Below, one piece after another: positions 1 to 44,151 of a stretch of 44,151 nucleotides of DNA. Position numbers and translations under genes: made by a program. The notes beneath the pieces are model-generated. The model was not told the origin of the DNA. It ran no database searches and was given only the letters and a program-made list of their open reading frames with translations. This stretch comes from Planctomycetota bacterium. GTDB taxonomy: Bacteria > Planctomycetota > Planctomycetia > Gemmatales > Gemmataceae. The stretch spans positions 1 through 44,151 of the forward strand of contig JACPPF010000175.1 in the NCBI GenBank assembly GCA_016191165.1, in the 5' to 3' direction. Position 1 is the stretch's first letter. Each line of letters starts with the position of its first letter.

Positions 1-34
1 GGTCTTCGATCAAACGCTGTCGCAACGCTGTCAT
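1..34 (-). CDS. Start of a tyrosine recombinase-like gene (partial)
   Basis: Only the first eleven codons lie in the window, reading M-T-A-L-R-Q-R-L-I-E-D leftward from an ATG at 34. A GGAG ribosome-binding site sits about nine bases upstream. This opening resembles the N-terminal SAM-like core-binding region of phage-integrase-family recombinases, which often begin with a short leader, 'LRQR' and an acidic/hydrophobic stretch. Such recombinases are frequently encoded next to IS91-type transposases. The family call rests on 11 residues and on the repeated tract upstream, so it is tentative. The gene runs off the window edge. Confidence 0.45.
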   Translation of the reverse strand, partial: MTALRQRLIED

Positions 35-98
35 CGGAGATTCTCCTTCGCGAATAGAATCCGCGCCGGGTAAACCTCCAGCGTAATCGTTCGAAGAC

Positions 99-136
99 AA
101 AAAGAAAAACCCCGGCGTCGATTTCAACGCCGAGGT
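99..136 (-). terminator. Rho-independent terminator inside the element end
   Basis: On the minus strand the arms CGGCGT and ACGCCG (127-132 and 113-118) flank an eight-base loop and are followed by GGGG and a TTTTTCTTTTT run. It would stop transcription coming out of the truncated gene at 177-728 before it enters the recombinase gene. The same hairpin recurs at 44063-44098. Confidence 0.75.
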
Positions 137-176
137 CGCGAATTGTTCAACAGGGAAGTGACCACCGCGCAGCGGT

Positions 177-728
177 TTAGTTCAACCCGTATTCGACTGC
201 AGTGACATGTACGTTGGTTAAGCCCTCCGCCGCAAGCCTCTTGCCCACAGATTCGCGAACGGTTTCCAACTCGTCCGCAACACTTTGAGACTCTTTGCAA
301 TTGTGGCAATAAAAGACGCTCAAGGACGTTACTTCACCTGCGGCGATCAATCTCTTCAGCTCAAGGGAACGATCAGCAACCGTCTGCGAAAGTTTTTTCG
401 CCTTTGCCGTCGAGAATAGCCAGGCCGCTGCGGTGTTCAAATCACTTGCTTTGTTGGCCGGTGCCCCAACTTTTCCCCAGTTGTGATTGAGATAGAGTTG
501 GCCGATGTAGGCTGCCTTCTTCTCCAAGTTGATGAGGAAAGAGTCAATTTTCCTGTCGTTTCCCCCGCCGACGAGGGACTCAGCAGCAACGTGGTCCGGA
601 TCGTCACTTGCCGTGAGCTGCGTCAAAAGCAACACGCCGAGACGGTTTTCACCGAACTTCTTGTATTCCTTCGAATCGGCAAGTTCACGAACAGTGATGC
701 CTTGGCCGGGAGTTTTTTTTGTTGACAT
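177..728 (-). CDS. AIPR-like (abortive phage infection) protein, 3'-truncated by the element
   Basis: The 183-residue product looks like the N-terminal part of the AIPR family of abortive-infection proteins. It has an acidic/hydrophobic start, a G-G-G-N-D-R-K-I-D block followed by a beta strand (around residues 54-64), a long helical stretch, then a strand-rich segment 'LSVFYCHNC' near residues 139-147. Full AIPR proteins are roughly 600-700 residues, so two thirds or more would be missing. The stop TAA is the first three bases of the mobile-element tract, exactly after GTTGAAC, so the truncation is explained by insertion. There is no Shine-Dalgarno sequence; a TATACT-like hexamer at 735-740 (minus strand) sits close enough to the ATG for leaderless expression. 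The family call is by pattern recognition and moderate; the truncation is seen directly. Confidence 0.5.
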   Translation of the reverse strand: MSTKKTPGQGITVRELADSKEYKKFGENRLGVLLLTQLTASDDPDHVAAESLVGGGNDRKIDSFLINLEKKAAYIGQLYLNHNWGKVGAPANKASDLNTAAAWLFSTAKAKKLSQTVADRSLELKRLIAAGEVTSLSVFYCHNCKESQSVADELETVRESVGKRLAAEGLTNVHVTAVEYGLN

Positions 729-788
729 GTTGGAAGTATATAATCGAACGTATCTGACGACATCCCGCCCTTTGCACAGCTTTCCGGG

Positions 789-1889
789 TCACTCCCCCTT
801 CTTCACCCCATACCCTCGCCACACCCATTCGATAGCGTGCGGCAGAAATTGCGCCTGGGCATTGCCAATGCTATGGCCGGCGTTTCGGCAGAAAAGATAC
901 TGATACTCATAGCCCTTGGCCTTCAGCACCTTGGCCATGCGGTGGTTGGCTTCGACCCAGTCGTGCATGCCGTCGCGCATGACGTTGGGGTTCAGCAGAT
1001 CGCGGTCCCCCACAGAGATGAAGATTCGCAGGGGCTTTTTGGGGTTCTTCGGAATGAGCGTTTCGTGAAAGTCCCAGGCGCCGCCGGGCGTCTTGGGGTC
1101 GAAGGGCCATTGCTGGTTGACGAAGGTGCCGGAGGTGGTCAGCACGCGATGGTAAAGATTCGGGCGATACCAGGCCATGATGAGGGCGGCCGATCCGCCG
1201 GAGCTGTTGCCCATGGCCGCGCGGCCGTCGGGGTTTTTCGTCAACTTGACCCCACAGTTCTTCTCCACGCGCGGCAACACTTCGGCTTCGATGTAATCCG
1301 CGTACAAGCCGGACATCGTGTCATATTCTTTGCCGCGTTCGTGCCCCTGGGCGTCGCCGCCGCCGTTGGCGACCATGATTGCAATGAGCGGCGGTACCCG
1401 CTTCTGCGCGATCAGGTTGTCGAGAATACGCGGCAGGTCCATGTTCGGCTTGCCCTTGGGACCGTCGTGGACGAGCATGAACGGTGCTTCACTGCCCACC
1501 TTGTATTGAGCCGGAACATAAACGGTAATCTGGCGCTTGTAGTCGATGGTGTGGGTTTCGACGATCAGGGTCTTGGGGTTCTTCGGATCCACCTTCCCGA
1601 AGACCTTTCGGGCAATCCCGGGGTTGAAGAGCTTGGTGTCCTTCGAATCGATGGTGAATTGCTTCACCTTCCCCTGGGGAACGCCTGCGACCGCCTTGCG
1701 TTCAGGGGCGGGTTTGTATTCGGGGCCAATCACGTAATTGCCGTCCCCATCCAGCGGCGGATTCTCACCGGTTTTCAGCACCTTGAACGCCGGGGCGCCG
1801 GGGGCATCGAACTTGCGCACCGGTTGAGCAAAAGCTGTTGGCGAAAACACCAACGTGACGGTTAGAATTGTCGCCCATGGCTTGGACAT
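789..1889 (-). CDS. Secreted esterase, alpha/beta hydrolase of the putative-esterase (Fes/EstD) family
   Basis: This 366-residue protein starts with a signal peptide (residues 1-21, cleavage likely after A-F-A). It continues as an esterase of the enterochelin-esterase/esterase D type. The nucleophile elbow G-N-S-S-G lies at residues 227-231 with Ser229 as the likely catalytic serine. A candidate acid is in 'VGDRD' near residue 297, and the histidine is in 'NAGHS' (His339). The strand leading to the elbow and the 'FMLVHDG' oxyanion-region motif also fit. It would act outside the cytoplasmic membrane on an ester substrate that cannot be told from sequence. The start has a good GAGGAT site. It is apparently monocistronic; the upstream gene at 1977 is on the same strand, 87 bp away. 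Confidence 0.8.
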   Translation of the reverse strand: MSKPWATILTVTLVFSPTAFAQPVRKFDAPGAPAFKVLKTGENPPLDGDGNYVIGPEYKPAPERKAVAGVPQGKVKQFTIDSKDTKLFNPGIARKVFGKVDPKNPKTLIVETHTIDYKRQITVYVPAQYKVGSEAPFMLVHDGPKGKPNMDLPRILDNLIAQKRVPPLIAIMVANGGGDAQGHERGKEYDTMSGLYADYIEAEVLPRVEKNCGVKLTKNPDGRAAMGNSSGGSAALIMAWYRPNLYHRVLTTSGTFVNQQWPFDPKTPGGAWDFHETLIPKNPKKPLRIFISVGDRDLLNPNVMRDGMHDWVEANHRMAKVLKAKGYEYQYLFCRNAGHSIGNAQAQFLPHAIEWVWRGYGVKKGE

Positions 1890-1976
1890 GTGATATCCTC
1901 GTAAGTCTTGTGGATTCGGGGTCGAGCCCAGGAAGCTGATCCTCCACCATCTGAGTATTAGGATCGTGTGCCTGCA

Positions 1977-2816
1977 TCAATCCTCATTCGGCCGCGGCCG
2001 ATTCGTCCAGTGCCCACTCGCGTCGGCGCCGCTCACCCAGACGCCTTTTTGGTTCCAGTCCAGATAGGCGCGGACCTCGGCGGCTGCGTAACGTAGCGTC
2101 AGGCCGCAGCGGCGGCGAGAAGATTGGTTGGCCTCGGAGCCGTGGAGCAAGAGGTCGGTGTGCATCGAGAACTCGCCGGCTTTCAGACAATCATTGACGA
2201 CGGTGCCGTATTGCTCCGCGTTCTCGATGGTCTGGTTGAGGACGTTGTGCTCGTGGCTGTCGCTGGGCCGATAGGTCAGGTGCCCATGATGATGCGAGCC
2301 GGCGATAAAACGCATGCAGGCATTTTCGGTGTCCGCATCGTCGATCGCCAGCCAAACCGTCACGGCCTTCGACGGCGTCAGCGGCCAATAACTCGCGTCC
2401 TGGTGCCAGGCCACTGCTTTGCCGTCGCCTGGCATCTTGCAGAAGAAATGCGAACCCCAGCCAACCACGTTGTCGCCGAGCAGATCCTTGACATGTGCGA
2501 CGATGACCGGATTGGTCAGAATGTCCCACACCCGGCCGTACTTCAAATGGGCGGAGCTGATCGAATAGCTGTCGCCCCCCATGGCCATCACGTTAGCAAG
2601 CAAGCGGTCGAAATAGGCGCGAATGTCGACGATCTCCGCTGGGCTGTAGGCAACTAAACCAGCGATGTAGCCCTCGCGATTGAAGCGGTCGATCTGCTCG
2701 CGCGACAGACAACGAGGCCGATCGTTGGTTGCCGGGTGAAACCGTAGATCGCGCGGCAGACCGGCGAGATCATTCTGATCGGGGACGGCCTTGAATTCGG
2801 ATTTGAGTGCTGACAT
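1977..2816 (-). CDS. Phytanoyl-CoA dioxygenase (PhyH) family Fe(II)/2-oxoglutarate oxygenase
   Basis: The 279-residue product has the PhyH double-stranded beta-helix signature. It shows the H-x-D iron ligands in 'AWHQDASYW' (His138, Asp140), the distal histidine in 'DLLLHGSEAN' (His225), and the basic 2-oxoglutarate-binding segment 'RRRCGLTLRY' ten or so residues later. These enzymes hydroxylate small metabolites using O2 and 2-oxoglutarate; ectoine hydroxylase belongs here, but nothing identifies this substrate. The start was set at the ATG at 2816, which follows an AGGGAG site. A longer in-frame extension to 3143 lacks coding character and overlaps the DUF1501 remnant in another frame. Confidence 0.85.
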   Translation of the reverse strand: MSALKSEFKAVPDQNDLAGLPRDLRFHPATNDRPRCLSREQIDRFNREGYIAGLVAYSPAEIVDIRAYFDRLLANVMAMGGDSYSISSAHLKYGRVWDILTNPVIVAHVKDLLGDNVVGWGSHFFCKMPGDGKAVAWHQDASYWPLTPSKAVTVWLAIDDADTENACMRFIAGSHHHGHLTYRPSDSHEHNVLNQTIENAEQYGTVVNDCLKAGEFSMHTDLLLHGSEANQSSRRRCGLTLRYAAAEVRAYLDWNQKGVWVSGADASGHWTNRPRPNED

Positions 2817-2856
2817 GCACGCGACTCCCTGGATTCCTGGCAATGCCTCGCCATGT

Positions 2857-3198
2857 CTACGCCAGCAGTTCCCTGCGCACCTGGCCTGTCCCGCCAATCG
2901 CGTAGGGCCGACCGAAGCGGTCGTGGATTTCGGCGCGCGAGCGCGCGTTGGGCTTCGGACCGAGCGTTTCAAGCTAACTGGGCGAGCACCAGAGGTAAAG
3001 CAACAGGCAGCGTTTCGTCTTGCCGAAACCGGCGAGCGCCGAGGGCGGGGAACCGGACACCCTGGCCTCGGCCCACCCAGCCAGCGACAAACCGAGCGGC
3101 GCCAGGGCCCCAACGTGCACAAAGTCACGCCGTGATAGGCCATTACAAAAGACCTTATTCGACCCGAGAATGCGAAAAATGGTGTGTGTCCCCATCAA
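2857..3198 (-). pseudogene. DUF1501 (sulfatase-like) protein, N-terminal remnant with TAG stop
   Basis: The frame starting at 3198 encodes a Tat-type leader with S-R-R-D-F and a hydrophobic stretch, typical of planctomycete DUF1501 proteins. The family motif follows as 'CLLLYLWCSPS', then TAG at 2974-2976. Beyond the stop the same frame continues L-E-T-L-G-P-K-P-N-A, the expected next DUF1501 residues, so CAG (Gln) appears to have become TAG. The frame then loses similarity and closes at 2857. Intact members are about 450 residues, so this is a decayed fragment of roughly 110 codons. Confidence 0.75.
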
Positions 3199-3213
3199 GC
3201 AATGGCCATCGGT

Positions 3214-3603
3214 TTAGCCTGATCTGGAAGAATCGTGTCGTTGGATTAGCGCGGCTGACGGCATCCTACCCCCACTGGCCCGTCCGGTCAAGTCGCGCGA
3301 GGATTCCGGGACAAGCAAATCGGGTTTCTTTTCATCGGGTTCAGGCATCGCCCCGTCATTCGCGGTAAGGCGAGCTGGAATGCGTTGGTATTCGCGTTCG
3401 CTTTTCTTTGAACCGTACGCGCCCGGCAAAAGAACGCTGCGACGATTGCCGTCGGCGTCGTACATGGTGACAATGGCCTTGCCGGTTTTCTTGTGAAGGC
3501 GGTACGCGGGGATGATCTCGCGGCCAGGCAAGGTGCAACCTCCGAAGCATGGCAAACTGCGAAATTCTAAGAAATTCGCATTTTCCAGGTTTTCGAGCCG
3601 CAC
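3214..3603 (-). pseudogene. Planctomycete integrase remnant (N-terminal part)
   Basis: The 129-codon frame contains 'IIPAYRLHKKTGKAIVTM' followed by a G-x-Y/H-G-S-K-x-S-x-x-E-Y block. This is the usual opening of large planctomycete tyrosine recombinases ('P-x-Y-R-L-H-K-x-T-G-x-A-V-V-T'). The core-binding and catalytic domains with R-H-R-Y are absent, and the C-terminal 40 residues do not resemble an integrase. It lies just downstream of tRNA-Ala on the same strand, the classic location of an island integrase, so it looks like the fossil of an island inserted at the tRNA. It could still be expressed as a small protein. Confidence 0.55.
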
Positions 3604-3660
3604 CCCTGAACGCCAGAGGGCAAGTTGTAACTTGCTTTCAGTTTAACGGTTTACGTCGAA

Positions 3661-3733
3661 TGGAGCCGAAGGGGATCGAACCCTCAACCTCTAGAATGCC
3701 ATTCTAGCGCGCTCCCAATTGCGCCACGGCCCC
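3661..3733 (-). tRNA. tRNA-Ala (GGC)
   Basis: On the minus strand the sequence folds as a cloverleaf. The acceptor GGGGCCG pairs with CGGCTCC (one G-U), followed by discriminator A. The anticodon stem CTAGA/TCTAG encloses loop ATGGCAT, giving anticodon GGC. The T arm GAGGGTTCGATCCCCTTC is standard. CCA is not encoded. Confidence 0.95.
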
Positions 3734-3859
3734 GGGAACTTTCTTTAGGATACGGGAGGACCCTGTAGGCGTCAATTGCGCCGTTCGTGGGTCAAGCAAA
3801 GATAGCGCAGGCACGTTGCGGTGGATCGAGACGACCCAAGCAGGAATGGGGAGATGGCC

Positions 3860-4720
3860 ATGACCACGGTTACCACGTTGCCGATGCTTCCGCCGCGCCC
3901 GCTTGATGCCCACAAGGGCGACTTCGGAAGGGTGCTCGTGGTCGCTGGCAGTCGCGGGATGTCCGGCGCGGCAGTGTTGTGCGCCGGCGCGGCTTTGCGT
4001 GCAGGGGCCGGGCTTGTGACGGCGGCAATTCCAGGCGAAATCTTGCCGATCGTCGCGGCCGGTAATCCATGCTATACGACCTCCGGTTTACCACACGATG
4101 ACGCAGGGCGCCTTTCGCGCCAGGCTGAGGTGAAGTTGACCGAGTTGATTGGCTTGAGCGATGTCGTCGCGCTCGGCCCGGGTCTGGGGCGCAGTGGCGA
4201 ACTGACGAATCTGCTCGTTGACCTCGTTCCCCGCATTGACAGGCCGATGGTGATCGACGCGGATGGCTTGAATGCGTTCATCGGCAAGACCGATCGCCTT
4301 GACGGGGCGAAGCAGGGTCGCATTCTTACGCCGCACCCCGGCGAATTCGCCCGGTTGATGCAGGTTGATGGGCATGAAATGCAATCGCGACGGACTGAGA
4401 TGGCAACGACTTTTGCTCAATCCACTCACTGTGTGCTGGTCTTGAAGGGACACGAAACTCTCGTCACGGACGGCGAACGCCTTTATCGAAATACAACCGG
4501 CAATCCGGGCATGGCGACGGGCGGGACGGGCGATGTCCTGACGGGTGTCATCGCGGCCCTCGTCGGCCAAGGCCTGGCAGCGTTCGAGGCGGCCCAACTT
4601 GGCGTCTATTTGCACGGCATGGCGGGCGACCTGGCCCGCGACCAGATCGGCGAGGTGAGTTTGATCGCGACCGACCTGCTCGATTTTCTGCCGGCCGCGT
4701 TTCGGCGTTCATGGGGGTAA
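3860..4720 (+). CDS. nnrD: ADP-dependent (S)-NAD(P)H-hydrate dehydratase
   Basis: This enzyme repairs hydrated NADH and NADPH, dehydrating the S epimer with ADP or ATP. The 286-residue protein is the standalone carbohydrate-kinase-like domain, without the NnrE epimerase domain that is fused to it in many bacteria. Visible signatures are 'KGDFGRVLVVAGS' near residue 20, 'ALGPGLGRS', 'TPHPGEFARL', and the nucleotide-binding 'GGTGDVLTG' near residue 227. I chose the ATG at 3860, six bases after GGGGAG; the ATGs at 3821 and 3854 are in frame but lack a properly spaced site. The gene is cytoplasmic and probably monocistronic. Confidence 0.92.
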   Translation: MTTVTTLPMLPPRPLDAHKGDFGRVLVVAGSRGMSGAAVLCAGAALRAGAGLVTAAIPGEILPIVAAGNPCYTTSGLPHDDAGRLSRQAEVKLTELIGLSDVVALGPGLGRSGELTNLLVDLVPRIDRPMVIDADGLNAFIGKTDRLDGAKQGRILTPHPGEFARLMQVDGHEMQSRRTEMATTFAQSTHCVLVLKGHETLVTDGERLYRNTTGNPGMATGGTGDVLTGVIAALVGQGLAAFEAAQLGVYLHGMAGDLARDQIGEVSLIATDLLDFLPAAFRRSWG

Positions 4721-4727
4721 ATAATAT

Positions 4728-4754
4728 TTCGATTCAGCGCGCCCGAAGTATAAT
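4728..4754 (+). promoter_or_regulatory. Putative sigma-70-type promoter for the 4799 gene
   Basis: A consensus -10 hexamer TATAAT lies at 4749-4754. A weak -35 (TTCGAT or TTTCGA) lies 15-16 bases upstream in a locally AT-rich gap between nnrD and the next gene. The transcript would have a leader of about 40 bases. Confidence 0.4.
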
Positions 4755-4798
4755 GACGCGGACACGGTCAAATTCACCTATCAGGAAAAAGACCAACC

Positions 4799-5611
4799 AT
4801 GGACCTGTTTTGTCCGCATTGCACGCAGCGTGTGAAGATTCCCGATGAGCAAGGGGGTTTGGTCGTAAACTGCCCGCAGTGCGCCAAACAGTTCATGGCG
4901 CCGGCGCTTGCGCCTGCCCCGACGGCGCCACCGCCGCCGCTGACGTTTGGGGTCAGCCCCGCCCCTGCGCCGCCGCCGCCGCCACCTCCGGTGACGAAGC
5001 CCGCACCGCCGGCGCCGGTCCCCGCGGCGCCGCCGCCGCCGCCCATGCCGCCCGGCGAGTACACGCGCGCCGCTACCTGCGAATTCACAGGCGCCTGGCT
5101 TGCATTCGTTCCTACGATTTGCCTCGCCTTGATTGTGGTCTTGTCGTTTTTCACCTGGCATTCAGCGATCATCGAGCCGAAGGCGGATGCGCGCCCGAGC
5201 CTCGATGAGGTCACCAAAAAACCAACTCCGTTGACGCTATGGCAACTTTCCTTCACGGACAAGGGGCAGGCCCAATTCCTGGCCTACGCGATTTTACTGA
5301 TCCCGTTACTGCTCCTGGCTACCGCGGCGATGCTGTTCGACAAGGGCTGGATCCAGGCCCCGCCGCAACTGGCCCTGGCAATCACGTTCAAGAATCTTAT
5401 TGTGGGGCTCTTGCTCGGTTTGACATTTCTGATGTTGTGCTTTGACTATTTGGACGGGAACCTCAACGCGCGCGGCAACCCGATCGCGGTGCCGCTCAAG
5501 TTTGCAATTCGTCTGCATTTCCTGGCGCTGGTCGCCAGTTTTGGGTTATTCTGGCTGCAATGGCGCAAGCGGGGGAACCTGCCTCCGCCCAGGTGTGAGA
5601 TACGATGGTGA
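4799..5611 (+). CDS. Zinc-ribbon, proline-rich, four-helix membrane protein
   Basis: The 270-residue protein opens with an MJ0042-type zinc ribbon (C-P-H-C at residues 5-8, C-P-Q-C about 20 residues later). An Ala/Pro-rich linker follows at residues 33-85, with several runs of five or more prolines. The rest carries about four membrane helices, roughly at residues 97-120, 160-181, 199-217 and 233-251. This layout, cytosolic ribbon plus proline linker plus membrane domain, is common among uncharacterised planctomycete proteins. No catalytic motif is visible, and the function is unknown. It converges on the minus-strand gene at 5649. Confidence 0.75.
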   Translation: MDLFCPHCTQRVKIPDEQGGLVVNCPQCAKQFMAPALAPAPTAPPPPLTFGVSPAPAPPPPPPPVTKPAPPAPVPAAPPPPPMPPGEYTRAATCEFTGAWLAFVPTICLALIVVLSFFTWHSAIIEPKADARPSLDEVTKKPTPLTLWQLSFTDKGQAQFLAYAILLIPLLLLATAAMLFDKGWIQAPPQLALAITFKNLIVGLLLGLTFLMLCFDYLDGNLNARGNPIAVPLKFAIRLHFLALVASFGLFWLQWRKRGNLPPPRCEIRW

Positions 5612-5648
5612 TGAGGCGTGGGCCCTTGTGCGCGAATCCGCCAGCGGG

Positions 5649-6479
5649 TTACCAGGTCGCCGCGTCTTCACCGTCGAGGCGCAAGGTCAAGCATTTCGCG
5701 CTGCCGCCGGCCTTGATGAATTCATCCAGCTCGACGAACCGGCATTCATAACCAGCTCGGAGCAAGTCGGCGGCGAGGCGATCGCTGCCCGTGTTGATGA
5801 CCACCCTCTTGCCGACGACGACCGCGTTGCAAGCGAAACGCTCCGCTTCCTTTTCGTCCACGGCAATCAACCTCGGAATGTGTTGCTCAAGCACCGTTCG
5901 CCCATAGCTATCGAAGGCATCAGGAAAGTAGATCGCCTGGCCTGGCGCGAGCGGGCAGAAGCACGTGTCAAGATGGTAAAAACGCTTATCGACCAGTTCG
6001 ACCGGCAATACGCGGCGCTGCAACACATCGCCCAGGTGAATGTGCCCGGCCGCGTGGCTGCGGATGCGATACCCCGCGTACAACGTTTCGCCGCAGAACA
6101 ACGCGTCGCCAGCGCCCTCGAAGAAAACGCCCTCCGGCAAATGTTCGACGGTGAAGCCATGCTCCGCGAACCAGGCGTCGAAGTACGGCGTCTCGCGCTG
6201 CCGCTCCGGATGGGCGAATTGCGAGCTGAAAAACCGAGTGCCGAACACGAGCCCCGCGTTGGCGGTGAAGACGAGATCGGGCAAGCCCTTTTGCGGAGTC
6301 ATCAATTCGATCGTGACGTCCAAGGACAGGAGTGCGTCGTGCAAGTCGCGCCACTGCTTGCGGGCGCGAGCCGGCGAAGCGCCGCGCGCCCGGCTCATCC
6401 ACGGGTTGATCTCGTACTCAATCCCGTAGTAGTCGGGCGGGCACATCAAGATGCGTGGGGTTTTCATGGTGTTTCTCAT
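5649..6479 (-). CDS. Arginine dihydrolase-like amidinotransferase/DDAH-family hydrolase
   Basis: The 276-residue protein belongs to the guanidine-modifying superfamily. Its landmarks are 'FTANAGLV' near residue 71, 'EGAGDALF' near residue 121, the catalytic-histidine region 'YHLDTCFCPL' near residue 168, and the C-terminal nucleophile cysteine in 'GGSAKCLTL' near residue 263. The gene lies immediately downstream of an archaeal-type ornithine cyclodeaminase. In cyanobacteria, AgrE/ArgZ fuses an arginine dihydrolase of this fold to the same cyclodeaminase domain. I therefore infer that it converts arginine to ornithine, two ammonia and CO2. Dimethylarginine hydrolase or citrulline-forming deiminase are alternatives. 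The start at 6479 follows GGGGGA; a second ATG at 6467 is possible. Confidence 0.72.
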   Translation of the reverse strand: MRNTMKTPRILMCPPDYYGIEYEINPWMSRARGASPARARKQWRDLHDALLSLDVTIELMTPQKGLPDLVFTANAGLVFGTRFFSSQFAHPERQRETPYFDAWFAEHGFTVEHLPEGVFFEGAGDALFCGETLYAGYRIRSHAAGHIHLGDVLQRRVLPVELVDKRFYHLDTCFCPLAPGQAIYFPDAFDSYGRTVLEQHIPRLIAVDEKEAERFACNAVVVGKRVVINTGSDRLAADLLRAGYECRFVELDEFIKAGGSAKCLTLRLDGEDAATW

Positions 6480-6490
6480 GGTTCCCCCAA

Positions 6491-6573
6491 CGCCCGCAGC
6501 CGACAGGCTGCGGGATCATGCGGGATCATGCGGGATCGTGCCGCGATATCCCGCAGCCTTTCGGCTGCGGGCG
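6491..6573. repeat. REP-like palindrome between the arginine and ornithine genes
   Basis: Arms of 25 bases (6491-6515 and 6549-6573) match as inverted copies with one mismatch. Each contains its own small hairpin around CCGCAGCC and GGCTGCGG. The loop holds a ten-base direct repeat, GGGATCATGC twice and then GGGATCGTGC. It fills the gap between the two genes and may stabilise or attenuate the shared transcript. Confidence 0.85.
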
Positions 6574-6577
6574 TGCA

Positions 6578-7864
6578 TCATGCCTTTAACTCCGCGACCA
6601 GCGCTCGCAGGAACGGCTCCGCGTCGGTGACGACGCCGACGGTTTGATGGCTGCCACGATCGGCCAGTTTCGTCACCGTTGCCGGGTTGATGTCCACGCA
6701 GGCGACCTTGACCGCCGCGGGTAGGAGATTGCCGGTGGCGATGGAATGCAGCATGGTCGCCGTCATCAGGCAAAAACCGACGCCCTTGATCTTCTCGCGC
6801 ATCACGTCCTGCGCCACAAGGACATCGGTGACGACTTCCGGCAATGGGCCGTCGTCGCGAATGCTGCCTGCCAGGACGAACGGGATATTGTGCTGCACGC
6901 ACTCGAACATGATGCCGCTCTTGAGTTTGCCCTGCTCAACCGCCTTTTGGATGCCGCCGAGCCTGCGGATGGTGTTGATGGCGCGAAGGTGATGCTCGTG
7001 CCCTTCCTCGGCGGGCAAGCCGCGGTCAAGCCAGACGCCAAGGCTGGTGCCGAAAAGCGCTTGCTCGATGTCGTGCGTCGCCAGGGCGTTGCCGGCGAAG
7101 AGAACGTTGAGGTAGCCGAGCCGAATGAGTTCGCAGATATGCTCGACGCTGCCGGTGTGAACGACCGCGGGTCCGAGCACCGCCAGGATTTTTTCGCCCG
7201 CCGCCCGGGTGCGCTTCATGGTGGCGGCGATTTCGCGGACGGTGACGCCCTTGGGCTTTTCGCTCGACACGGCGCTCGACATGAACTCGAACAGGCTCGC
7301 CCGCGCCGACGTCTCCGCGGGCAAAACGCGTACGCCGTGATGGCCGACGACAATCGGCTGGTTCTTCTTGACATGCACCATCGGGATGCAACGAGCCCGC
7401 GGCTCGTTAGCCGGACGCGCAAGCGACGGACTGCGCGATCCGTCGCTTGCGCGTCCGGCTAACGGCAGGTCGAGCACGATGCCGCAATCCATCTCCTGAT
7501 CGTCCACATCCACCCATTCGCCGCCGATACGGACCTGCGTGCGGTAGTTGGTGGTGCTGTAGAATCGCTCGGGGAATGCCCCGTTCATGTCGGCCAGTTC
7601 GAATTCGCAATCGCGCTGCGTGGTCGGGGTGGCGCCGTGATCGTGAACGGCAGCAAGGATGTCATCGAGCTGCTGTTGCGTATCCGCCTTGATCTCGATC
7701 TTCGCATTACTGGGGTCGGTCTGCCGCTTGCCCAGGTCGATCTTCTTGATCGTGTAGGTCCCGCCGCGCGTGAGAATCTCATCGAGCACCTTGGGCAGGA
7801 GCAAGGAATCAATGATGTGGCCGTGCAGTTCGATTTCTTCGACGAACGATTTGGTTTTGGCCAT
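6578..7864 (-). CDS. Archaeal-type ornithine cyclodeaminase (TIGR00300, LOR/SDH-like)
   Basis: The 428-residue protein matches the LOR/SDH bifunctional-enzyme conserved family, whose archaeal member converts ornithine to proline plus ammonia with NAD. The N-terminal domain carries 'EEIELHGHIIDS' and the cysteine-containing 'ADMNGAFPERFYSTTNYRT' region. The C-terminal Rossmann-like part has 'VLGPAVVHTG', 'LFAGNALATHDIEQALFGTS' and 'GVGFCLMTATMLHS'. I chose the ATG at 7864 after GGGAGG. The protein is about 20 residues longer than I expect because a 25+8+25 palindrome is read in frame at 7406-7463, adding a peptide rich in Arg, Ser, Pro and Ala before 'RARCIPM'. Paired with the downstream arginine dihydrolase it would make an arginine-to-proline route. 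Confidence 0.82.
   Translation of the reverse strand: MAKTKSFVEEIELHGHIIDSLLLPKVLDEILTRGGTYTIKKIDLGKRQTDPSNAKIEIKADTQQQLDDILAAVHDHGATPTTQRDCEFELADMNGAFPERFYSTTNYRTQVRIGGEWVDVDDQEMDCGIVLDLPLAGRASDGSRSPSLARPANEPRARCIPMVHVKKNQPIVVGHHGVRVLPAETSARASLFEFMSSAVSSEKPKGVTVREIAATMKRTRAAGEKILAVLGPAVVHTGSVEHICELIRLGYLNVLFAGNALATHDIEQALFGTSLGVWLDRGLPAEEGHEHHLRAINTIRRLGGIQKAVEQGKLKSGIMFECVQHNIPFVLAGSIRDDGPLPEVVTDVLVAQDVMREKIKGVGFCLMTATMLHSIATGNLLPAAVKVACVDINPATVTKLADRGSHQTVGVVTDAEPFLRALVAELKA
7393..7463. repeat. Perfect 25-bp palindrome inside a coding sequence
   Basis: Arms 7406-7430 and 7439-7463 are perfect inverted copies (starting GTTAGCCGGACGCGCAAGCG) around an eight-base loop. A smaller palindrome, GAGCC-CGC-GGCTC, lies at 7393-7405. 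The unit resembles the intergenic palindromes elsewhere in the window yet sits in frame within the cyclodeaminase gene. Confidence 0.92.
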
Positions 7865-7987
7865 GCGAAGCCCTCCCGGCCTCATTGTATAGGCCGCCCG
7901 CGGCCTAGCGCTCGCGAGGCCGCTTTCGTTTGCGTATGGGCATCAATTCTGGTATACCTGGAAAAAACATTTCGCCTGGAGGATTTC

Positions 7988-8596
7988 GTGAAAGGTTCCA
8001 CCGTTAATCCTGGTAGCAGATTGCCCGGCTCGACTTCGTCCAGTCTGCTGGCCCGACTGCGCGGCGACGATCACGACGCCTGGGCGCGTCTCGCCAGGCT
8101 GTACGGCCCGCTCGTCTACAGCTGGTGTCGGCGGCGCGGCTTGCAGGAACAAGACGCCGCCGATGTGACGCAGGACGTGTTTCGCGCCATCGTGAAGGGC
8201 ATCGAGAAATACGTCCACGGCCCCGGCAGCACGTTTCGCGGCTGGCTGTGGACCATCACGCGCAACAAGATTCTCGACCATCACCGCCAGGCCCAGAAGC
8301 GGCCCGACGCGGCGGGCGGGACCGATGCCCAGGATCGCATGATGAAGATTCCCGAATCGCTCGACGAATCGGAGGCCGAATCGAGCCCGACCAGCAGCCT
8401 GGTACGCCGGGCGTTGAAACTGATCCAGCCGGAGTTCACGGAGAACACCTGGCAAGCATTCTGGCGCGTGATGATGGAAGGGCAGGCAGTCGCCGACGTC
8501 GCAAAACAGCTTGGCCTGTCGGTCAATGCGATTTACATTGCCAAGTCGCGCGTCCTGCGCCGCCTGCGCGAGGAACTTGGCGAGGACGCCGTTTAG
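7988..8596 (+). CDS. ECF-type RNA polymerase sigma factor
   Basis: The 202-residue protein has sigma-70 region 2 ('LYGPLVYSWCRRRGL', 'DAADVTQDVFRAIVKGI', 'FRGWLWTITRNKILDHHR') and region 4 ('AVADVAKQLGLSVNAIYIAK', 'LRRLREEL') and nothing between but a short linker. That is the extracytoplasmic-function layout; it is not sigma-70 proper. I chose the GTG at 7988 five bases after GGAGG; the in-frame extension upstream to 7637 runs antisense through the cyclodeaminase gene and is rejected. The stop codon falls inside a palindrome. The next gene is a kinase with a zinc-finger anti-sigma-like N-terminus, a common planctomycete pairing, so the kinase may control this sigma factor. Confidence 0.93.
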   Translation: MKGSTVNPGSRLPGSTSSSLLARLRGDDHDAWARLARLYGPLVYSWCRRRGLQEQDAADVTQDVFRAIVKGIEKYVHGPGSTFRGWLWTITRNKILDHHRQAQKRPDAAGGTDAQDRMMKIPESLDESEAESSPTSSLVRRALKLIQPEFTENTWQAFWRVMMEGQAVADVAKQLGLSVNAIYIAKSRVLRRLREELGEDAV

Positions 8597-8659
8597 CCGC
8601 TCGCCTTCGGTGAGCGCTTTGTGGAGCCGCGCCCGCTCGCCAAAGGCGAGCGGCTAAAC
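8591..8659. repeat. REP-like palindrome overlapping the sigma-factor stop codon
   Basis: Arms 8591-8616 and 8634-8659 (GTTTAGCCGCTCGCC...) pair with two mismatches in 26. Each arm is itself a hairpin around GCTCGCC/GGCGAGC. The sigma gene's TAG is bases 4-6 of the left arm. The repeat fills the gap before the kinase, whose ATG is 16 bases beyond it. Confidence 0.88.
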
Positions 8660-8674
8660 AGTTGGAGAAATACC

Positions 8675-11600
8675 ATGCCCACGATAACGTGTCCGACCTC
8701 CGATCAACTGGCGGCGTTCCATGCCGGCAGACTCTCCAACGATGAGTTGGAACTCCTCGCCGAGCACCTGGAAAACTGCGCCTCGTGCCAGACCGCCCTG
8801 GAAGCCGGCAGTACCGCAAGCGATGCGCTCATCCGAGAACTTCGGCACGGGCAGGACGACCCGTTCGTTAACGAAACTGGGTGCCAAAAGGCGGTCGAAC
8901 AGGTCGAGGTGCTCGTGGGCAACGGCGCCGTCACGATGGATCAGACCAGCGACGCCGCCGACACCGCCGACATACCCCAAGGCATCACGCTCGGCAAATA
9001 CCGGCTGCACGAGGAGATCGGGAAGGGTGGAATGGGCAAAGTTTACAAGGCCACCCATTCGCTGTTGAAGCGCACCGTCGCGATCAAGGTGTTGCCGGCG
9101 TCGCGTTTGAAGGACGCGCAGGCGGTTGCCCGTTTTCGCCGCGAGATCGAGGCCGCGGGCCGGCTGGATCATCCGCACATCGTCCGCACCCATGACGCCG
9201 ACGAAGCCGACGGCCAGCATTTTCTGGTCATGGAATGGCTCGCCGGCGAAGATCTCCACCATCTGGTGCGCCGTGTGGGTCCGCTCCCGGTGGAAACGGC
9301 ATGTGACTTCATCCGCCAGGCCGCGCGGGGGCTCGACTTTGCTCACCAGCACGGCATGGTCCATCGCGATGTGAAGCCGTCGAACCTGTACCTTGTCACG
9401 AGCCGGGAGCGTGAGCGACCGGAGGAAACGCCGACCGTCAAGGTGCTCGACCTGGGCCTCGCACTCTTGCACGATGCCCCGAACGAGGAAGGCCTGACCA
9501 GCACGGGCGAGGTGATGGGCACCTACGACTTCATCGCCCCGGAGCAAGCGCTGGAAACGCACTCGGTCGATCATCGCGCCGACATCTATAGCCTGGGCTG
9601 CACGTTCTACTTCCTGCTGACGGGCCACCCGCCCTTTCCGGGCAAGTCCGGGACCAAGAAACTGCTCGCGCATCAACTCGAGGAACCCGCGCCGATTCAA
9701 CGCACGGACGTATCGCCCGAGGTGCTCGCGGTGTTGAAGAAGATGATGGCGAAGGACCCGGCCCAGCGCTTCGCGTCGATGCGCGAGGCGGCGGACGCTC
9801 TCCCCTCTCACTCCGAAAAAGGGGCCCCCCACGCCGCGGCCGAAAGGCCGCGGATGCGGCCCACGCGCCGCCCCGTGTTCCTCGCCGCCGCCATCCTCCT
9901 CAGCCTCGCCGCCGTCATCGCCCTCGTCTTCGGCATCATCCGCATCACGACGCCGGAGGGAGATTACGTCATCGAGACGGACGATCCCAATTTCGCGTTC
10001 TCGGTCAGCAAGGACAAGGTGATCCTCGAAGACAAGCTGAAGAAACGCACGTACCACGTGAAAGTGGTCAAGAACAAGGGCAAGGGCGAATGGGAACTGG
10101 AAATCAGCGATCCAGCCAACGAGACTGTTGTCACCGCCCACACTCTCACGATCAAGCGCGGCGAGAAGGCCGGTCTCAAGATGTGGTTCGAGGCCAGGGA
10201 CAAGGCGCTCGCCAAGAAGGCCGGGCCGGTCGATGACGCCTGGATCAAGATGGTGCAATCGCTGCCGGCCGAGAAGCAAGTCGAGGCGGTGGCGGCGAAG
10301 CTGAGGGATTTGAATCCCGGGGTTGGTGACCTCAAAACGATCAATGGGGACGCTCGCGTTTGGCCGGGCCGCAACACCATCACGTATCGAATCGAACAAG
10401 GCAAAGTCACGTATTTGGGGGTGCCAAACGCCGCCATTCAGAATCTTTCGCCTATTCGAGCGCTAACGAAACTTGAAGTGCTCAGTTGCATTCCGCCCTT
10501 GAATTTCGGCAGGGGCATACTTGTTGATCTCGGTCCACTAAAGGGAATGAAGCTCCGGGATTTTAGGTGCGGCTGGTCCAGTGTGTCTGACCTTTCACCG
10601 CTGGCTGGAATGAAACTTAGGAGCTTGTCGTGCCCCGATACTTTTGTCTCAGATCTATCCCCTCTTAAGGGTATGGACCTTATTAACCTGAACTGCGGTG
10701 GGACCGCAATTGACAGTTTGTCACCCCTGAAGGGCATGAAATTAGAGTTTTTGAACTGTGCGGGTAGTAAGGTCGCGGACCTGTCGCCACTCGCCGAAAT
10801 GAAACTGGAGTACCTCGACATTATTCGCACGCCCGTTACCGACCTTGAGCCGATAAAAAACACTCCATTGAAGGCAATCTCTATTGAACCTGAGTTGGCA
10901 CGGCGTAACTCGGAGATGCTTCGTTCCATCAGTACCTTGACGCAAATCAACGGCAAACCCGCCGCCGATTTCTGGAAGGAAGTCGCCCAACAACAGCCGA
11001 CGCCCGCGCCAACCGGCCCTCCGAGCCTGGAAATCGTCACCAAACTCGGCGTGAAAATAACCATCGAGATTGACGATATCCGCATCACCGATAAGGCTCG
11101 CTTCCTTTCCGAAACGATTTTCAGCCGCCTCGACACCGAGAGGTTCCGCAAGACGGGCCTGGGCCGAAGCGGGCTGGGCAGAGTCTGTCTTGACCAGGGC
11201 AACGGCCTGCTCGTGTTCATTCCCTTGCGCCAGATTAAGAGCGCAGTCGCGGAGGACCAGCAACATGCCGTCAACCTGATCGACGGCTCGGTCCAAAAAG
11301 GCAAGCTGCTCACGACCGTCCGTGGCAAGGATGAGAAGTTCTACCAGCTCGCCGACGCCGCGTCGCTGCGCGTGGTCAATCTCATACCGGCGATGGGCAA
11401 GGATGGCAAGCCTGCCACGGTGCGATTGAGCGTTCCGAACGCGGCGGGGAAGTCGTTCCCCGTGTCGGCGTTCTACATTCAGTCGAGCCGGCTCACCTTT
11501 GGCCAAAAGGTCAAGATGATCGTGGCCGGCGAAACGCTGGAGCCGGACCTCGCGGATTTTGACAAGGTGATCGTCACCGGCGCCGACCCGGACTGGCGCA

Positions 11601-13483
11601 TCCGCGTCACCAACGCGGCGGGCAAGGAAATCGCGGGCAGTTTTGACACGCTCGGCTACGGCAATAGCCGGCGCTGGTGGCTGATCGGCGAGACGCCGCA
11701 GGGCTGGCTGGTCGTGAATTCCAACTATCACGGCAGCAAGGGTTTTTCGCTTGAGAAGATCAAGGCCGAACCGCCGCTACCGAAAGGCAAGGCGGAAGTC
11801 GGTGAAGTCCGCGCCTATCGCGGCCATGACGGGCCTGTCGGCAGTGTGGCGTTCGCGCCGGACGGCAAGTCGTTTCTCTCCGGCGGCGGCGGCGAAATCC
11901 TGCACTGGGACCTCGCCAGCTCCAAGCCCAGGCGATACTTTGTTGACAAGGCGAAGCCGCTCCGGACGTTTGGGCACTTCGCGTTGGTCACTCGCATCGC
12001 GTTCTCCAAACACGGGACCCACGCAATTACCGGCGGCGTGGAACAACCCGTTCGCATCTGGGATATCGCCAAGGGACAGGTCGTGAAGTACGTCGATCTG
12101 CCCAAGGCCGCCAGTCATTTCGTCGCCTGGTCGCCGGATGACAAATACCTTCTGGTCGCGCCTTCCGGGAGCTTCGTCCGTTTGTTCGCGTATCCATCGC
12201 TGGAGGAAAGCAACGATCGCTTCGGCGGCACGGTGGGCCATTTCTCGAAGGACTCGACCAAGCTGCTCACGCTCGAAGGCAACATCCTACAGCTTTACCA
12301 CCTGAATCCTCTCAAAAGAACCTTCGTCAACGTAGGCGGCATCACCCGCTGCGCCCTGACGCCCGATGGCCGATATGCGCTGGCCGGCGGACTGGATTCG
12401 ATGGTTTATGTCTGGGACATGGTTCAGAAGAAACAAATCCACAAGATGGCCGGGCACAAGGGCACGATCCAGGCGCTGGCTGTATCGCCCGATGGCAAGC
12501 GAGCGCTCTCCGGCGGCGGCGACATGATGGTGCGCCTGTGGGACCTCACGACGGGCAAAGAGATTTGCGCCTTCGAAGGGCATTCAGCTCCCGTCGTGGG
12601 CGTCGCCTTCTCGCCCGACGGCCGCCTCGCCCTCTCCGCGGGCGGTACGGACAAATCGATTCGCCTCTGGCAATTGCCGGCGCCGCCTGCGGAAAAGCGG
12701 CCCATAGCGCCCGGCGCCCCGGACAAACTCGGCTTGAAGCTGATGACCAAACTTGGCGTCGAGGTGCAGGTGGAGATAGCTGAAATAAGACCCTTCGCCG
12801 CCAGCACTACATCCCGGCTCCTGGACTACCCGCGGATCGCCGGCAATATTCTGCATGAGTCCACACCCACCGAGGGCGGACCAGGGCGAATCGAACTGGC
12901 GATGGGCAGCGACGTCTACCTGCGCATTCCGATCCGCCAGATCAAGAGCGTTGAGACGCTGGACAAACAGCAGGTTCTGACCCTCGCGGACGGATCCACG
13001 CTCAAGGGAAAACTACTGACGACCATCGTCGGCAAGGACAAACGGCTGTGGCCGTTGTCCGATGTCAAATCCGCGACGGTGATGGCGCCAGAGTTTGTCA
13101 AACCGGCACCGACCAGCGGTGCAAAGACGCTGCTCAAGCTCCCCGCGCCGCTCGGACAGGACTTCCGCCTGGCCGCCTACCAGGTGCAAAGCGCGGGCTA
13201 CCCGTTTGGCCAAAAGATCAAAATGATCGTGGACGGCGAGGCCCTCTCTCCTGAACTCAATGATTTTGACAGGGCGGTCGTGACAACCGCGAACGGAAAA
13301 TGGCACATTCGCCTCACCACCCCCACGGGCAAGGAAACCGCCGGGACCTGGGAAATCCGCCATCCGTCGAGCAGCATTCCGCGCTGGTCGCTGATCGGCC
13401 AGACCCGCAATGGCTGGCAAGTAATGATCATCTCCGGTAACATCAAGACAACGGGCTTTTCGCTGGAAAGACTGAAGCAGTAA
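8675..13483 (+). CDS. Giant Ser/Thr protein kinase with anti-sigma-type zinc finger, LRR and WD40 domains
   Basis: The 1602-residue protein starts with a zf-HC2-like segment (H-x3-C-x2-C in 'EHLENCASC', residues 31-39). The kinase domain spans about residues 108-375. It has the glycine loop 'IGKGGMGKVY', the lysine in 'VAIKVL', catalytic 'HRDVKPSN' near residue 230, D-L-G in place of D-F-G, and 'IAPEQ'. A membrane helix follows near residues 405-427. The extracytoplasmic part carries an LRR-like block with 'LSPLKGMKL' units (about 590-740), a domain at 782-1030, WD40 repeats (about 1045-1335) and a second copy of the 782-1030 domain at 1352-1602. The two copies share 'PIRQIKS'/'PLRQIKS' and 'GKLLTT'. 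I set the start at 8675 behind TTGGAGA. It probably senses outside and signals inside, perhaps to the sigma factor encoded upstream. Confidence 0.92.
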   Translation: MPTITCPTSDQLAAFHAGRLSNDELELLAEHLENCASCQTALEAGSTASDALIRELRHGQDDPFVNETGCQKAVEQVEVLVGNGAVTMDQTSDAADTADIPQGITLGKYRLHEEIGKGGMGKVYKATHSLLKRTVAIKVLPASRLKDAQAVARFRREIEAAGRLDHPHIVRTHDADEADGQHFLVMEWLAGEDLHHLVRRVGPLPVETACDFIRQAARGLDFAHQHGMVHRDVKPSNLYLVTSRERERPEETPTVKVLDLGLALLHDAPNEEGLTSTGEVMGTYDFIAPEQALETHSVDHRADIYSLGCTFYFLLTGHPPFPGKSGTKKLLAHQLEEPAPIQRTDVSPEVLAVLKKMMAKDPAQRFASMREAADALPSHSEKGAPHAAAERPRMRPTRRPVFLAAAILLSLAAVIALVFGIIRITTPEGDYVIETDDPNFAFSVSKDKVILEDKLKKRTYHVKVVKNKGKGEWELEISDPANETVVTAHTLTIKRGEKAGLKMWFEARDKALAKKAGPVDDAWIKMVQSLPAEKQVEAVAAKLRDLNPGVGDLKTINGDARVWPGRNTITYRIEQGKVTYLGVPNAAIQNLSPIRALTKLEVLSCIPPLNFGRGILVDLGPLKGMKLRDFRCGWSSVSDLSPLAGMKLRSLSCPDTFVSDLSPLKGMDLINLNCGGTAIDSLSPLKGMKLEFLNCAGSKVADLSPLAEMKLEYLDIIRTPVTDLEPIKNTPLKAISIEPELARRNSEMLRSISTLTQINGKPAADFWKEVAQQQPTPAPTGPPSLEIVTKLGVKITIEIDDIRITDKARFLSETIFSRLDTERFRKTGLGRSGLGRVCLDQGNGLLVFIPLRQIKSAVAEDQQHAVNLIDGSVQKGKLLTTVRGKDEKFYQLADAASLRVVNLIPAMGKDGKPATVRLSVPNAAGKSFPVSAFYIQSSRLTFGQKVKMIVAGETLEPDLADFDKVIVTGADPDWRIRVTNAAGKEIAGSFDTLGYGNSRRWWLIGETPQGWLVVNSNYHGSKGFSLEKIKAEPPLPKGKAEVGEVRAYRGHDGPVGSVAFAPDGKSFLSGGGGEILHWDLASSKPRRYFVDKAKPLRTFGHFALVTRIAFSKHGTHAITGGVEQPVRIWDIAKGQVVKYVDLPKAASHFVAWSPDDKYLLVAPSGSFVRLFAYPSLEESNDRFGGTVGHFSKDSTKLLTLEGNILQLYHLNPLKRTFVNVGGITRCALTPDGRYALAGGLDSMVYVWDMVQKKQIHKMAGHKGTIQALAVSPDGKRALSGGGDMMVRLWDLTTGKEICAFEGHSAPVVGVAFSPDGRLALSAGGTDKSIRLWQLPAPPAEKRPIAPGAPDKLGLKLMTKLGVEVQVEIAEIRPFAASTTSRLLDYPRIAGNILHESTPTEGGPGRIELAMGSDVYLRIPIRQIKSVETLDKQQVLTLADGSTLKGKLLTTIVGKDKRLWPLSDVKSATVMAPEFVKPAPTSGAKTLLKLPAPLGQDFRLAAYQVQSAGYPFGQKIKMIVDGEALSPELNDFDRAVVTTANGKWHIRLTTPTGKETAGTWEIRHPSSSIPRWSLIGQTRNGWQVMIISGNIKTTGFSLERLKQ
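9836..9855. repeat. Small palindrome inside the kinase linker
   Basis: CCGCGGCC-GAAA-GGCCGCGG sits in the coding sequence for the low-complexity linker between kinase domain and membrane helix. It resembles the hairpin unit of the intergenic palindromes (for example CCGCAGCC-TTTC-GGCTGCGG near 6551). It looks like a palindromic unit tolerated in a disordered linker. Confidence 0.7.
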
Positions 13484-13560
13484 CGACCGGCGACCTCATG
13501 AACCCGTTTCGGCGAATGCCGCGCGCTGCCTGCTTTCCGTGTTCCGGGGACACCAGTTAA
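13437..13560 (+). repeat. Duplicated kinase/ASPIC gene junction, copy 1
   Basis: From the last codons of the kinase gene through TAACGACCGGCGACCTCATG and about 50 further bases, this tract matches 16805-16950. The first ~66 bases differ at about nine positions. In copy 1 the ATG after the kinase stop opens no long frame, although bases after it still resemble the start of the ASPIC gene (TTCGGCG...GCCTGCTTTCCG). See the finding on the duplicated junction. Confidence 0.8.
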
Positions 13561-13682
13561 TGCCGAGTCAGTAGTCAGTGCCATTCGGTCCTGACACCTT
13601 TTCCCTTTTCTTTCACTCCGCCGCTTTCCGAAATGGCAGGCCGAGGATAGCCATGTTTGCGCACCCTGTTTCTGAGGCAGAG
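13561..13682. other. Intergenic gap, no gene recognised
   Basis: No open frame with coding character is visible. It contains the string GGTCCTGACACCTTTTCCC, similar to debris often found near REP-associated transposases, but nothing that can be assigned with confidence. Confidence 0.4.
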
Positions 13683-14513
13683 TCATCTCATGGTTTGCAA
13701 ATCAGGCAACTGGTGCTTTAATTGGCGCAACCCGCTGTCGGAAACACCAGTGCCCTTGACCCTCAGCATCCGTAAATTCTTGAGAGCAGCGAGTTCCGGA
13801 AGCCCTTTGTCCGCTATTTTGGAATAGCTAACATCCAGAAACCTGAGGTGGGAAATCCTTGCGATCTCTGCCAGGCCCCCATCGCTCACGTGCGATCCTG
13901 CAAGATCAAGGTAAACCAACCGGTCCAGCTTCGCGATTTCCTTGGCTGCACCGTTGCCAATGCACATATTTGATAGGGTCAACATACGAAGACCGTTGAG
14001 TCTTTCAATTCCTGAAAAGGCCTTATCCGAAACGGGCACGCGATCAAGCCGCAGGGAATAAAGAGATTTTTGTCTTACAAGCAAGCGTCGCAAACCTTTA
14101 TCGGTCACTTTTGTAGTAACGATCTCAAGCGCTTGCAAATCGGAAATGGTTTCCAAATGGGCCAAAGAACGGTCCGTCAACTCCCGTCCGACTATGTACA
14201 GGAAACTTAATTTTTGGAATGCTGCAAAGTCAATCGATTCAACATCCATATCGGCAAGGTGGGCACCTGATTTTTTCTCAAACAGGACGACCATGTTGAC
14301 TCGGCCTTGGACATCCCTCCGCACCTTTCCGCCGATGTTTTCAATGCTCGCGATTGCTTTTCGCTCCTTCTCATGTTGCAAGGGTCCGATGGAGTCGGGT
14401 TGAATGGGGCATGCAAATATCAACGCCCCGGGGAAAACGCAAAATGATCCCAATAACCATGCCAAGATAACAACGACGTCAAAAACATGGCACAGCGGAA
14501 ATATAGAGCCCAT
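13683..14513 (-). CDS. Exported leucine-rich-repeat protein
   Basis: The 276-residue protein begins with a hydrophobic stretch (residues 10-35) that would act as a signal peptide or membrane anchor. It includes L-I-F-A-C, a possible lipobox. From residue 95 it consists of about seven ~24-residue LRR units with the planctomycete pattern 'L-x-x-L-x-x-L-x-L-x-x-T/S-x-V/I-x-D-x-G-L'; 'DGGLAEIARISHLRFLDVSY' is a typical example. It probably mediates protein binding outside the cytoplasm. It lies between the two duplicate junctions and on the opposite strand from the kinase and ASPIC genes, so it is probably a later arrival. Confidence 0.85.
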   Translation of the reverse strand: MGSIFPLCHVFDVVVILAWLLGSFCVFPGALIFACPIQPDSIGPLQHEKERKAIASIENIGGKVRRDVQGRVNMVVLFEKKSGAHLADMDVESIDFAAFQKLSFLYIVGRELTDRSLAHLETISDLQALEIVTTKVTDKGLRRLLVRQKSLYSLRLDRVPVSDKAFSGIERLNGLRMLTLSNMCIGNGAAKEIAKLDRLVYLDLAGSHVSDGGLAEIARISHLRFLDVSYSKIADKGLPELAALKNLRMLRVKGTGVSDSGLRQLKHQLPDLQTMR

Positions 14514-14541
14514 TTCTCACCTCTCGATGTGCGGCGCCGTT

Positions 14542-16683
14542 TCAAGCTTCGACATACCGGAGGAACTCAAGCCTTGCCGTGAGCGCGTTGATGTAGGCGT
14601 AAAGCCAAACTCGGCGGCTTTGAAGGAGTGTTATTTCCCTTGTAATGGTTTGAAGTTGCTCTGTAGCCTGAATAAAATCTGCGCGTTGCGCATAGTTGTT
14701 CGGATGCGCTGCGATTATGTTGGCGATGTTTTGCTGAAATCCGGGAACGAGATCTGTCAGGATTTCGGCAAGGTTTGAGAAAACACCATACCAATGCGTT
14801 GCATTAGCCCTTTCACGCACCAGAAAGGGAATAATCGCCTCGCCCATGTTTCGGGCTAGCGGTTGATACGGATTTGGATCGGGTTGGTCGTTGATATCGA
14901 CGAACCATGTGATGTTTTTGCTAGCGCTAACACTCGCAGTCGTATCGGTGGCCGTGATGGTCACGTTGAACGGTCCATTTTCATTCGCATCCTCAGCAAT
15001 TGTCCCAGAGATCACGCCAGTGCTTGCGTTGATATTCAATCCGTCGGGCAAACCTGTAGCACTGTAGGTAATCGTGTGCCCGTTGAGTGCGGCAACCGTC
15101 AACGGAAGTTCAACCGTTGACTCGGTCAAGCCATACTGATCGCCTGGATTCCCCAGGAATACTTTCTTCACGTCCCAAAAGAATGTCTTTTCGGCATAGT
15201 AGGTTCCATCGCCGACGTTGATATTGACCTCATACGGATCGGCATCGTCCGCGTTGCTGGCGATAGTTCCGCTAATCACACCAGTGCTTGTGTTGATGCT
15301 CAGTCCAGTCGGCAAGCCGGTGGCGCCAAAAGAAAGTGTCCCCGTTTCGGCATAAGGTGCCTCGACTTCGATTTCCACTTCGGAATCGACCAAGTTTTGC
15401 TGGTCGCCCGGATGGAGTAATACTAGAAATCCAACGACCCAATTGAAATCGATGTGTTCGCTGATATCAGCGCCCCCATTTGTCGCCGTTACAGTAACCG
15501 CAAACGGACTGTACAAATAGGCGCTCCCCGAAATGGTGCCGGTGATTATCCCAGTGTTGGCATCAATGCTCACGCCCGAAGGCAAACCAGTGGCGCTGTA
15601 GGTGAGTGCCGTGCCGTCGGTACTCCACGCACGGGTCGCCCATTCCACCTCCGCGCCGCCAATGCTTTCCAAATCGTCCGAGGCCACTATGAATACTTCC
15701 GGGGCATCCACGTACCAGTCAAATTCGGCTTCATCATAAATCCCGGCCGCGCTATCGGTGGCCGTGATGGTCACGGCGAATGGGCTGCTCGCCTCTTCGC
15801 CATAGGCGATTGTGCCGGTGATTTCACCGGTGCTGGAATTGATGCTGAGGCCATCGGGCATGCCGGTGGCGCCGTAGCTGAGGGTGTGGGTCGGAGGTGC
15901 CCAGCTGTAAAGGTCCACGCTCACCGTTTCGCCGGCCACGTTGTACTGATCGCCTTGAACGACGGCGACGTAGGATTCCGTGATGGTCCAATTGAAATTC
16001 TGATTCGGACTCGAAGAGCCGTCACCGACGGTGATGTTGCCCAGATACGGCGTGCTCGTTTGAGCGCTGCTTGAGACGGTCCCGGAAATCAGCCCGCTGC
16101 CGCTGTTGATATTCAAACCCGTTGGCAAACCCATCGCGCTGTAGCTGAGTGTGTCGCCGTCGGCGTCGCTGGCGTTAATCTGCAAGGAGACGACATCGCC
16201 GCGCATATTTTCCTGGTTGCTAATGGAAAAAGTCGGAGCGGTGTTGGCGACCGTCGCGCCGGGGTTGCCGGTCATGCCGGAGGTGTAGGGGTCGTAGGGC
16301 GTGATGACAACCGAGACGTAGTCGCCCTTGTTGCCGTTGCCCGCCTGGCTCAGGTCGAGGGTGTCGCTGGTCGAGGAAGTACCGAGTGTGGACTTGACGG
16401 TGTTGCCGTTGACTTTCCAGACGTAATCGAACGTGATGGGATCGCTATCGGAATCGCTGGCGGAGACGTTGACGGTGAGGATGTCGTTCGTCTTGGGAGA
16501 GAACGAGTCGAGCATGGCGCTGTTGATCATCGGCGCGGCATTGGGTACGACGCGATCCTCCAGGCGCTCTACCAGCAGGCGAGCGTAACCCGGCCGCTTA
16601 CGCGGCTCGGCTCGGCGGATTGGGAAACGCCCCCCCCCCATATAAATAAGTTTATGTATCCAGGAGCAGAGTGGGCCGAACAT
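14542..16683 (-). CDS. Secreted putative-Ig (He_PIG) repeat protein
   Basis: The 713-residue protein has no classical signal peptide. It carries the planctomycete N-terminal motif 'LLVERLEDRVVPNA' (residues 36-49), usual in large surface or extracellular proteins of this phylum. Five He_PIG/cadherin-like repeats follow at about 80-100 residue spacing, each with a core such as 'ATGLPTGLSINTSTGVISG'. The C-terminal ~110 residues are helical and unrecognised. It is probably an extracellular adhesive or structural protein. A nine-base G run immediately follows the internal ATG at 16640, so frame slippage at the 5' end is possible. The start at 16683 gives 14 residues before that point. Confidence 0.8.
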   Translation of the reverse strand: MFGPLCSWIHKLIYMGGGRFPIRRAEPRKRPGYARLLVERLEDRVVPNAAPMINSAMLDSFSPKTNDILTVNVSASDSDSDPITFDYVWKVNGNTVKSTLGTSSTSDTLDLSQAGNGNKGDYVSVVITPYDPYTSGMTGNPGATVANTAPTFSISNQENMRGDVVSLQINASDADGDTLSYSAMGLPTGLNINSGSGLISGTVSSSAQTSTPYLGNITVGDGSSSPNQNFNWTITESYVAVVQGDQYNVAGETVSVDLYSWAPPTHTLSYGATGMPDGLSINSSTGEITGTIAYGEEASSPFAVTITATDSAAGIYDEAEFDWYVDAPEVFIVASDDLESIGGAEVEWATRAWSTDGTALTYSATGLPSGVSIDANTGIITGTISGSAYLYSPFAVTVTATNGGADISEHIDFNWVVGFLVLLHPGDQQNLVDSEVEIEVEAPYAETGTLSFGATGLPTGLSINTSTGVISGTIASNADDADPYEVNINVGDGTYYAEKTFFWDVKKVFLGNPGDQYGLTESTVELPLTVAALNGHTITYSATGLPDGLNINASTGVISGTIAEDANENGPFNVTITATDTTASVSASKNITWFVDINDQPDPNPYQPLARNMGEAIIPFLVRERANATHWYGVFSNLAEILTDLVPGFQQNIANIIAAHPNNYAQRADFIQATEQLQTITREITLLQSRRVWLYAYINALTARLEFLRYVEA
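16630..16638 (-). repeat. Homopolymer G9 tract at the 5' end of the putative-Ig gene
   Basis: Nine consecutive C on the plus strand read as G9 in the coding strand, directly after the AT of an in-frame ATG at 16640. Loss or gain of one base would disconnect the first 15 codons from the rest. It is either a slippage (phase-variation) site or a sequencing-error risk. Confidence 0.7.
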
Positions 16684-16804
16684 GGTGCGAGTCCTTGCGT
16701 GAGAAGGGGGAGCAGATTTTTGGAACTGGGTTGACGATACCCAAGGCGCAAATAGGTTGTCAACAACAATTTTGGATTTTCTTGGAAAAGCTCAAGACTG
16801 AATC

Positions 16805-16950
16805 CACGCTAACATCAAGACAACAGGCTTTTCTCTCGAAAGACCGAACCAGTAACGACCGGTGACCTTATGACGTCCCGCGGCACTTCTGAAAGTCCAC
16901 AAGCAGTTCGGCGCCACGCCGCCCGCTGCCTGTATTCCGCGGCGGCTCTG
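16805..16950 (+). repeat. Duplicated kinase/ASPIC gene junction, copy 2
   Basis: This tract repeats the end of the kinase gene (AACATCAAGACAACAGGCTT...) and its downstream TAACGACCGGTGACCTTATG. The ATG is that of the ASPIC gene at 16870. No kinase frame is present upstream, so the kinase-derived part is a relic. Confidence 0.8.
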
Positions 16951-18702
16951 GGATTGCTATTCCTGTTGGCGTCATGTACGCGGGCGCCGGTTCCGGTGGA
17001 CGTGGCGCAACCGTCGCCCGCCGAAAACGGGCCGCCGTTCTTTCATGACGTCACTTCCACGTCGGGTGTCAACGCCACCTATCGCGACGGCCAGGAAGCA
17101 GGTCATTACGCCATCCTCGAATCCCTCGGCGGCGGCATCGCCCTGTTCGACTTCGACAACGACGGACTCCTCGACATCTTCATACCTGGCGGCGGTGACT
17201 TCGGCGGACCCGACAAGAAAGAACCACGCGGACTGCCAAGCAAACTTTATCGCAACCTCGGCAACCTCAAATTTGAGGACGTGACCGCCAAGGTCATGGC
17301 CGAGCAGGCGCTGTTTTACACCCACGGGTGCGCCGTTGCCGATTACGACGGCGACGGCTGGCCCGACCTGCTCGTCACCGGCTGGGGTCGCGTCGCTCTG
17401 TATCACAACGAACCGGTTGATCGCGCCGACCCCAAGAAGGGCCGCCGCCTCGTCGAGCGCGCCAGCGCGGCGGGGCTGCGCCCGATCACCTGGGCGACCA
17501 GCGCCGCCTGGGCCGACCTCGACGGCGATGGCTTCCCCGACCTCTACCTGTGCCAGTACGTCGATTGGTCCCCCGCCAACAATCCACGCTGCCGCGGCTA
17601 CTCGGCCGGCGTCGAGCGAGATGTCTGTCCCCCCGCCCAATTCAAGGGCCTGCCGCACCTTTTGTTTCGTAATAACCGTGACGGTACGTTTACCGAGATC
17701 GGCAAACAGGCGGGCCTGCGCGTCGTCGGCGTCAAGGATGACAACGGCAAACAAGTTGACATGGGCAAAGGCCTCGGCGTCGTGGCGGCCGACCTCAATG
17801 ACGATGGCCGACCCGACCTCTACGTCGCCAACGACACCGTGGACAACTTCCTCTACTTCAACCGAGGCCAATGGAAGCTCGACGAATCCGCTCTCCTGAG
17901 CGGCACCGCCCGCGATGATCGCGGCCTCGCCAACGGCAGCATGGGACTGGCCGTCGGCGACTACAACCAGACCGGCCGCGCGTCGCTTTTCGTCACCAAC
18001 TACGAAAACGAGATGCACGGCCTGTACCGCAACGCCGGACGCGAGGCGTTTTACCACAGCACGTCCACCGCGGGCATCGCCGCTTTGGGCCAGAAGTACG
18101 TCGGCTTCGGCACCAGCTTCGTCGATCTCGATCACCACGGACTCGAAGATCTCATCATCGCCAACGGCCATGTGATTCGCCACCCCGCCGGCGGCTCGCG
18201 TCTGAAACAGGCGCCGGTCCTGCTGCGCAACCTCGGCGAGGGGCGCTTCAAGGATTACAGCAAGCGCGGCGGTGATTACTTCAAGACCACGCACGTCGGC
18301 CGGGGTTTGGCCCTCGGCGATCTCGATAATGACGGCCGGCTCGATGTCGTCATCAGCCACGTCAATCACCCCGTCTCCGTCCTGCGTAATATCGCCGACG
18401 TGCAAAAAAATCACTGGCTCGGACTCAAGCTGACCGGGAAAAAACGCCGCGATCTGGTCGGCACCAAGGTCACCGTCGAAGCCGCCGGCAAACGCTGGAC
18501 CCGCTTCGTCGTTGGCGGCGGCAGCTACCTGTCCGCCCACGACCCACGCCTCGTCATCGGCCTGGGAACGGCAGACCGCATCGATCGCCTCACCATCGCC
18601 TGGTCGCACGGCAAAACCGAACAATGGCCCGGCAAGGACTTCGCCGTGGACAAATACTGGCCCGTCACCGAATCCTCGGCCACGCCCCGGATGAGACCGT
18701 AA
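16870..18702 (+). CDS. ASPIC/UnbV and FG-GAP repeat lipoprotein (CRTAC1 family)
   Basis: The 610-residue protein carries a lipoprotein signal peptide with lipobox L-A-S-C (cysteine near residue 36). A beta-propeller of FG-GAP/VCBS units with calcium-binding 'D-x-D-x-D-G' loops follows ('FDFDNDGLLDIFIPG', 'DYDGDGWPDLLVTG', 'DLNDDGRPDLYVAND'). The C-terminal ASPIC/UnbV domain (from about residue 515) has 'GTKVTVEAAGKRWTRFVVGG' and 'SAHDPRLVIGLG'. Such proteins are exported and cell-surface associated, with roles in binding; no enzyme activity is established. The start lies in a duplicated tract that also contains the kinase 3' end, so it once directly followed a kinase gene. Confidence 0.9.
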   Translation: MTSRGTSESPQAVRRHAARCLYSAAALGLLFLLASCTRAPVPVDVAQPSPAENGPPFFHDVTSTSGVNATYRDGQEAGHYAILESLGGGIALFDFDNDGLLDIFIPGGGDFGGPDKKEPRGLPSKLYRNLGNLKFEDVTAKVMAEQALFYTHGCAVADYDGDGWPDLLVTGWGRVALYHNEPVDRADPKKGRRLVERASAAGLRPITWATSAAWADLDGDGFPDLYLCQYVDWSPANNPRCRGYSAGVERDVCPPAQFKGLPHLLFRNNRDGTFTEIGKQAGLRVVGVKDDNGKQVDMGKGLGVVAADLNDDGRPDLYVANDTVDNFLYFNRGQWKLDESALLSGTARDDRGLANGSMGLAVGDYNQTGRASLFVTNYENEMHGLYRNAGREAFYHSTSTAGIAALGQKYVGFGTSFVDLDHHGLEDLIIANGHVIRHPAGGSRLKQAPVLLRNLGEGRFKDYSKRGGDYFKTTHVGRGLALGDLDNDGRLDVVISHVNHPVSVLRNIADVQKNHWLGLKLTGKKRRDLVGTKVTVEAAGKRWTRFVVGGGSYLSAHDPRLVIGLGTADRIDRLTIAWSHGKTEQWPGKDFAVDKYWPVTESSATPRMRP

Positions 18703-18770
18703 GTGAAGAGTCCCTCCCTCATGGCAAGTCATTGTCACATCGTTGCTTGAAGCTTTTTTTCGAGGACTTC

Positions 18771-18903
18771 TCGGCCTGGTTCAAGTGAAGGTCAAAGCGA
18801 GCCGCCGGGCTTGTCCCGGCGGTGCATCGCGATCCGCCGGGGCAACCCCGGCGGATCGCGGATTGTTGGTTACCGTAAAATCGATGGATTTGAACCAGGC
18901 CGA
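18771..18903. repeat. Nested palindromic repeat between convergent genes
   Basis: Outer inverted arms TCGGCCTGGTTCAA (18771-18784) and its complement (18890-18903) enclose two perfect hairpins. CCGCCGGG-CTTGT-CCCGGCGG is at 18802-18822, and a 15+3+15 structure starting CGCGATCCGCCGGGG is at 18828-18860. It sits between convergent genes and may act as a bidirectional terminator. Confidence 0.85.
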
Positions 18904-18945
18904 TGAGGAAGCGCGGGCGAGGGGCCCGCGCTTTGGGGACTTTGA

Positions 18946-19911
18946 TCACTTGGCCTTGCCGACGCGGTTGTGCCAGGGGAAGGGGTTGACGACCTCAACG
19001 GGCCGGGTCGAGATACGTTCGCCGAGGATGCCCTCGAAGACCGACGCATAGACCTGGTCGATTTTCGCCATCGAGTGGGCGGCCATCAGAACATGCACCC
19101 GGCCTTGCGTGCCAAGCACCCAGGGTCGGCCACGACGGTCAAGTACCCGGGCAGCGCCGGCGGCATTCTTCGCCAGCTCCTGCTGGGCGCGGAACGTGAC
19201 GTCGGGACCGTCGATCGGCGCAGGCTTCAGGATGGGCGCCAGCGGCCTGCCGGTCGGATCGCGGTAGGTCAGCGCGTCCTTGGGATCTTGTGCTTCGGGT
19301 GGATCGAAGGTCATTGGCTCGACGGTCAGACCGTGCTCGCGGCGCAGCTTGTCGGCGTGCGCGGTTCGCAGGGCGACCTTGAACTTGGCGCCGTCGCCCT
19401 TGGCGTCCTTGACGGCTTGCTGCGCGGTTTCCACGATCCATTTCGCTTCACGCAGGAACGTGGCGCTGTTGACTGGGCCCGCGATGGTGTGCAAAACCCG
19501 GCCATCCGGAGCGCAGAAGTACGATGCGACATTGCCGCCTTGCTTGGCCTTGCCGACGATGCGGAAGGTGCCGACGCGCTGGAATGCACAGACGAAATAC
19601 TTGTCGAGATAGGCCCCAAGTTTTGGGTCGGCCAGGGCGTTCACACGGAGCGCCTCAGCGTTGTTTCAGGTGTAGTCCGGCTCTTCGAAGTAGCCGGAGA
19701 TGTGGATGACGAGGACGAGTTTCTCTTCTTTGAGCGCCCGTTTGGCGGCCAAGCTGGGCGTCTTCTCGAATTTGACGTTGGTGCCGTGATCGCCCTTGCA
19801 GGTCGGTTCGCCGAAGCCGTTCTTGCCGGTCTTCGGGTTGTCCGCAGCAGCGTAGGCCGTGAGGCTGGTGGCCAGTATTGCGACTGCCAGCCATCGCAGA
19901 TGGGGAAGCAT
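18946..19911 (-). CDS. Exported thioredoxin-like protein with an in-frame TGA (candidate selenoprotein)
   Basis: The frame from ATG 19911 encodes a signal peptide (residues 1-22), then a thioredoxin-like start with the central strand 'KLVLVIHISGYF'. It meets TGA at 19666-19668 (codon 82) and continues without a frame change for 239 more codons ('NNAEALRVNALADPKLGAYL', 'ASYFCAPDGRVLHTIAGPV') to 18946. The TGA falls where the first thioredoxin helix should carry its redox residue, after D-Y-T. The ribosome-binding site AAAGGAGG is excellent and no other stop occurs, which argues against an old pseudogene. A hairpin with GU in its loop follows at 19636-19654. If TGA encodes selenocysteine the product is 321 residues. 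If not, the gene is a fresh nonsense mutant, or translation restarts at GTG 19644. Confidence 0.7.
19636..19654 (-). promoter_or_regulatory. Putative bacterial SECIS hairpin after the TGA of the thioredoxin-like gene
   Basis: On the minus strand GGCG pairs with CGCC, then a C-A mismatch, then UC with GA, closing a five-base loop CGUGU. The loop G and U are 20 and 21 bases after the UGA. In the Escherichia coli fdhF element, the loop GU lies about the same distance downstream. This is a manual fold, not an energy calculation. Confidence 0.5.
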
Positions 19912-19999
19912 GTCAAACCTCCTTTGGATTGGTTGTCAAATATAAGACGATTGACCGGGCCAAAAGGATTGCGCCCGTGCCAAAGGATGGCGACGGCGC

Positions 20000-21487
20000 T
20001 CACCGACGGCGCTGGGCTTTGGGCGTGGTAGCATCCTGTCGCAAGTATAACCAGACTGATCCCGCCATCTGGTTGGAATCGTAAGGCCTTGTGATCTCGG
20101 CCAGGAGCGCCGCTTCCACCCGCAAAGGAAAGAGCTGGGTGTTATAGCCCCTCATTTTTTCCCGGCGAGCCTTGCTTTTTTCCGCGGGCTCATCGAAGGG
20201 AGCAGTTTCATAGGGGAGCAACGCCTCCATGATCTCGACATATTTCTTCTCAATTGCATTCAATTCTCGACGCAATATGACGATCTCCTTTTTTTCTTCT
20301 ACACCGGCCTTAGCTAGCCGGCTGAGTTTGGCCAGTCTAGCCAACGCGCGTTCGAAATTTGGCTCGAAATCCTCGTATTGTTCGGCGATCTCACGAAGTT
20401 TCTTTTTCCTTACCGCGATTTCCGCTGGCGTTTCCTTCTTACTTGGCCCGTCGAGGGCCGCACGGTACGTTTTCCGCAATTCATTCAGCTTCTTTTCGAT
20501 TTCCTTTTGTTGTTCGCGAGCTTTGGCAACGGCCTTTCGTTGGTTTTCAGGAACGTCGATTTTGGCCTCGTACATGCAAAAATCGCCGACCAGAAGGTCC
20601 AGGCGGCCGTCGCCGTTCCAGTCAACGGCGCAGATTTTCGCGCGCATCCCAGGTGCTATTTTCGCGCCGGCGGCCTTGCCCGCAGCAACGAGCGTTTGCG
20701 ATTGGGCCAATTTGGGTTCCTTCGCGGTGCCGATGTTCTTGTAAAACAGCACACTGCCATCACCGCACCCGAGCAATAAATCCACGCGTCCATCGCTGTC
20801 CCAGTCCACGGCGATCGGATGCGAATCACCCCCCGAAGCTTGAATCGGTTTGCCGTCCGCTTTGACCATTTGTGGCTTGCCAAAGGCATAGTTGGATGCC
20901 GAGCCATCGTTCAGGATGAGGTGCACATGGCCGCGCACGTCGCCGATGAGGAGGTCGAGTTTGCCGTCGCCGTTCCAATCTGCCGCGAAGACGGTTGAAG
21001 CACGTTCAATTTTAATGTCTTTGCGAGCGCTATCCTTGATGGGTTGCTTGCCGGCAAACTTGCCCTTGCCGAGGCCCTTGAAGAAGTAGAGGCGACCAGG
21101 CCAGGAACCGGAAAGGATATCAGGAATGCCATCGTTGTCGAGGTCCACAAACTGTGGAGTGAAGCCGATGCATCAGCCCGTGGGGACGGTGCCCTCGGTT
21201 TTGCCGTCCAGGAGGAGGTCATACTTGGAATTGAATCGGGGCGTTTGGTGGGTGCCGACGTTGCGATAGATTCGTAGTTGTCCTTCGGAGAATGCGCCGA
21301 CAAGGAGGTGCGGCTTGCCATCGCCATAAAAATCAGCCACTGCGGGGGCCGAATGACCGACGCCGCCGATGTTGATAGGTTTTCCGTCGGCCTCGACGCG
21401 AATGGGCTTGGCCAGCTCCTGGCCCCGGGCATGGAACGTTAGGGCCAGCGTGATTACCAGGGCCGTCATCCACCTTTGTTTCATCAC
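20000..21487 (-). CDS. Exported FG-GAP/VCBS protein with an in-frame TGA next to Cys (candidate selenoprotein)
   Basis: ATG 21487 opens a signal peptide (residues 1-22, ending F-H-A-R-G), then FG-GAP repeats ('VADFYGDGKPHLLVG'). TGA at 21173-21175 (codon 105) follows T-V-P-T-G and precedes C-I-G-F-T-P-Q-F-V-D-L-D-N-D-G with no change of frame. The repeats then continue ('AADWNGDGKLDLLIGDVRGH', 'AVDWDSDGRVDLLLG', 'AVDWNGDGRLDLLVG') before a coiled-coil-rich C-terminal third. Reading TGA as selenocysteine gives a Sec-Cys pair and a 495-residue protein. I recall relatives with Cys-Cys at this place but could not check. The start has AAAGGA. The product would be exported, perhaps as a redox-active beta-propeller acting with the thioredoxin-like protein encoded 88 bp downstream. 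Confidence 0.72.
21144..21158 (-). promoter_or_regulatory. Putative bacterial SECIS hairpin after the TGA of the FG-GAP gene
   Basis: On the minus strand UCCAC-AGUUU-GUGGA forms a perfect five-base-pair stem with a five-base loop. The stem begins 15 bases after the UGA and the loop GU lies at +21/+22. Distance and loop composition match the fdhF-type bacterial element (loop AGGUCU, GU near +20). Confidence 0.6.
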
Positions 21488-21543
21488 ACACCGTCCTTTG
21501 CGTTGATGCGGGGAAAGGATGTCCCAAAAAAACTATCGTAAGC

Positions 21544-21652
21544 GTTTAGCTATCAGCCAGAGCAAAGGCAGCGATCGAGATCGTCCTTCTGGTGAGGGTT
21601 CAAATCCTGATTTTCCGGCTGACAGCTGATAGCTGTCTGCTGATAGCTTAAC
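21544..21652. repeat. Palindromic repeat upstream of the FG-GAP gene
   Basis: GTTTAGCTATCAGC (21544-21557) is repeated inverted at 21639-21652 with one mismatch. A perfect hairpin GACAGCT-GAT-AGCTGTC lies at 21621-21637. The sequence is less GC-rich than the other palindromes and belongs to a different repeat family. The gap contains no gene. Confidence 0.7.
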
Positions 21653-21661
21653 GGCTAAAAA

Positions 21662-21886
21662 CTATCTACCCGTCCGCCGACACCCCGGCGCCCCACATGG
21701 CGGCAGGCTCAAATCGCCGCATGACGACGACGCGGCGCCGGCCTTGATCTGCGGCATGCCGATCAATGGAAGGTGCTTCTCAAGCTTCTTGCTTTCGCAC
21801 CGGGGACATTCCGGCTCCTCGCCGCGGTTGACGAGGGTCTCGAAGTCGTTGTCGCAATCCTGGCAAGTGTAGTGATGCAAAGGCAT
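21662..21886 (-). CDS. FmdB-type zinc-ribbon protein
   Basis: The 74-residue protein has the FmdB/CxxC zinc-ribbon layout. It opens M-P-L-H-H-Y-T-C-Q-D-C, has a second pair C-P-R-C about 17 residues later, and then the conserved 'KLEKHLPLIGMPQIKAG' tail with a few more cysteines and a proline-rich end. Members are small putative regulators of unknown target; many bacteria carry one near amidase or translation genes. It lies 57 bp downstream of the rhomboid gene on the same strand and may share its transcript. Confidence 0.85.
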   Translation of the reverse strand: MPLHHYTCQDCDNDFETLVNRGEEPECPRCESKKLEKHLPLIGMPQIKAGAASSSCGDLSLPPCGAPGCRRTGR

Positions 21887-21942
21887 TTTGTTGGCTCCCT
21901 ATCCCGGCGGCTCGCTGCGCTCGCCATCGGGCTTGTGTCGGT

Positions 21943-22860
21943 TCAGGTGCGGCGGCGCTTGTACATCTCGGCGGCTTGCTTCAGAACTTCCTCGTCTTGC
22001 TGGGTCAGGCTGCCCTTGCCCCATCTGGCAATTTTTTCCAGCACGGCGTCGAGTTTCGCTTCGAGATGCTCATCGACCGACGCGCTGGGCGCCGAATTCG
22101 CGGACACGGCAACCGGCTCCTCCTTGTGCGGGTCGGGCCGGTAAAGCTTGAGGCGCGGCCGGCTCCGGGCGCTCTGCCACCACAGCATGCCGTGAAACAT
22201 GCCCGTAAAACTGCCCTGCCATTTGTAGTACGCCAGGCCAAAAGCCGCGCCCGCGAGATGAACGACGACGGCAACGCCGGTATCGCGCTGCGAAAACCAG
22301 TAAAAGGCGTCCCGCGCCACGTTCAGCACCGCAAATAGCCAGATCGGCATCGGCAGCACCAGGAACACGTAGATGATTCGCCGGGGAAAATGCAGCGCGC
22401 ACAACACCAGCATCGTCGTCACAGCGCCCGACGCCCCCAGACACGGCCTGACCGCGGTCTGGAGGACGCCCCAGCCCGTGTAAGCAATACCACCTAGCAC
22501 GGCGGAAACCAGGTAGATAACCAGAAACTCCCGACGGCCGTAGAGCTGCTCGATGTCGCTGCCAAACCACCACAAAAAAAGCATGTTGAAGATCAGATGC
22601 AGACTGCCAAGATCGGGGTCGTGCAAGAAAGCGAACGTGAGCAGGCGCCAGACTTCGCCTTCCAGGACCTTGTTGACGTCGAGGATGAACCAATCGGTGA
22701 ACCAGCTGGCCTGACCGGGGTTCGACTGCGTCGCCACCTGCAGAAGCCAGGCGATCACATTGATGGCGATCAGCCATCGGCACACGAGCCCGCTCGGCAA
22801 GAGCGAATCGAACGCGCTCGGGCCCTCGTTGCGATAGTAGTCTCGATCCTGAATTCCCAT
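21943..22860 (-). CDS. Rhomboid-family intramembrane serine protease
   Basis: The 305-residue protein has about six membrane helices with the rhomboid catalytic dyad. The serine is in 'CLGASGAVTTM' (G-x-S-G, near residue 148) and the histidine in 'VVVHLAGAAFG' (near residue 211). The L1-loop 'EVWRLLTFAFLH' and helix-2 'LHLIFNMLFLWWFG' signatures are also present. It cleaves membrane-spanning substrates in the bilayer. After the membrane domain there is a cytosolic tail of about 80 residues ending in a charged helix. I chose the ATG at 22860 because 'MGIQDRDYYRNEG' is the usual opening of planctomycete members. A GTG at 22896, just behind AAGGAGAGG, is a real alternative. Confidence 0.9.
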   Translation of the reverse strand: MGIQDRDYYRNEGPSAFDSLLPSGLVCRWLIAINVIAWLLQVATQSNPGQASWFTDWFILDVNKVLEGEVWRLLTFAFLHDPDLGSLHLIFNMLFLWWFGSDIEQLYGRREFLVIYLVSAVLGGIAYTGWGVLQTAVRPCLGASGAVTTMLVLCALHFPRRIIYVFLVLPMPIWLFAVLNVARDAFYWFSQRDTGVAVVVHLAGAAFGLAYYKWQGSFTGMFHGMLWWQSARSRPRLKLYRPDPHKEEPVAVSANSAPSASVDEHLEAKLDAVLEKIARWGKGSLTQQDEEVLKQAAEMYKRRRT

Positions 22861-22968
22861 GGGAGGCTCGGCCCCGCGGTGGGCTGTGGATTTCACCCTC
22901 TCCTTTTTACCATATCCCGGGGCGGAGTGAAAAGTCTTTGCTTGTGAAAATTTTCCGGCGGAGGTAGG

Positions 22969-23463
22969 TCACGGGTTCGCCGGTCGCCGAAAGACCGACA
23001 GGTCATGGCGGCGGATCATCATGCGATTGGAGCCATTCAAGATGGGGATCATCGTGTAGACGCCGAACCGGCCGGTGTTGATCTCGGTGAGATAAAGCGC
23101 GGTATGCTTGATCGGCCCCGTTGGCCCCTGGATGGTGGCGCCCGTGGTCATCAGGAAATGGACGTTCTGTTTGGGAGGGATGTTGAATTCCTTGACGAGA
23201 TCGACCTCGGCCCACGGGAGGATTTTGCCAAAGTTCGGATCGACCACGGTGCCGAGCAGCTTGCCCGCGCGGTAGTCGAGCAGCCAAATGCCGTCGGCGA
23301 CCTTGTTGCCTCCCAGGCCAACCAATCCGGTCGCCATGATGTAATCGTCATGGCGATCATTGGCCGCCCAGACCGCCTGCGGCGGCGCGCGGAAAAAAGT
23401 CATTCCGGCAACGCCCGCCGCCAGACCCAGCGCCAAGAACACCCAGCGTCCTTTTTCTAACAT
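22969..23463 (-). CDS. Small exported or membrane-anchored protein of unknown function
   Basis: The 164-residue protein has an N-terminal membrane helix or signal peptide (residues 8-26), then a compact strand-rich domain with 'DYIMATGLVGLGGNKVADGI' and 'WLLDYRAGKLLGTVVD'. This resembles single-domain beta-rich proteins common in planctomycetes that look like one or two propeller blades. No catalytic motif is visible. I chose the ATG at 23463 behind AGGAGG; the longer frame to 23991 has no coding character. It reads away from tatA with a 509 bp shared upstream gap. Confidence 0.7.
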   Translation of the reverse strand: MLEKGRWVFLALGLAAGVAGMTFFRAPPQAVWAANDRHDDYIMATGLVGLGGNKVADGIWLLDYRAGKLLGTVVDPNFGKILPWAEVDLVKEFNIPPKQNVHFLMTTGATIQGPTGPIKHTALYLTEINTGRFGVYTMIPILNGSNRMMIRRHDLSVFRRPANP

Positions 23464-23972
23464 GGCTCCTCCTGTCCTCCGACCATCTTCCGAGCCCGAG
23501 CGCCAGCGAAGGGCCCGCAGGGTCTCGGACAGGGAATATAACGCAGTCTCACCGGGAAACAATGCGGATATCATGCCGCCCCCAATCCGTTGAGCCAATG
23601 CAAAAGCGAAGGGCGCCGCGGAAAACCGGGAAGGGAACAAAATTCCCCCATTTCTTGTCGGTGTCCTTGCCTTTGAATCCCTATGCCAGGTAAAATGAAC
23701 AAACGGCATCGACGAAGATGCTCCCGCCTGTGCCACCGGTTCTGGACACCATCCGGCGCCAAACAAGGCCGCGCAAGATTGGTCAGCTGCGGCACCCTGG
23801 AAAAGGCCTCTCCCGTGGCGGTTTTGGCCGTATCCATCGAGAACCGATCGTCGCGAAATGCGCCAAATCCGCGCATTCGCCTTGTTTTTTCTTGCAGCGC
23901 ATTGCGTCGGACGGATATACTGAATTTGATTGACCCACGGACCATCGCAACTTAACAGAAGTGAGGAATTCC
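23464..23972. other. Long intergenic gap between divergent genes
   Basis: About 510 bases separate the minus-strand gene starting at 23463 from tatA. Frames here are antisense artefacts without ribosome-binding sites. A plausible tatA promoter lies at 23892-23921; otherwise I see nothing. Confidence 0.5.
23892..23921 (+). promoter_or_regulatory. Putative promoter of tatA
   Basis: TTGCAG (23892-23897), an 18-base spacer and TATACT (23916-23921) give a good housekeeping-type promoter 52 bases before the tatA ATG. Confidence 0.5.
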
Positions 23973-24305
23973 ATGAACCCGCTCTTCGCAATCTTCGGCC
24001 TCGGCTGGGGCGAACTGGTTGTTATTGGCATTATCGCCGTGCTCTTGTTTGGCAAACGCCTGCCGGACATGGCAAAATACCTGGGCAAGAGCGTCGTGGA
24101 GTTCAAGAAGGGAGTCGGGGGCCTCGAAACCGGCTTCGAGGACCTGAACAACCCCACCGCCCAGGCGCCAGCCGCATCCGCGCCCGCTGATGCCATTCGG
24201 GCGCCTCAGCGGGTTGCCCCGGCCGCGCCAAAATTCGATGACGTTCCCGCGGCCCCGGCGGCGCCGGTCAACACCCAGGTCACCGCGAACCCGCCGCAAC
24301 CGTGA
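23973..24305 (+). CDS. tatA: Sec-independent translocase subunit TatA
   Basis: The 110-residue protein has the TatA layout. A short periplasmic N-terminus precedes one membrane helix ('LGWGELVVIGIIAVLLFG', residues 8-25), then the hinge 'F-G-x-x-R-L-P', an amphipathic helix with 'LGKSVVEFKKGVGG', and a long Ala/Pro-rich tail. With TatC it would export folded proteins; the DUF1501 family, seen here as remnants, uses this route. I chose the ATG at 23973 behind GAGGAA over the GTG/ATG start four codons earlier. A TatB-like role cannot be excluded. It is monocistronic and followed by a terminator. Confidence 0.9.
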   Translation: MNPLFAIFGLGWGELVVIGIIAVLLFGKRLPDMAKYLGKSVVEFKKGVGGLETGFEDLNNPTAQAPAASAPADAIRAPQRVAPAAPKFDDVPAAPAAPVNTQVTANPPQP

Positions 24306-24339
24306 GCGGTCCATCCTCCGTGGTCCGTTTTTCTTGAAT

Positions 24340-24374
24340 AAGCCGCCGGGCCAACCCCGGCGGGCTTGTTTTTC
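24340..24374 (+). terminator. Rho-independent terminator after tatA
   Basis: AAGCCGCCGGG and its near-complement CCCGGCGGGCTT flank a short CCAAC loop and are followed by GTTTTT. The tRNA-Val gene begins two bases after the T run, so the hairpin also separates the two transcripts. Confidence 0.75.
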
Positions 24375-24375
24375 C

Positions 24376-24449
24376 GGTCGCTTAGCTCAGTTGGTTAGAG
24401 CGCGTGGATCACACCCACGAGGTCGGGGGTTCGAGCCCCTCAGCGACCA
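24376..24449 (+). tRNA. tRNA-Val (CAC)
   Basis: GGTCGCT pairs with AGCGACC as the acceptor stem. The D arm contains AGCTCAGTTGGTTAGAGC. The anticodon stem CGTGG/CCACG closes loop ATCACAC, giving anticodon CAC. The T arm GGGGGTTCGAGCCCC is canonical. Discriminator A is present and CCA is not encoded. Confidence 0.95.
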
Positions 24450-24619
24450 TTGAAGAACGAACGGCCTTGCAAAATCAAGTGGGACTACCGCGTCGAACCT
24501 TGGCATCGATGTCCTGGTTCCGCGTTGCCCATTACGACCAGGCGCAAAGCACCGGGACCAGCCCCCCTGCGTTGCGGAAGGGTGCAAGTTTCTGGGCGCG
24601 CCAAAGCACAAAACAAGTG

Positions 24620-24780
24620 CAGCGAGCCAAGGATGCGGCTGCCACATTTGCCACTTCTATCCCGCAGTCCTGCACGTCCTGGGTATCGATCATTCGCGCT
24701 TCTCGTACCGCTACCAGGGCTTGGATCAGCGACGGACGGGCGTGGAGCCGACGCAAGTGATCAACAAGTTGGCGGCGTGA
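24620..24780 (+). pseudogene. DUF1501 protein, C-terminal fragment
   Basis: The frame ending in TGA at 24780 reads 'AVLHVLGIDHSRFSYRYQGL' followed by D-Q-R-R-T-G-V-E-P-T-Q-V-I. This is the conserved C-terminus of planctomycete DUF1501 proteins ('LLGIDH-x-R-F-x-x-x-Y-Q-G-L-D'). No N-terminal part precedes it; the frame breaks down within about 50 codons. It is a decayed end, on the opposite strand from the N-terminal remnant at 2857-3198. Confidence 0.7.
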
Positions 24781-24903
24781 CGCTCTAGCGAAATCGGGAG
24801 CGGTGGGCTATCGTGCAATAGACGGGGAATTTGATGCCGCGCTGGAGCGTCGATTGCAATCCAGCTCTGAAAACCCGCTCGTCGCGCGCCATAGAATAGC
24901 GCC

Positions 24904-24997
24904 CAAGCCCCGCGATGAGCGCAGCGATTCGCGGGGGTCAGAACCTGCGACCACCCGCGGCCACCCCCGCCAATCGCTGCGCTCATGGCAGGGCTTG
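24904..24997. repeat. Palindrome upstream of the duplicated mutS start
   Basis: Arms 24904-24938 and 24963-24997 (CAAGCCCCGCGATGAGCGCA...) pair with three mismatches in 35. It stands in the same position relative to the truncated mutS copy as the different palindrome at 25646-25718 does to the real mutS. Confidence 0.8.
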
Positions 24998-25007
24998 AGT
25001 TGTTCCA

Positions 25008-25084
25008 TGACCACCCCCATGATGCAGCAGTACCGCGATGCGAAAGTGAATCATCCCGACATGCTGCTCCTCTTTCGCATCAGC
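25008..25084 (+). pseudogene. Duplicated 5' end of mutS
   Basis: About 77 bases starting CATGACCACCCCCATGATGC repeat the mutS start at 25738, including 24 or so codons up to 'LLFR'. There are a few differences, and a frame loss where intact mutS continues with G-D-F-Y-E. The fragment cannot make a functional product. Confidence 0.88.
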
Positions 25085-25128
25085 ATCCGGCCTTGACGCA
25101 TCCCATTTCCCCGGCGAAAATGGACATC

Positions 25129-25353
25129 ATGACCACCCAAGAAAAAAGCCTGATCGCGCCAAAACTGCTCGCGGAGTTAGAGAGCGTCCTCGCCGACCTC
25201 GCCAAGGGCAGACGCAATCCGGACGCCATGAAGAAAGCAGCTCAAGACATGGACCGGATGCGCGAGGAAACCCGCAAGAAACTCGGCGCCCTCAACGTGG
25301 CCGTCGATCTCATCCGTGAAGGCCGCGATGGCACGAAAGGACCAAACCAATGA
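25129..25353 (+). CDS. Small helical protein, first gene of an overlapping pair
   Basis: The 74-residue protein is predicted to be almost wholly helical and charged. It contains 'LLAELESVLADLAKGRRNPD' and 'DMDRMREETRKKLG', resembling small antitoxin-like proteins that occur in front of a second small gene. Its stop overlaps the next gene's ATG by four bases (ATGA), so translation is probably coupled. Two in-frame ATGs are close, at 25120 and 25129; the second is taken. No DNA-binding motif is certain. A toxin-antitoxin role is an inference from size and overlap only. Confidence 0.6.
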   Translation: MTTQEKSLIAPKLLAELESVLADLAKGRRNPDAMKKAAQDMDRMREETRKKLGALNVAVDLIREGRDGTKGPNQ

Positions 25354-25595
25354 CCGCGGAGAATTTCGAGGAAACCATTGGCACGCTGATGGCGCTTCGT
25401 CCGTTCAAGCCGTTCACGATTGAGTTGAACACCGGACAGCGCTGTGAGGTTGACCACCCCGGCGCGCTACTCTGGAAGGGTGCCGGAGTTTTCAAGTCGC
25501 CCGGCGGTCCGCTGGTTATTTTCGATCACGATAGCGTGAACGCGATCATCAACTCCCCGGCTCACTCCGCGCCGGGAAAACGGCGGTCGAAGTAA
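25350..25595 (+). CDS. Small conserved beta-rich protein, second gene of the pair
   Basis: The 81-residue protein has the pattern 'L-R-P-F-K-P-F-T-I-E-L-N-T-G' followed by 'V-x-H-P' and a short hydrophobic strand. This matches a large uncharacterised family of ~70-80 residue planctomycete proteins ('RPFxPFxIxLxDGxxxxVxHP'). Members occur in many copies per genome and their role is unknown. Coupled by a four-base overlap to the upstream helical protein. No nuclease motif is visible. Confidence 0.65.
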   Translation: MTAENFEETIGTLMALRPFKPFTIELNTGQRCEVDHPGALLWKGAGVFKSPGGPLVIFDHDSVNAIINSPAHSAPGKRRSK

Positions 25596-25645
25596 CCCAT
25601 CTTTCTGTTTCCGATTCGCATATCATAGCCTTGGAAAAACCTGGT

Positions 25646-25718
25646 GAGCCGAGCCCCGCAAGGGGCCGGTTGAAGCGATAGACCGTTTCACCAACCGGCC
25701 CCTTGCGGGGCTCGGCTC
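25646..25718. repeat. Perfect 27-bp palindrome upstream of mutS
   Basis: Arms 25646-25672 and 25692-25718 (GAGCCGAGCCCCGCAAGGGG...) are perfect inverted copies around a 19-base loop. The mutS ATG is 20 bases after the right arm. mutS has no clear Shine-Dalgarno sequence, so a structured leader may matter for its expression. Confidence 0.92.
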
Positions 25719-25738
25719 GCCAAGACATCGAGACTCCC

Positions 25739-28234
25739 ATGACCACCCCCATGATGCAGCAGTACCGCGATGCGAAAGCCAAGCATCCCGACATGCTGCT
25801 CCTGTTTCGCATGGGGGACTTCTACGAGCTCTTTGAAAAAGACGCCGAGACCGCGCACAAAATCCTGGGCCTGACGCTGACGAGCCGCGACAAGGAAATG
25901 CCGATGGCCGGCTTTCCGCATCATCAGCTCGAAAGCTATTTGCACAAGTTGTTGCACCAGGGATATCGTGTCGCGGTGTGCGATCAGGTCGAGGACTCTG
26001 CGCAGGCCAAGGGCCTGGTCAAGCGCGAGGTGACGCGCGTCGTCACGCCGGGGACGGTCACCGAGGACGACCTGTTAGATCCGAAGGCGAACAACCATCT
26101 CGTCGCGGTGTTGCCGACTTCGCCCGCGGGGTTGGCCGGGTTGGCGTGGCTCGACGTTTCGACGGGGCAGTTCTTGGCGATGGATGTCGCCGCCGATCGG
26201 CTGCGCGAAGAGCTGGCGCGTCTATCACCGACCGAGTGCATCTGCCCGGAATCGCACGCCAACGCCGTTAGCGGAATCTTGCAACGGCTCGCCAGCGTGC
26301 CAGCTTTGAGTGCCCGGCCCGACTGGACGTTTGATCCCAAGACCGCGCGGGAAACGCTCGCCAAACATTTCGCGGTTTCCACGTTCGCGGGCTTCGGGTT
26401 CGACGATACGCAAATCTGCCTATCCGCGGCGGGATCGCTCTTGCTGTACGTGCAGGAGATGCTCAAGACCCAGATCGGGCACATCCGCCGCCTGACACCC
26501 TACGTTGGCGAACAGGTGCTGCAACTCGACGACGTCACGCGGCGCAGCCTGGAACTGACGCGCACATTGCGCGAGGGCGAACGGCTCGGCTCGCTCCTGG
26601 CGGCGATCGACCGCACCGTGACGACGATGGGGGCGCGCCTATTGCAAGAATGGCTCCTGACGCCGCTTGCGGTGCGCGCCCTCATCGAGGCCCGACTCGA
26701 CGGCGTCACGGAGTTGCTGGACAACGCTTCGTTGCGAGAAGACCTGAGGCAATCACTCACCGAGGTCAACGACCTCCAACGTCTGACCGCGCGCGCCTCG
26801 ACCGGCCGTGCGTTGCCGCGCGATCTCGCCGCGATCGCGCGGACGTTGCGTTTTCTACCGACGATCAAGGCGAAGATCGCGGCCCGCAAGTCTGCCATCC
26901 TGCGTGACCTGGAAGCGAATCTTGAGTTGTGCCAAGATTTGCGCGCGTTGCTTGACGCCGCGCTTGTGGACGACCCGCCCTTGAGCGCCAAGGAAGGAGG
27001 GCTGATCAAGCCGGGCTATGCAAAAGACCTCGACGAACTGCGTGACATCGCCAGGGGAGGCAAGGAGTGGATCGCTCGCTTTCAGGCATCGGAGATAACA
27101 CGCACCGGCATCAACTCGCTCAAAGTCGGCTTCAACCAGGTTTTCGGCTACTACATCGAGATCACGCATGTCCACGCCGCCAAGGTGCCGAGTGATTATC
27201 AACGCAAACAAACGCTGAAAAACGCCGAGCGCTACATTACGCCAGAGCTCAAGGAGTACGAGGAGAAGGTGCTTTCCGCGGAGGAAAAGAGCCAGGCGCG
27301 CGAATACGAGATTTTCCTGCATCTGCGCGACAGCGTCGCCACACAGACGCATCGGCTCCTGCAAACGGGCGAGGTGCTCGCCCAGCTGGATGTGCTGGCT
27401 GCTCTGGCGGATTTGGCCGTGTCGCGCCAGTACGTCCGGCCCGAACTAGCCGACGACCCGGTGCTCTTCATCAAGGAAGGAAGGCACCCCGTGCTCGATC
27501 AGACCCTGCCGCCGGGAACCTTCGTGCCCAATGACGTACTGATGGGTAATGGCGAAGGCATGTTCCTGCTCATCACCGGCCCGAACATGGCAGGTAAAAG
27601 CACCTATATCCGGCAGGTCGCGCTTCTGATTCTGCTCGCCCAGATCGGCAGCTATGTGCCCGCGCAAAGCGCGACGGTCGGCATTGCCGATCGCATCTTC
27701 ACGCGCGTCGGCGCGTCCGATGAACTCAGCCGCGGACAGAGTACCTTCATGGTTGAAATGACGGAGGCGGCCAACATCCTCAACAATGCGACCACGAAAA
27801 GCCTGGTGATTCTCGATGAAATTGGCCGCGGCACCAGCACCTACGACGGCGTGTCGCTGGCCTGGGCGATCACTGAGTATCTGCACAACCACGTCGCATG
27901 CCGTACGTTGTTCGCGACGCACTATCACGAACTGGCCCAGCTCGCCGAGACGTTGCCGAACCTGCGCAATTGCAACGTCCTCGTGCGCGAATGGCAAGAC
28001 GACATTGTCTTTTTGCACAAGATCGCGCCGGGCAGCGCGGACAAGAGCTATGGTATTCACGTCGCAAGGCTTGCGGGCATTCCGTCCGAGGTTTTGGAGC
28101 GCGCCCAGCAAGTGCTCAACCAGCTGGAGACGCATCATCTCGATGAAGAGTTGCCCAAAGCCAGGCCGCGACGAACCAGGAAGGTGATTCGTGAAGTGAT
28201 GCCGCTGTTGTTTGAGATGGACGGGGATGTTTAG
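25739..28234 (+). CDS. mutS: DNA mismatch repair protein MutS
   Basis: The 831-residue protein is a complete MutS1. It has the mismatch-binding F-Y-E of 'GDFYELF' (Phe28, Glu30), connector and clamp regions, and an ATPase with Walker A 'GPNMAGKST' near residue 614. 'DELSRGQSTFMVEMTEAA', Walker B 'LVILDEIGRGTST' and 'FATHYHEL' follow. It binds mismatches and recruits MutL in post-replicative repair. I chose the ATG at 25739; the in-frame extension to 25703 lies in a palindrome. The stop TAG is supplied by another palindrome at 28229. A truncated copy of its first codons lies 730 bp upstream. Confidence 0.97.
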   Translation: MTTPMMQQYRDAKAKHPDMLLLFRMGDFYELFEKDAETAHKILGLTLTSRDKEMPMAGFPHHQLESYLHKLLHQGYRVAVCDQVEDSAQAKGLVKREVTRVVTPGTVTEDDLLDPKANNHLVAVLPTSPAGLAGLAWLDVSTGQFLAMDVAADRLREELARLSPTECICPESHANAVSGILQRLASVPALSARPDWTFDPKTARETLAKHFAVSTFAGFGFDDTQICLSAAGSLLLYVQEMLKTQIGHIRRLTPYVGEQVLQLDDVTRRSLELTRTLREGERLGSLLAAIDRTVTTMGARLLQEWLLTPLAVRALIEARLDGVTELLDNASLREDLRQSLTEVNDLQRLTARASTGRALPRDLAAIARTLRFLPTIKAKIAARKSAILRDLEANLELCQDLRALLDAALVDDPPLSAKEGGLIKPGYAKDLDELRDIARGGKEWIARFQASEITRTGINSLKVGFNQVFGYYIEITHVHAAKVPSDYQRKQTLKNAERYITPELKEYEEKVLSAEEKSQAREYEIFLHLRDSVATQTHRLLQTGEVLAQLDVLAALADLAVSRQYVRPELADDPVLFIKEGRHPVLDQTLPPGTFVPNDVLMGNGEGMFLLITGPNMAGKSTYIRQVALLILLAQIGSYVPAQSATVGIADRIFTRVGASDELSRGQSTFMVEMTEAANILNNATTKSLVILDEIGRGTSTYDGVSLAWAITEYLHNHVACRTLFATHYHELAQLAETLPNLRNCNVLVREWQDDIVFLHKIAPGSADKSYGIHVARLAGIPSEVLERAQQVLNQLETHHLDEELPKARPRRTRKVIREVMPLLFEMDGDV

Positions 28235-28302
28235 CCGCACGCCTCTGGCGTGCGCGGCCGCCGCGAGGGCGCAACGCGCACGCCAAAGGCGTGCGGCGAA
28301 AC
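28229..28302. repeat. REP-like palindrome overlapping the mutS stop codon
   Basis: Arms 28229-28255 and 28276-28302 (GTTTAGCCGCACGCC...) pair almost perfectly, and each arm contains a hairpin around GCACGCC/GGCGTGC. The mutS TAG is part of the left arm, as at 8591 for the sigma factor. It lies between convergent genes and could terminate both. Confidence 0.85.
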
Positions 28303-28304
28303 GG

Positions 28305-30647
28305 TCATTTTTTTGGCGCGGGATCATCGGGTCGAAACTTGAACAAGTCCGCACCAGTGGCGGGCGCACCCGGCCGGGCGATCATGCTCAGGGTGATGTT
28401 GAGCATCGTGCGGAAATCCGCGTCGGCCTTGGCCTGGGCGAGGCGGAGATCGGTCTGTTGCTTCTTGCCGATCAGGACGCCGTTCTTTTGCATGTGCCGA
28501 TTGAGTTCGAGCGCCGCCGGCTTGCGCAAGTTCATCTCCGCGTCGGGATTGCCGACGATGGCGGCGAGTTTCATCTGGATGGCCCGGCCCGGCTGCTGGC
28601 CGAGGATTTCCAGGGCCAGCCCGGAATAGTCCTTGGACTTGAGTTGATCGATAATGGTGTCGAGTGCCGGGGCCAGGTCGTAGCCCTTCAATTCGCCCTT
28701 CCCGATGCGCCAGAGCGTTTGCATGGACAGGTTCATGAAGTCTTTGCGTTCGCCCGCCGTCAGCTTGGCGATCATGGCCTTCTTGGTGAGCGACTCGATG
28801 GTGTTCTTGAGATCCTCATTGGCGGCGAAGCGATCGTCGGTGATGACGACGGCGTTCGGATTGGACGCGACCAGCTTCTTGACGGTGCGCTCGCGCGCCT
28901 TCTCGACAATCACGATCATCGGCAATCCGCCGATGTCGTACTGTTGCCTGAGCTGGCTGTAGACGTGAGGGAAATCCGCCAGGGCCGTGCCGTGGTGGAG
29001 GAACACGATGTCGAAATCGGCACTGGCCTTGCCCTTGGCGACGGCGTCCTTGATCTTGTCGGCGAGTTCGGGTTGGAATCCCAGGTCGCTGACGGTCTTG
29101 CGCACCGCGACCTGCTGCCCGATCGGCGCGGACACGACGAGGGCTTTGGATTTCAGATCGCTGGTCAAGAACCGGCGCGACAAATCGACGATGCGGTCCG
29201 ACGCCACCGCCCGCTTCGCGCTGGCGGGCATGTTAAGCATGGCTTTCAGGGCCGCGTATTGAACCCGGCGATCCGGATAGTACAGCGCTTGCACGAGCCC
29301 CCGCGGCTGGCCGCCCGGAGAGAACTGGATGGCGCGAAATTCGCCGCGCTCGCCCAGCGCTTGAACGAGAGGTAGAACCACCGGGAGCTGTCGATCCTCC
29401 ATGGCCCGTTCCAGCACGCGCAGGAGCAAATCGGCGTCAACGCTGGTCAAGAGTTGGTGCATCTTGGCTGGCATCTTTTCCGTCAGAATCTTGTCCACCT
29501 TCGGGCGATAGTAGCGTTCGAGCATCAAGCTCATGAACACCACCTGCGCGGGGCGATAGCCGGGATCGAGGTCCAGGGCTTGCCGGGCGTAGCGCAGGCC
29601 AAGGAATTCCTCGGCCTGATAGGGCGTGAGTTCCACCGGTTTGAGCGCGATGGCCTGGCCGTCCCACGACCAGAACTTGACCCCCTTGCCCTCGGGAAAC
29701 GCGATCTTGTGTTGATAGTAGCGCTCCGCTAAATAGGTCAAGGATTCCTTGGCCGGCGGTACGTCTTCGATGCTGACGCGCAAGAGCGACGCCAGCGTTT
29801 CCTTGGCGCGGGTGCGCACGACCAGCGGGTACTTCTTGGAGGCGTGCATGTGCCAGAGGTAGGGAATTACACGCTTGTCGTCGCGCTTCTTGACGAGGTC
29901 GAGCAGGGTCAGCCGTAGATCGACGCCGCTATAGTCCTTGTCGTTGGCGGCCTTGAAGGCTTCGAGATAGACGGGGACCGTCTCCGGCCCCATGCGCAGC
30001 ATGGTCTCGCGCAAGCGCGGAAAGATCGGCTTGTCGGACTTGGTGCGCAGCTCCTCGATCAGATAAGGGATCGCCCGTTCGCGCGAGCGCGCCACCTGCA
30101 CGTAAGCGTAGGCCCGCTCCTCAGGCGTCGGGGCGTTGAGACGCGCGATATACTTCTTGATGCGCGCGGGATCGCTCAGATGTTTCTCCACGGCCGTGGT
30201 CACGCGGTCGATCAGCGTATCGACATTGGCGACGGCCTCTTTGCGAAACAGCGTGTCATTCGACCAGTCGGTGGGGCGCACGTTTTGCAAACGCAGGAAT
30301 GCCGAGGTCCCCTCGGCCTCTTCGAGCTTGACGAGGGCCTTGTCCAGGGCGTCGGCGTCGGGCCCCTTGACCTGGGGGTCCTTGTTCAACATTCGTTTGA
30401 GGTGAAGGGCGGCGAGATCAAATTTACCGAGTTCCATCTCGAATTTGATGGCGGACCAGTATTCGATGGCGGTTTCGGGCTTCTTGAAGAAGACGCGGTA
30501 TTCTTCCTTGGCCTTTTCGAGAAGTTCGAGCGTCAGCTTGCGGCGCAGGGCGGCCTGCTTGTCCTTTTCGTCGTCCTGGGCGCGCGCGAACGGAACCGCT
30601 CCCGAGATAGCCAATGCCAACACCACCAAAACGCGACGAGTGAACAT
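28305..30647 (-). CDS. Large exported HEAT-repeat-like protein
   Basis: The 780-residue protein has a signal peptide (residues 1-23, ending A-R-A). A long alpha-helical region follows with HEAT/TPR-like units, for example 'YAYVQVARSRERAIPYLIEE' and 'GLRYARQALDLDPGYRPAQV'. Residues ~515-640 form an alternating alpha/beta domain ('ADFDIVFLHHGT', 'GGLPMIVIVEKA', 'NPNAVVITDDRF') reminiscent of a receiver-like fold without the phospho-acceptor context. A helical tail follows. No enzymatic motif is visible; a scaffolding role is possible. It shares strand with lysA but a hairpin at 30674-30694 separates them. Confidence 0.75.
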   Translation of the reverse strand: MFTRRVLVVLALAISGAVPFARAQDDEKDKQAALRRKLTLELLEKAKEEYRVFFKKPETAIEYWSAIKFEMELGKFDLAALHLKRMLNKDPQVKGPDADALDKALVKLEEAEGTSAFLRLQNVRPTDWSNDTLFRKEAVANVDTLIDRVTTAVEKHLSDPARIKKYIARLNAPTPEERAYAYVQVARSRERAIPYLIEELRTKSDKPIFPRLRETMLRMGPETVPVYLEAFKAANDKDYSGVDLRLTLLDLVKKRDDKRVIPYLWHMHASKKYPLVVRTRAKETLASLLRVSIEDVPPAKESLTYLAERYYQHKIAFPEGKGVKFWSWDGQAIALKPVELTPYQAEEFLGLRYARQALDLDPGYRPAQVVFMSLMLERYYRPKVDKILTEKMPAKMHQLLTSVDADLLLRVLERAMEDRQLPVVLPLVQALGERGEFRAIQFSPGGQPRGLVQALYYPDRRVQYAALKAMLNMPASAKRAVASDRIVDLSRRFLTSDLKSKALVVSAPIGQQVAVRKTVSDLGFQPELADKIKDAVAKGKASADFDIVFLHHGTALADFPHVYSQLRQQYDIGGLPMIVIVEKARERTVKKLVASNPNAVVITDDRFAANEDLKNTIESLTKKAMIAKLTAGERKDFMNLSMQTLWRIGKGELKGYDLAPALDTIIDQLKSKDYSGLALEILGQQPGRAIQMKLAAIVGNPDAEMNLRKPAALELNRHMQKNGVLIGKKQQTDLRLAQAKADADFRTMLNITLSMIARPGAPATGADLFKFRPDDPAPKK

Positions 30648-30673
30648 TGGTTTTTAACCTTTTCGCTTAACGC

Positions 30674-30694
30674 GCGCTCGCCAAAGGCGAGCGC
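30674..30694. repeat. Short REP hairpin between lysA and the HEAT-type gene
   Basis: GCGCTCGCC-AAA-GGCGAGCGC is a perfect hairpin identical in core to the one ending at 8659, followed by CTAAAC. It is one half of the larger palindrome family. Confidence 0.8.
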
Positions 30695-30704
30695 CTAAAC
30701 AACG

Positions 30705-31985
30705 TCAACATTCGATCTCGGGGCGAATCAAATCCTCAAAGGTCTCGCGCCGTCGGATCAGGTGATGCTGGCCGCCATCGACCATCACCTCGGCGGCGCG
30801 TGGTCGGCCGTTGTAGTTGGACGCCATCGCCATGCCATACGCGCCGGCGCTGAACGTCGCCAGGAGATCGCCGCGCACCAAGGGCGGCAGGTAGCGATCC
30901 TTCGCCAGGAAGTCGCCCGATTCGCACACCGGGCCGACGACATCGCATTTTACCGTGCCCGCATTCTCAACCTGAAAATCCTCCGGCGCATCGAACCCCG
31001 GCAACGACGCGACCGGCCAGATGCGGTGGAACGAGTCGTACAGCGTCGGACGAATCAGATCGTTCATCGCCGCGTCCTGAATGACGAAATGCTTGCCGCC
31101 GGAATCCTTCGTATAAATGACCCGACTCACCAGCAGTCCGGCGTTGCCGACGATAAATCGGCCCGGCTCCAGCACGAGTTTGCAGCCCGATTCCTGGATG
31201 CCTGGCACAATGACCTCGGCAAACGCGGCCGCGGGGAGGGCTTCGTTTTTCTTGTAATGGATGCCAAACCCGCCGCCCATGTTCCAGACGTTGATCCCGT
31301 GCCCCTGGGCGCGCAGCTTTTCGATCAACACCATCCCCTTGACGATGCCCTGGCGATAGGGTTCCACCGACAGGATTGGCGAGCCCAGGTGCATGTGCAA
31401 TCCTATCACCTTGACATGCGGATTCTTGACCACTTTTTGGGCGAATTCGAGGACCGTGTCGATATCCAGCCCGAACTTGACGCCTTTGACGGAGGTATCG
31501 GTCTTGGCGTGCGTCTTGGGGGGCAGGTCGGGATTCACACGCAGCGCCACGTTGGCGGTCCGCCCCATCGCCCTGGCAATGGCGGCGATCGCGTCGAGCT
31601 CGCCTTCGCTCTCGACGTTGAAGAGGAACACATCGTTCTCGAATGCCATACGAATCTCGGCGTCGGTCTTGCCGGCGCCGGCGAAGACGATTTTCGAGCC
31701 GGGGCAACCCGCCTTCAAGGCGCGAAAGAGCTCGCCGCCGCTGGTCACGTCACACCCGGCCCCGCCCTCGACCATGAGCCGGGCGATGTGCAGGTTCCCG
31801 TTCGTCTTGATCGAATAGCACACCAGCGGGTCGACCGGCTTGAAGGCGGCCTGAATCTGCTTGAGGTGATGCGTGAGCGTCTTGCGGCTGTAGACGTACA
31901 GCGGCGTGCCGTACTTCTCGGCTAGCGCCGGCACGGGGACGTCATCGCAATGGAGGGTGCGGTTTTTGTAGGTAAAGTGGTCCAT
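30705..31985 (-). CDS. lysA: Diaminopimelate decarboxylase
   Basis: This PLP enzyme converts meso-diaminopimelate to lysine, the last step of lysine synthesis. The 426-residue protein has the alanine-racemase-type barrel with the PLP lysine in 'VCYSIKTNGN' (Lys60), 'GLHMHLGSPI', the phosphate-binding 'NMGGGFGIHY', 'LEPGRFIVGNAG', and the substrate-cysteine motif 'GPVCESGDFLA' of the partner subunit. The family's usual Y-A-x-K-A-N is Y-S-I-K-T-N here, a mild variation. No other lysine genes are nearby. Ornithine or arginine decarboxylase of the same fold are less likely because of the C-E-S-G-D context. Confidence 0.92.
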   Translation of the reverse strand: MDHFTYKNRTLHCDDVPVPALAEKYGTPLYVYSRKTLTHHLKQIQAAFKPVDPLVCYSIKTNGNLHIARLMVEGGAGCDVTSGGELFRALKAGCPGSKIVFAGAGKTDAEIRMAFENDVFLFNVESEGELDAIAAIARAMGRTANVALRVNPDLPPKTHAKTDTSVKGVKFGLDIDTVLEFAQKVVKNPHVKVIGLHMHLGSPILSVEPYRQGIVKGMVLIEKLRAQGHGINVWNMGGGFGIHYKKNEALPAAAFAEVIVPGIQESGCKLVLEPGRFIVGNAGLLVSRVIYTKDSGGKHFVIQDAAMNDLIRPTLYDSFHRIWPVASLPGFDAPEDFQVENAGTVKCDVVGPVCESGDFLAKDRYLPPLVRGDLLATFSAGAYGMAMASNYNGRPRAAEVMVDGGQHHLIRRRETFEDLIRPEIEC

Positions 31986-32174
31986 CGAATTCTCTTAATG
32001 GCTTACGTGTTTATGGCCCGGTTCGAACTCATCGGCGAAACTCGGGACCGTCCCTGAGACATCGCCATTACAAGGCTCGGTACTTGTCATATTGTACAGG
32101 ATGAATTCCAGCGCGTAGGCCGGATCGAAAACCGTGGACTAAAGTTGCGGCGGCCGCGGAGTCAACTCTTGTTG

Positions 32175-33101
32175 TCAATCACGATTCCCATTCTGAACAA
32201 CCTCGACCAGCTGGGCCACGGTCAGGCGCAACAGCTCGTCGCCGCCGAACGTCAGGCCGAGCCTGCGGATGTCGCTTGTGTCGATCTGGTGCTTGGGTCC
32301 GCGGTTGAGGCTGGAAATCACGCTCGCGGTTTTGGTAAGATCCTTGGCGATCCGAGCTACATGTTCCTCGGCAACGTACATGTCGTAGCAATTGAACGAT
32401 CGGCCAGCGATTTCCATTGAGTCAACCCGAAGCAACAACTCCACGGCGCGAGCCACGTCCGCGGCATGAACTTCCTTGCCGCCGCGCGGCGCCTCGATGC
32501 GCTCGCCGCGAAGGACCTGGCTGACAAGATCGTACCAACGACTGTTCCGCGGCGGATGGGCCAACCCATAAATACCCGTCGGCCGTAACGCGCAAATCGG
32601 CCAGCCTTGACCGAATCCGAAGCTATGAACGAACGCTTCCAGCGCGGCCTTGTGAGCGCCGTAATGGCTATTTGGCCAGAGCGGATGGGTCTCGTCCAAG
32701 GGTCGGTCGTCAAGGATCACGTCGTGTACGGCGCACGTTGAAATGTGAACAAAGCGAGGAACACGCGCTTCGAATGCTGCCTGAAAAAGTTGCAGCGAGC
32801 CGGTAAGATTGACTCCGAAAAACGGATCGGCGTCGCCGTGGCTGCGGGAGCCGCGATTTCTGGAGCCTTGCCATTCCACGGCGCCATGAACGACGGCATC
32901 GACGCCGACGACAAGCCGGCGCATCGCATCATCGTCGCCCAATTGACCAGGTAGCCAATCGATGGCGCTGGCGTCATCGTTGAAGCCACTGCGATCGCTG
33001 CCAGGCCGATACCAGCAACGAAGTCGATGACCCGCGCCCGCAAGACGGCTCACGATGTAGCGTCCGAGAAAGCCCGTCGCTCCAGTCAGCGCAACATTCA
33101 T
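32175..33101 (-). CDS. NAD-dependent epimerase/dehydratase (extended SDR)
   Basis: The 308-residue protein opens with the Rossmann motif 'TGATGFLGRYIVSRL' and has the downstream 'D-A-V-V-H-G-A' strand. The active-site Y-x-x-x-K is in 'SHYGAHKAALEAF' (near residue 145), preceded by 'VHISTCAVH'. These features define extended short-chain dehydrogenases acting on nucleotide sugars or related alcohols; the substrate cannot be read from sequence. The start is the ATG at 33101. It is divergent from the membrane protein gene at 33379. Confidence 0.88.
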   Translation of the reverse strand: MNVALTGATGFLGRYIVSRLAGAGHRLRCWYRPGSDRSGFNDDASAIDWLPGQLGDDDAMRRLVVGVDAVVHGAVEWQGSRNRGSRSHGDADPFFGVNLTGSLQLFQAAFEARVPRFVHISTCAVHDVILDDRPLDETHPLWPNSHYGAHKAALEAFVHSFGFGQGWPICALRPTGIYGLAHPPRNSRWYDLVSQVLRGERIEAPRGGKEVHAADVARAVELLLRVDSMEIAGRSFNCYDMYVAEEHVARIAKDLTKTASVISSLNRGPKHQIDTSDIRRLGLTFGGDELLRLTVAQLVEVVQNGNRD

Positions 33102-33378
33102 GGTATTCCTCCGTCATCGGCCCAAACCGCTTACCAGCGATCCCTGTTCGGCGTCGATCATGACGTAGCCATCCGTGTCCGGGTTGCCGAACTCGACCTG
33201 GCCGGCATCGCCCTTTGCGAATGGAACGGCACCGCGGGTTTGCGTGATTGCACCATTGTAGCAGCACCCGATGCGTTGGCTGGCCCGGAACCCATGCCGC
33301 CAAGGCTTCATCCTTGCACCGAATCGTGTGCTACCCTTGGTTGGCGGGAGAAACGGTCGGCTCACCGGATCAGATCCA

Positions 33379-34968
33379 ATGCAAGCGTTTTTCACCCTGG
33401 CGGCGGTCTCAACGAATCGGCAGCGGACATTCCGCGCGATTCTGATGGGGCACCTGGTGATGCTATCTGTTCTGTTCGGCGGACTTCTCTTCAAGCCCGC
33501 GACGACAGGCCCGGTGTTGCTCGGCATGATCGTGCTGGTTGCCGGGATCGTCGAAGGGGCCCTTCTGATCGGCTGGCGATTGACGCAGATCCCCAAGAGC
33601 CAGGCGCTGGAATTCCTGCTGGTGAGCAGCGTTCGGCCTTCCACGGTGCTGATCGCCGAAGCCCTGGTCGGCCTGACGCTGCTCGGAATGGTGACGCTGG
33701 GTGGAGTGCCAATCTTGCTGATAATGGCGCTGGAGGGCGTGATCGGTATCGATGACGTGCCGGTGTTGCTGGCGATGCCGTTGGTATTCGGCGCTGTCAC
33801 CGGGTTAGGTTTGACGGTCTGGGCCTACGAACCGGAACGCGTTCGTCGCTGGGGGGAAAGGCTGGGAATTCTCGGCATACTTATTTATTTGATCGTCGGT
33901 GTGCTTGCGGGAGAACGGCTCGGCGCATGGTTGAGCGGATTGCCCTTCGACTGGGGAACAGATGTCGTTGCCTTCCTGCGTCTGTTGCATGATTACAACC
34001 CGTTCGGCGCGATGCAGTTTGCGATGGAGCAACCTGGCTGGGCCTGGACTCGGCTGACCTGGACGCTATCGATAGGCATCGGTTTGACGGGTGTGCTGCT
34101 GATCCGCGGCGCCCTGCGGCTGCATGGCCACTTTCATGACGAGCATTATCGGCCCAGGATGAACCAGGACAACGCGAGGCGCCAGGCCGTGAGCGATGAA
34201 CCGCTCTCCTGGTGGGCAGTGAAGCGCGTCTCTCGTTATGCCGGGCGGATCAACGTTTGGCTAGCCGGGGGCTTCGGATTGCTCTATGCCGCCTACGCCA
34301 TCGCCGGGCCGAATTGGCCGACCTGGTTGGGACGCGCCGTCTTCGATATCTTCGATCGGCTCGGCGGTCTGGCGATGCTGGCCACGGCGTTGATGCTGCT
34401 CGCAACCGTGCCGGCCGCCTTCCAGTACGGGTTGTGGGACAGCAACGCCCACGACCGCTGCCGACGACTCGAGCTGTTGCTGCTGACGGACCTTGACGGC
34501 GCATCATTCTGGCAAGCCGCCAGCGCCGCGGCCTGCCGGCGCGGTCGCGGTTACTTTGTTCTCGCCATCTTCCTCCTGCTGGCGGCGGCGATCGCGGGAC
34601 AGATCACCTGGGTCCAGGTGGCAGCCGGGCTGTCCGCCGGCGTCATCCTCTGGGGGTTTTACTTCACGCTTGGATTTCGCGCCTTTGCGAGCGGCCGACA
34701 GGCGAACCAACTCGGCATCGCCTTGACCGTGCTGTTCCCGCTGGTCACCATGCTCCTGGCTCACACCGAGTGGCGAAACCTCGCAGCCCTCATGCCGCCA
34801 GGCAGTGTTTACTTTGCCTCCACGGGGGCAGCGAGCCCATGGTGGCTGCTGAGTTCCCTTGCCCTCGCGGTCTTCACACTCTGGCTCGCGCGCTGGTCAT
34901 TGCAACGGTGTGAATCCGATCTGCGTTACTGGTACGACCAGAACCATTGCGCAAGCGCGGCGACTTGA
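33379..34968 (+). CDS. Multi-pass membrane protein, ABC-2-permease-like
   Basis: The 529-residue protein has about twelve hydrophobic segments ('LVMLSVLFGGLLF', 'LLGMIVLVAGIVEGALLIGW', 'LLGMVTLGGVPILLIMALEG', 'YFVLAIFLLLAAAIAGQITW' and others). A large cytosolic loop lies near residues 255-300. The pattern of paired helices and loops resembles ABC-2 type exporter permeases of planctomycetes, but no ATPase gene is adjacent. I chose the ATG at 33379; the earlier in-frame ATG at 33271 lies in sequence without coding character. Substrate and partner are unknown. Confidence 0.65.
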   Translation: MQAFFTLAAVSTNRQRTFRAILMGHLVMLSVLFGGLLFKPATTGPVLLGMIVLVAGIVEGALLIGWRLTQIPKSQALEFLLVSSVRPSTVLIAEALVGLTLLGMVTLGGVPILLIMALEGVIGIDDVPVLLAMPLVFGAVTGLGLTVWAYEPERVRRWGERLGILGILIYLIVGVLAGERLGAWLSGLPFDWGTDVVAFLRLLHDYNPFGAMQFAMEQPGWAWTRLTWTLSIGIGLTGVLLIRGALRLHGHFHDEHYRPRMNQDNARRQAVSDEPLSWWAVKRVSRYAGRINVWLAGGFGLLYAAYAIAGPNWPTWLGRAVFDIFDRLGGLAMLATALMLLATVPAAFQYGLWDSNAHDRCRRLELLLLTDLDGASFWQAASAAACRRGRGYFVLAIFLLLAAAIAGQITWVQVAAGLSAGVILWGFYFTLGFRAFASGRQANQLGIALTVLFPLVTMLLAHTEWRNLAALMPPGSVYFASTGAASPWWLLSSLALAVFTLWLARWSLQRCESDLRYWYDQNHCASAAT

Positions 34969-35264
34969 GGATCGCGCATCCGGCATGGACATCATTTCAA
35001 GGCAGTCTGCCCAACAAAATAGTCCGCGCGGAATTCCGAGCCTGCGCCGCCCGGTTTGGTCGGTGACCCTGTCATCGGGCCGGACGTGAGTCCACGGTGT
35101 AATTTGATCGGAAATCTTTGACCCCGTGCTAACACTGGATCGTACGCCTTCATGCCTGCATGGGACTGACCATAAGTCGCCAGACGGGTGGCCCAGGCAC
35201 CGCTTCCCATCCCCGCCGTTTGGGCCCACCGGTCCGCATCTTCATTTTAACCGAGCAAAACTCC
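34969..35264. other. Intergenic region before the sigma-54 promoter
   Basis: About 300 bases with no convincing gene. A minus-strand frame at 34992-35210 has some internal composition of a coding remnant but matches nothing I recognise. Confidence 0.4.
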
Positions 35265-35279
35265 TGGCACTAGAGTTGC
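35265..35279 (+). promoter_or_regulatory. Sigma-54 (RpoN) promoter
   Basis: TGGCAC-N5-TTGC at 35265-35279 matches the -24/-12 consensus with exact spacing (GG and GC ten bases apart). It lies 50 bases before the ATG of the DksA/TraR-like gene. An activator site was not identified. It would place the following three genes under enhancer-dependent control. Confidence 0.72.
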
Positions 35280-35329
35280 GTTGTGATCATCACCGACACA
35301 GATTTCGAGATTCATGAAAGGAGCGCTCC

Positions 35330-35707
35330 ATGCTAACCGCACAGAACCTCAAGCAATATCGCACGACGCTGCACGCAATGCGAGCCCGCTTGATCGACCA
35401 CGCCGCACAAATTCGCGAGGAAACCTCGGGCGGCATCGACGGAGCGCCACGAGAGGACTTCCCCGATCGGCCAATTGATCCACTGGATCGCGCCAGCCAG
35501 CAAACGGAACTCGCTGTGAGAGTTGGGCTTGCGGAAAACGAGGCGCACCTGCGCACGGAAATTGATGCGGCGCTGGAGCGGCTCGATGCCGGAACCTATG
35601 GCGTATGCGAGGATTGCGGCGCTGTCATCGCCGCCAAACGCCTGGAGGCCGTTCCTTACGCCAAGTTTTGCATTCGCTGTGAGCGGCTGGCCGAACAACC
35701 TGCTTAG
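35330..35707 (+). CDS. DksA/TraR-type zinc-finger protein
   Basis: The 125-residue protein has a coiled-coil N-terminal half and a C-terminal four-cysteine zinc finger 'C-E-D-C-G ... C-I-R-C-E' with 17 residues between pairs, as in DksA. The middle contains the family's 'R-L-D-A-G-T-Y-G-V-C' lead-in. It probably binds RNA polymerase in the secondary channel and modulates transcription with or without ppGpp. DksA proper is about 150 residues, so this is a short paralogue. A strong GAAAGGAG site precedes the ATG. It is first in a co-directional three-gene unit behind a sigma-54 promoter. Confidence 0.9.
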   Translation: MLTAQNLKQYRTTLHAMRARLIDHAAQIREETSGGIDGAPREDFPDRPIDPLDRASQQTELAVRVGLAENEAHLRTEIDAALERLDAGTYGVCEDCGAVIAAKRLEAVPYAKFCIRCERLAEQPA

Positions 35708-35806
35708 CCAAGAGTGTGCGGCAGATTGGCTCAACCTGTGCGATGCCGCACGTGAAAATCCGAAATCAGGCCGCGCCGGCCGTGGCCAAGACAAAGGAGG
35801 TTTTTC

Positions 35807-36526
35807 ATGTTCTCTTCCGAACGATTGACGGAGGCGCTCACCAGGGTTCACCAGCACTGGAACGCAAGACGCGAGCTGCCAAGAAACGAAGACGAGGAAG
35901 CCGTCAAGTTCACCATCGCCATCAGCCGTGAGACCGGGACCTACGGGGCTGCAATTGCCCGCGCGGTCGGTGACCGTCTCGGCTGGCCCGTGTATGACCG
36001 CGAACTGCTCCAGCGAATTGCCGACGACATTGGCGTACATCGCGCTCTGCTGGATAGCGTCGATGAGCAACAAGAAAGTTGGCTGAAAGAGTGCATCACA
36101 AGTCTCTTCGCCGTACACGCGGTCAGCCAAACCGTCTACTTCCGGCGACTGGTCGAGGCCTTGCTGTCGCTGTCGAAGCACGGGGACTGCGTGATTGTGG
36201 GCCGCGGCGCGACCAGGGCTCTTCCGTTGGCCACGACGCTTCGCGTTCGCCTAGTTGCGCGTTTGGAACACCGTATCCAGGCGGTGCAGCGGGAACACGC
36301 CACGTCGCGCGAGGAAGCTGCCGCCCAAGTCGAAAAGAAGGATCGCGAGCGCAACCGATTCGTCGCGAGCCATTTCCATATCGACCCTGCGGACCCTGCC
36401 AACTACGATCTGGTCTTGAACACCGAGCGGCTTTCGACGACGGAATGCGCCGACTTGATTCTGGCCACGCTGGAATGTCTCCGCCAAAATGCCAAGGCGC
36501 GTCTCCCGGCATTGGTCCCGGCGTGA
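35807..36526 (+). CDS. Cytidylate kinase-like protein
   Basis: The 239-residue protein matches the cytidylate-kinase-2 family. It has a P-loop-like 'ISRETGTYGAAIARAVGDRL' (near residue 44; the family has S-R-x-x-G-S-x-G), 'VYDRELLQRIADD', and a conserved late 'CVIVGRGA'. These proteins resemble CMP kinases but are often found in stress-linked clusters and may have another nucleotide substrate. The ribosome-binding site AAAGGAGG is excellent. It is 99 bp downstream of the DksA-like gene and 25 bp upstream of the next gene. Confidence 0.85.
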   Translation: MFSSERLTEALTRVHQHWNARRELPRNEDEEAVKFTIAISRETGTYGAAIARAVGDRLGWPVYDRELLQRIADDIGVHRALLDSVDEQQESWLKECITSLFAVHAVSQTVYFRRLVEALLSLSKHGDCVIVGRGATRALPLATTLRVRLVARLEHRIQAVQREHATSREEAAAQVEKKDRERNRFVASHFHIDPADPANYDLVLNTERLSTTECADLILATLECLRQNAKARLPALVPA

Positions 36527-36551
36527 ATCGGAACGGTAGAAAGGACCCGTC

Positions 36552-37250
36552 ATGAATGATCTCAATGACCTACTGGCTCGCATCGAAACCGAAGCTTCCC
36601 TTCAGCAGGAAAGGCAACATAGGCTTCAACAGGAGCGCCTCCTGGCCTTCGAGCGGCGCAAATGTCGTTTTCAAGACCTCTATCTACCGGCCATGAATCG
36701 TCTCAAGGCCATCTGGTTTCCTCGCCTGGAACTCCTGAAGGACAAATTCCAGGCGCTGGCCCAACGCTTCGGAGAAACGGTTACCTCGGAGGCGGTCAGT
36801 TCGCCAAGCCCGGAGGAACAGCACACCGGCGCAATGCAATTGGCGTGCGATTCACCCCTGGCCAGAATCCGGTTGACGTTCTCGTTTTTTCACGATGTCG
36901 ATATCCGCAACCTCGTCGTTGATTACAAACTGGACATCATCCCAGTGTTCTTGAGGTTCGACGGGGAGTCCCGCCTGGAGCTGGCCCTCGAAACATTTGA
37001 CGACGAGACGCTCGTCGAATGGCTTGACAATCTTATCGTCAACTTCTTTCGCACCTACCTCGCCATGCACGAGAATTCAACCTACCTGGCCGATCAAATC
37101 GTGGAGGACCCCATTGCCAAGGTTCGTTTCCCCAAATACGCGGCAGAAACGGTCTCCCAGAAAAACGGCAACACCTTCTACTTCATCAGCCCCGAGACGA
37201 AGCGAGAGTTTGAGCGCCGAAGCGCGAATGCGCTACAGGCCACCACGTAG
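36552..37250 (+). CDS. Conserved protein with degenerate YHS-like C-terminus
   Basis: The 232-residue protein starts with a long charged helix (residues 1-60) and a strand-rich middle. It ends in 'DPIAKVRFPKYAAETVSQKN' plus G-N-T-F-Y-F-I-S-P-E-T-K-R-E-F. This follows the YHS-domain pattern (D-P-V-C-x-x, G-x-x-Y-Y-F-C-S-x-x-C-x-x-x-F) but with every metal-binding cysteine replaced. The fold may be kept without metal binding. Its role is unknown. It is third in the unit behind the sigma-54 promoter, 25 bp from the kinase-like gene. Confidence 0.6.
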   Translation: MNDLNDLLARIETEASLQQERQHRLQQERLLAFERRKCRFQDLYLPAMNRLKAIWFPRLELLKDKFQALAQRFGETVTSEAVSSPSPEEQHTGAMQLACDSPLARIRLTFSFFHDVDIRNLVVDYKLDIIPVFLRFDGESRLELALETFDDETLVEWLDNLIVNFFRTYLAMHENSTYLADQIVEDPIAKVRFPKYAAETVSQKNGNTFYFISPETKREFERRSANALQATT

Positions 37251-37314
37251 GATTGAAACGGAGGGGTTCAGGAGCAGTCTTATACTGCACGCGCTCGAGA
37301 TTGGCACAGGTATT

Positions 37315-37381
37315 ACGAGCCGCGACCGTGAGGGAACGGAAGCGGGGAACAGCCCAACGCTCCCTCACGGTCGCGGCTCGT
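37315..37381. repeat. Perfect 21-bp palindrome upstream of cysH
   Basis: Arms 37315-37335 and 37361-37381 (ACGAGCCGCGACCGTGAGGG...) are perfect inverted copies with a 25-base loop. It sits between the YHS-like gene and cysH and may terminate the upstream unit. Confidence 0.9.
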
Positions 37382-37467
37382 TGACAAAGATGTGTCATTG
37401 CGTGGCCCGTGCAGTATATCCATTTTGCCTTGCTGAAAAATGGCCTTTTTCTTTCAAGTACGATACC

Positions 37468-37488
37468 CTATTATGATGATAAGGATAG
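37468..37488. promoter_or_regulatory. AT-rich imperfect dyad ahead of cysH, possible operator
   Basis: CTAT-N13-ATAG with partial inner symmetry lies in an unusually AT-rich 50-base patch directly upstream of cysH. An Rrf2-family regulator is encoded just downstream of cysH, and Rrf2 proteins such as CymR bind AT-rich dyads in sulfur genes. The link is inference. Confidence 0.35.
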
Positions 37489-37521
37489 TTATTTCTCATA
37501 CAGCGCAGCCCATTGGCAAAA

Positions 37522-38247
37522 ATGAACGCTTCGCATCATACTCCCGAGCAAATCGCTGCCGTTTGCCTGCGGCTGGATGGGCAATCGCCCGAAGCGATTC
37601 TACGCTGGGCGGTAGCGCATTTCTATCCGCGTTTGACGATGGGGACCGCATTCGGCCCCGAAGGCAACTGTATCATTCACATGTTAGCCGACATTGAGCC
37701 TCGGGTGCGCATCTTCAACCTGGAAACTGGATACCAATTTCAGGAGACGCTGCAGTTGCGCGAGCGGATCAAGACACGCTACGGCATCGAGGTGGAATTC
37801 ATCCGGCCGGAGTTGACGGTGTCGGAATATGAGGAGGAACACGGCGGCCCCCTCTACGTGATTCGGCCGGATCAATGTTGCCAGGATCGCAAGATTGCGC
37901 CCTTGCGAAAGGCGGCGGTCGGTTACGATGCCTGGATCAGCGCCATTCGCAAGGATCAAACGGGCGATCGGGCCCAGGCGGCGGTGGTGCAATGGGACGC
38001 CAAGTTTGGCCTGGTGAAGATCAACCCGCTGCTCCACTGGACCAAAAGCGACGTCTGGAATTTCGTCCTCAAGAATGATGTGCCCTACAACCCGCTTCAC
38101 GACCGCGGTTATCCGAGCATCGGCTGCTGGCCATGTACCGCGCCGGCGGGTGAAGAGGAAGGCGAACGCGCGGGCCGCTGGCGCGGCACCGGCAAGAAGG
38201 AGTGCGGACTGCACGTCGTCGAACACGACGCCGGCAGCGGCATCTGA
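37522..38247 (+). CDS. cysH: Adenylyl-sulfate reductase (thioredoxin-dependent), CysH family
   Basis: The 241-residue protein reduces activated sulfate to sulfite in assimilation. It carries four iron-sulfur cysteines, Cys119-Cys120 in 'DQCCQDRK' and Cys202/Cys205 in 'IGCWPCT', plus the catalytic 'KKECGLH' (Cys228). The four-cysteine cluster marks the APS-reductase type; PAPS-specific enzymes lack it. I chose the ATG at 37522 over the TTG at 37513. A palindrome and an AT-rich dyad lie upstream and an Rrf2 regulator gene 65 bp downstream, suggesting control by sulfur or iron-sulfur status. Confidence 0.92.
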   Translation: MNASHHTPEQIAAVCLRLDGQSPEAILRWAVAHFYPRLTMGTAFGPEGNCIIHMLADIEPRVRIFNLETGYQFQETLQLRERIKTRYGIEVEFIRPELTVSEYEEEHGGPLYVIRPDQCCQDRKIAPLRKAAVGYDAWISAIRKDQTGDRAQAAVVQWDAKFGLVKINPLLHWTKSDVWNFVLKNDVPYNPLHDRGYPSIGCWPCTAPAGEEEGERAGRWRGTGKKECGLHVVEHDAGSGI

Positions 38248-38312
38248 TTTTCGACCAAGCCCCGGGGTAAGCGCCGCGAACTCTGGGATCCTGCCCGCCA
38301 AAGGACTTGCGC

Positions 38313-38747
38313 ATGCGCCTCTCCGCCAAAGCTCAATACGCTTGCGTCGCGATGCTGGACCTCGCGTGCAGTCACGGCGAATCGCAGCCGATCCACCTCA
38401 GGCACATCGCGGACAAGCATGGTATCTCGCAGCGATTCCTGGTGCAAATCTTGTTGCAGTTAAAAGGCGCCGGGCTGGTGGAAAGCACGCGCGGCGCGAC
38501 GGGGGGATACCACCTCGCGCGCGCTCCGATCGAGATCAGCCTGGCGGATATCGTTCACGCCATCGATCAACCGCCCCCGCCGGCGCCGGCCGCCCTGAGC
38601 GGCCTTTTTGCCACGCCGGTGGTACAGGTCGTCAGCGCCGTCTTGCAAGAGGCCCAGGACCGCGAACAGCATCGACTTGCCGAGATGACGCTCGAGGACC
38701 TGGTCAAGCAGGCGCAAAAGCGCAGCGAGATTTCGTATCAGATTTGA
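38313..38747 (+). CDS. Rrf2-family transcriptional regulator
   Basis: The 144-residue protein has the Rrf2 winged helix: 'MRLSAKAQYACVAMLDLA', 'IHLRHIADKHGISQRFLVQI', 'LLQLKGAGLVESTRGATGGY'. The C-terminal part lacks the three-cysteine cluster of IscR/NsrR, so it resembles CymR-like sulfur regulators, though that is not proof of a ligand. I chose the ATG at 38313 after AAAGGA; the TTG at 38307 is too close. Downstream of cysH and in the same direction, it probably controls the cysH operon and itself. Confidence 0.88.
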   Translation: MRLSAKAQYACVAMLDLACSHGESQPIHLRHIADKHGISQRFLVQILLQLKGAGLVESTRGATGGYHLARAPIEISLADIVHAIDQPPPPAPAALSGLFATPVVQVVSAVLQEAQDREQHRLAEMTLEDLVKQAQKRSEISYQI

Positions 38748-38813
38748 ACACAAATTCGCCGCTCGCGGTTTAGCACTCGCATGGCGCCCGGCGAAAAAAC
38801 GCGGTATCGAGGC

Positions 38814-38843
38814 TTGCTTGGACGCTGACATCATCGGTACAAT
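38814..38843 (+). promoter_or_regulatory. Possible promoter of the toxin-antitoxin pair
   Basis: TTGCTT (38814-38819), an 18-base spacer and TACAAT (38838-38843) stand 31 bases before the ATG at 38875. The match is moderate. Confidence 0.35.
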
Positions 38844-38874
38844 GAAGAATTGAGTTCGGCAAATAGAGTGCGCC

Positions 38875-39183
38875 ATGCAAATCCCCATTCTAATTGAACC
38901 CATCGACGGCGGCCGTTATCGCGCCCGCGCCGGCGAGCCGTTTGCGCAAACTGCCGAAGGGGAGTCCGCTCGGGAGGCGGCACATACCCTCGAAGAACAA
39001 CTCATTGCGCGACTGCTTCACGGCGCCACGATGGTCTTCCTTGACATTCCCAATGGAAAACCCGTTTCTGACCAGACCGCAAGTTTTCCCGGCGACAATT
39101 TGTACCAGTCGGATTGGGCCTTTCAAGAGTTGCAGGAGGCCATAGCGGAGAACCGCCGCGCTGAGGAGAATGCGGGGGCATGA
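38875..39183 (+). CDS. Probable antitoxin of a VapBC-like pair
   Basis: The 102-residue protein has a strand-rich N-terminal half ('MQIPILIEPIDGGRYRARAG'), a helical 'EGESAREAAHTLEEQLIARL' segment, and an acidic C-terminus ('DWAFQELQEAIAENRRAEE'). The latter could wrap a toxin. The N-terminal half resembles the HicB-like fold rather than a ribbon-helix-helix. It overlaps the PIN-toxin gene by four bases (ATGA), the usual antitoxin-first order. Confidence 0.65.
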   Translation: MQIPILIEPIDGGRYRARAGEPFAQTAEGESAREAAHTLEEQLIARLLHGATMVFLDIPNGKPVSDQTASFPGDNLYQSDWAFQELQEAIAENRRAEENAGA

Positions 39184-39602
39184 ACGGTTTCGTACTCGAC
39201 ACGGACACGCTGACGCTTGCTCAGTTTGGCCATCACAAGATCGTGGCTCGAATGGCCACTCATCCCGAGTCGCAAATTCACGTCAACGTCGTAAGTTTTC
39301 AGGAGCAAATACAAGGCTGGCTTGGCCGATTCAAGAACATGAACTCGCCGTCAAAGATGGCCGACTGGTACGACCGCCGGGTAACGCGAATTTTTCCTGT
39401 GTGGCGGCGTTTTCCCCTGCTCGGCTTTTCGGAGCCCGCCATCCTGCGATTTGAGCAATTTCGTTCGCTTCGTCTCAATGTTGGTCTGATGGACCTTCGC
39501 ATTGTCGCCATTGCGGTTGAAAACAGCCTGACGCTGGTTACACGCAATCAGACTGATTTTTCTCGCGTGCCAGGCCTCACGACTGAAGATTGGTCCCTTT
39601 GA
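39180..39602 (+). CDS. PIN-domain ribonuclease toxin (VapC-like)
   Basis: The 140-residue protein has the PIN fold. It has an N-terminal 'VLDTDTLTLAQFG' with the first acidic residues, a glutamate near the middle in 'VSFQEQIQGWL', and a C-terminal 'MDLRIVAIAVENSLTLVTRN' and 'DFSRVPGL' with the last acidic residues. VapC toxins cleave tRNA or rRNA when released by their antitoxin. The pair probably forms an autoregulated operon. The next gene, a haemoglobin, starts 11 bp downstream. Confidence 0.88.
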   Translation: MNGFVLDTDTLTLAQFGHHKIVARMATHPESQIHVNVVSFQEQIQGWLGRFKNMNSPSKMADWYDRRVTRIFPVWRRFPLLGFSEPAILRFEQFRSLRLNVGLMDLRIVAIAVENSLTLVTRNQTDFSRVPGLTTEDWSL

Positions 39603-39612
39603 GAGAAAATCC

Positions 39613-39999
39613 ATGCCACAATCCCCAACGCTCTACGAACGCCTCGGCGGCGTTTACGCCATTGCGACCGTGGTCGATGATTTCATCGACCGCGTGATGA
39701 AGAACCCCATCCTCAATGCCAATCCCAAGGTGGACGAGGCGCACCACAAGGTTCCGCCGTCCGGGTTCAAATACCTCGTCACGGAAATGGTCTGCTGGGC
39801 AACCGGCGGGCCGCAAAAATATACCGGTAAGTCGATGCGCGACTCGCACGCCCACCTCGACATCACGGAACCCGAATGGCAAGCCTTCCTGCAGGATGCG
39901 CGCGATTGCTTCGCCAAGTTCAACGTCCCGGCCCAGGAGCAGAGCGAACTTTTCGCGATCATCGAGAGCACCAAGGGCGATATTGTCGTCAAGAAATAG
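39613..39999 (+). CDS. Truncated haemoglobin, group I (N)
   Basis: The 128-residue protein is a 2-on-2 globin with 'TLYERLGGVYAIATVVDDFI', the glycine pair near the E helix, 'TGGPQKYTGKSM', and the proximal histidine in 'DSHAHLDIT' (His79). The lysine/threonine rich end 'KGDIVVKK' is short. Group I proteins bind O2 and NO and often act as NO dioxygenases. It lies directly after the toxin-antitoxin pair but probably has its own signals. The following gap contains a palindrome. Confidence 0.92.
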   Translation: MPQSPTLYERLGGVYAIATVVDDFIDRVMKNPILNANPKVDEAHHKVPPSGFKYLVTEMVCWATGGPQKYTGKSMRDSHAHLDITEPEWQAFLQDARDCFAKFNVPAQEQSELFAIIESTKGDIVVKK

Positions 40000-40029
40000 C
40001 CTCCTCATTCCCAGAAGCCTCCGAGCGAG

Positions 40030-40050
40030 CCGGCGGGCTTGTCCCGCCGG
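40030..40050. repeat. Perfect hairpin after the haemoglobin gene
   Basis: CCGGCGGG-CTTGT-CCCGCCGG is the same loop type (GGGCTTGTCCC) as the hairpin at 18802-18822, so both belong to one repeat family. Confidence 0.8.
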
Positions 40051-40203
40051 TCCCGGGGGCCGGAGTAAATGGGAAAGCCTGATAAGGCCTGATACCGCTT
40101 GCTTGCGTCGGGCGGGATAATCGGCCTAGCCAATTCGCGGCGGTTTTGGCAAGATGCCTGGCCGTAACCTCGTGCGCCTCCGTTGTTCCGAGCAAGGATG
40201 CTC

Positions 40204-41247
40204 ATGCCAGCGACCCTCACACCTGAAATTCCGGCTGCCTCGACCGATCCCATCGTCAGACCCCGGCGCGGCTGGCGGGCCGGGTTGCTCTTGCTTTGCC
40301 TGGTTGCCTTGCTTACCTGGCCAGCGTGGAAGATTGGCTGGATCTACCTGGTTGGCAATATCCACGAAGTCATCCCAGGCCAGCTTTACCGGGGCGCCCA
40401 GCCTACCGCGCAATCCCTGGAAGATCTCATCGATCGCCACGGCATTCGCACCGTGCTCAACACGCGCGGCTGCTGCTGGCCGGACCCGTGGTACATCGCC
40501 GAGGCGGAGTTATGCCAGCGCCGCGGCGTCAACCTCGAAGACGTCTCCTTCTCGGCTGTTCACTTGCCTTCGCGCGATGAACTTTTGGTTCTGATCGACG
40601 TGCTCGACCGCGCGGAGAAGCCGATCTTCGTTCACTGCCGGCATGGCGCGGATCGCACCGGCATCGCCGCCATGACCGCCATGCTTTTGGAGGAAGGGAC
40701 GAGCTACGACGTTGCCCGCCGCCAACTCGGCCTGGATTATGGACACCTTTCGCTCGGCAAGACGGGCCGGCTCGACCAGTGTTTCCAGGGCTACGCCGAC
40801 TGGCTGGGCGAAATCCACGCCGAACACTCCCCGGCCAGGTTCCGCCACTGGGTCCGCCATGAATATCGGGGGGCCTGGTGCGATGCTCGCTTCGATAAAG
40901 TTGAGAGACTGTCGGGAGCGCCGCGCCTCGGGCAGGCGCTGGAGTATCGCGTCGTCGTCCACAATACAAGCCGGGCGCCCTGGCGGTTCACGCCGTTAAA
41001 AACCGCGGGTAACCACGTCATCGTGCGGCTCTATGACGAGAAGCAGGAGATGGTCTTTGAGGGGCGCGGGGGCATGTTGAACAAGGTGGTCGCGCCTGGT
41101 GACCGGATTGAGCTTCTGGTCCGCGTGCCGCCGATCAATCAGGCCGGGCACTATCGGGTGTTCATGGACATGATGGACGAGGGGCATTGCTGGTTTCAGC
41201 AAACCGGTTCGGAACCCTGGGAAGAGGAGTTTGAGTTACGTGAGTAA
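40204..41247 (+). CDS. Membrane-anchored dual-specificity-type phosphatase
   Basis: The 347-residue protein has an N-terminal membrane helix (residues 27-42). A dual-specificity phosphatase domain follows with 'RGAQPTAQSLEDLIDRHGIR' and the signature C-x5-R in 'VHCRHGADRTG' (Cys145, Arg151). A strand-rich C-terminal domain starts near residue 240. Similar proteins dephosphorylate tyrosine/serine or lipid substrates. I chose the ATG at 40204 after AAGGA; the ATG at 40198 and TTG at 40183 are in frame. It overlaps the next gene by eight bases. With the flippase-like and glycosyltransferase genes it forms an envelope-related operon. Confidence 0.82.
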   Translation: MPATLTPEIPAASTDPIVRPRRGWRAGLLLLCLVALLTWPAWKIGWIYLVGNIHEVIPGQLYRGAQPTAQSLEDLIDRHGIRTVLNTRGCCWPDPWYIAEAELCQRRGVNLEDVSFSAVHLPSRDELLVLIDVLDRAEKPIFVHCRHGADRTGIAAMTAMLLEEGTSYDVARRQLGLDYGHLSLGKTGRLDQCFQGYADWLGEIHAEHSPARFRHWVRHEYRGAWCDARFDKVERLSGAPRLGQALEYRVVVHNTSRAPWRFTPLKTAGNHVIVRLYDEKQEMVFEGRGGMLNKVVAPGDRIELLVRVPPINQAGHYRVFMDMMDEGHCWFQQTGSEPWEEEFELRE

Positions 41248-42229
41248 ATACATTCGCATTGCGGTCAGCGCCATTCTCCTAACGGTGATCGCCTGGCGCA
41301 CGGACTGGAGCGTTGTTGCCGACAAGTTTGCCAACCTCGAAATCGGGTTTTGGTTGGCGGCGGTGGGGGTGCTCGTGGCGGCGCAGTTCGTCAGCGCCCG
41401 GCGCTGGCAGATTTTCGCGCGCGAGCTGCGCTTCGGGCAAACGCTGCGTCAGTATTCCGCCTACTACTTCATTGGCATGTATTTCAATCTGGCGTTGCCG
41501 ACGTCCGTGGGCGGGGATGTGATGCGCGTCTTTTTTCTGGACGCGAAGTCGGGCCGAAAATTGGCGGCGTTCGCCAGCGTCCTTCTGGACCGCGCCAACG
41601 GCCTGGTCGTCCTGATCGCGATGGCGTGCCTGGGCGTGTTGATCGCGCCGGTGGCGTTGCCGTGGTGGATTCACGCCTGCGTCTGGGGCGTCGCCGGCGC
41701 CGCGGTGGTCGGGATCGCGCTCTTGCCCGTCGTGCAGAACGCGCGGTTCCTGCCCGTGCAGCGCCGCCAGCAGATCAAGACGATGATTCTGCTCATGCGC
41801 ATTCCCAGGGTGTTTTTTGGCACGACGGCCATGTCGATTCTCGTCCAGGCCTTTGGCGTGTTCACGCTGTGGCTGGTTAGCTTGAGTCTTGGCCTGGAGA
41901 TTCCGATCGCGTATTGCTGCGTCCTCGGACCGATGGTTTCGCTGTTGACCTTGTTGCCGATCAGCGTCAATGGCATGGGCGTGCGCGAACTGGGGACGGT
42001 CGTCTTCCTCGCGCCAATGGGCGTGGATGCCGACTCTGCCAAGACCCTGGCTTTCTTGTGGTTTGCCGTCAATGTCGCCGTCAGTTTGCTGGGCGGCCTG
42101 GTCTATCTCGCGGGCGCGTATCCGAAGGCCCAGGCCGCGCCGGATGAAAAGGAAGGGACTGCCGATCATGGACCTGTCGATCGTGATTCCGATCAAGGAC
42201 GAGAAGGACAACATCAAAAGGCTGCATGA
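41240..42229 (+). CDS. Flippase-like integral membrane protein (LPG_synthase_TM/AglD family)
   Basis: The 329-residue protein has about eight membrane helices. The family motifs are 'YYFIGMYFNLALPTSVGGD', 'DRANGLVVLIAMACLG' and 'LPISVNGMGVRELG'. This family includes the membrane half of lysyl-phosphatidylglycerol synthase and AglD-type partners. These act with polyprenyl-phosphate glycosyltransferases, possibly flipping lipid-linked sugars. GTG at 41240, ten bases after GAGGAG, is the better start than TTG at 41231. The last 20 codons lie over the start of the glycosyltransferase gene in another frame and look like filler. Confidence 0.85.
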   Translation: MSKYIRIAVSAILLTVIAWRTDWSVVADKFANLEIGFWLAAVGVLVAAQFVSARRWQIFARELRFGQTLRQYSAYYFIGMYFNLALPTSVGGDVMRVFFLDAKSGRKLAAFASVLLDRANGLVVLIAMACLGVLIAPVALPWWIHACVWGVAGAAVVGIALLPVVQNARFLPVQRRQQIKTMILLMRIPRVFFGTTAMSILVQAFGVFTLWLVSLSLGLEIPIAYCCVLGPMVSLLTLLPISVNGMGVRELGTVVFLAPMGVDADSAKTLAFLWFAVNVAVSLLGGLVYLAGAYPKAQAAPDEKEGTADHGPVDRDSDQGREGQHQKAA

Positions 42230-43145
42230 GCGCATCAGCGACGCGCTGCGTGGTTTGCCTTGCAACTACGAGATCGTGCTCGTCGATGACGGCAGCACGG
42301 ACGGATCACACCTCGAACTCGAGGCGCTGGCCGCCGTTGACACCCGCGTCAAGGTGGTGCGCCTGCGCCGCAACTTCGGGCAGTCGGCCGCGATGCAGGC
42401 CGGCATCGACTTTGCCGCGGGCGAGGTCATCGTCACCATGGACGGCGATCTGCAAAACGACCCGGCCGACATCCCGATGATGCTTGACACGCTCAACCGC
42501 GGCGACTTTGACGCCGTCTTCGGACTGCGCGCCAACCGCCAGGACACGTTCATCAATCGCAAGCTGCCCAGCCAGATCGGCAACTGGCTGATCCGCAAGG
42601 TGACCGGCGTCGAAGTCAAGGACCTCGGCTGCACGTTGCGGGCCATCAAGAGCGACCTGGCCAAAACGCTCTCGCTCTACGGCGAGATGCACCGCTTCAT
42701 CCCGGTGCTGGTGCAACACGCCGGGGCCAAGGTGGTTCAGGTTCCGGTGAAGCATCATCCGCGCACCGCCGGGCAGACGAAGTACAACATCACGCGCACC
42801 TTTCGAGTGATGCTCGATCTGATCACCGTCAAATTCATGCAGAGCTACATGACCCGCCCGATGCACGTCATGGGCCTGGCCGGCATGGTGGCGATGTTCT
42901 TGGGCCTGTGCAGCCTGGTCGGTTGCGCGATCATGAAATGGGTGGACGGCACGTCGATGATCCGCAGCCCCCTCTTGCACCTGAGCGTCATGCTCGAACT
43001 GATCGGTGTGCAGGTCATCTCGATGGGCTTGCTGGGCGAACTCATCATGCGCACCTACTACGAAAGCCAGGGCAAGCGCGCGTATCTGGTGCGTTCGACT
43101 TTGAACGTGACGGCGCCCGCGTTGGACGGACGTCGGGCCGCGTGA
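42168..43145 (+). CDS. Family 2 glycosyltransferase, polyprenyl-phosphate type
   Basis: The 325-residue protein has a GT-A domain with 'VIPIKDEKDNIKRL', 'IVLVDDGSTDGS', 'RNFGQSAAMQAGID' and the metal-binding 'DGDLQNDP'. Two C-terminal membrane helices follow. This is the DPM1/GtrB/ArnC layout, transferring a sugar from a nucleotide sugar to polyprenyl phosphate. The ATG at 42168 starts 62 bp before the upstream stop, and AAGGAAGGG provides a site inside the flippase gene. The overlap implies coupled translation of the pair, fitting a lipid-linked sugar pathway at the inner membrane. Confidence 0.92.
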   Translation: MDLSIVIPIKDEKDNIKRLHERISDALRGLPCNYEIVLVDDGSTDGSHLELEALAAVDTRVKVVRLRRNFGQSAAMQAGIDFAAGEVIVTMDGDLQNDPADIPMMLDTLNRGDFDAVFGLRANRQDTFINRKLPSQIGNWLIRKVTGVEVKDLGCTLRAIKSDLAKTLSLYGEMHRFIPVLVQHAGAKVVQVPVKHHPRTAGQTKYNITRTFRVMLDLITVKFMQSYMTRPMHVMGLAGMVAMFLGLCSLVGCAIMKWVDGTSMIRSPLLHLSVMLELIGVQVISMGLLGELIMRTYYESQGKRAYLVRSTLNVTAPALDGRRAA

Positions 43146-43579
43146 CCGCCGGCCGAAGGAGGAATAAGTGAATAGTCGTATCTGCAACCCCAATCCTTGA
43201 TTCGTAGCCATTTACGGCGAGTTTCAGAAGCACTGTTCACGAAACGGGGGTGGTACCCCGACGGTCTTGCGTCCCCCGAATGGCGCAACCGCCTTGCGCC
43301 GCGGCTAACCGCAAAAACCCTGGTTTTTTCCAAGTTTTCGCACGCCGCTAGCAGCGGACGGTGGAGGCTTATGTCACCGCGGTGGCGAAGCTGGCGCGCC
43401 GCGGTAGCGTCAGGCGCGGAACACGACACCTCGTAAGCCACGGCGAGCGCCGGTGTCGGTTTGCGAAACATCCTGCCGCCCGGCGTCCGGGGTGCGCGCC
43501 GGGGGCCGTTTTTGCCTTCGCGGCGCAGGTCCGGTTGCTTGCCGCCGCGCCGGAAAATTCCGTCGGCCCACGAAAATCG
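43146..43579. other. Intergenic region, no gene recognised
   Basis: A strong AAGGAGGAATAAGTG after the glycosyltransferase opens only a ten-codon frame. The rest has no coding character. Short GC-rich inverted repeats are present but none long enough to name. Confidence 0.4.
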
Positions 43580-43608
43580 TTGACAGTTCCTCGCTTGACC
43601 GGTTAGAT
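43580..43608 (+). promoter_or_regulatory. Consensus-like promoter in the gap before the last gene
   Basis: TTGACA (43580-43585), a 17-base spacer and TTAGAT (43603-43608) form a good sigma-70-type promoter. It is followed by no ORF for 170 bases and by a small hairpin TTCAG-TTCAC-CTGAA-TTTTA at 43661-43680. A short RNA of about 65 bases is one reading. Confidence 0.5.
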
Positions 43609-43678
43609 TACACCGGTCGCGGCGTTCCTGCTCCATAGCAACTGGCTGTGGCACCCGCGGTTCAGTTCACCTGAATTT

Positions 43679-43746
43679 TATCCTGCGTGCTCCGCGACGA
43701 CACGAAAGCACGGCAGTGATTTGTTGCACGCGGAGCACGCAGGATA
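43679..43746. repeat. Perfect 18-bp palindrome overlapping a promoter
   Basis: Arms 43679-43696 and 43729-43746 (TATCCTGCGTGCTCCGCG and its complement) are perfect. The right arm runs into the TATAAT box of the promoter at 43721-43750. Confidence 0.9.
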
Positions 43747-43750
43747 TAAT
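43721..43750 (+). promoter_or_regulatory. Promoter of the 43783 gene
   Basis: TTGTTG (43721-43726), an 18-base spacer and a perfect TATAAT (43745-43750). The start codon is 33 bases downstream. The -10 box shares bases with the palindrome's right arm. Confidence 0.6.
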
Positions 43751-43782
43751 CCTTAACGTTCGGCCACAAAAAGGCGCTGCCA

Positions 43783-44049
43783 ATGGATGACGAAATCGAC
43801 CACAAAGACGCGCCGCCAACGGATTACGATTTGGCCCGTGCAAAAGTACTCCTCCATGACTTGGAGCACATCGGCAGGGGATGCGCTCCGGGCATCGAGT
43901 TGGTTCCGTCGGCTGATGGTGGGACGCCTGTCCATGGCACTGCCACGCGCCTCGGGTTGTTACGGCTCGCTATCCGGCTTGGCAATGCGGCCCTCGCGCC
44001 CCAACCTGTGGTTGAACTAAACCGCTCGGTGGTGGTCACTTCCCTGTAG
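43783..44049 (+). CDS. Hypothetical protein, 3' end replaced by the mobile element
   Basis: The 88-codon frame has no recognised domain. It opens M-D-D-E-I-D-H-K-D and contains 'DLARAKVLLHDLEHIGRG'. Its last ten codons are encoded by the repeated element tract, because the host sequence ends at GGTTGAAC (44010-44017). The same tract, read in one frame, would give V-E-L-N-R-x-x-V-V-T-S-L at the left end too. The true protein is therefore longer and its natural C-terminus unknown. The promoter at 43721 supports a real gene. Confidence 0.5.
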   Translation: MDDEIDHKDAPPTDYDLARAKVLLHDLEHIGRGCAPGIELVPSADGGTPVHGTATRLGLLRLAIRLGNAALAPQPVVELNRSVVVTSL

Positions 44050-44151
44050 AACCAAGCGCGACCTCGGCGTTGAAATCGACGCCGGGGTTTTTCTTTTTCC
44101 TTTCGGATGCTTATGCTGGCTTCACCTGGCGCGTTCTTTTACGCGAGGAGA
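44018..44151 (+). mobile_element. Terminus of a mobile element, right copy
   Basis: From TAAACCGCT after GGTTGAAC the sequence follows the left-end copy: GGTGGTCACTTCCCTGT, the GCGACCTCGGCG hairpin block, a T-rich run, and a leader ending in GCGAGGAGA. That last string is the ribosome-binding site of the recombinase gene in the left copy, so its ATG would lie just past the window edge. The copies diverge in the leader, so these are two different family members and not one sequence seen twice. Confidence 0.6.
44063..44098 (+). terminator. Rho-independent terminator inside the element end
   Basis: CGGCGT-TGAAATCG-ACGCCG followed by GGGGTTTTTCTTTTT, identical to the hairpin at the left end. Confidence 0.75.

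Follow-up and report, generated by a model that had tools for sequence, protein, structure and literature searches.

The question raised by this locus is whether two adjacent reading frames, each interrupted by a single TGA, are intact selenoprotein genes and, if so, whether their products work as a pair. The window, that is, the whole stretch of 44,151 nucleotides analysed here, lies on contig C162 of a 7.2-Mb draft planctomycete genome (G000) and carries both genes on its minus strand, separated by 88 bp (Table 1). Gene 1 comprises 495 codons, open except for the TGA at codon 105, and would yield 494 or 495 amino acids depending on whether translation starts at ATG 21484 or GTG 21487 (stop TGA at 20000-20002). 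Gene 2 comprises 321 codons, interrupted only by a TGA at position 82, and is preceded by its own strong Shine-Dalgarno sequence. The frames confirm the preliminary description of two neighbouring, co-directional genes with one TGA each, and evident N-terminal signal peptides, recognized by inspection, suggest that both proteins are exported. Around the pair, an ASPIC/UnbV FG-GAP protein is encoded convergently with gene 2 (16870-18702, plus strand), and a short frame resembling an FmdB-type zinc-ribbon protein lies upstream of gene 1 (21660-21890, minus strand), adjoined by a rhomboid protease gene (21943-22896).

The reading that we consider on balance probable is that both genes are intact, with UGA decoded as selenocysteine (Sec) through a bacterial SECIS element; that they represent two separate exported families found planctomycete-wide; and that gene 1 encodes a Se-S redox propeller and gene 2 a one-selenol enzyme. 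Sec decoding, family membership, fold and the lack of pairing were established by computation, as set out below.

Table 1. Features of the two genes in window coordinates
Feature	Position	Strand	Basis
Gene 1, putatively exported FG-GAP selenoprotein, propeller read as five-bladed	20000..21487	-	Pfam, AF2 model, family alignment
Gene 1 in-frame TGA, Sec105, followed by TGC, Cys106 (vicinal Sec-Cys)	21173..21175	-	phylum loci
Gene 1 predicted core SECIS hairpin UCCACA-GUU-UGUGGA, loop about 20 nt after UGA	21144..21158	-	covariation
Propeller body (model), residues 24-305, four full blades and start of fifth	20573..21418	-	AF2, DSSP
Helical insertion (model), residues 314-463, in blade 5	20099..20548	-	AF2 DSSP, partly low confidence
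Gene 2, putatively exported thioredoxin-fold selenoprotein, 321 aa, stop TGA	18946..19911	-	AF2 model, VIA-align
Gene 2 in-frame TGA, Sec82, motif T-U-N-N-A, helix N-cap in model	19666..19668	-	homologue columns, AF2 model
Gene 2 SECIS-like hairpin, loop CGUGU	19631..19659	-	homologous hairpins in Sec members
Shine-Dalgarno-like AAAGGAGG, 6 nt before gene 2 ATG	19918..19925	-	sequence read directly

Selenocysteine decoding of the in-frame TGA codons

The genome containing the window has a tRNA-Sec (73 bits, anticodon TCA) together with SelB (361.6 bits) and SelA (559.9 bits). For SelD, nothing in this draft assembly scored above cut-off, the best match reading as a ThiL-like kinase; an assembly gap is the likely cause, because SelD is present in all five congeners tested. 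Using gene 1 with Cys in place of Sec as query, we searched 294 planctomycete genomes in translation and obtained matches in 74; the aligned column holds TGA at 72 of 75 loci and a Cys codon at the other three. SelB exceeded its cut-off in 56 of the 62 genomes with a TGA form, compared to 134 of the 232 others (Fisher p = 5e-7). The six TGA-form genomes without SelB above cut-off are all draft assemblies, and four of them have a clear tRNA-Sec; the remaining exceptions are G131, with a marginal tRNA-Sec match (49.5 bits), and G212 (77% complete), with none. SelB, tRNA-Sec and SelD are all missing from two complete Cys-form genomes, and in the family tree the Cys forms nest twice, at separate places inside Sec clades.

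The gene 2 column behaves similarly. All strict homologues in the 294-genome survey have one TGA each, as do 55 of the 57 strict matches covering the column in a survey of close relatives, the two relatives without TGA having Ala or Ser there (L303, L304). The wider superfamily of exported gene 2-like proteins, collected by profile search, is present in 51 of the 294 genomes, with Sec at the site in 22 and Cys in seven of the 29 loci examined. Sec predominates at both columns, and it is not the case that most homologues carry other residues. The argument advanced from the window by itself, that two independent decays would be an unlikely coincidence, gains substance from these same-column counts. 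A draft assembly and a stop in each frame are what one would expect of two decaying genes hit by nonsense mutations or sequencing errors; the probability of that explanation is nevertheless vanishingly small, and we reject it since dozens of independent genomes share the codon at the aligned position, alongside the Sec machinery, co-varying hairpins and Cys replacements.

A GU-bearing hairpin had been noted about 20 bases downstream of each TGA, and both were recovered, with GU-carrying loops that start about 18-20 nt past the UGA. For gene 1, covariation was analysed in register over 109 distinct Sec-form sequences. The stem follows UCC[A/G]CA-loop-UG[U/C]GGA, in which the pair at +20/+28 is A-U in 66 sequences, G-C in 30 and G-U in seven, a level of covariation reached in none of 5000 shuffles. 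Synonymous sites within the hairpin are frozen (T at +17 in 102/109, G at +23 in 107/109, G at +29 in 109/109); third codon positions of the region are otherwise mostly C and become fixed where stem or loop requires. The stem is broken in all three Cys forms. In the gene 2 superfamily, Sec members show stems such as GAGAGC-CGUGAC-GCUCUC and GAGGACGG-CGUCCUC, and comparison of Sec with Cys members found the hairpin absent from the latter; the stem of gene 2 in the window has one mismatch. The substitution patterns indicate that the hairpin of the gene 1 family is under selection as RNA, and that the gene 2 superfamily behaves alike with other stems.

Another meaning of UGA, such as Trp, or plain readthrough of a stop codon found nothing specific in its support. 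TGA is the normal stop of both genes, the replacing residue in the gene 1 family is always Cys, tRNA-Sec, SelA and SelB are present, and selection on the hairpin is confined to TGA forms; with its probability negligible on this evidence, the possibility was rejected. Comparative sequence analysis thus makes both in-frame TGAs almost certainly selenocysteine codons, each of which would be decoded through its bacterial SECIS hairpin.

The Sec-Cys propeller family and its proposed redox role

Pfam identifies FG-GAP repeats in gene 1 (FG-GAP_3, PF13517; 1.3e-28, 99.8 bits against a cut-off of 26.9) and no other domain. The AF2 model (pLDDT 84, built from 46 sequences) places the closing strand of the propeller at residues 474-481, after the helical insertion, and Sec105-Cys106 directly before the innermost strand of blade 2. 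Structure comparison by VIA-align matched the model to five-bladed GH62/GH43 propellers (Z 19.6, 3.6 Å over 267 residues), and the ranking from plain Foldseek includes FG-GAP proteins as well, CRTAC1 and integrins among them. The count of five blades is a reading of the model, drawn from the order of strands, the closing C-terminal strand and the structure matches.

When GTDB species genomes were scanned for the pattern TGA-TGY with the family motif downstream, 67 TGA stretches were recovered, some from the same genomes as the phylum sample, and the family HMM matched all 67 at E 1e-56 or better. The stretches are mostly from Planctomycetota; other labels are Armatimonadota (several classes), Bacteroidota, Verrucomicrobia, Candidatus Binatia and Vicinamibacteraceae, the last on a stretch that closely resembles planctomycete entries, and labels of metagenome-assembled genomes (MAGs) can be wrong. 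Gene 1 belongs to a widespread, putatively exported selenoprotein family with a beta-propeller scaffold, most of whose members come from Planctomycetota. Cys after Sec is nearly universal, the exceptions being Asp (L257, L258) and Arg (L081).

Several observations concern the margins of the family. Sec-Asp variants with a Cys five residues past Sec (UDIGFCPQ) occur at L277, L257 and L258. The Bacteroidales MAG PL25a_bin.72 holds three diverged Sec-Cys propeller genes (L170, L173, L203); selenocysteine would be an unusual find in that order, and the genes may have been misbinned. In G121, G130 and G167, distant FG-GAP proteins were considered as Cys forms and rejected as other FG-GAP proteins.

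Clues to function come from gene fusions and from the genome itself. In four family members (L076, L077, L082, L117), which come from three families of planctomycetes, the propeller is followed on its C-terminal side by a DsbD_N domain scoring above the Pfam cut-off, and fusions to redox domains are limited to these four loci. In the DsbD relay, the DsbD_N domain sits in the periplasm and hands electrons on to its partners there. L082 (4981-7281, minus strand) unites the propeller, DsbD_N and a PrxQ-like AhpC-TSA peroxiredoxin in one fusion, and the peroxidatic position of the peroxiredoxin is a second in-frame TGA (TPGU), making this a double selenoprotein fusion. The window's genome encodes two tandem exported proteins consisting of DsbD_N only (G000:C66:85392-86278; L291, L292), which are candidate electron donors. 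These fusions and tandem proteins, taken with the Sec-Cys pair, favour an extracytoplasmic selenenylsulfide redox role for gene 1. To function in this way, Sec105 and Cys106 would most likely alternate through a reversible selenenylsulfide (Se-S), the propeller would reduce an extracytoplasmic substrate (peroxide, disulfide or similar oxidant), and a DsbD-type thiol relay would re-reduce the pair.

Alternatively, the Sec-Cys pair could bind a soft metal or a selenium or mercury species and serve in sensing, chaperoning or detoxification instead of catalytic redox. Vicinal Cys-Sec or Sec-Cys pairs do occur in the metal-linked selenoproteins SaoL, HgcA and CopZ-like (PMC13188914), and the Asp in two family members could ligate metal. 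The DsbD_N and peroxiredoxin fusions, however, point to electron transfer, and metal-transport genes are never recurrent neighbours of the family's loci, so that we regard metal binding as unlikely. Extending the redox proposal, the Sec-Cys propeller may be a new structural class of seleno-oxidoreductase, in which a calcium-loop propeller, as opposed to a thioredoxin fold, would perform extracytoplasmic peroxide or disulfide chemistry with DsbD-alpha-like recharging, almost exclusively in the Sec form and in several phyla. This is offered tentatively, its chances standing somewhat below even.

A thioredoxin-fold neighbour and the question of pairing

The AF2 model of gene 2 shows a thioredoxin fold in residues 40-180 (pLDDT mostly 72-96 in residues 41-200), with Sec82 capping the first active-site helix. 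VIA-align superimposed the model on 3f9u (Z 10.2, 2.0 Å over 105 residues), and the closest folds are DsbD-gamma-like, DsbH and Thioredoxin_7-type domains (Z 7-10). Pfam gave nothing above cut-off, and a sequence search of the PDB gave no match. CXXC and CXXU/UXXC motifs are absent, no Cys lies within three residues of Sec, and the protein has a conserved C-terminal extension. The identities initially proposed for the two products, an FG-GAP propeller with Sec-Cys and a thioredoxin-like protein with a single Sec, are both supported. Sec in gene 2 would take the place of the first Cys of CXXC, most likely in a one-selenol peroxidase or reductase, and the protein may draw on the same extracytoplasmic thiol pool as the propeller.

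The preliminary description went further and joined the two genes into a possible redox module whose partners could exchange electrons outside the cytoplasm; as one functional unit, the thioredoxin-like selenoprotein would donate them to the Sec-Cys propeller. Shared strand, close spacing, probable export, Sec in both proteins and a ribosome-binding site for each gene all speak for such a unit, as do the fused redox domains of other propeller family members, from which it seems that the propeller can act beside redox partners. Comparison across genomes nevertheless contradicts it. Among the loci fetched, the two families are adjacent only in the window, and they are not neighbours in any other genome examined. 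Genes of the gene 2 family are present, and gene 1 absent, in all six congeners. A complete 9-Mb relative with both families (G340) has gene 2 homologues at 0.71 and 3.31 Mb and its FG-GAP gene at 6.14 Mb. Nor do the two columns change in step: G188 combines a Sec-form gene 2 with a Cys-form gene 1. Strict gene 2 members co-occur with gene 1 in two of five genomes of the phylum sample, about what their frequencies lead one to expect. When the open frames surrounding about 80 loci of the two families were compared all against all, no neighbour recurred except among closely related genomes, and loci of close relatives gave the same result. The module is therefore very improbable, and the adjacency of the two genes is particular to the window's genome. 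A local functional link between them in this organism alone is possible.

Relation to known selenoproteins and significance

A 2026 review lists 119 prokaryotic selenoprotein families and subfamilies (PMC13188914), and its descriptions mention neither an FG-GAP or propeller selenoprotein nor the motif of gene 2. NCBIfam has no family above cut-off for either protein of the window. Our literature search found no paper that connects selenoproteins to bacterial FG-GAP or VCBS proteins, and earlier mention in preprints or supplementary tables is possible (e.g., the Porphyra planctomycete paper, PMC4807772). The authors of deep-Sep state that their method may miss selenoproteins without Cys homologues (PMC12013277), which fits the gene 1 family in its almost invariable Sec form. 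Gene 1 represents a previously uncatalogued selenoprotein family, set apart from the 119 reviewed families by their descriptions.

There exist clear likenesses to known systems. SaoC, SaoL, HgcA (CU) and CopZ-like (GxUC) selenoproteins (PMC13188914, Table 1) share with gene 1 a Sec beside Cys and a bacterial SECIS just past the UGA; gene 1 differs in its Sec-Cys order and probable export, and none of those proteins is described there as FG-GAP or propeller. With FG-GAP/VCBS proteins (PF13517, PF01839; ASPIC/UnbV, CRTAC1) it shares repeated DxDGDG loops, the propeller fold and export, and is distinguished by five blades in the model, the helical insertion in the last blade and the conserved Sec-Cys before blade 2. 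Gene 2 resembles the C-terminal (gamma) domain of DsbD, DsbH and Thioredoxin_7-type proteins in its thioredoxin fold and export, whereas it has a single Sec at the helix N-cap without CXXC and adds the C-terminal extension. The VPGUxxT family (NF041383) and the Trx7/PDZ selenoprotein (NF041199) are thioredoxin-like selenoproteins as well; one of 25 gene 2 superfamily members matched NF041383 (E 0.0012), but gene 2 of the window matches neither family, and its motif is T-U-N-N-A as opposed to VPGU or CxxU. Sec-peroxiredoxins (TxxU) find their counterpart in the TPGU peroxiredoxin domain of L082, a fusion partner that is absent from the window's genes.

The bacterial selenoproteome gains a family on an unusual scaffold, a repeat propeller, that is nearly always in the Sec form. 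Families of this kind tend to escape search methods that depend on Cys homologues (PMC12013277), and pipelines that treat TGA only as stop will leave planctomycete genes of both families split or truncated. For the planctomycetes themselves, the sequences point to a selenium-based redox chemistry that would operate outside the cytoplasm.
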